A stretch of DNA of 31,506 nucleotides from a virus. The stretch covers positions 1 to 31,506 of IMG/VR virus record IMGVR_UViG_3300025402_000048; one strand, given 5' to 3'. Below, in pieces: positions 1 through 31,506 of this stretch. Below the pieces are notes generated by a model that was not told the DNA's origin, searched no databases, and saw only the letters and a list, made by a program, of their open reading frames with translations. How positions within the stretch are numbered: position 1 is the stretch's first letter; each line of letters opens with the position of its first letter. The translations under genes and the position numbers were made by a program.

Positions 1-1
1 T

Positions 2-211
2 GAAGGTTATAACACGCTAAAGACCATTAATAGAGTAGAGAATACCCAACTATACGAAGATCTATTTGAACCTATAGATGTTATAGGAAACGTTTTCAAT
101 AGGTTAGTACTTTATCCAGGTAATACGTATCATAAGTCAAATGATTACTTTGGAGACACATTACAGGATGGCCGATTAACTCAAGTATTTTTTATAAAAC
201 AAGATGCATAG
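2..211 (+). CDS. C-terminal part of a DUF6445 / 2OG-Fe(II) oxygenase-like protein (5' truncated by window)
   Basis: An open frame runs from the window edge to a TAG at 209-211 and encodes 69 residues. Its end carries NRLVLYPGNTYHKSNDYFG and then GRLTQVFFI. From memory this resembles the C-terminal strand pair of DUF6445 and prolyl-4-hydroxylase-like 2OG-Fe(II) oxygenases, where a His and a downstream Arg bind iron and 2-oxoglutarate. The His-to-Arg distance here is 14 residues, a little longer than the usual ten or so. The N-terminus with the expected HxD motif lies outside the window, so the catalytic assignment cannot be completed. The next gene starts inside its last codons (ATG at 204), which indicates co-translation. 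Confidence 0.6.
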   Translation, partial: EGYNTLKTINRVENTQLYEDLFEPIDVIGNVFNRLVLYPGNTYHKSNDYFGDTLQDGRLTQVFFIKQDA

Positions 212-581
212 TTATAAGATCATAAACATCAACTTAACTTCAGTTGGTTCTGATGAGCCTATAGAAGATGTTCCATGCGGTACGTGTACACTATGCTGTG
301 AGAAGTTAACTCCATACTTAACACCTGAAGAGATAGCTTCAGGATTATACCCTTTAAGTTTTATAGAACCCACCGATCAGCATAGAGCTGATAACCCACA
401 AGTTGGACCTATAGTCACTTTGTATCGTAAGAAGGAAGGTGGTTGTGGTATGTTTATAGATGGGAAATGTTCTATATATAGTTATAGACCATTATCATGT
501 CGGCAGTTTGATTGTCGTAAAGGTCATCATCCTTCATTAATTGATTATGCAAGAGAAAGATTTGGTAATGAAAAAGTTTAA
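204..581 (+). CDS. YkgJ-like cysteine-cluster (putative metal-binding) protein
   Basis: This 125-residue protein has two cysteine clusters typical of the YkgJ/UPF0153 family. The first is C25-GT-C28-TL-C31-C32. The second is C81 (GGCGMF), C89 (GKCSIY), C99 and C104 (RPLSCRQFDC). Family members are thought to bind Zn or Fe-S, but no reaction is firmly established. Its ATG lies within the last codons of the preceding 2OG-oxygenase-like gene and its 3' end overlaps the glycosyltransferase by 14 bases, so the three are probably translated together. The context suggests a role beside the modification enzymes. The family call is secure from the cysteine spacing; the function is unknown. Confidence 0.8.
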   Translation: MHSYKIININLTSVGSDEPIEDVPCGTCTLCCEKLTPYLTPEEIASGLYPLSFIEPTDQHRADNPQVGPIVTLYRKKEGGCGMFIDGKCSIYSYRPLSCRQFDCRKGHHPSLIDYARERFGNEKV

Positions 582-1398
582 GACTGCTGCATATACTATA
601 CTTAAGAACGAAAAGAAGTTCATTGAAAAATGGATGTACTATGCTCAACCATATGATTATCGAGTTTTATTAGATACTGGTTCTACTGATGGTTCATGGG
701 AACTACTACAAGAGTACGCAAAGAAAGATCCAAATTTAATCATCGAACAAAAGATATTTACACCATGGAGGTTTGATGTTGCTCGCAGACATAACCTTGC
801 TATGGTCCCAGAAGAAGTTACTTGGTGTTTATCTCCAGACCTTGATGAATACTTCTCTATCAATACACGTGAACAGATGGATATCATCATTGAAGCCGTG
901 CCAACTATCACAAACATAGCATGCGATAGACTAGATATCTACTCTAAGACTGTTCGAGTAGGACCACCAAACTTCATAGCTTCTAATAAGATCCACCTCA
1001 GAGCTGATTACACATGGAACCAGCCAATCTATGAACACCTAAGTTGGATCCATAAAGATCGTAATGAGAATGAACTATATGCTGATGAGATATTCTTAGT
1101 GCATGACCAGGACTTTCAAAAGAAAGAAAGACCTGAACTATACGTTAAGATGATGGAAGACGAGTATCGAGATAACCCGACTAATACATGGAACCTTTGG
1201 TATCTTCTCTATCATTATAAAAATAGTAATCAGATCGACAAATATATACCAGCTGCATGTTTATTTGTCGACCATCATAAACGTGACGATGACTGGTATA
1301 AGAAGATAAGCACTCAGCTCATAGACATATACAGGAATGCACCTATAAATACAGAACAGAGAGAACTGATCTACTCATCTATTAAAAATATATTATGA
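568..1398 (+). CDS. Glycosyltransferase, family 2-like (GT-A fold)
   Basis: The protein has 276 residues if it starts at the ATG at 568 (MKKFKTAAY). A TTG at 541 is in frame but sits deeper in the upstream gene and is less likely. The N-terminal half has the GT-A signature: TILKNEKKFIEKW, then LLDTGSTDGS (residues 34-43, nucleotide-sugar binding) and a DxD-like motif in SPDLDEYF (D91, D93), which would hold the divalent metal. The C-terminal half is rich in Trp and Tyr and has no recognised domain. There is no signal peptide or membrane segment, so a cytosolic enzyme is expected. It overlaps the following sulfotransferase by four bases, which suggests the two act on the same product. The acceptor is unknown. 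Confidence 0.8.
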   Translation: MKKFKTAAYTILKNEKKFIEKWMYYAQPYDYRVLLDTGSTDGSWELLQEYAKKDPNLIIEQKIFTPWRFDVARRHNLAMVPEEVTWCLSPDLDEYFSINTREQMDIIIEAVPTITNIACDRLDIYSKTVRVGPPNFIASNKIHLRADYTWNQPIYEHLSWIHKDRNENELYADEIFLVHDQDFQKKERPELYVKMMEDEYRDNPTNTWNLWYLLYHYKNSNQIDKYIPAACLFVDHHKRDDDWYKKISTQLIDIYRNAPINTEQRELIYSSIKNIL

Positions 1399-2183
1399 AA
1401 CAAAAATTACACTTTCTATCGGGATTGCCAAGATCTGGCTCAACAGTCTTATCTTCAATACTTAACCAAAACCCAGCGATATACGTAACTCCTACTTCTC
1501 CTATGCTTAACGTAGCGGTAAAGATGCAAGAAGCGTGGAGAGAGGATCCAACAGTTAAAGCTAACTACTTTGAAGAGCAGGCAAGAAACTTAACTAAGGC
1601 GATATTACCGGCATTTTGGCAGCATAGGTCAGAACCAATCATCATAGATAAAGGTCGTGGATGGGCTAAAAACATGCCTACAGTCAATGCTTTATTCGGG
1701 GAAAAGATCAAGGTTATTGTAGTGGAACGTGATCTTCCTAGTATCATGGCAAGCTGGTTAACTATCATTAAAAACCAAACTAAATCAGACTTTGATAAGA
1801 ACCTTATATTAAAAGGTTATCCAGCAACTGATGATAATCGAATGGCAGAGATGTGGTTTAATATGGTTAAAGATTGCATGGAAGGATCTCAACAGATCAA
1901 GAAAGATGTTCCAGACCAGATCATAGTTGTTAAGTACGATGATATAGTTAACGATCCTAAACATGAGATCGCTCGTATAGAACAATTCTTAGAGTTACCA
2001 AAACATGAGTACGACTTTAATAATATCCAGAATGACACCAACGATGATGACTTATTAGCTTGGGGATTTGAAGGTTTACATACTATTAGACCTAAACTAG
2101 AAAAGATATCAAAGCCTGCAAAGGAAGTTCTTGGTGAAGAGCTATACAATAGGTTCGTTGAGATAGAAAAACAATATGTTTAA
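1395..2183 (+). CDS. PAPS-dependent sulfotransferase family protein
   Basis: The protein has 262 residues. The 5'-phosphosulfate-binding loop is visible as SGLPRSGSTVLSSIL (residues 9-23). The 3'-phosphate-binding segment is VVERDLPSIMASWL (from about residue 109). A C-terminal KYDDIVNDPKHEIARIEQFL is typical of bacterial sulfotransferases (the 'Y-E/D-D-L...P' region before the last helices). These enzymes move sulfate from PAPS to a hydroxyl or amino group. The adjoining gene encodes an APS kinase-like protein that could make PAPS, and the gene before is a glycosyltransferase, so a sulfated glycan is the simplest product. A TATAAATA box at 1344-1351 lies 44 bases before this ATG, inside the glycosyltransferase gene, and may or may not be a promoter. 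Confidence 0.82.
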   Translation: MKQKLHFLSGLPRSGSTVLSSILNQNPAIYVTPTSPMLNVAVKMQEAWREDPTVKANYFEEQARNLTKAILPAFWQHRSEPIIIDKGRGWAKNMPTVNALFGEKIKVIVVERDLPSIMASWLTIIKNQTKSDFDKNLILKGYPATDDNRMAEMWFNMVKDCMEGSQQIKKDVPDQIIVVKYDDIVNDPKHEIARIEQFLELPKHEYDFNNIQNDTNDDDLLAWGFEGLHTIRPKLEKISKPAKEVLGEELYNRFVEIEKQYV

Positions 2184-2580
2184 AATATTAATCATGGGTC
2201 TTCCTGGATCTGGTAAGACTACTCTTGCAGGTAGACTTGAGGCTAGTCTTAAACAAGAAGGAAAGTCTGTCACATGGTTAAATGCTGATAAGATAAGGTC
2301 TCTATATCAAGACTGGGACTTCTCATATGAAGGACGAATTAGACAAGCCAAAAGACTAGCCGACTTAGCTAATGTTGATGATGACTATACTATCGTAGAT
2401 TTTATAGCTCCATTACAAGAAAGTAGAGACATATTTGATGCTGACTTTATTATCTGGATGGATACAGTAGTCATATCAAAGTATGAAGACACTGATAAGA
2501 TATTTGAACCACCTACTAAATATAACCTTCGTATCCAGGATCATGATTACTCTATACACTCCATTATAAATACCTTATAG
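2176..2580 (+). CDS. cysC: Adenylylsulfate (APS) kinase-like protein
   Basis: The protein has 134 residues, shorter than the roughly 200 residues of bacterial CysC. A P-loop GLPGSGKTTLAGRL sits at residues 8-21. It is followed by WLNADKIR and DWDFSYEGRIRQAKRL, which match the APS-binding region of APS kinases (GDxxR ... GFSxxDRxENIRR). The later DFIAPLQESRD corresponds to the AFISPxRxxRD segment. APS kinase phosphorylates adenylylsulfate to PAPS, the donor used by the sulfotransferase encoded just upstream; the two genes overlap by eight bases. A general P-loop kinase of unknown substrate is the alternative, but the post-Walker A motif argues for APS. No ATP sulfurylase gene is visible, so APS would come from the host or from elsewhere in the genome. 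Confidence 0.75.
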   Translation: MFKILIMGLPGSGKTTLAGRLEASLKQEGKSVTWLNADKIRSLYQDWDFSYEGRIRQAKRLADLANVDDDYTIVDFIAPLQESRDIFDADFIIWMDTVVISKYEDTDKIFEPPTKYNLRIQDHDYSIHSIINTL

Positions 2581-2589
2581 TTATAAATA
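2565..2589 (+). promoter_or_regulatory. Tandem T4-type late promoter boxes before gp13
   Basis: TATAAATA occurs twice, at 2565-2572 and 2582-2589, 17 bases apart. The second is 25 bases upstream of the gp13 ATG (2614) in the intergenic gap. This octamer is the T4 late promoter consensus recognised by gp55-RNA polymerase. The first copy lies in the 3' end of the APS kinase gene and may be chance in AT-rich DNA. Confidence 0.7.
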
Positions 2590-2613
2590 ATACAATAAAC
2601 TAGGAAGTGTATA

Positions 2614-3633
2614 ATGGCCGTTACTAGCAGAGAAGAATTAACTCAATATTGCCTTAGAGCTCTAGGCGAACCAGTAGTTGAAATCAACGTGGACGATGTC
2701 CAACTAAATGAGCGTATCGATGAAGCTCTTGACTATTGGAACCAATACCACTTTGATGGTGCAGAGCGTATGTATCTTAAAGCACAGATCACTGGCTCAA
2801 TCATCAACATCACTACTCCTACACAAACTGATTTCCCCATAGGTACAAAGATCACTGGAAGCACATCTGGTGCAACAGCTAAGGTATGCATGCAGTATGG
2901 TCGTAATCCTGTAGATACACAGATCGTATGTCAAAACATGACGATAGCAGGCCAAAATGATGGTACTACATCTCAAAATCAATTTACTTCAGAGCTTCTA
3001 CCAGCATTCATAGTGGGTGAGACCATCACCGGATCTAATGGAGCGACAGCGGTTATATCTGCAGACGGAGCAGTATTAGGTACATATGACCTACATTACT
3101 TCCCGCTACCAGACTACATCTATGGTATCACAAGAGTCATCCCGTTTAATGCAGCATCCAGCTCAAAGAACTTATTTGACTTACAATACCAACTAAGACT
3201 TAACGACTTATATGACTTGACTTCAACGTCATTGATCTACTATAAGACTGTTATGTCACACATCTCTCTACTTAACCTAGAACTAAACGGCTATCCACTA
3301 TATAGGTTTAACCGTATGATGGGTAGACTATCACTTGACGTTAATTGGGACTCTGCGTTGACTATCGGTGACTTCATCGTGGTTGAATGCTATAGAGCTC
3401 TTGACCCAGCAACTTTCAGTAAAGTATGGAATGAACCTTGGTTCCGTCACTACGTTACAGCACTATTCAAACGCCAATGGGCTACAAACATCAAGAAGTT
3501 TGGTAACATCCAACTACCAGGTGGTGTGATCCTTGATGGGGCTTCTCTATATTCAGAAGCTATAGCGGAGATCAAAGACCTCGAAGATGAGATGCTGAAT
3601 AAGGCTGCTCCGTTGGAATTCTTTTTAGGATAA
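2614..3633 (+). CDS. gp13: Neck protein gp13 (T4-like) with an inserted beta-rich segment
   Basis: The protein has 339 residues against about 309 in T4. The N-terminus (TSREELTQYCLRALGEP) and the RIDEALDYWNQYHFDG segment are typical of gp13 of marine T4-like phages. The C-terminal half continues with PWFRHYVTALFKRQWATN. In between, roughly residues 66-156, lies a Gly/Thr-rich segment with two similar motifs, IGTKITGSTSGATAKV (76-91) and VGETITGSNGATAVI (134-148). It looks like an inserted beta domain. gp13 sits on the portal/connector and joins head to tail with gp14. The gene has its own late promoter and is followed one base later by gp14. The order 13-14-15-17-18-19-20 supports the call. 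Confidence 0.88.
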   Translation: MAVTSREELTQYCLRALGEPVVEINVDDVQLNERIDEALDYWNQYHFDGAERMYLKAQITGSIINITTPTQTDFPIGTKITGSTSGATAKVCMQYGRNPVDTQIVCQNMTIAGQNDGTTSQNQFTSELLPAFIVGETITGSNGATAVISADGAVLGTYDLHYFPLPDYIYGITRVIPFNAASSSKNLFDLQYQLRLNDLYDLTSTSLIYYKTVMSHISLLNLELNGYPLYRFNRMMGRLSLDVNWDSALTIGDFIVVECYRALDPATFSKVWNEPWFRHYVTALFKRQWATNIKKFGNIQLPGGVILDGASLYSEAIAEIKDLEDEMLNKAAPLEFFLG

Positions 3634-3634
3634 T

Positions 3635-4964
<1,330 letters not shown>

Positions 4965-4965
<1 letters not shown>

Positions 4966-5708
4966 TGCTTAATGGGTTAACATACTATCATGGTACCATA
5001 CGAAAGACGATCGTTGCGTTTGGTCGTTTATTCTCTGATATCAAGATAGCTCGAGAAGATAACAACGGTAGCGTGGTACAAACCCTTGCCGTCCCGCTTG
5101 CCTATGCTCCTAAGGAGAAGTGGCTGCTTCGTATCGAGCAAGACCCAAACTTAACAAATAATACCTACATATCTTTACCAAGACTATCATTTGAGATAAC
5201 TGGTTATACATACGACTCTTCACGTAAGACCAATAAGATGCAGATGATTAATTGTACAGACGAGAGTACTGCATCAAACCCTATCCGTAAGTCTGTATTA
5301 TCTCCAACGCCATACAATATAAACATCAACCTATATGTGTTGACAAAGACGCAGGAAGACGCGATGCAGATCATCGAGCAGATCTTACCTACGTTTAATC
5401 CAGAATACTCTTTAGCAATCAATGCTTTACCAAGTGTAGAGATCACACAACGTATACCGATCATATTAAACAGCGTAACTGTCGAAGATAACTATGATGG
5501 TCAATTTACTGAGAGACGATTCGTAGTCCATACACTATCGTTTACTATCAAGACTAACATGTATGGCCCAGTACAAGATCAAAGCCTCATCACCACTGTT
5601 AAGGCAAACGTATCACAACAAGAAGGTGCAGATCCTATCAATAAGTATACTGCAACAGCTGACTCTCCAACTGCTCCAGTGACTGAGAACTGGGAAGCTC
5701 AATTCTAA
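4965..5708 (+). CDS. gp15: Proximal tail sheath stabilisation protein gp15 (T4-like)
   Basis: The protein has 247 residues (T4 about 272). The N-terminus, Y-HGTIRKTIVAFGRLFSDIKI followed by VPLAYAPKEKWLLRI, matches the gp15 pattern seen in T4 (YNSSFRRYATLMGDLFSNIQI ... VPITYASKEHFMMKL). A central ISLPRLSFEITGYTYDSSRKTNK corresponds to the conserved 'LPR...Y....KTN' region. gp15 caps the tail at the end away from the baseplate and links it to the neck. Start and stop share bases with the flanking genes (TAATG at both ends). Confidence 0.9.
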
Positions 5709-7297
5709 TGTCAAAGAACTACAACGCCAATAGTCAGTTAAAGGCTGCTGGTGTCAATATCCCTTTTACTGAAGATCAAGTCAAGGAGTACATGAAGTGT
5801 GCTGCCGACCCGATCTACTTTATTGAAACTTATTGTAAGATCATATCACTTGATCATGGTCTTATTGATTTTAAACTATATGATTGCCAAAAGGAAAAGG
5901 TGAAGGTTATACATGAGAATAGAAAAGTCATCCTTATGGAAGGTCGTCAACAAGGTAAGACGACTACTAGTGCAGCCTATATACTATGGTATACACTATT
6001 TCAGGAATCGAAGCAAGTCGCGATCTTGGCAAACAAAGCCACCGCCGCCCGTGAGGTCTTATACAGGTATCAGTTGATGTATGAGAACCTTCCAATGTGG
6101 TTACAGCAGGGTGTTACTACATGGAATAAGGGAGATATAGAACTTGAGAACAATTCAAAGGTGTTCACTGCAGCTACGACATCTTCTGGTATCCGAGGTA
6201 AATCTGTCAACATGCTGTATGTGGACGAAGCCGCGATCATACCTAACAACGTAGCTGATGACTTCTTTACTTCAGTCTACCCAACGATATCTGCAGGTGA
6301 AACGACAAAGATATTACTAAGCTCTACTCCATTAGGTTACAACCACTTCTGGAAGTTTTGGAACGATGCAGAAAATAAGCGCAATGACTTTGTGCCGTTA
6401 TATATCCCATACACACGAATCCCAGGTAGGGATGAGAAGTGGGCAGAGGAGCAAAGGAGACAGCTTGGTGAACTAAAATATAACCAAGAGGTTATGTGTA
6501 ACTTCCTTGGTTCTGCACTCACTCTGGTGCGTGCCGATGTGATCGGGAGGCTATCTGCTGGCTTCATTATACATAGTAAGGATGGCCTTGATGTATATGA
6601 AAAGCCTATCAAGGATCATAGCTATTGCTTAGTGGCTGATACTGCAAAGGGTGTGGGAGGTGACTTCTCATCATTCTCAATCATAGACGTGACAGCAGCA
6701 CCATACAAGCAAGTGGCAAAGTATAGGGACAACCAGATTAGCCCTATGCTATTCCCTTCAGTCATATACAAAGTAGCGACAGAGTATAATAAAGCATACG
6801 TATTGCTTGAGGTTAACTCCTCAGAACAAGTAGCGCAGATCCTATACGGTGAGATGGAGTATGATAACCTATTGTTTGTCAATAGAGGCGTAGACGGTCA
6901 AGTAGTGTCAGGTGGCTTTGGTGGAGGTAAGACTCAACTAGGTGTCAACACTGATAAGAAAGTAAAACGTATTGGTTGTATGAATTTCAAGTCTTTGGTG
7001 GAAGAGAACAAGCTGCTTATACAGGACATGGACACCATAGCTGAGATCTCGACCTTCATCGAGAACAACAAAGGCTCTTACGAGGCGGATGAAGGGTATC
7101 ATGATGATTTGGTCATGACTTTAGTACTATTTAGTTGGCTGACCACCAACCCATACTTTAAAGAGCTCAACAACGTTAACTTGAGAGAGATAATGTATGA
7201 GAATCGTATCAAACAGATAGAGGATGAGCTGACCCCATTCGGATTCATGGATGATGGTAGGGGCGGTCAGGACGAACAGGTCCTATTGAATTTTTAA
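5708..7297 (+). CDS. gp17: Terminase large subunit gp17 (packaging ATPase and nuclease)
   Basis: The protein has 529 residues (T4 610). The ATPase domain has Walker A GRQQGKTT (79-86), Walker B MLYVDEAA (169-176, D173 and catalytic E174) and coupling motif LLSSTP (about 203-208). The C-terminal RNase H-fold nuclease shows D311 in VADTAKGVGGDF, a second Asp at 319, and the YHDDLVM pair (D466/D467). All key residues are present. It cuts concatemeric DNA and drives it through the portal. The usual small terminase gene 16, which lies just before 17 in T4, is absent here: gp15 and gp17 are directly joined. A late promoter follows the stop. Confidence 0.96.
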   Translation: MSKNYNANSQLKAAGVNIPFTEDQVKEYMKCAADPIYFIETYCKIISLDHGLIDFKLYDCQKEKVKVIHENRKVILMEGRQQGKTTTSAAYILWYTLFQESKQVAILANKATAAREVLYRYQLMYENLPMWLQQGVTTWNKGDIELENNSKVFTAATTSSGIRGKSVNMLYVDEAAIIPNNVADDFFTSVYPTISAGETTKILLSSTPLGYNHFWKFWNDAENKRNDFVPLYIPYTRIPGRDEKWAEEQRRQLGELKYNQEVMCNFLGSALTLVRADVIGRLSAGFIIHSKDGLDVYEKPIKDHSYCLVADTAKGVGGDFSSFSIIDVTAAPYKQVAKYRDNQISPMLFPSVIYKVATEYNKAYVLLEVNSSEQVAQILYGEMEYDNLLFVNRGVDGQVVSGGFGGGKTQLGVNTDKKVKRIGCMNFKSLVEENKLLIQDMDTIAEISTFIENNKGSYEADEGYHDDLVMTLVLFSWLTTNPYFKELNNVNLREIMYENRIKQIEDELTPFGFMDDGRGGQDEQVLLNF

Positions 7298-7301
7298 GAC
7301 T

Positions 7302-7309
7302 TATAAATA
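7302..7309 (+). promoter_or_regulatory. T4-type late promoter before gp18
   Basis: TATAAATA lies in the intergenic gap, 60 bases upstream of the gp18 ATG. It matches the gp55-dependent late consensus. The leader that follows carries an AAGGAG Shine-Dalgarno at 7353-7359. Confidence 0.75.
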
Positions 7310-7369
7310 TATGTGTAGAGGTGACTCTAACTATATCATAAAAATCATAATTTAAGGAGAAACAAAAAA

Positions 7370-9079
7370 ATGCCGTTCCAATTATCTCCAGGAGTTGCGG
7401 TAGTAGAAAAAGATTTTTCAGAGATCGTTCCTGCAGTTTCAACATCTACAGGTGCTTTCGCTGGTGTGTTTGCTTGGGGTCCCGTATTAGATCCTGTTAC
7501 AATCTCATCTGAAACAATTTTAGTCCAACGTTTTGGTGGACCAACAGATGCGACAGCGCAATCATTTTTCACTGCAGCAAATTTCCTTGCTTACACAAAT
7601 AACCTATTAACCGTTCGAGTAGACACTACTAATGCTAAAAATGCAGTAGCTTCTGGAACAGCTATTAAGATTAAAAACCAAGATCATTACCTAGAAAACT
7701 TTGCTGCTGGCGAAGCTTCTGTAGGTGAATGGGCTGCTAAGTACCCAGGTGCATTAGGTAACTCAATCACAGTTTCAATGGCTGATGCAACAACCTTCTC
7801 AGGTTGGGAATATGAGTCAGAGTTCCCATTGGCTCCTTCTACATCTACATACGCAGCATCAGTTGGTGGTTCAAATGACGAACTCCATATCGTTGTAGTA
7901 GATGCACATGGTCTATGGACTGGTACTATCGGTGCTATCTTAGAAAAATACTCATACGTATCTAAAGCATCAGACGCAGTACAAACAAATGGTACAAACA
8001 ACTATTATAAGAACGTAATCAACAGCCAATCACAATACATCTGGTGGATGGATCATACAACATCAGTATCTACTTCAGTCAATGGAGTTGGTACAAGCGG
8101 CGTGGCTTGGGGCTCTGTAGCTCTTAACAATGGCTTTAAAGACCTTTCAGCTGTCGTTACTAAGACGCTCTTAGGCGGTGTAGATGACTTTGCTGCTACA
8201 GACGGTGAATTACAAGATGGCTTTGATATATTTGCTAATGCAGATCAATACGACATCGCGTTGATCCCAACAGGTAAAGTTTCTTCAACTGTCGCTCAAT
8301 ACGTTATCAGTAACGTAGCAGAGACAAGACTTGACTGCGTTGTGTTCATCTCTCCATTAGATCCAAGTAATGACATCATTACTCCAGGAGCTGCTAATGC
8401 TATCGATAACATCGTAACGTTTAGAAACTCATTATCAAGCACTTCTTATGCAGTGTTAGATTCTGGTTACAAATACCAATACGATAGATACAACGACGTA
8501 TACAGATGGGTTCCATTAAACGGTGACGTTGCTGGTCTATGCGCCCGTACAGATCATACAAATGATCCATGGTGGTCACCAGGTGGCTTCAACAGAGGTC
8601 AAATTAAGAACGTTGTTAAGCTTGCAGTTAACCCAATGCAAACAGACAGAGACATGTTATATGCAGCTGGTGTAAACCCAGTAGTAACATTCCCTGGTCA
8701 AGGTACAATCCTCTACGGTGATAAGACATTGCTTGCTAAACCAAGCGCATTTGATCGTATCAACGTACGTAGGTTATTCATCGTACTTGAAAAAGCTATT
8801 GCAGTTGCAGCTAAGTACCAATTATTTGAGTTTAATGACAGCTTTACAAGAGCTCAGTTCGTTAACTTGATCACTCCTTACTTAAGAGACGTTCAAGGTA
8901 GACGTGGTGTTACTGACTTTGCAGTTGTTTGTGACGATACAAATAATACAGGTCAAGTTATCGACGCTAACCAATTTGTTGCCGATATCTATATTAAACC
9001 TAACCGTTCAATCAACTTCATTACATTGAACTTTATTGCAGCAAGATCTTCAGTAAGTTTCTCTGAAATCGGTGCATAA
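7370..9079 (+). CDS. gp18: Tail sheath protein gp18 (T4-like)
   Basis: The protein has 569 residues (T4 659). It starts with FQLSPGVAVVEKDFSEIVPAVS, the typical sheath opening (SPGVxxxExDxS). It also has GAFAGVFAWGP, the segment ending LRDVQGRRGVTDFAVVCDD, and a C-terminal YIKPNRSINFITLNFIAARSS, all conserved in gp18. The sheath contracts around the tube during infection. It has its own late promoter and a strong Shine-Dalgarno (AAGGAGAAAC), as expected for an abundant virion protein, and its codon choice is more uniform than in the neck genes. Confidence 0.96.
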   Translation: MPFQLSPGVAVVEKDFSEIVPAVSTSTGAFAGVFAWGPVLDPVTISSETILVQRFGGPTDATAQSFFTAANFLAYTNNLLTVRVDTTNAKNAVASGTAIKIKNQDHYLENFAAGEASVGEWAAKYPGALGNSITVSMADATTFSGWEYESEFPLAPSTSTYAASVGGSNDELHIVVVDAHGLWTGTIGAILEKYSYVSKASDAVQTNGTNNYYKNVINSQSQYIWWMDHTTSVSTSVNGVGTSGVAWGSVALNNGFKDLSAVVTKTLLGGVDDFAATDGELQDGFDIFANADQYDIALIPTGKVSSTVAQYVISNVAETRLDCVVFISPLDPSNDIITPGAANAIDNIVTFRNSLSSTSYAVLDSGYKYQYDRYNDVYRWVPLNGDVAGLCARTDHTNDPWWSPGGFNRGQIKNVVKLAVNPMQTDRDMLYAAGVNPVVTFPGQGTILYGDKTLLAKPSAFDRINVRRLFIVLEKAIAVAAKYQLFEFNDSFTRAQFVNLITPYLRDVQGRRGVTDFAVVCDDTNNTGQVIDANQFVADIYIKPNRSINFITLNFIAARSSVSFSEIGA

Positions 9080-9081
9080 CA

Positions 9082-9089
9082 TATAAATA
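9082..9089 (+). promoter_or_regulatory. T4-type late promoter before gp19
   Basis: TATAAATA is located between the gp18 stop and the gp19 ATG, 26 bases before the ATG. It fits the gp55-dependent late promoter consensus and allows the tube gene to be expressed separately from the sheath gene. Confidence 0.75.
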
Positions 9090-9115
9090 ATAATAGGAAA
9101 AATAAAGGATAAAAT

Positions 9116-9712
9116 ATGGCAAACATTAGCGATTTTAAAGCACAACTGATTGGTGGCGGAGCTCGTCCCAACCAGTTTAATGTTCAATTAACATTCCCAG
9201 CATTCGTACAAACTGGTGCGGCTGTAGGTTTAAGTTCACAGTTCTTATGTAAAGCTACTACATTACCAGCTTCTACAGTAGAGAACATGCAGATCTTATA
9301 CAGAGGCCGTCAAGTTAACTTTGCAGGTGAAAGAGCATTTGCTCCATGGACAGTAACGATCTATAACGATACAACGTTCTTGATCAGGGATACTATGGAA
9401 AAATGGTCAGATGGTATTATGAACAACGCACAAACAAACGGCCTTACAAACCCACGAGCTTATCAAGTTGACTTAATAGTTAATCAATTAGATCGTAACG
9501 GCGCAACAATCAAGTCATATAAGTTCCATGATGCGTATCCTACATCAGTGGGCCAAATTACACTTGACTATGATGCTAACAATCAAATTGAAATGTTCGA
9601 CGTTGAGTTTAACTACAACTACTGGACTTCTAATACTACAGTCGGTACTAGCGCTTTCGGCGTTAATGCTTCTGTAACTACACCAGTAGGTACATTCCCA
9701 TTACCAATCTAA
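9116..9712 (+). CDS. gp19: Tail tube protein gp19 (T4-like)
   Basis: The protein has 198 residues (T4 163). Diagnostic segments are GGGARPNQFNVQLTFP, LCKATTLPASTVE, RQVNFAGERAFAPWTVTIYND and the C-terminal DYDANNQIEMFDVEFNYNYW, all in gp19 order. Hexamers of this protein form the inner tube through which DNA passes. Position between sheath (gp18) and portal (gp20) matches T4. A second protein of the same broad family is encoded at 16521-17087. Confidence 0.94.
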   Translation: MANISDFKAQLIGGGARPNQFNVQLTFPAFVQTGAAVGLSSQFLCKATTLPASTVENMQILYRGRQVNFAGERAFAPWTVTIYNDTTFLIRDTMEKWSDGIMNNAQTNGLTNPRAYQVDLIVNQLDRNGATIKSYKFHDAYPTSVGQITLDYDANNQIEMFDVEFNYNYWTSNTTVGTSAFGVNASVTTPVGTFPLPI

Positions 9713-9745
9713 TTGGCGGGAAATTAATATTATAAAGGTTATATA

Positions 9746-11326
9746 ATGCAAATATTTGGATTTGAAATAAACCGTGCTGAGAAAGACAAGAGAAAGATAA
9801 GACCTGGAGCTGAGGTTGTTACCCCGGCTCCTGATGATGGTTCCACGGTAATATCTACACTAGGAGCTGCAGCTGCCTACTACGGCATGACTGTAGACCT
9901 TGAAGGTGTTATCAAAAATGAGAACGACTTAATCCGTCGTTATAGGGAGATCTCCCAATACGGCGACTGTGATAATGCCGTGGAAGACATTGTTAATGAA
10001 GCTATCGTAGCTAATTCAGACGAAGCTCCTGTAGAGGTAGTACTAGATGATGTAAACTTATCTAGTTCTGTAAAGAAGATGATACAGGCAGAGTTTGATG
10101 AGATACTTAAGCTTTATAAGTTTGGTACAAAAGGTCACGATATATTTAGATCTTGGTATGTGGATGGTAGGCTTTACTATCACATACTATTAGATGAAGA
10201 GAACCTTAAGAACGGTATTCAAGAACTACGTTTCATTGATCCACGCAAGATCAGACGTATCAAGAATATCAAGAAAGGTAAGAACGATAAGGGTATCGAC
10301 GTCGTAGTAGGCATAGAAGAGTTCTATATCTATAACGATAAAGGTATCAACGAGAATACAAGTCAGGGCGTTAAGTTATCGATTGATTCGGTAATCTACT
10401 GTCCTTCAGGACTGATCGATGCTAACTCTAACTCAATGTTAGGTTATCTACATAAAGCGATCAAACCTGTAAACCAATTAAAGATGATCGAAGATGCTCT
10501 AGTTATCTACAGGGTATCGCGAGCACCTGAAAGACGTATATTTTACATTGACGTAGGTAACTTGCCAAAGCTTAAAGCTGAGCAGTACGTCAATGATATC
10601 ATGAACAAGTATAGAAATAAAGTTGTCTACGATGCAGCCACTGGCGAGATACGAGACGACCGTAAACACCTCTCTATGATGGAAGACTTTTGGATGCCTC
10701 GAAGAGAAGGTGGAAAAGGTACTGAAATCACTACCCTTTCCGGCGGTCAAAACCTCGGTCAGATCGAAGACATACAATATTTCCAAAATAAACTATATCA
10801 ATGCTTGAATGTACCTATTGGAAGGTTACAATCACAAGAAGGTTTTAGTCTTGGTAGAACTACAGAAGTAACAAGAGATGAGATCAAGTTCAATAAGTTC
10901 ATTGAACGCGTTAGACGTAAGTTCTCTGTGTTGTTTGCTGAAGCTCTTAGGGTACAATTGATTGCAAAACAGATCATTAGACCAGATGAATGGCCATTGA
11001 TCGTACAAGATATACGGTTTGACTTCCAAGAAGACAACCACTTTGCAGAGTTAAAAGAAGCCGAGGTGTTGTCTAATAGGATCAGTACGTTAAGCCAGAT
11101 ACAGCCATATATTGGTACGTTCTACAGCATGGAGTTTGTAAAACGTCATGTACTCAAGCAGTCTGAAGAAGAGATTGAAGAGATAGAGAAACAGATTAAC
11201 GCAGAACAAGAAGAGATTCAGGCCATGATGGCTATGCAAAACGGTGTTCCAGTTGATAGTGGAATGGGCGCAGGTCCAACCGCACCATCACTACCACCAC
11301 CAAATAAAACTAAAGGAGAAGTATAA
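9746..11326 (+). CDS. gp20: Portal vertex protein gp20 (T4-like)
   Basis: The protein has 526 residues, essentially the T4 length of 524. Recognisable parts are YREISQYGDCDNAVEDIVNEAIV, the LRFIDPRKIRRIKN segment, YRVSRAPERRIFYIDVGNLPK and the LGRTTEVTRDEIKFNKFIERVR motif used in marine gp20 phylogeny. A dodecamer forms the portal at which head assembly starts and through which DNA is packed by gp17. The C-terminus ends in a Met/Gly/Pro-rich tail. The stop overlaps the next ATG by one base (TAATG). Confidence 0.96.
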   Translation: MQIFGFEINRAEKDKRKIRPGAEVVTPAPDDGSTVISTLGAAAAYYGMTVDLEGVIKNENDLIRRYREISQYGDCDNAVEDIVNEAIVANSDEAPVEVVLDDVNLSSSVKKMIQAEFDEILKLYKFGTKGHDIFRSWYVDGRLYYHILLDEENLKNGIQELRFIDPRKIRRIKNIKKGKNDKGIDVVVGIEEFYIYNDKGINENTSQGVKLSIDSVIYCPSGLIDANSNSMLGYLHKAIKPVNQLKMIEDALVIYRVSRAPERRIFYIDVGNLPKLKAEQYVNDIMNKYRNKVVYDAATGEIRDDRKHLSMMEDFWMPRREGGKGTEITTLSGGQNLGQIEDIQYFQNKLYQCLNVPIGRLQSQEGFSLGRTTEVTRDEIKFNKFIERVRRKFSVLFAEALRVQLIAKQIIRPDEWPLIVQDIRFDFQEDNHFAELKEAEVLSNRISTLSQIQPYIGTFYSMEFVKRHVLKQSEEEIEEIEKQINAEQEEIQAMMAMQNGVPVDSGMGAGPTAPSLPPPNKTKGEV

Positions 11327-11784
11327 TGTCACAAGGCGTACAAGACTTAATTCAAGCTATCGATTCTGGTGATTCACAAGCTATCGATGCAGCGTTTCAA
11401 GCAGAAATGGCTACACGTATCTCTACAAGACTAGAAGATATGAGAGTTAACGTTGCTAAGGGTATGTTTGCAACAGAACAATCAGAACAAGAAGCAGAAG
11501 TTGTTGAAGAGGAAGTAGAACTCTTTGCAGAAGAGATCGATACAGATGAATTAGCATCTATCATCGAGTCTTTAACAGACGAAGACTTCGAAGGTCTTGA
11601 TGAAGAGAATACTCTTGAACTAGAAGAAAAATACGAAGGCTTTGCAAAGCTTAAAGGTGAACTAGCTCATAAAGCTGGTGTTAAGAATCCTGGTGCTTTA
11701 GCAGCAGCAATCGGCCGTAAAAAATACGGTAAAGAAAAATTCCAAAAAGCTGCCGCAGCTGGCAAGAAGATGGGTCATGAGTAA
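11326..11784 (+). CDS. Acidic head-core protein, gp67/68 position
   Basis: The protein has 152 residues. The middle is strongly acidic (EQEAEVVEEEVELFAEEIDTDE). The C-terminus is basic with KNPGALAAAIGRKKYGKEKF, a small conserved motif seen in virion proteins of marine T4-like phages. It lies between portal (gp20) and protease (gp21), where T4 has prohead core genes 67 and 68, and T4 gp67 is also small and acidic. Short L/I-x-E sequences that a gp21 protease could cut are present. Role in the prohead core is inferred from position and charge, not from clear homology. Confidence 0.6.
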   Translation: MSQGVQDLIQAIDSGDSQAIDAAFQAEMATRISTRLEDMRVNVAKGMFATEQSEQEAEVVEEEVELFAEEIDTDELASIIESLTDEDFEGLDEENTLELEEKYEGFAKLKGELAHKAGVKNPGALAAAIGRKKYGKEKFQKAAAAGKKMGHE

Positions 11785-12235
11785 ACTAGACGCATCACAG
11801 TTTGACGCTTCTTTATTAGAAGCAGCAATGAAGGTTAAGAAGGAGTCAGCATATAACCCTACATGCTCTATGAACGACTTACAAGCAGAACCAAGCGGCT
11901 CTAAGGGAGATGCGATGCCATCTACGTCTTTAAACATTGCCTATGAGAGCAAGAAGAAAAAGATGAAGAAGGAAGGCGTGTTTGGAGATCAGGAAGTTAA
12001 TCCTGGTGGTCCAGCTCAGTATCATAAAGAAGAGACAGAAAAGTCATTCGATGCTAAGAAGGATGCTCGTATGTCAATCAACCAGTTAAAGAGTGTACTA
12101 CATAACACCACTGAGTTGCTTGCTATGATCAAGCCTGATGATCTATTGCCTGAATGGGTAGAAACAAAGATCACGTTAGCTGAAGACTATATGGTTACAT
12201 GCAGCAACTTTTTACGTTCAGATAGAACAAAATAA
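11777..12235 (+). CDS. Conserved head-region protein of unknown function
   Basis: The protein has 152 residues. The N-terminal half is Lys/Ser-rich and low in complexity (ESKKKKMKKEG). The C-terminal part, MSINQLKSVLHNTTELLAMI then LPEWVETKITLAEDYM, matches a small helical module I recall in several phage proteins with the pattern 'L..L...D-x-LP-x-WV-x-x-KIT-x-A-x-DY'. It overlaps the acidic core gene by eight bases and joins the next gene by TAATG-type overlap. Location in the head operon suggests a core or internal protein. I do not recognise a T4 counterpart. Confidence 0.6.
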   Translation: MSKLDASQFDASLLEAAMKVKKESAYNPTCSMNDLQAEPSGSKGDAMPSTSLNIAYESKKKKMKKEGVFGDQEVNPGGPAQYHKEETEKSFDAKKDARMSINQLKSVLHNTTELLAMIKPDDLLPEWVETKITLAEDYMVTCSNFLRSDRTK

Positions 12236-12774
12236 TGCAATACGGAAGCTTTCTTAAGGCCTTAACTGGCACTACTGCTAGAGTCCACTCATACGGACAC
12301 CTTATTGAGCAGGCATCCAACGGTAAGATCCTTATCGATGGTGAGAAGACTTCTTTTACAGATTTAGAGGAAGCAAGACAATACATTAAGACAAAACATA
12401 CGACAAGAAACATAGAAGAGCAAATTAAGACAGAACTATACGAAGACATATCAGATAACAAGATAGCAAACATTATTAAAGAATATTACGATGTAAAAGT
12501 AACAGATACTTTAATAGAGTCATACGTAGATTTTGCTTCCTCTAAACAATTTACTGTAGACCCTGTCGTAAGAGATATTAGAAATCTTAATAAGTTTGAT
12601 AAGATCGTAGAAGGTAAGATCGACTACAAATTGGAAGATGGCACAATTATTGCTATCAATGAGACTACTCAAGATAAGTTGGCTGAGTTGTTTCATGATG
12701 AACAAGAAATCATTGAGCACATGAGAGAAAGCAAAGAAAACTTTATCGATGTGCTTAAACAAATCGGAGAATAA
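12235..12774 (+). CDS. Unknown protein in the head operon
   Basis: The protein has 179 residues and I do not recognise it. It is predicted mostly helical and highly charged, with long Lys/Glu/Ile-rich stretches (RNIEEQIKTELYEDISDNKI, LAELFHDEQEIIEHMRES). There is no signal peptide, membrane segment or metal motif. It is co-directional with and tightly linked to head genes on both sides (1-base overlap before, two-base gap after). A prohead core or assembly role is possible from position only. Confidence 0.55.
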   Translation: MQYGSFLKALTGTTARVHSYGHLIEQASNGKILIDGEKTSFTDLEEARQYIKTKHTTRNIEEQIKTELYEDISDNKIANIIKEYYDVKVTDTLIESYVDFASSKQFTVDPVVRDIRNLNKFDKIVEGKIDYKLEDGTIIAINETTQDKLAELFHDEQEIIEHMRESKENFIDVLKQIGE

Positions 12775-12776
12775 GA

Positions 12777-13268
12777 ATGGCATTAGATTACTACATTGTA
12801 AAGAATTCAACCAAAGAGGTTGTAGTTCAAGTTAACGGGGCAAATGATAGCTTAGGTATTGCGTTAAATACATTAGCTTCAGCTGATCAAGTACTTGGAG
12901 CTTCTGGTGCTACAGGCTATATGCCACCAGCAGTTAACTTAGCTTCAGTCATCAGTTCAGGTAATTTAAACTCCTCAGTGGTTATTAACCGCGGTGCAAC
13001 TGGTGCTACTGGTCATCTAGTCTTTGCTGGATCACCTGAAAATTCTCCAACCATCCAATTTAACCAATATGGTTTTACTGCTAAAGCAAACAACACAAAC
13101 GACATTGAAGTTATTCATGGTGGTGCAACTGGTGCTAATGTAACCACATGGTTAGTACTTCATAAACAAGAAGGTTACTTCTCTAAAGTTGAGTACGAAA
13201 AATATGGTGAGTACGATGATGAAACTAAAGTCGGTGCTCAAAACATTTCTGGAAGTCCTGGAGCTTAA
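12777..13268 (+). CDS. Small Gly/Ala/Thr-rich probable virion protein
   Basis: The protein has 163 residues. It contains three short related motifs, GASGATGY (about 42-49), GATGATGH (about 73-80) and GGATGAN (about 115-121), embedded in a beta-type sequence, and a Tyr/Glu-rich end (KVEYEKYGEYDDETK). Codon use resembles the abundant structural genes gp18 and gp23. It lies between unknown head genes and the prohead protease gene. A capsid decoration or other exposed head protein is a guess from composition and location. I see no match to T4 Hoc or Soc. Confidence 0.5.
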   Translation: MALDYYIVKNSTKEVVVQVNGANDSLGIALNTLASADQVLGASGATGYMPPAVNLASVISSGNLNSSVVINRGATGATGHLVFAGSPENSPTIQFNQYGFTAKANNTNDIEVIHGGATGANVTTWLVLHKQEGYFSKVEYEKYGEYDDETKVGAQNISGSPGA

Positions 13269-13324
13269 GAGTGGTAACAACATAGTTGCTATGCATCGTT
13301 GGCATTTTAATAACTGCAAGCATA

Positions 13325-13340
13325 AAGGAGAATTAAAATT
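13325..13340 (+). promoter_or_regulatory. Shine-Dalgarno followed by an AUU start codon (gene 21)
   Basis: AAGGAG at 13325-13330 is followed, after a seven-base spacer, by ATT at 13338-13340. The reading frame of gene 21 is closed upstream by TAA at 13323. It contains no ATG, GTG or TTG until GTG 13578, which would remove about 80 conserved residues. The ATT is therefore the best start. Confidence 0.65.
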
Positions 13341-13988
13341 AAGCTAATTAAAGAACATACCGAAGAGGTTAAGTACTTAGTTGAAGAGAAACTAGGTAAA
13401 GGTAAAGAATACTTCATTGAAGGTGTATTCCTTCAATCGAACTTAAAGAATCGTAACGGCCGTATCTATCCAGTAGAGATACTTGATGGTGAGGTAAAAC
13501 GATATAACGATGAGTATGTCAATAAGAATCGTGCCTTTGGTGAGTTAGGTCATCCTGATTCACCTACGATTAACCTTGACAGGGTGTCTCATATGATTAA
13601 AAAGCTTCATCGAGAAGGTGATAACTTCATTGGTAAAGCTAAGATCATGGATACACCATATGGTAAGATAGTGAAGTCACTTATCGATGAAGGAGCTAGA
13701 CTTGGCGTTAGTTCCAGAGGTATGGGATCACTAGATCGTAAAGGTGATGTTTCTTATGTAGGTAAAGATTTTACTTTAGCGACAGCCGCTGATATAGTTG
13801 CTGACCCGTCCGCCCCAAATGCTTTCGTTGAGGGTGTCATGGAGTCTAAAGAATGGGTTATGGTCGATGGAAAATTTGTGGAGAAAGACTTGCGAGAAGC
13901 ACAAGCATTTATTAGAAAAGCTTCAAGCAAAAATTTACAAGAGGCAAAGATTAGAGCATTCCAATCATTCCTCGCGAAAATTAAATAA
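13338..13988 (+). CDS. gp21: Prohead core protease gp21, probably initiated at AUU
   Basis: With an AUU start the protein has 216 residues (T4 gp21 is about 212) and would begin MKLIKEHTEEVKYLVEE. Then come EYFIEGVFLQSNLKNRNGRIYP, FGELGHPDSP with the catalytic His, and LGVSSRGMGSL with the catalytic Ser, matching the T4 gp21 herpes-protease-like fold (GELNHP and SSRG in T4). The first ATG in frame is at 13584, beyond the catalytic His, and would give a dead 134-residue fragment. gp21 cleaves gp22, gp23 and core proteins during head maturation. It sits directly before scaffold gp22, as in T4. A sequencing error or real change in the start codon is the alternative. Confidence 0.88.
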   Translation: MKLIKEHTEEVKYLVEEKLGKGKEYFIEGVFLQSNLKNRNGRIYPVEILDGEVKRYNDEYVNKNRAFGELGHPDSPTINLDRVSHMIKKLHREGDNFIGKAKIMDTPYGKIVKSLIDEGARLGVSSRGMGSLDRKGDVSYVGKDFTLATAADIVADPSAPNAFVEGVMESKEWVMVDGKFVEKDLREAQAFIRKASSKNLQEAKIRAFQSFLAKIK

Positions 13989-13989
13989 C

Positions 13990-13997
13990 TATAAATA
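13990..13997 (+). promoter_or_regulatory. T4-type late promoter before gp22
   Basis: TATAAATA directly after the gp21 stop, 41 bases before the gp22 ATG. A Shine-Dalgarno TAGGAG follows at 14027-14032. This promoter would also serve gp23, which has only a ten-base gap from gp22 and no box of its own. Confidence 0.75.
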
Positions 13998-14038
13998 ATA
14001 GTATATCTTAAAAAGATACACAAATTTAGGAGATTAAG

Positions 14039-15085
14039 ATGTCAATCGAACAAAAAATTGCACAAATCTTAGCTGAATCAAGAGCTACAGATAATGCAGA
14101 AGAGTTAAATGAGGACAATGTTGTGACGAAACATGCTGCAGCGGGTGACCAAGCAGTTATTCGTCCACATGGTTCAGTGCCAAATGGTGGTGAAACACCT
14201 AACGAAGCTAACGCTAAAAACAATGTAGAAGACGAAGATCCAGCTGCAGAAGCTACTTCTAAGAAACCTAACGTTGTTACAGCTAAGGCTGAAGCAGGTG
14301 ATCAAGCAGTTATCCGTACAGCTAAGGATTCTATCCCAGCTCACGCACCTGGCCATGCAGTTAATTTTAAAGAAGATATGGATGCTTTATTCAACGGTGA
14401 AGAACTTACTGAAGAGTTTAAAGACAAAGCAACTACTATCTTCGAAGCAGCAGTTATGACTCGTATTAACGAAGCCATGACTACTATTGAAGAAGAATTC
14501 GAAGCTCGCCTCCAAGAGGAAGCAGCAAAGAATCAAGAGGGTCTTGTTGAAAAAGTTGATGGATACCTCAACTACGTAGTTGAGCAGTGGGTTAAACAAA
14601 ATGAAATCGCCCTTGAAAGTGGTATGAAGTCTGAAATCTTAGAAAGCTTTGTAAGCGGTATGAAAGGTTTATTCGAAGAGCACTATATCGATGTTCCAGA
14701 GGAAAAATTCGATGTGTTAGGTGCACAAGAAGAAACTATCGCTGAATTACAAGCTAAGCTAGACGAACAAGTTGCAGCTAACGTTGAGATGGCTAAAGCC
14801 CTTAACGAATCCGCTAAAAACGAAATCGTTGCTGATGCTTTAGATGGTTTAACAGAAACTGATAAAGAAAAATTCGTTGGCTTAGCTGAAGAATTAGCTT
14901 TTGAAGATGCTGAATCATTCTCTAAGAAAGTTCAGGTAATTCGTGAAAATTATTTCACAAACAAGGCAACATCAACATTAGTTGAGTCAGTTGTGACAGA
15001 TACTCCAGTTGAACCATTAACAGAAGAAAAAGCTGTTAATCCTTCAATCAAGAGATATATGTCCGTACTCAATAACATTAAATAA
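14039..15085 (+). CDS. gp22: Prohead scaffolding core protein gp22 (T4-like)
   Basis: The protein has 348 residues (T4 269). It is acidic and rich in Ala, Glu and Lys with long helical/coiled stretches (EETIAELQAKLDEQVAANVEM), typical of the scaffold. The central VEKVDGYLNYVVEQWVKQNE and the C-terminal NPSIKRYMSVLNN match gp22 of marine T4-likes. The N-terminal 105 residues contain an internal repeat: VVTKHAAAGDQAVIRPHG (from 28) and VVTAKAEAGDQAVIRTAKD (from 79). Sites such as TTIFEAAV fit the L/I-x-E cleavage rule of gp21. Location between gp21 and gp23 is canonical. Confidence 0.93.
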   Translation: MSIEQKIAQILAESRATDNAEELNEDNVVTKHAAAGDQAVIRPHGSVPNGGETPNEANAKNNVEDEDPAAEATSKKPNVVTAKAEAGDQAVIRTAKDSIPAHAPGHAVNFKEDMDALFNGEELTEEFKDKATTIFEAAVMTRINEAMTTIEEEFEARLQEEAAKNQEGLVEKVDGYLNYVVEQWVKQNEIALESGMKSEILESFVSGMKGLFEEHYIDVPEEKFDVLGAQEETIAELQAKLDEQVAANVEMAKALNESAKNEIVADALDGLTETDKEKFVGLAEELAFEDAESFSKKVQVIRENYFTNKATSTLVESVVTDTPVEPLTEEKAVNPSIKRYMSVLNNIK

Positions 15086-15095
15086 GGAAAACAAA

Positions 15096-16427
15096 ATGAC
15101 AATTCGTCAAGACTTAGTAAAAAAATGGGAGCCGATTTTAGAGCATAGCTCACTCCCAGAAATCAAAGATAACTACCGTAAGGAAGTTACTGCGATTCTT
15201 TTAGAAAACCAAGAACGTGAAATGCAAAAAGGCGCTGAAGCTCTTTTCGAAGCTGCTCCTAGCAACTCTGGTGGTTCTGGTATTGGTTTAGGTGGTGCTG
15301 GTGCTTCTACTGGTACAGTATCTGGTTTCGACCCAGTACTTATCGCTTTAGTACGTCGTGCTATGCCACAAATGATCGCTTACGATATCGCTGGCGTTCA
15401 ACCAATGACACAACCTACTGGTCTCATCTTCGCGATGAAATCACGTTACACGCAACAAAACGGCACTGAAGCATTATTCAACGAAGCTGATACAGGTTTC
15501 GGTGGTGATGGTACTTCACCAAATGCTGGTGGTAACCCATTCACTGATGACTTCACAAACACTGGCCGTGGTATTACTACAGCTGATGCTGAAGCATTAG
15601 GTACAGGTTCACCTGCTGCTGACTTCGCTCAAATGGCTTTCTCAATTGAAAAAACTAGCGTAACTGCTAAGACTCGTGCTCTTAAAGCTGAGTACTCAAT
15701 CGAGTTAGCACAAGACTTGAAATCAGTTCATGGTTTAGATGCTGAAGGTGAATTAAGCAACATCCTTTCAACTGAAATCCTTGCTGAAATCAACCGTGAA
15801 GTTATCCGTACAGTTTACTACGGTGCTAAAGTTGGTGCTCAATACGGTACAGCTACTGCTGGTACATTTGACCTTGACGTTGACTCAAACGGTCGTTGGT
15901 CTGTTGAAAAATTCAAAGGCCTCTTGTTCCAAATCGAACGTGAAGCTAATGCGATTGCTCAACAAACTCGTAGAGGTCGTGGTAATTTCTTAATCTGCTC
16001 ATCAGATACAGCTTCAGCTCTAGCTATGGCAGGTGTATTAGATTACGCTCCAGCTCTTTCAACATCATTGAACGTTGATGAAGCTTCAACAACATTCGCT
16101 GGTGTTTTAAATGGCAAATACAAAGTATACATTGATCCATATTCTGGCGGTAACAACCCATCAGCAAATGGTTCACAATTCTTTGTAGTTGGTTACAAAG
16201 GTACATCAGCATTTGATGCTGGTTTATTCTATTGCCCATACGTTCCTCTCCAATTAGTTAGAGCTGTTGATCCTAATAGCTTCCAACCAAAAATTGGTTT
16301 CAAGACACGTTACGGTATCGTAGCTAACCCATTTGTTAACTTAGATGATGGTAATTCTGATAACAACGTTATCGTTGCTAACAAGAACTACTACTACAGG
16401 AAAGTTGCCGTCACAAATCTCATGTAA
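15096..16427 (+). CDS. gp23: Major capsid protein gp23 (T4-like)
   Basis: The protein has 443 residues (T4 521). Conserved segments are DPVLIALVRRAMPQMIAYDIAG, VQPMTQPTGLIFAMKSRY, the AEYSIELAQDLKSVHGLDAE region used in gp23 PCR surveys, and FKTRYGIVANPF. An N-terminal propeptide is likely removed by gp21 at ALFE52|A53, which fits the L/I-x-E rule. Codon use is strongly biased to a small set (GGT, GCT, CGT, AAC), as expected for the most abundant virion protein. It is cotranscribed with gp22 and closed by a strong terminator. Confidence 0.97.
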   Translation: MTIRQDLVKKWEPILEHSSLPEIKDNYRKEVTAILLENQEREMQKGAEALFEAAPSNSGGSGIGLGGAGASTGTVSGFDPVLIALVRRAMPQMIAYDIAGVQPMTQPTGLIFAMKSRYTQQNGTEALFNEADTGFGGDGTSPNAGGNPFTDDFTNTGRGITTADAEALGTGSPAADFAQMAFSIEKTSVTAKTRALKAEYSIELAQDLKSVHGLDAEGELSNILSTEILAEINREVIRTVYYGAKVGAQYGTATAGTFDLDVDSNGRWSVEKFKGLLFQIEREANAIAQQTRRGRGNFLICSSDTASALAMAGVLDYAPALSTSLNVDEASTTFAGVLNGKYKVYIDPYSGGNNPSANGSQFFVVGYKGTSAFDAGLFYCPYVPLQLVRAVDPNSFQPKIGFKTRYGIVANPFVNLDDGNSDNNVIVANKNYYYRKVAVTNLM

Positions 16428-16457
16428 TTAATTTGTATAGCAACATTGATGTATCTC

Positions 16458-16485
16458 AAAGGGACTCGCAAGAGTCCCTTTTTTT
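16458..16485 (+). terminator. Rho-independent terminator after gp23
   Basis: A perfect ten-base stem (AAAGGGACTC / GAGTCCCTTT) closes a GCAA tetraloop (GNRA type), and the stem runs into seven consecutive T. It lies 30 bases after the gp23 stop and just before the next late promoter. This is the clearest terminator in the window. Confidence 0.93.
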
Positions 16486-16488
16486 ATG

Positions 16489-16496
16489 TATAAATA
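16489..16496 (+). promoter_or_regulatory. T4-type late promoter after the gp23 terminator
   Basis: TATAAATA starts three bases after the terminator T-run and lies 25 bases before the ATG at 16521. This re-initiates late transcription for the second tube-like gene. Confidence 0.75.
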
Positions 16497-16520
16497 GTAT
16501 ATAACGTTAAGGAAATTATT

Positions 16521-17087
16521 ATGGCAAACGCATTATGTCCAGTACCAGGTAGCATTAATCCATTATCACCTACCGGGTTTCAACTATCAATCACTAAGAT
16601 CCCAGAAGTGACATACTTCTGTCAGATAGCTACGCTACCTGAAGTTACACTAGAAAACGTTGCTATGGCAACACCGTTGTCTATCAATAAAGTTCCTGGT
16701 GAACTACTTAGGTTTGGTGATTTAACCATCAACTTTGTGGTAGATGAGAAGATGACTAACTACTCAGCTATATGGAATTGGTTAATTGGTTTAGGTTTCC
16801 CACAAGATTGGGCACAATACCAAGCTTTGATTAATGGTTCACAAAATAGTACTTCTGGTGTAGCACAATCAAACAGCCTTACTCCAAACTTTGGCACCCA
16901 AGTAGGTAACTACTCTGATGGTATCTTACAGATCCTAGGCAGTAATAATGTTCCAGTTAGATCTATTCACTTTATAGATCTACACCCAATTAGCTTGGGC
17001 TCACTTGAGTTCCAATCAAACGTGGACGACATCCAATATCTGACGGGGACTGCAACCTTTGGATACACCTTCTTTACTATAATTTAA
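16521..17087 (+). CDS. Second gp19/gp54-family tail-tube-like protein
   Basis: The protein has 188 residues. Its opening, NPLSPTGFQLSITKIPEVTYFCQIATLPEVTLENV, followed by LSINKVPGELLRFGDLTINFVVDEKMTNY and IWNWLIGLGFP, follows the strand pattern of the gp19 / gp54 / VgrG-like tube fold: a beta strand, an LP-x-[VI] turn, a P-x-x-[LF] loop, then 'VDExxxNY'. It is clearly distinct from gp19 (9116-9712). In marine T4-likes a gene in this place, after gp23, can be a tail completion gene (gp3), but I cannot show homology to T4 gp3. A tail-tube initiator, terminator or paralogue is the likeliest role. Confidence 0.72.
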   Translation: MANALCPVPGSINPLSPTGFQLSITKIPEVTYFCQIATLPEVTLENVAMATPLSINKVPGELLRFGDLTINFVVDEKMTNYSAIWNWLIGLGFPQDWAQYQALINGSQNSTSGVAQSNSLTPNFGTQVGNYSDGILQILGSNNVPVRSIHFIDLHPISLGSLEFQSNVDDIQYLTGTATFGYTFFTII

Positions 17088-17090
17088 CTA

Positions 17091-17119
17091 TGTACATTAA
17101 TTAATTATTATGGTATAAT
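17091..17119 (+). promoter_or_regulatory. Sigma70-like phage promoter before uvsY
   Basis: TGTACA (17091-17096), 17 bases, then TATAAT (17114-17119) followed by G. The upstream CTA and downstream TTAATTAA are shared with promoters at 23878, 24153 and 26363. The uvsY ATG begins 25 bases after the -10 box. Confidence 0.8.
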
Positions 17120-17144
17120 GTAGTTTTGATAAGCGGATTTAATT

Positions 17145-17582
17145 ATGAATATTGAAGAGATTCAAACGATGTGGGAGCAGGACAGTCTTATCGATGACAA
17201 CCATTTGGGTGAAGCATCGACTGAGACAGCAAAGGTCCATGCTAAGTACATCAAACTAATGGTTCAGGTAAAGCTACGCCTTACTAAGTCTAGAGCCGAA
17301 TACAACCTGCTACGTAAGAATAAGTTTCGCTACTATCGTGGTGAACTATCACGTGAAGAGTTAGCAGCTTTAGGTTGGCAACCATATCAACTAATCAAGC
17401 CACTTAAGAACGAGATGGACGAGTTCCTTCAAGGTGATCAAGATTTAATTACACTAAATACAAAGATCGAATACCTTGAGACTATGGGTTATCTACTCGA
17501 AGGTATCTTAGGACAAATCAAAGCAAGAGATTGGCAACTTAAAAACGGTATCGAATGGAAGAAATTTTTAGCGGGGATGTAA
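17145..17582 (+). CDS. uvsY: Recombination mediator UvsY
   Basis: The protein has 145 residues (T4 137). The N-terminus (IEEIQTMWEQDSLIDDNHLGEAS) and the sequence KLMVQVKLRLTKSRAEYNLLRKNKFRYYRGELS match the UvsY pattern seen in T4 (LEDLQEELKKDVFIDSTKL ... DYYSG). UvsY loads the RecA-like UvsX onto Gp32-coated single-stranded DNA. The neighbouring uvsW supports the call. Expression is probably early or middle, from the sigma70-like promoter just upstream. Confidence 0.92.
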   Translation: MNIEEIQTMWEQDSLIDDNHLGEASTETAKVHAKYIKLMVQVKLRLTKSRAEYNLLRKNKFRYYRGELSREELAALGWQPYQLIKPLKNEMDEFLQGDQDLITLNTKIEYLETMGYLLEGILGQIKARDWQLKNGIEWKKFLAGM

Positions 17583-17584
17583 AA

Positions 17585-17758
17585 ATGGTATGGATATATA
17601 ATATAGCAATCTTAGTTGGTACAGCGTATCTAGTTCAAGTATGTGGATGGAGTCCTTGGTGGTTCTTATTCACTATGTGTTGTATTATGTCAGAACCAAA
17701 ACAACCAAAGTGCGACTGTAAAAAAGAAGAGCCTAAGTCTAGAATAATTATTGATTAA
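17585..17758 (+). CDS. Small membrane protein between uvsY and uvsW
   Basis: Starting at ATG 17585, three bases after the uvsY stop, the protein has 57 residues. An in-frame ATG at 17555 inside uvsY is less likely because GCGGGG (about 17571-17576) is well placed for 17585. One hydrophobic helix covers roughly residues 3-32 (IYNIAILVGTAYLVQ, then WWFLFTMCCIM). A short polar tail with a C-D-C motif and many Lys follows. I do not recognise a family; T4 has a small uvsY.-2-like gene in this area, which may be only positional similarity. The stop touches the uvsW ATG (TTAATG). Confidence 0.6.
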   Translation: MVWIYNIAILVGTAYLVQVCGWSPWWFLFTMCCIMSEPKQPKCDCKKEEPKSRIIID

Positions 17759-19251
17759 TGAAATTAACTATTGAAAAGATTAACGAAGTAAACATCCGTG
17801 TTTATGGAGATCTTGGTTGTGAACAAGAACTAGAGAACTTCTTTACATATGAAGTTCCTGGTGCAAGGTTTACACCTAAGTTTAAGGCTCGTTTATGGGA
17901 TGGTAAGGTTCGTCTGTATTCATTAATTAAAAAGACATTATATGCTGGTCTATATCAATACGTCCTTGAGTTTGCTCAACGCAATAATTATGAGTTAGAT
18001 TTTAACCCTACTGATGATTATCCAAAACCATTAGACTTACATAACTATACATTAGATCAAGTATCTAAGTTCATATACGATTTAGATCTGTATGGACGCG
18101 GAGAACCAATCACCCCGAGAGACTATCAAATTGAAGCAGTACGTACAGCATTAAACCTTAATCGCACCGTACTACTATCACCTACCGCATCTGGTAAATC
18201 ATTCATGATCTATTGCTTGATGAGATGGCACCTTGAAGAAGATCGTAAGACTATCATCGTTGTACCAACAACATCATTAGTTGAGCAGATGTATTCAGAT
18301 TTTGAAGACTACTCATCTCATAATGGATGGCTTGTCAAAGATAATTGTCAGAAACTATACTCAGGCTTTACTAGAGACATAACATCTAATGTATTGATTA
18401 CCACATGGCAATCCATCTATACCCAACCAAAACAATGGTTTGAACAATTTGATGTTATAGTCGGTGACGAAGCCCACCAATTTAAAGCTACATCTCTGAT
18501 ATCCATAATGGAAAAGATGAAACATGTTAAGTATCGTATAGGTACAACAGGTACTATAGATAATAAGAAGTTAAATCAACTTACGCTCGAAGGTTTATTC
18601 GGCCCTGTCCATAGAGTAACGACTACTAAGGAGTTGATGGATTCTGGTAAGGTCGTAAACATAGACATAAATTGTATAGTTCTTAAATATAAAGATGAAG
18701 TAAGAAAAATCTGCAACGAGCATACTTATCAAGAAGAGATGGACTTCCTTATATCAAATGAGATGCGTAATAAGTTCCTTAGAAACCTCGCTATCAATTG
18801 TAAGGGTAACACACTAGTCTTATTTCAATATGTAGAAAAACACGGCGCAATCTTGTATGATATGATAAAGACAAAAGCACCTGACAAAACTGTATACTTT
18901 GTACATGGTGGTGTTGACACATTGGATAGAGAAGACATCCGTAAAAATACTGAACTTGATGATAATACTATCATTGTAGCGTCATATGCCACATTCTCCA
19001 CGGGTATAAATATACCTAGTATAGAGAACATTATCTTTGCTTCTCCTACTAAGTCTAAGATCCGAAACCTCCAATCTATCGGTCGTGGGTTAAGGCTTAA
19101 AGACGGTAAGACACACCTTAAACTATATGATGTAGCTGATGATTTACAGTATAAAACAAGAAAGAACCATACATTTAACCACTTTGAAGAGCGAATCAAG
19201 ATCTATTCAGATGAACGGTTCGAATACAAAGTCCACGAGGTAAACATATGA
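17758..19251 (+). CDS. uvsW: DNA/RNA helicase UvsW (SF2, RecG/UvsW type)
   Basis: The protein has 497 residues, close to T4 UvsW. The N-terminal domain (about 1-95) has KFKARLWDGKVRLYS, typical of UvsW. The helicase core shows TPRDYQIEAV (119-128, Q-motif), SPTASGKS (141-148, Walker A), GDEAH (236-240, Walker B), GTTGT (262-266, motif III) and QSIGRGLR (439-446, motif VI with arginine finger). UvsW unwinds branched intermediates and R-loops and moves the phage from origin- to recombination-dependent replication. The last bases overlap the next gene. Confidence 0.95.
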   Translation: MKLTIEKINEVNIRVYGDLGCEQELENFFTYEVPGARFTPKFKARLWDGKVRLYSLIKKTLYAGLYQYVLEFAQRNNYELDFNPTDDYPKPLDLHNYTLDQVSKFIYDLDLYGRGEPITPRDYQIEAVRTALNLNRTVLLSPTASGKSFMIYCLMRWHLEEDRKTIIVVPTTSLVEQMYSDFEDYSSHNGWLVKDNCQKLYSGFTRDITSNVLITTWQSIYTQPKQWFEQFDVIVGDEAHQFKATSLISIMEKMKHVKYRIGTTGTIDNKKLNQLTLEGLFGPVHRVTTTKELMDSGKVVNIDINCIVLKYKDEVRKICNEHTYQEEMDFLISNEMRNKFLRNLAINCKGNTLVLFQYVEKHGAILYDMIKTKAPDKTVYFVHGGVDTLDREDIRKNTELDDNTIIVASYATFSTGINIPSIENIIFASPTKSKIRNLQSIGRGLRLKDGKTHLKLYDVADDLQYKTRKNHTFNHFEERIKIYSDERFEYKVHEVNI

Positions 19252-19679
19252 TCGGCGATCGTTACATCGTAATGAAGTTGGTTACAGGCGAAGAACTCGT
19301 AACTCATCTCATAAAAGAAGATGATTATGAGATAAGCGTATTATTTCCTATGATAGTAAAGCATGTCCCACGGATGACGTCCCATGGACCTGCAGAATCC
19401 GTTGTATTGTCTCCGTATACTTACTTTGCCGGAGATGATGAGTATACATTTCAAAAGAACCAGATAATATTCATTAAGAACCTTGATCCAAAATATGAAG
19501 CCGAGTATAACCGTGCGATCGATGACTTCATCGCGATGAACGCCCAAGTTCCGGAACCATACAACCCGAACGAGATGCAAGAACTAGCTGATAAACTACA
19601 GGCGATGTTTAAAGATAGGATGGAAGAATTTGAAGAGTTTCCCTCTATTCAAGTAGAATCATCTAAAACTATTCATTAA
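19248..19679 (+). CDS. LSm-like conserved phage protein
   Basis: The protein has 143 residues. The N-terminal YIVMKLVTGEELVTHLIKEDD, then ISVLFPMIVKHV and, further on, FQKNQIIFIKNLDP, follows the five-strand Sm/Hfq-like pattern ('KL-x-TGEE...I-x-L-x-x-P') that I remember in small proteins of T4-like cyanophages. The C-terminal third is helical and acidic, ending with FKDRMEEFEEF. It overlaps uvsW by four bases. RNA binding is possible by fold analogy only; no function is established to my knowledge. Confidence 0.55.
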   Translation: MIGDRYIVMKLVTGEELVTHLIKEDDYEISVLFPMIVKHVPRMTSHGPAESVVLSPYTYFAGDDEYTFQKNQIIFIKNLDPKYEAEYNRAIDDFIAMNAQVPEPYNPNEMQELADKLQAMFKDRMEEFEEFPSIQVESSKTIH

Positions 19680-19741
19680 CCACTTGAAAAACCCCATACA
19701 GTCATATTAACACGGAGTACAATTAAAGTACAATTATTTTT

Positions 19742-20071
19742 ATGGATCAAATAACAATAGATCAAACGGCAGCAGATAAGATCAAGTCTCTATTAAAAGA
19801 AGAGGATGTTCCAAACCTTATGTTACGTATATTCGTATCAGGAGGAGGATGTTCTGGATTTCAATATGGATTCACATTTGACGATAATCAAAATGAAGAC
19901 GACTTTGTCATAGAACAGCATGAAGTTAAGTTATTAATAGATGCTATGAGTATGCAGTATTTAGCTGGATCTCAAATAGCATATGAAACATCTCTAGCAG
20001 CATCTCAATTCACAATAAAAAATCCAAACGCGACGTCTAAATGCGGGTGTGGTTCTTCATTCTCAGCATAA
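19742..20071 (+). CDS. iscA: A-type Fe-S cluster carrier, IscA/ErpA/HesB family
   Basis: The protein has 109 residues, the usual family length. All three cysteine ligands are present: C37 in [12 protein letters not shown] and the C-terminal pair C101-G-C103 in KCGCGSSF. A-type carriers receive Fe-S clusters from a scaffold and pass them to target proteins. The scaffold IscU is encoded eight bases downstream, making a two-gene Fe-S unit. The 62-base gap upstream has two TACAAT sequences (19718 and 19729) but no convincing promoter. The ATG has no obvious Shine-Dalgarno, only an A/T-rich leader. Confidence 0.92.
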
Positions 20072-20079
20072 GGCATAAT

Positions 20080-20457
20080 ATGGCATATTCGGATAAAGTA
20101 TTAGATCACTATGAAAACCCAAGAAATGTGGGGTCTTTAGATAAAGAATCAATAAGTGTAGGTACTGGTATGGTAGGAGCTCCAGCTTGTGGAGATGTGA
20201 TGAAGCTTCAAATAGAAGTAGAAGGAGAGACCATAATTGATGCAAAATTTAAGACGTATGGCTGTGGTTCTGCTATTGCTAGTTCTAGTCTTGTCACCGA
20301 GTGGCTCAAAGGCAAGACGTTGGATGAGGCACAAACAATCAAGAACTCCGATATCGCAGAAGAACTTGCGTTACCGCCCGTCAAGATACATTGTTCAGTA
20401 CTTGCAGAAGATGCAATCAAAGCCGCGATTACGGATTATAGAAATAAAATAAAATAA
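20080..20457 (+). CDS. iscU: Fe-S cluster assembly scaffold IscU
   Basis: The protein has 125 residues from ATG 20080 (MAYSDKVLDHYENPRNVGSL). An ATG at 20041 in the frame is inside iscA and would add 13 residues not found in IscU. The cluster ligands are all present: C37 with D39 in GAPACGDVM, C62 in TYGCGS and C105 in VKIHCSVLAEDAI. LPPVK (98-102), the sequence bound by the chaperone HscA, is intact. From memory the sequence is very close to E. coli and other beta/gamma-proteobacterial IscU along its whole length. This points to fairly recent acquisition from such a host and to use of the host IscS/HscAB machinery. Confidence 0.96.
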   Translation: MAYSDKVLDHYENPRNVGSLDKESISVGTGMVGAPACGDVMKLQIEVEGETIIDAKFKTYGCGSAIASSSLVTEWLKGKTLDEAQTIKNSDIAEELALPPVKIHCSVLAEDAIKAAITDYRNKIK

Positions 20458-20458
20458 T

Positions 20459-20487
20459 TTTACTTTATACTCATTATGTAGTACAAT
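20459..20487 (+). promoter_or_regulatory. Sigma70-like promoter before gp55
   Basis: TTTACT (20459-20464), 17 bases, then TACAAT (20482-20487) followed by GG. It has the same spacing and -10 context as the TGTACW promoters but a diverged -35. It lies between the iscU stop and the gp55 start. Confidence 0.65.
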
Positions 20488-20519
20488 GGTCTTAATTATT
20501 AATAAAGGTGAAACACATC

Positions 20520-21083
20520 ATGGCTGAGAAAAAACCAGTCCACTACGTAAACAATCCAGACTTCCTTGAAGCAGTTAAGAAGTATAAGAAGCAGGTTGCT
20601 GAAGCAGAGGCATGTGGAGATCCAAAACCCCAGATATCAAACTACCTTGGTGAGTGTATACTTAAGATAGCTACTAAGCTTGCTAATAGACCAAACTTCA
20701 TCAACTATTCCTATAAAGATGACATGATCCTAGACGGCATCGAGAACTGTATCATGTACTTTGATAACTTTGATCCTGAAAAATCATCTAATCCTTTCAG
20801 TTACTTTACACAGATAATCTACTATGCATTCCTTAGACGTATAGAAAAAGAAAAGAAACAATCATATATCCGTGGTAAACTAATTAGAGACGTAACAGTA
20901 GAATCCTTTGAAACACAAGGTTCAGATAACGATGAAGATTTTCAAAACTCCTACATCGGGTTTATGCAACAACATGGTACGTTCGATGAAGGGTTTGAAG
21001 AGCGTATGAAGAAAAAGAAGAAAAAGAAAAAAGACGACACGATTACATTAGATACTTTTATTGAGGACGAGTTTAGTGAGTAA
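20520..21083 (+). CDS. gp55: Late-promoter sigma factor gp55 (T4-like)
   Basis: The protein has 187 residues from ATG 20520 (T4 185). A GTG at 20508 is in frame, but it overlaps the Shine-Dalgarno-like AAAGGTG and is less likely. HYVNNPDFLEAV, LGECILKIATKLANRPNFINYSYKDDMILDGIENCI and NPFSYFTQIIYYAFLRRIEKEKK match T4 gp55, including the region 2-like helix that reads TATAAATA. Such boxes are found before six transcription units in this window. The C-terminal segment ends in acidic TFIEDEFSE, as in T4 where the tail binds the gp45 clamp. A run of eight Lys (about 162-170) precedes this tail. Confidence 0.93.
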   Translation: MAEKKPVHYVNNPDFLEAVKKYKKQVAEAEACGDPKPQISNYLGECILKIATKLANRPNFINYSYKDDMILDGIENCIMYFDNFDPEKSSNPFSYFTQIIYYAFLRRIEKEKKQSYIRGKLIRDVTVESFETQGSDNDEDFQNSYIGFMQQHGTFDEGFEERMKKKKKKKKDDTITLDTFIEDEFSE

Positions 21084-22134
21084 ATTTATTGTGTTAGGAG
21101 ACTGTCACTTTGGTGTTAGAGGCGATTCATTAAAGTTCCATGCATACATGGAGAAGTTTTATAGAGACTTCCTATTCCCATACATGGAGCAAAATCAAAT
21201 CAAAGTCATCTATCAATTAGGTGATCTATTCGACCGTCGTAAGTTTGTTAACTTCAATACACTCGCTGAATGTAAACGATACTTCTTTGATGAACTAAAG
21301 ACAAGAGGCATCCAACTAATAACTCTATTAGGTAACCACGATATATTTTGGAAAGAATCACTAGCTGTCAATGCACAATCATTGATACTTGGTGAGTATG
21401 ATAATATTACAGTGATCGATAAACCTACACGTATGCACGAAGATAATGCTTCTATCGATCTTATACCATGGATTTGTAAGGAGAATGAGAATGATGTATT
21501 TGAGTTTATTGATAGCAGTAAATCTGATCTCTGCTTGGGTCATTTTGAGATAGCAGGATTCCCGATGTACCGAGGTATGCACTCAGAAGAAGGTCTATCT
21601 CATGAGATGTTTGCAAAGTATGAACGTGTATTATCTGGTCACTACCATACAAGATCAAAGCAAGAAAACATCGAGTATGTTGGCACTCCATACGAGATGA
21701 CATGGCAAGATGCTAGTGATCCAAAAGGATTCTCAGTATTCGACACAGAGACAAGACAGTTAGAGTTTCATCAAAACCCTTTCACTATACATGAAAAGAT
21801 CGAGTATAATGATAAGGATGTAGAGCCAATCGATCTTACAACAATTGAAATAAAGGATAAGTACATTAAGTTGGTCGTTATAAATAAAACCGATCTCTAT
21901 AAGTTTGATAGGTTTGTAAACCAGTTGTACGAACAAGAACCATATGAAGTCAAGATCATTGAAGACCTGTCAGAGTTTAACGAAGGTACGATCGACGCAG
22001 AGATTAGTCTTACTGATACTCTTAGTATTGTTGACAGTTATATTGATTCCCTCCAAGCGGAAGGAAATAAAGAAGCTATTAAATCTTTCGTAAAAGGATT
22101 ATACATTGAAGCAATTAATCAGGAGGCTGTTTGA
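21076..22134 (+). CDS. gp47: Recombination nuclease subunit gp47 (Mre11/SbcD-like)
   Basis: The best start is GTG 21076, giving 352 residues beginning MSKFIVLGDCHFG (T4 gp47 is 339 residues and starts MKILNLGDWHLG). A TTG at 21061 would add five unrelated residues. The five phosphoesterase motifs are visible: GDCHFG, GDLFDRRK, LLGNHD, and later LGHFE and SGHYH. These residues bind two metal ions. With gp46 it forms the T4 Mre11/Rad50 complex that resects double-strand breaks for recombination-dependent replication. The gene overlaps gp55 by eight bases and gp46 by four. Confidence 0.94.
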   Translation: MSKFIVLGDCHFGVRGDSLKFHAYMEKFYRDFLFPYMEQNQIKVIYQLGDLFDRRKFVNFNTLAECKRYFFDELKTRGIQLITLLGNHDIFWKESLAVNAQSLILGEYDNITVIDKPTRMHEDNASIDLIPWICKENENDVFEFIDSSKSDLCLGHFEIAGFPMYRGMHSEEGLSHEMFAKYERVLSGHYHTRSKQENIEYVGTPYEMTWQDASDPKGFSVFDTETRQLEFHQNPFTIHEKIEYNDKDVEPIDLTTIEIKDKYIKLVVINKTDLYKFDRFVNQLYEQEPYEVKIIEDLSEFNEGTIDAEISLTDTLSIVDSYIDSLQAEGNKEAIKSFVKGLYIEAINQEAV

Positions 22135-23849
22135 TAATTTTTAAATCTATATCATGGCGTAATTTTTTAAGTACAGGCAACGTAGGAAATAAAGTAGAAC
22201 TAAACGGTCACTCAACAACCTTAATCGTTGGGAAAAACGGTGAAGGTAAGTCCACTATCCTTGATGCACTTACCTTCTCACTGTTCAATAAACCATTTCG
22301 TGATATCAATAAGAACCAACTTGTTAACTCTATCAATCAAAAGAACTGCGTAGTTGAGATTGAGTTTGACATTGGTCCTATCCAATATAGAGTAGTACGC
22401 GGTATCAAACCTAATATCTTTGAGATATATCAGAACGGAACGATCATCAACCAAGATGCAGCCGTAAAAGATTATCAAAAAGTCCTCGAACAGCAGATCC
22501 TAAAACTTAATTATAAAACCTTCACCCAGGTAGTGATATTAGGATCTGCTTCCTTTGTACCGTTCATGCAATTACCTGTATGGCAAAGACGTGAAGTCAT
22601 CGAAGATATCCTTGACATCAAGGTATTCTCAACGATGAATACTATCCTCAAAGAAAAGATAGCAGAGAACAAAGAAGAGCTATCTGCAGTAGAGACTGCG
22701 ATACGTATCATCACCGAACAAGCTAAAGCTCAAAAGAGTTTGATTGATTCATTACAAAACTCTAAAGATCAAAACGTACAGATACTACGAAATAAGATCG
22801 ATGCCAACATCAACGAGATAAATGATAAGACTCAGCTAGTAGATCTCATGAACAAAGACATCGAACAGTTGAATGCTAAACTACATGATAAAGCTGATGT
22901 AGATAAAAATATTGATATGTGTAAATCAAACATGAATAAGCTATCACAAAAGCTTACACAAGTTGATGAGCATATCGAGTTCTTTACAAGTAATGAGACG
23001 TGTCCATCGTGTGAGCAAGGTATACAGCACGAACATAAAGATAAAATCATTAGTAAGATAACTGAAAGTAAACAACAGATCACCAGTAACATGGATACAT
23101 TGAACTCAGCTTATACTAAGTTGAGTGTAGACCTACAAGAGAAACAAGACATCTTAAATCAAATACAAGATAAGAACATCTCTATATCTACAGAGATCAA
23201 TGGTATGAACATGCTTATCAAAGCAAACCAACAACTCGAGAAAGAGATCAACGAGTTATCTGTACAAGGTGATATTGATGTAGAGAAAGATAAGATCAAG
23301 TTACTCGCTAACGATGCATTAGCAAAGAATGAAGTAAAGATGGGTCTGATGAAAGAGAAACAACTACAAGAGATCTCCGGCGTACTGCTTAAGGATACTG
23401 GTATCAAGACTACTATCATTAGAGAATATCTACCAGCAATGAACAAACTAATTAACATGTATCTGTCCGCAATGGACTTCTTTGTTAAGTTTGAATTAGA
23501 CGAATCTTTCAACGAGAAGATCAAGTCTAGATTTAGAGATGAGTTCACGTATGCTTCGTTCTCAGAAGGTGAGAAGATGAGGATCGACCTCGCAATCTTG
23601 TTCACTTGGCGTCAGATCGCTAAGATGAAAAACTCAGTCAACACCAACCTATTATTACTAGATGAGATATTTGATTCTAGTCTTGATGTGGCTGGTACTG
23701 ATTACTTCCTATCTGTGATGGATACGTTGGGCGAAAATACCAATGTGTTTGTTATATCTCATAAGGGTGATGTCCTCTTGGATAAGTTTAAGAATAACTT
23801 ACGCTTTGAAAAGACTAATGATTTTAGTACCTTGGTGACTAATTCATAA
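22131..23849 (+). CDS. gp46: Recombination nuclease ATPase subunit gp46 (Rad50/SbcC-like)
   Basis: The protein has 572 residues (T4 560). TTG 22131 is the likely start, sharing bases with the gp47 stop (TTGA), behind AGGAGG at 22121-22126. Walker A is GKNGEGKST (34-42). FRDINKNQLVNSINQK and FTQVVILGSASFVPFMQLP are the Rad50/gp46 N-lobe. A coiled coil follows on both sides of a zinc-hook CPSC (C291, C294). The signature motif FSEGEKMRIDLAI and Walker B LLLLDEIFDSSLD close the ATPase. A non-ATG start may hold its level to that of gp47. A TAAGTTATTGATTT repeat begins at the stop codon. Confidence 0.95.
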   Translation: MIIFKSISWRNFLSTGNVGNKVELNGHSTTLIVGKNGEGKSTILDALTFSLFNKPFRDINKNQLVNSINQKNCVVEIEFDIGPIQYRVVRGIKPNIFEIYQNGTIINQDAAVKDYQKVLEQQILKLNYKTFTQVVILGSASFVPFMQLPVWQRREVIEDILDIKVFSTMNTILKEKIAENKEELSAVETAIRIITEQAKAQKSLIDSLQNSKDQNVQILRNKIDANINEINDKTQLVDLMNKDIEQLNAKLHDKADVDKNIDMCKSNMNKLSQKLTQVDEHIEFFTSNETCPSCEQGIQHEHKDKIISKITESKQQITSNMDTLNSAYTKLSVDLQEKQDILNQIQDKNISISTEINGMNMLIKANQQLEKEINELSVQGDIDVEKDKIKLLANDALAKNEVKMGLMKEKQLQEISGVLLKDTGIKTTIIREYLPAMNKLINMYLSAMDFFVKFELDESFNEKIKSRFRDEFTYASFSEGEKMRIDLAILFTWRQIAKMKNSVNTNLLLLDEIFDSSLDVAGTDYFLSVMDTLGENTNVFVISHKGDVLLDKFKNNLRFEKTNDFSTLVTNS

Positions 23850-23866
23850 GTTATTGATTTATATAG
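23847..23866. repeat. Left arm of a 20-bp perfect inverted repeat
   Basis: TAAGTTATTGATTTATATAG starts at the gp46 stop codon. Its exact reverse complement is at 24126-24145, on the other side of the 60-aa ORF. A shorter 14-base version also occurs at 24103-24116 and 26313-26326. Confidence 0.85.
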
Positions 23867-23877
23867 CAATTTAGCTA

Positions 23878-23906
23878 TGTACTTTAATTAAAATCCAGGG
23901 TATAAT
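23878..23906 (+). promoter_or_regulatory. Sigma70-like phage promoter before the 60-aa ORF
   Basis: TGTACT (23878-23883), 17 bases, then TATAAT (23901-23906) followed by G, preceded by CTA and followed by TTAATTAA as in the uvsY promoter. ATG is 23 bases after the -10 box, behind CTGGAGAGA. Confidence 0.82.
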
Positions 23907-23929
23907 GTTTCTTTAACCTGGAGAGACTT

Positions 23930-24112
23930 ATGACTACACAAATCACTTATTACTTACAATTTTCACCATCACAAAACCGCTTAATTATTGACTCATCACT
24001 ATCCAATAATTGCGAGCTCAAAGAATCTACCCTAGCATCATCCTGGGTGCAAGCAAAATACAACTTTGGCTACCCATTAACATCATTCCAAGAATATCTT
24101 TTAAATCAATAA
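23930..24112 (+). CDS. Orphan 60-residue protein in its own promoter cassette
   Basis: The protein has 60 residues and I do not recognise it. It is mildly hydrophobic with alternating Ser, Leu and Tyr (QITYYLQFSPSQNRLIIDSS), a single Cys, and no signal peptide or clear membrane helix. It has its own sigma70-like promoter, a good Shine-Dalgarno (GGAGAGA) and is bounded by an inverted repeat. This organisation resembles an independently moving early gene of the sort that T4-type phages exchange. The coding call rests on the well-formed promoter and ribosome-binding site rather than on homology. Confidence 0.6.
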   Translation: MTTQITYYLQFSPSQNRLIIDSSLSNNCELKESTLASSWVQAKYNFGYPLTSFQEYLLNQ

Positions 24113-24145
24113 CTTACATAATTATCTATATAAATCAATAACTTA
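24103..24145. repeat. Two direct copies of AAATCAATAACTTA, the second the right arm of the 20-bp inverted repeat
   Basis: AAATCAATAACTTA occurs at 24103-24116, covering the stop codon of the 60-aa ORF, and again at 24132-24145. The second is extended to CTATATAAATCAATAACTTA (24126-24145), the exact reverse complement of 23847-23866. Confidence 0.85.
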
Positions 24146-24152
24146 AGGGCTA

Positions 24153-24181
24153 TGTACTTTAAATAGCCTTTATAGTATAAT
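24153..24181 (+). promoter_or_regulatory. Sigma70-like phage promoter before the VWA gene
   Basis: TGTACT (24153-24158), 17 bases, then TATAAT (24176-24181) followed by GG. It is preceded by GGGCTA, as GGGCCTA is before the cobS promoter. ATG 24205 is 23 bases downstream, behind TTGGAGAGA. Confidence 0.82.
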
Positions 24182-24204
24182 GGTTATATTAATTGGAGAG
24201 ATTG

Positions 24205-26304
24205 ATGACAAAAACTGACTTAGTAGCAAAATTATTAGCAAACGAAAACCTTACTGTTATACAGGCACCTGTATCTACAGCTTCGTTTGACATTAAGAAC
24301 CGTGTCCTAAGACTTCCACAATGGAAGGACATGACTGACGATCTTATTGATATGTTAGTTGGTCATGAAGTAGGTCACGCGCTTTACACTACTCTTGAAG
24401 AGTATTCAACTAAAAACCCTTATAAAGATACCCCTCACTTCTCAGGCTATATGAACGTGCTTGAGGATGTACGTATCGAGAAGCTTATGAAGCGCAGATA
24501 TCCTGGTCTTCGTAAGTCATTCAACTTAGGTTATAAAGAACTTAATAATCGAGACTTCTTTGGTGTAGCTAACGGTTTCAAAGATATGTTACTCATCGAT
24601 AAGATCAACCTATATTTCAAAGCTGGTTATTCATGCGGTGTTACTTTTAATGCTGAAGAGAAAGCATTCGTAAGACGTGCTGAAGAGACTGAGACATGTA
24701 AAGATGTGATCGCGTTAGCTAAAGAGATCTATGACTATTCTAAGAAAGCTATGGAAGACAAGATCGAAGAGATGAAAGCATTGTCAGACGATCACGAAGA
24801 GTATGAAGAGGAAGAGTCTCAAGAGCCAGGTAATTCACAGATGCAAGACTTTGATGCAGATGAGGAAGAGACTGATCAGATCGAAGACGAGCAATCATCA
24901 CCATCAACTAAATCGGATCCGCTTCAAGATCTTGAAGACTCACTCGAAGATCAGTTAGAGTCACAGACTGAAAAGAACTTAGATAAGAAGCTTCAAGAAT
25001 TAGCTGATACTTCAATCGAATACAAGTACATCACTATCCCTAAACAATTTAAGGTCAACCCATTGGTTACCTATAAGGAAGTATTTGCAGAGCATGCAGA
25101 ATACGAAGTAGAATGGAATGCTAGTGGTGCTTCAGTGATTAATGATGATGACATTGAACGCGCTGAGAAGTTTAAAGCATCATCTAAGAACGTAGTTAGC
25201 TACTTAGTAAAAGAATTCGAGATGCGTAAGTCAGCACAAAACTATAAACGTGCTAAGGTCGCAAAGACTGGTTCATTGGATGGTAAAAAGCTTTATGCTT
25301 ATAAACTAAACGATGACATATTCAAACAAGTTATGTCTATCCCTAACGGTAAAAGCCATGGTATGATATTCTTATTGGATTGGTCAGCTTCAATGGATCA
25401 TGTGTTAAGACCAACGATCGAGCAAGTCGTATCATTAGCAATGTTTTGTAGAGGTGCTCAGATCCCATTCCAAGTATTTGCATTCACAAACGGTTGGTCT
25501 GATACTAAGTACAGAAACGCTGATGGTACCCGTATGATGACAGCAGGTGAATCTGAAGTTGACACGTTTGGTCTTACTATGATGGAGTTATTCTCATCTA
25601 AGATGACTCAATCAGAATTTAATAAGATGATCACCATCACTTTATCAAGGTTATTCTATAACCTTCGCAACTTTAAAACATCTGGTACTCCATTGAATTC
25701 TGCGTTAGCATGGTTATACAACTACATCCCAGAATTTAAGAGTAAGAACGGTACAGAAAAGATGACGCTCATCACATTGACTGACGGTGAAGGCGAGTAC
25801 TTAAGAACTGGATTTGATCAGATCAGGATGAAACGAAACTATAATGGCAAAGACTATGTTACTGTCAAGCCGTTCTTATCTGATACAGTAACTCGTAAGA
25901 ACTATCCAATGTCAGAGAACGCAGAGCAAACTAAGTCACTCTTACAGATGATTAAGGATAGACATGCTATCACGACTGTAGGGTTTTACATCACACGACC
26001 AACGTTCAGATATCTACATAATGCATTCGTAGCTCATTATGGTCATGGCTCACACATCTCAGCTATGGGTATCGAAGACATGAAGAGAGATCTTCGTAAG
26101 AATGGCTTTGCATCAATGAAGGATACAGGTCGGGACGAGCTCTTCATAGTGGCTGAATCCAGAGCTAAGATTGAGGATGACAAAGAGCTTTCTATAGGTA
26201 AAAAGGAAAGCGCATCCAGGATCGCCCGGGAGCTCACCAAGATGCTCTCAAATAAGAAGACCAGTCGCATATTGCTTAATCAGTTTATAGGGCTGGTGGC
26301 ATAA
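24205..26304 (+). CDS. Large VWA-domain protein with an HExxH metallopeptidase-like motif (CobT-like)
   Basis: The protein has 699 residues from ATG 24205; a TTG at 24193 is in frame but forms part of the Shine-Dalgarno region. Near the N-terminus is HEVGH (54-58), with NVLEDVRIEKLMKRRYPG (from about 84) giving a possible third ligand, as in vWA-associated metallopeptidases. A long acidic linker (about 190-255, Glu/Asp/Ser/Gln-rich) follows. The C-terminal VWA domain has a complete MIDAS motif, DWSAS (D392, S394, S396), with a later TLTDGEGEY segment. The layout resembles CobT and other partners of MoxR ATPases. The next gene is such an ATPase, each with its own promoter of the same design. 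Involvement in cobalamin synthesis is not shown. Confidence 0.82.
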   Translation: MTKTDLVAKLLANENLTVIQAPVSTASFDIKNRVLRLPQWKDMTDDLIDMLVGHEVGHALYTTLEEYSTKNPYKDTPHFSGYMNVLEDVRIEKLMKRRYPGLRKSFNLGYKELNNRDFFGVANGFKDMLLIDKINLYFKAGYSCGVTFNAEEKAFVRRAEETETCKDVIALAKEIYDYSKKAMEDKIEEMKALSDDHEEYEEEESQEPGNSQMQDFDADEEETDQIEDEQSSPSTKSDPLQDLEDSLEDQLESQTEKNLDKKLQELADTSIEYKYITIPKQFKVNPLVTYKEVFAEHAEYEVEWNASGASVINDDDIERAEKFKASSKNVVSYLVKEFEMRKSAQNYKRAKVAKTGSLDGKKLYAYKLNDDIFKQVMSIPNGKSHGMIFLLDWSASMDHVLRPTIEQVVSLAMFCRGAQIPFQVFAFTNGWSDTKYRNADGTRMMTAGESEVDTFGLTMMELFSSKMTQSEFNKMITITLSRLFYNLRNFKTSGTPLNSALAWLYNYIPEFKSKNGTEKMTLITLTDGEGEYLRTGFDQIRMKRNYNGKDYVTVKPFLSDTVTRKNYPMSENAEQTKSLLQMIKDRHAITTVGFYITRPTFRYLHNAFVAHYGHGSHISAMGIEDMKRDLRKNGFASMKDTGRDELFIVAESRAKIEDDKELSIGKKESASRIARELTKMLSNKKTSRILLNQFIGLVA

Positions 26305-26312
26305 AGCTAATG

Positions 26313-26326
26313 AAATCAATAACTTA
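26313..26326. repeat. Third copy of AAATCAATAACTTA, upstream of cobS
   Basis: AAATCAATAACTTA lies nine bases after the VWA gene stop and 37 bases before the cobS promoter. It has the same orientation as the copies at 24103 and 24132. Confidence 0.8.
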
Positions 26327-26362
26327 TGAAAAAGACTATTGGAATCATATATTTAGGGCCTA

Positions 26363-26391
26363 TGTACATTAATTCATATTCAGTATATAAT
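26363..26391 (+). promoter_or_regulatory. Sigma70-like phage promoter before cobS
   Basis: TGTACA (26363-26368), 17 bases, then TATAAT (26386-26391) followed by GG, preceded by GGGCCTA. The ATG at 26425 is 33 bases downstream, behind ACGGAGAGA. Confidence 0.82.
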
Positions 26392-26424
26392 GGTTTTGTT
26401 AATTGATAACGGAGAGACTACATT

Positions 26425-27651
26425 ATGAGATATAAAAGTGAACAAAAGCTTGAAGTTCAAGCTAAACTATTCGAGACCTATCCAGGTCTAGTTAAAACCC
26501 CTGAGATCAGTAAGACCGATCTTATGGCTGTGGTAAATTCATTAGGGTATGATACGATGCCTTGGTTCATGATTGCTGGTCAGGTGTCACGTGGTGTTTA
26601 TAACGTGAAGGTGCCTTCAGTAATTCCAAAGCCAGTGCTTTCAGTGGTTCAAACCCCAGTAAAAATTGAAAGCCAAGCTATCGTAAACTTCGATAGACCT
26701 GAGACATTAATCCCAGCCAAGGACCCAAACTATGTACCATTTGGCAACTATTCAGATCTCGAGATGATCATCAAAGCTGGACTTTTCTATCCATCTTATA
26801 TTTCCGGCCCTACGGGTAACGGTAAGTCAACCATGATCGAGCAGATCTGCGCTAAATTTGGTAAGCCACTTATTCGTGTTAACCTTAACATGATGTCTGA
26901 CGAAGAGCAACTTATTGGTGCTAAGACACTTATTAATGGTAACGTGGAGATCGTGGAAGGCCCAGTATTGATTGCTCTACGTAACGGTTATACATTATTG
27001 CTTGACGAAGTGGATGCTGGTTCAGCTAACACACTATTGTGTTTACAGCCTATCCTCGAAGGCAAGCCTTACTACTTCAAGCTTAAGAACGAGGTTATAG
27101 TTCCAGCTGCTGGCTTTAACATCATTGCTACAGCTAACACAAAGGGTAAAGGTTCAGACGATGGCCGATACATCGGCACAAACGTACTTAACGAAGCATT
27201 CCTCGAGCGTTTCGCAGTGACATTCGAACAAGAGTATCCTAATGCATCAGTCGAGATGAAGATCGTTAAGAACCTTATGAAGCATTATAACTGTGAGGAC
27301 CAAGACTTTGCAGACACATTGATTAAATGGGCTGATGCTATCCGTCGCACATTCGAAGACGGTGGTGTAGACGAGACCATTACAACACGTCGTATGACTC
27401 ATATCGTACGAGCATTCTCAATCTTCAAAAAGAAGGAGAAAGCAATTGAGTTATGCTGTAATCGTTTCGATCCACAAACCAAAGCTGCATTCATGGATGT
27501 ATTTGATAAGATCTCAAACCCAGCTCCTGAAGTTGATCCTAACATGACTACGTTTACAGCAGATAATGCTGCACCAAGTATCACAGAAGCTTATGATGCT
27601 TCAACGACAAGTCAGACAGTAACTACTACGGTTACCAACGATGCAATTTAA
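26425..27651 (+). CDS. cobS: CobS/MoxR-like AAA+ ATPase
   Basis: The protein has 408 residues. After an N-terminal SAP-like or linker region comes the AAA+ core: ISGPTGNGKSTMIEQI (Walker A, 128-136), LIRVNLNMMSDEEQLIGAK (the CobS/MoxR pore-loop region), TLLLDEVDAGSANTLLCLQPILEG (Walker B plus) and FNIIATANTKGKG (sensor 1). The C-terminal lid includes ETITTRRMTHIVRAF. Homologues called CobS are widespread in marine T4-like phages and have been proposed to help the host cobaltochelatase. With the VWA/HExxH gene upstream, a MoxR-VWA chaperone pair is an equal explanation. The Thr/Ala-rich C-terminal tail overlaps the next gene by eleven bases. Confidence 0.9.
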   Translation: MRYKSEQKLEVQAKLFETYPGLVKTPEISKTDLMAVVNSLGYDTMPWFMIAGQVSRGVYNVKVPSVIPKPVLSVVQTPVKIESQAIVNFDRPETLIPAKDPNYVPFGNYSDLEMIIKAGLFYPSYISGPTGNGKSTMIEQICAKFGKPLIRVNLNMMSDEEQLIGAKTLINGNVEIVEGPVLIALRNGYTLLLDEVDAGSANTLLCLQPILEGKPYYFKLKNEVIVPAAGFNIIATANTKGKGSDDGRYIGTNVLNEAFLERFAVTFEQEYPNASVEMKIVKNLMKHYNCEDQDFADTLIKWADAIRRTFEDGGVDETITTRRMTHIVRAFSIFKKKEKAIELCCNRFDPQTKAAFMDVFDKISNPAPEVDPNMTTFTADNAAPSITEAYDASTTSQTVTTTVTNDAI

Positions 27652-27976
27652 GGAACTGAAACCAACACAGAAGCAATACGTGATCGAGGTGATGAACCGC
27701 TTCGATCATGAGTATGAAGATATAACATTGCAAGATATGGAGTTCTATCATACTGAGATGCTTCAAACAAGGAATGCTGGATGCCCTAAGTTAGGTTATC
27801 CAAATTGGCTGATTAAGCCAGAAAACAAGAAAGCAAAAGGTATTTATGGATTTCCGAGACCCACTGACTCGGAATTGGAAGATTATCACAGTGGAAATGT
27901 AGAAGCGGTGGTGAACTTATCTAAGTTCTCACTATTATTAAATAACGTGATCAAGGAATACGGCTTAAAACCGTAA
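27641..27976 (+). CDS. Conserved-looking 111-residue protein of unknown function
   Basis: The protein has 111 residues. It starts inside the end of cobS (11-base overlap) and so depends on it for expression. Visible features are a helical N-terminus with Tyr and Glu, then CPKLGYPNWLIKPENKKAKGIYGFPRP in the middle, rich in Pro, Gly and aromatic residues, and a helical end (KFSLLLNNVIKEYG). The middle suggests a small globular domain. No cysteine cluster or nuclease motif is seen (one Cys only). I do not recognise a family. Confidence 0.6.
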   Translation: MQFKELKPTQKQYVIEVMNRFDHEYEDITLQDMEFYHTEMLQTRNAGCPKLGYPNWLIKPENKKAKGIYGFPRPTDSELEDYHSGNVEAVVNLSKFSLLLNNVIKEYGLKP

Positions 27977-28008
27977 TTATATTATGAACAAAATTATCAA
28001 AAAATTAT

Positions 28009-28037
28009 TTAACTTTAATTCAAAACCAGTGTATAAT
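28009..28037 (+). promoter_or_regulatory. Sigma70-like promoter before the HTH-like gene
   Basis: TTAACT (28009-28014), 17 bases, then TATAAT (28032-28037) followed by GG. The bases after the -35 (TTAATT) are the same as in the TGTACW promoters. It lies inside the longest possible reading frame of the next gene, which argues that the true start is downstream. Confidence 0.7.
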
Positions 28038-28112
28038 GGTTCTGTATTCGGTAAGACTAGCGACAATCTTATCAGTATTTCCCGTAACGTCGCATATCCA
28101 AGGAGCAATAGT

Positions 28113-28364
28113 ATGTCAGCAACAACATCATTAATTAAATATCTTAAATCAGGTAAAACTGTAACTGCTAAGCAAATCACTGCACGTTTCGGTCTTGCTA
28201 ATCCACACGAAGCTGTTCGTCAGTTACGTATCAAAGGTTATGCAGTTTATGCTAACTCTGGTAAAATGTGGAACGGTGAGCCAACAGTGCGTTATACTTT
28301 AGGTACACCTTCACGTAAGATGATCGCTGCAGCTTACTCAGTATTAGGTGCTTCAGCATTCTAA
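28113..28364 (+). CDS. Small winged-helix/HTH-like protein
   Basis: From ATG 28113 the protein has 83 residues (MSATTSLIKYLKSGKTVT). An upstream in-frame ATG at 27984 would add 43 low-complexity residues, but a promoter at 28009-28037 lies within that stretch and AAGGAG at 28100-28105 is ideally placed for 28113. The sequence TAKQITARFGLANPHEAVRQLRIKGYAVYANSG has the helix-turn-helix pattern (A-K-Q-I-x-x-R-F-G-L-x-N-x-x-x-A-V-R-x-L-R-x-x-G-Y) followed by a beta wing ending in VRYTLGTPSRKM. It could bind DNA as a small regulator. Target unknown. Confidence 0.68.
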   Translation: MSATTSLIKYLKSGKTVTAKQITARFGLANPHEAVRQLRIKGYAVYANSGKMWNGEPTVRYTLGTPSRKMIAAAYSVLGASAF

Positions 28365-28390
28365 GAGTATTAACTCTAGTAAGTCAGCAC

Positions 28391-28416
28391 GAGGAGGCGC
28401 AATGCCTCCTCTCTTT
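28391..28416 (+). terminator. Probable terminator or attenuator hairpin after the HTH-like gene
   Basis: A perfect eight-base GC-rich stem (GAGGAGGC / GCCTCCTC) closes a five-base loop and is followed by TCTTT. The tail is weaker than after gp23. The hairpin sits between the HTH-like gene and the DUF5664 gene and may end or attenuate transcription. Confidence 0.6.
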
Positions 28417-28454
28417 AGAGTTCTTAACTGAGAGTTCTAAACAGAGGAGACACG

Positions 28455-28793
28455 ATGACTAAAGACGAATTAAAGATTTCGCAGAGTAAAGACCACAAAG
28501 GTGGACGCAAATTCGATGGTGGTAAGTTGCAATATGGACTTATTCCACCTCTCGCTTTACGCGAGACTGTTAAAGTATTGACATTTGGCGCAGAGAAGTA
28601 TGAGCCTGATAATTGGCGTAGAGTACCAGATGGCAATCGTAGGTATTTTGATGCAGCACAGAGACACCTGTGGGCATATAAAGAAGGTGAGATGTATGAT
28701 CCTGAAACAGGAGTCAATCATATAGCTCATGCGATTTGTTGTTTAATGTTTATGTTAGATCTTGATGAAGGAAAATATAATGAAACTAAGTAA
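28455..28793 (+). CDS. DUF5664 dATP/dGTP diphosphohydrolase-like (MazG fold)
   Basis: The protein has 112 residues. GRKFDGGKLQYGLIPPLAL, TFGAEKYEPDNWRRVPDGNRRYFDAAQRHLWAYKEGE and DPETGVNHIAHAICCLMFMLDL are the DUF5664 signature; the E-K-Y, R-H and N-H-x-x-H residues probably bind metal and nucleotide. Family members (some named MazZ) hydrolyse dATP/dGTP to the monophosphates. They are known both as general phage nucleotide enzymes and as parts of 2-aminoadenine pathways. No PurZ is visible, so the general role is preferred. The 3' end overlaps gp45 by fourteen bases, linking nucleotide metabolism with replication. Confidence 0.85.
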   Translation: MTKDELKISQSKDHKGGRKFDGGKLQYGLIPPLALRETVKVLTFGAEKYEPDNWRRVPDGNRRYFDAAQRHLWAYKEGEMYDPETGVNHIAHAICCLMFMLDLDEGKYNETK

Positions 28794-29439
28794 AGAAACA
28801 TTGGCACTGATTAAAAACTATGCCTCAATCAATAACAACTTGTTATTTAAACCAGGTAATGTACTATCTACAATTGCAGTAAGTAACACCATCATGTCAT
28901 CATGTACAGTTACTGAAACATTCCCTAATGAGTTCGGTATCTATGATGTGAACGAGTTCCTTGCTGTGCTATCATTGTTCGAAGATCCTGATCTTGAGTT
29001 CTCTGAAAAGACAGTGTCTATCAAACAAGGTAACAGCAGCATTAAGTATTTCGCTGCAGCACCAAACTCTATCGTTGTGCCTAAGAAAGAGATCATATTC
29101 CCAGACGCCGAGATCAACTTCAAGCTTGAAGCATCTGTATTAGCTATGATCCTCAAGACTGCGCCTATCCTTAAATCTACAGATGTGGCACTGCTGGGTG
29201 ATGGATCAACCATTAATGTGGTAGTTGGTGATAAGAAGAATGCAACATCTAATGCTTACACATATACCTTAGGTACGACGACATCTGTGTTTAAGGTCAA
29301 CCTCAAGATCGAGAACCTTAAGATGGTACCAGGTGACTATGATGTTTCTATCTCATCTAAAAAGATCTCACGCTTTAAAGGTGCTGGTGATCTAGTGTAC
29401 TATGTAGCTATTGAAGCTGATTCAACATTTGAAGCGTAA
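28780..29439 (+). CDS. gp45: DNA polymerase sliding clamp gp45 (T4-like)
   Basis: The protein has 219 residues from ATG 28780 (T4 228). MKLSKETLALIKNYASINNNLLFKPGN is almost superimposable on T4 gp45 (MKLSKDTTALLKNFATINS...). The C-terminus LENLKMVPGDYDVSISSKKISRFKG...VYYVAIEADST also matches. Earlier in-frame starts (from 28762) lie in the previous gene and are not needed. The clamp tethers polymerase and activates late transcription together with gp55. It heads the replication block gp45-gp44-gp62. Confidence 0.95.
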   Translation: MKLSKETLALIKNYASINNNLLFKPGNVLSTIAVSNTIMSSCTVTETFPNEFGIYDVNEFLAVLSLFEDPDLEFSEKTVSIKQGNSSIKYFAAAPNSIVVPKKEIIFPDAEINFKLEASVLAMILKTAPILKSTDVALLGDGSTINVVVGDKKNATSNAYTYTLGTTTSVFKVNLKIENLKMVPGDYDVSISSKKISRFKGAGDLVYYVAIEADSTFEA

Positions 29440-29463
29440 GCTAATTTATATTATGGAGATATT

Positions 29464-30396
29464 ATGGAATATTTATGGGTTGAACGCTACAGACCTCAGA
29501 CGATCGAAGATTGTATTTTACCAAAGAACTTAAAAGAAACATTCAAGCAGTTCGTCCAAACCGGTGAACTGCCTAACTTCTTATTTTGTGGTACGGCAGG
29601 TGTGGGTAAGACTACCGTTGCCAAAGCATTATGTAACGAGATCGGAGCCGAGTATCTTCTCATAAACGGATCCGAAGAATCTGGTATCGATGTCCTTCGA
29701 ACCAAGATCAAATCCTTTGCCTCAACAGTATCGTTGACTGACGCTAAGAAGGTCATCATACTAGACGAAGCAGACTATCTAAACCCAAATTCTACACAAC
29801 CAGCGCTTAGAGCATTCATCGAAGAGTTCTCTAACAACTGTCGTTTCATCTTTACATGTAACTATAAGAACCGTATCATTGAACCACTCCACTCAAGATG
29901 TAGTGTGATTGACTTCAAGATCGAGAACGCTGAGAAGCAGGAGATCGCAGCATCGTTCTTTAAACGTACCATGAACATCTTAAAGCAAGAGAACGTTGAA
30001 GCGGACCAAAAGGTGGTAGCAGAGCTGGTGACCAAACACTTCCCCGATTGGAGACGTGTACTAAACGAGTTACAAAGGTATTCAGTATCAGGTAAGATCG
30101 ACTCTGGTATCCTCGTAAACATGACTGAGGACTCCTTCAAAGAACTAATCAAGAACATGAAGGAAAAGAACTTCACTGAAGTTAGGAAATGGGTAGCTAA
30201 GAATGGAGACTCAGAGACTATAAATATATTTAGGCAATTATACGACACAGCTTCAGTAAACATGGAGCCAGCTAGTATCCCGCAATTGGTATTAATACTT
30301 GCTGACTATCAGTATAAAGCTGCGTTCGTTGCAGATCATGAACTAAACCTCATGGCTGCACTTACGGAGGTTATGTCATCATGCAAGATGAAGTAA
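29464..30396 (+). CDS. gp44: Clamp loader large subunit gp44 (AAA+ ATPase)
   Basis: The protein has 310 residues (T4 319). It begins EYLWVERYRPQTIEDCILP. Walker A is CGTAGVGKTT (42-51), Walker B is ILDEAD (99-104) and the arginine-finger SRC is at 144-146. The lid helix DWRRVLNELQRYS follows. Four gp44 subunits and one gp62 load the gp45 ring onto primer-template DNA. It follows gp45 after a 24-base gap with a weak Shine-Dalgarno (GGAGAT). A TATAAATA at 30219 is inside the gene and probably fortuitous. Confidence 0.96.
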   Translation: MEYLWVERYRPQTIEDCILPKNLKETFKQFVQTGELPNFLFCGTAGVGKTTVAKALCNEIGAEYLLINGSEESGIDVLRTKIKSFASTVSLTDAKKVIILDEADYLNPNSTQPALRAFIEEFSNNCRFIFTCNYKNRIIEPLHSRCSVIDFKIENAEKQEIAASFFKRTMNILKQENVEADQKVVAELVTKHFPDWRRVLNELQRYSVSGKIDSGILVNMTEDSFKELIKNMKEKNFTEVRKWVAKNGDSETINIFRQLYDTASVNMEPASIPQLVLILADYQYKAAFVADHELNLMAALTEVMSSCKMK

Positions 30397-30590
30397 AAAG
30401 AGAATACGACTCAGACGATTGGGACAAAGCATCATACCTAATCGAACGAGGTTTTGTACAGATGAATCCAGCTGGAGACAAGATGGATAATATCCGGGAA
30501 ACAGCGATAGCTATCCATAATGTTAAGATGCGCGGCTATGACGAGTACATCAAAAATGGAGGTATACCACCGTTTGAAGGGAAGTCATGA
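30381..30590 (+). CDS. Small protein of unknown function between gp44 and gp62 (first of three)
   Basis: The protein has 69 residues and overlaps the end of gp44 by sixteen bases. It is acidic at the N-terminus (DEVKREYDSDDWDKASYLIERG) and has a helical IRETAIAIHNVKMRGYDEYIKNGG segment. There is no membrane or metal motif. Tight overlap on both sides argues that it is a genuine translated gene. I do not recognise it. Confidence 0.55.
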   Translation: MQDEVKREYDSDDWDKASYLIERGFVQMNPAGDKMDNIRETAIAIHNVKMRGYDEYIKNGGIPPFEGKS

Positions 30591-30892
30591 ACTATTTTCT
30601 TACATTCGTGGTAGGACTTATAATAGGTTGGATAGCACTTAAGATCCTTATATATTATAAAGTGCAAAAGATCTTAGGTAATATTGCTGATGCTCCATTA
30701 CCTCAAAAAAAGATAGTTAATATAAACTTTGTTAAGATGGAACATGCCATACTAGCATATAATAGAGACACCCAACAGTTCTTAGCACAAGGTAATACAA
30801 GAGGCGAGATAACCGCATTACTACAAAAACGGTTTCCCGATACAAATTTCATGGCAAACAAACAAAATCTTGAAGAGGTAGGTTTAAAATGA
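30587..30892 (+). CDS. Small membrane-anchored protein between gp44 and gp62 (second of three)
   Basis: The protein has 101 residues. Residues about 3-25 form one hydrophobic helix (YFLTFVVGLIIGWIALKILIYY) followed by KVQK, so an N-terminal membrane anchor with cytoplasmic remainder is likely. The rest contains IVNINFVKMEHAILAYN and DTQQFLAQGNTRGEITALLQKRFP, with no recognised domain. Starts and stops overlap neighbours by four bases (ATGA). Confidence 0.6.
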   Translation: MNYFLTFVVGLIIGWIALKILIYYKVQKILGNIADAPLPQKKIVNINFVKMEHAILAYNRDTQQFLAQGNTRGEITALLQKRFPDTNFMANKQNLEEVGLK

Positions 30893-31083
30893 GTAATATT
30901 GAGACAGTATTTTTAAGTGAATACTTTGGCCAAGATAATGGCAAGACAGCAAAGGTTAATAAGTGGGGTAGATGGTTTATAGCAGAACTATACCAAGACG
31001 GTAAGTTAATCAGTAGAGATTCTCAGTTAGATGAAGATATCGCAGAAGCTGCAGCAGAGGAATGGGTAAATGACACCATTTGA
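30889..31083 (+). CDS. Small protein of unknown function between gp44 and gp62 (third of three)
   Basis: The protein has 64 residues. It looks like a compact alpha-beta protein (KVNKWGRWFIAELYQDGKLI, then DIAEAAAEEWVNDT). It overlaps its predecessor by four bases (ATGA) and gp62 by fourteen bases. The 'GRWFIAELYQDGKLI..D....DI.EAAAEEWV' pattern recalls small phage proteins, but I cannot name a family. Confidence 0.58.
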   Translation: MSNIETVFLSEYFGQDNGKTAKVNKWGRWFIAELYQDGKLISRDSQLDEDIAEAAAEEWVNDTI

Positions 31084-31450
31084 TTTCCTTAATGCTATAA
31101 ACGAAAACAAGAAGGACTTATTTCAGGATCCGCAGGCATCCAAGGACTATGCTCCTTTCATGATCAACCGTGGGTTATCGTTCTTCCCGGATACAGTGAT
31201 GTATGCCAACGAGATGAACATGCACGCCCAGATCCCTACACAGTGGCAGTTTGAATTCCTCAAGAACTCCATCCCTAAAAAAAAGAGGTTCTCCAAGTGG
31301 CACAAGAGGGATGCAACCACAGACCAAGTCAAGCTTATCATGAAGCACTATAACTACTCTGAGAAGAGAGCACATGAAGTCCTCAGTATCCTATCCACAA
31401 TGCAGATGGAGGAGATCAGGCAAGCCTATGATAAGGGTGGTAGAAACTAA
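31070..31450 (+). CDS. gp62: Clamp loader small subunit gp62 (T4-like, short form)
   Basis: The protein has 126 residues, shorter than T4 gp62 (about 187). It fits the marine T4-like gp62 pattern from the start: TPFDFLNAINENKKDLFQDP, YAPFMINRGLSFFPDTVMYANEMN, KKKRFSKWHKRD and YSEKRAHEVLSIL. gp62 is the non-ATPase subunit that completes the gp44 loader. In T4 it directly follows gene 44 and precedes regA and 43; here three small genes intervene. Confidence 0.88.
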   Translation: MTPFDFLNAINENKKDLFQDPQASKDYAPFMINRGLSFFPDTVMYANEMNMHAQIPTQWQFEFLKNSIPKKKRFSKWHKRDATTDQVKLIMKHYNYSEKRAHEVLSILSTMQMEEIRQAYDKGGRN

Positions 31451-31456
31451 TAGTCT

Positions 31457-31464
31457 TATAAATA
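31457..31464 (+). promoter_or_regulatory. T4-type late promoter box before the last gene
   Basis: TATAAATA lies seven bases after the gp62 stop, in the gap before the ATG at 31497. The spacing (33 bases) is like that of the other late promoters. Because replication genes are normally early/middle, this could indicate late expression of the next gene, or be a chance match in AT-rich DNA. Confidence 0.5.
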
Positions 31465-31496
31465 TATAATGTAATCAATAAAGAAAGTGATTTATA

Positions 31497-31506
31497 ATGT
31501 CTATAG
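31497..31506 (+). CDS. First codons of the next gene (3' truncated by window)
   Basis: ATG TCT ATA begins at 31497, behind AAGAAAGTGA (31480-31490). Only three codons are visible. In T4 the genes after gp62 are regA and DNA polymerase gene 43, but nothing in these codons can decide this. Confidence 0.4.

Follow-up and report, generated by a model that had tools for sequence, protein, structure and literature searches.

Where does translation of a prohead protease begin when its reading frame holds no canonical start codon ahead of the conserved N-terminal half of the protein? The question was raised by gp21 of a T4-like phage, whose context is a head and tail region on a 31,506-nt stretch of viral DNA that was analyzed as a whole (the window). 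AUU has been recognized as the start codon of few genes, and here a phage head protease seems to use it, in three lineages.

The gp21 locus and its start codon

The gene order portal, prohead core, gp21, gp22 and gp23 was present in the window by PHROG matches, with three genes inside this order giving no PHROG match (Table 1). The gene directly upstream of gp21 matched neither Pfam nor PHROG families. The gp21 product matched Pfam PF03420 Peptidase_S77 over residues 19-171 (E 2.6e-34) with 118.9 bits against a curated cut-off of 27, which places it in the family, and PHROG 207, head maturation protease, over residues 2-215 (E 3.7e-78). We take the His of GELGHP and the Ser of SSRG to be its catalytic residues. 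The two motifs aligned with GELNHP and SSRG of T4 gp21 (AF158101). Megablast of positions 12600-14400 against phage records yielded no match, and tblastn gave a match in 2511 phage records. Mosig, T4 and S-CREM1 were inspected individually for gp21. S-CREM1 has two annotated features under the match, and its gp21 is ordinary and full-length, with a first base that coincides with the last one of a small gene. Between gp21 and gp22 lies TATAAATA, which we take to resemble a late promoter motif; the window has 11 copies on its + strand, so that a match is weak evidence by itself.

Other parts of the window carried adjoining iron-sulphur cluster assembly genes at 19742-20071 (Fe-S_biosyn, E 9.4e-21) and 20074-20457 (NifU_N, E 1.7e-52), and the N-terminal domain of a dATP/dGTP diphosphohydrolase at 28455-28793 (E 1.2e-35). 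At 204-2580, genes for a CxxCxxCC domain protein, a glycosyltransferase, a sulfotransferase and an APS-kinase-like product stand in series; our guess would be that they serve surface modification or sulphur chemistry.

Table 1. Features of the window around the gp21 start
Feature	Position	Strand	Remark
Portal	9746-11326		PHROG match
Small prohead-region genes	between the portal and the 12777-13268 gene		
Upstream gene, family not assigned	12777-13268	+	middle hypervariable, ~12833-13151
Spacer from upstream gene to gp21, 69 nt	13269-13337	+	median 3 nt in ATG relatives
Leader nearly identical to the L057 leader, one base longer	13314-13337	+	alignment
TAA stop in the gp21 frame, upstream boundary	13323-13325	+	read directly
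Shine-Dalgarno (SD) AAGGAG	13325-13330	+	read directly; anti-SD duplex -8.7 kcal/mol
Putative ATT start codon of gp21	13338-13340	+	aligns with the ATG of relatives; no canonical in-frame start upstream
gp21 prohead protease, read from AUU	13338-13988	+	216 codons, stop 13986-13988
His codon of GELGHP, codon 72	13551-13553	+	lost if the first canonical start is used
First canonical in-frame codons	GTG 13584-13586, ATG 13593-13595	+	
TATAAATA, late-promoter-like	13990-13997	+	between gp21 and gp22
gp22 scaffold	14039-15085	+	PHROG 237, E 4.3e-81; Pfam T4_CASP
gp23 major capsid protein	15096-16427	+	PHROG 138, E 1.4e-163

An earlier note on this DNA had proposed that gp21 starts at AUU because no canonical start precedes its conserved N-terminal half. 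Direct reading agreed: from the in-frame TAA to the GTG at 13584 (codon 83) there was no ATG, GTG or TTG, and that GTG lies 82 codons into the conserved protein, beyond GELGHP. The note was also right that GELGHP is encoded upstream of the first ATG and that an AAGGAG ends seven bases (AATTAAA) before the ATT; the first canonical codons that it described do exist, at 13584 (GTG) and 13593 (ATG) and not at 13578 and 13584 as it gave them. The ATT is followed by KLIKEHTEEVKYL. If ORF calling admitted ATG, GTG and TTG alone, gp21 would be trimmed to its C-terminal 134 residues.

Near-cognate starts (ATT, ATA, ATC or CTG) were scanned for with an SD energy of -7 or stronger and a frame of at least 60 codons before any canonical start. 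Three sites ahead of a canonical start were obtained from both strands of the window, two of them one codon before it and only the one at 13338 far ahead (82 codons). The gp21 ATT was likewise the sole far-ahead case in two relatives, each scanned on one strand, L158 (42 codons) and L082, a part of the L057 contig (28 codons), and the remaining sites across the three scans had a canonical start at a distance of 1-3 codons. When codons 2-82 were compared with those of eight ATG relatives, dN was 0.005-0.052 and dS 0.26-1.13, with silent changes in 11-30 codons and amino-acid changes in 1-4, which indicates that this N-terminal part is under protein selection. The frame, the SD, the alignment with the ATG of relatives and the codon selection together support the AUU start well, and we consider it very highly probable that gp21 initiates at AUU 13338.

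Start codons and leaders among relatives

The start codon was read in relatives in two surveys, built from scans that each kept the best 80 loci of 570, 597 and 149 candidates. The first survey comprised 129 loci, one incomplete at the start, and gave ATG in 119 of 128 readable loci, ATT in eight and GTG in one. The larger survey, with a third round of relatives, comprised 203 loci, three of them incomplete at the start, and gave 183 ATG, 16 ATT and one GTG among 200 readable loci, several contigs being counted twice; the 122 distinct gp21 sequences comprised 114 with ATG, seven with ATT and one with GTG. Conservation of ATT at this codon, which the earlier note had named as a check, was thus not found, ATG being used in most relatives. 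The AUU start of gp21 appears from these counts to be a natural allele that is in the minority among relatives.

Besides the window, ATT was found in nine public contigs of three lineages: seven contigs belong to the same virus as the window, and the other two are L057 and L158, each 73% identical to the window in gp21. The pattern ATH followed by [KR]-L-I-[KR]-EHTE, by which L158 was discovered, matched nine contigs, all with ATT and none with ATC or ATA. A corresponding pattern for gp21 of the KLI-[SAT]-EE type matched seven stretches, none of them gp21, and GGAG followed by 7 nt, ATT and KLI-like codons matched 17 stretches, eight of them gp21 and nine not. Further ATT lineages may exist beyond the best-80 scans and these N-terminus patterns. 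L057 and L158 have no canonical in-frame start upstream of the ATT. The window's virus is placed among ATG viruses 94-95% identical to it, the nearest kin of L057 (L100, 86% identical) starts with GTG, and the nearest kin of L158 (L103, gp21 99% identical) starts with ATG. The GTG of L100, at position 3001, another weak codon, was the sole GTG start of gp21 among the 200 readable loci.

ATG at 13338, which the earlier note had named as a refuting result if shown by reads, did not appear in other assemblies: all seven further contigs of this virus carried ATT. Three of them were 99.8-99.9% identical to the window, and four were 98.2-99.5% identical around gp21, one of these falling to 95.2% in a more distant stretch. 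The 110 bases before the ATT were identical to the window in the five loci compared, which included both sister groups, and 40 bases before it were common to all seven. In the four more distant contigs, blastn skipped positions ~12833-13151, with 98.2-99.5% identity on both flanks; this skipped middle of the upstream gene points to fast turnover within a gene of the head region.

The main tree held 104 distinct gp21 rows (four ATT, one GTG and 99 ATG), products shorter than 200 residues having been dropped. ATT occurs in three separate lineages. The ATT label needed three changes, which supported branches force, and a single ATT group appeared in 0% of 200 bootstrap trees. Shuffled labels needed 4.0 changes on average, the one change saved being accounted for by the near-copy pair L001/L006. 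L057 clustered with L100 (GTG) and L239 (ATG, on a long branch) and L158 with L103. An earlier tree of 83 rows, with the window included and L158 absent, agreed on the first two lineages. The tree, which counts changes only, would fit three gains as well as one gain followed by losses.

The window and L057 have a leader in common, CTGCAAGCATAA(A)GGAGAATTAAA-ATT-AA, behind upstream genes that differ; the leader of L158 is TAAGGGGAACTAAA-ATT-AA. All three lineages end in AAGG(A/G)GAA(T/C)TAAA-AUU. Over the last 14 bases, 13 agreed between the window and L057, 12 between L057 and L158, and 11 between the window and L158. Among 1600 pairs of ATG leaders whose gp21 proteins were less than 80% identical, 45 agreed at 11 or more of 14 bases, 21 at 12 or more and six at 13. 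Because the likeness of window and L057 leaders stands beside only 73% gp21 identity and is rare among ATG pairs, it suggests leader exchange or common descent, and the likeness of the L158 leader may be convergent.

SD duplex energies were -8.7 for the window, -9.3 for L057 and -8.3 for L158. The 70 distinct ATG leaders had a median of -5.45, with seven reaching -8.3 and two reaching -8.7; the chance of three random leaders all reaching -8.3 was 0.0019, with a cut-off set post hoc and relatedness ignored. Within the 34-row clade that contains the ATT lineages, 11 of 29 ATG rows were at -8.1 or stronger and two at -8.3 or stronger, so the claim of compensation rests on three leaders. We infer that the strong SD makes up for the weak AUU codon, for which these energies are support and not proof. 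The distance from the upstream stop to the start was 69 nt in the window, 23 nt in L057 and 11 nt in L158, against a median of 3 nt among 68 ATG loci, of which 49 had at most 5 nt and nine had at least 11 nt.

Copies of the window's leader with up to three mismatches were sought in the window and in four records of relatives. The leader was found once in the window and once in each of the two longest relatives (records of 160 kb and 127 kb), which speaks against a repeated cassette, and in this form it had no copy in the L057 and L158 records. A looser pattern matched 16 viral stretches, eight of them gp21 with ATT and eight elsewhere; four of the latter (L148, L150, L151 and L155) are leader-like strings before ATG-started genes. 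A scan of bacterial genomes gave 19 stretches, none at gp21. RNA structure was also discarded as an explanation: folding of the leaders was not exceptional beside shuffles (z -1.39 for the window and -0.56 for L057), and no Rfam match at the gathering threshold and no tRNA was obtained in the window. A possible 8-bp hairpin lies at 13271-13292 in the spacer.

Origin and effect of the AUU start

The pair L158 (ATT) and L103 (ATG) was compared in blocks of 30 bases. Within gp21, 27-30 of 30 bases matched per block, and in the last 30 bases before it only 14 of 30; in the upstream gene 22-28 of 30 matched close to its end, and values were far lower farther up, where it was hard to align. At the start of gp22 the match dipped to 21-27 of 30, with near identity beyond, and blastn gave 93.9% over 3660 bases. 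We read the identity jump at the start codon as a probable mosaic breakpoint. The upstream alleles differ widely across the compared lineages, and exchange in the upstream gene would make new junctions at the gp21 start, some of them with ATT. On balance we favor recombination as the route by which the AUU leader came.

Three other accounts of the start were weighed against initiation at AUU 13338. Translation could begin elsewhere in the frame, at GTG 13584 or ATG 13593 with a shortened product, or at one of the ATT codons 13332 and 13347, and T4 does have a shorter second gp21 product from an internal start (PMC9026906; AF158101 annotation). A working protease from 13584 is unlikely, since GELGHP and S77 residues 19-82 are encoded before it, in codons 2-82, which are strongly selected; the two other ATT codons have distances of 1 and 16 nt to the SD and do not align with the ATG of relatives, and the account as a whole is very unlikely. 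That gp21 is disabled at its start, with dependence on a helper, or that the base is an assembly error, would agree with the rarity of ATT in the family and is most unlikely: gp21 is intact and under protein selection, and the identical ATT in seven other contigs and two other lineages speaks against both, an error being not credible when sister contigs carry the same ATT and leader. An out-of-frame upstream start combined with a frameshift, bypass or splicing has in its favor that one window frame is open at 13156-13345 with seven canonical starts, the last an ATG at 13291. The other frames running into gp21 in L057 and L158 hold no start codon, so the frameshift is not a shared explanation; the gap between the upstream stop and the ATT in L158 is only 11 nt, no slippery heptamer was seen by eye at the overlap, and we regard this account as close to negligible. 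An upstream start in another frame, which the earlier note had named for relatives as part of a refuting result, was accordingly present in the window and shared by neither L057 nor L158.

The weightier question is whether a real AUU start was selected for or merely tolerated. It is quite possible that the AUU is a neutral scar of recombination, tolerated behind a strong SD with no regulation selected. AUU would not be needed for gp21, as L103 uses ATG for a nearly identical protein; ATT could have arisen and been tolerated, as the start codon stands at the identity jump. The upstream gene is highly variable even between near-identical viruses, and the nearest kin of every ATT lineage is ATG or GTG. 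Less easily reconciled with neutrality are the three occurrences within one gene family, the persistence of ATT in both sub-groups of the window's virus, and the rarity of the change from AUG to AUU, given as 1 of 61,358 ancestral AUG starts in bacteria and archaea in PMC5622118, a count that annotation may lower by missing AUU. Selection for lowered gp21 expression is a comparable possibility, which we hold tentatively; it is favored by the strong SD that each of the three ATT genes has of its own and by the ATT kept in two sister sub-groups. The earlier note's view that AUU keeps the protease scarce would thus be one of two good readings, the tolerated scar fitting about as well.

The explanation that we prefer, and judge likely, joins a gp21 started at AUU, a leader borne in by recombination and a strong SD that offsets the weak codon. 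In most relatives, gp21 would begin at an AUG a few bases past the stop of the hypervariable upstream gene; in three lineages that boundary would have received, most likely through recombination, a longer leader with an AUU. The strong SD AAGGAG, seven bases upstream, would hold the 30S subunit, and the initiator tRNA would start at AUU despite the mismatch at the third base, one that IF3 would tolerate poorly. The rate of protease synthesis may then be set apart from the upstream gene. An IF3 gene (PF00707) was absent from the two records examined, the completeness of both being uncertain. We are doubtful of a further step, in which T4-like phages would swap, at the mosaic edge, between an AUG start coupled to the hypervariable gene and an uncoupled strong SD with AUU, the latter acting as a set point that fixes protease output whichever upstream allele is present and perhaps depends on IF3. 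L158 and L103, with gp21 99% identical and different start codons, offer a natural comparison for the effect of the start codon on protease level and head maturation.

Comparison with known systems

The prohead protease gp21 is essential in T4, and T4 gene 26 has an internal AUU start that gives a second product. A paper showing the gene 26 start was not found in the open-licence literature. Gene 26 resembles the present case in having AUU in a structural gene of T4, and differs in that its AUU gives an internal second product, whereas AUU would be the main start of gp21 here. T4 gene 21 encodes the same protease family in the same place before gp22 and gp23 and is known for unusual initiation, but it starts at ATG. 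Its shorter product comes from a second start and is said to be essential in PMC9026906. That internal start is placed at codon 23 in GenBank (L157 3015, AF158101) and at Met45 in PMC9026906, and both codons are Met. Both Met23 and Met45 aligned with Leu in the window, where gp21 has no internal start of the T4 type and no ATG, GTG or TTG before codon 83.

In E. coli, infC and pcnB begin at AUU, and PMC9410913 counts these two genes for that species. They resemble gp21 in having AUU as the start, which in infC and pcnB limits synthesis of the protein (PMC9410913, and the title of a pcnB paper cited there and in PMC13009471). They differ as host genes that have been studied by experiment, infC with IF3 feedback, whereas for gp21 the evidence is sequence. 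In PMC5622118, weak starts (GUG, UUG) were associated overall with strong SDs, and switches of start codon had no significant link with SD strength. Very low product was obtained in vitro with expanded-wobble and mismatched third bases (PMC10158994).

In PMC13009471, the non-canonical starts tested in Staphylococcus aureus reduced yield, and S. aureus cvfC1 has an AUU with a very strong, extended SD, as gp21 does. The AUU of cvfC1 is conserved across staphylococci there, whereas the gp21 ATT is a minority allele. Among the titles and abstract openings searched in the open-licence literature, none described a prohead protease that begins at AUU. AUU starts are already a known kind, to which recurrence and a natural ATT/ATG pair are added here, and the AUU of gp21 behind its strong SD would fit the cvfC1 pattern.
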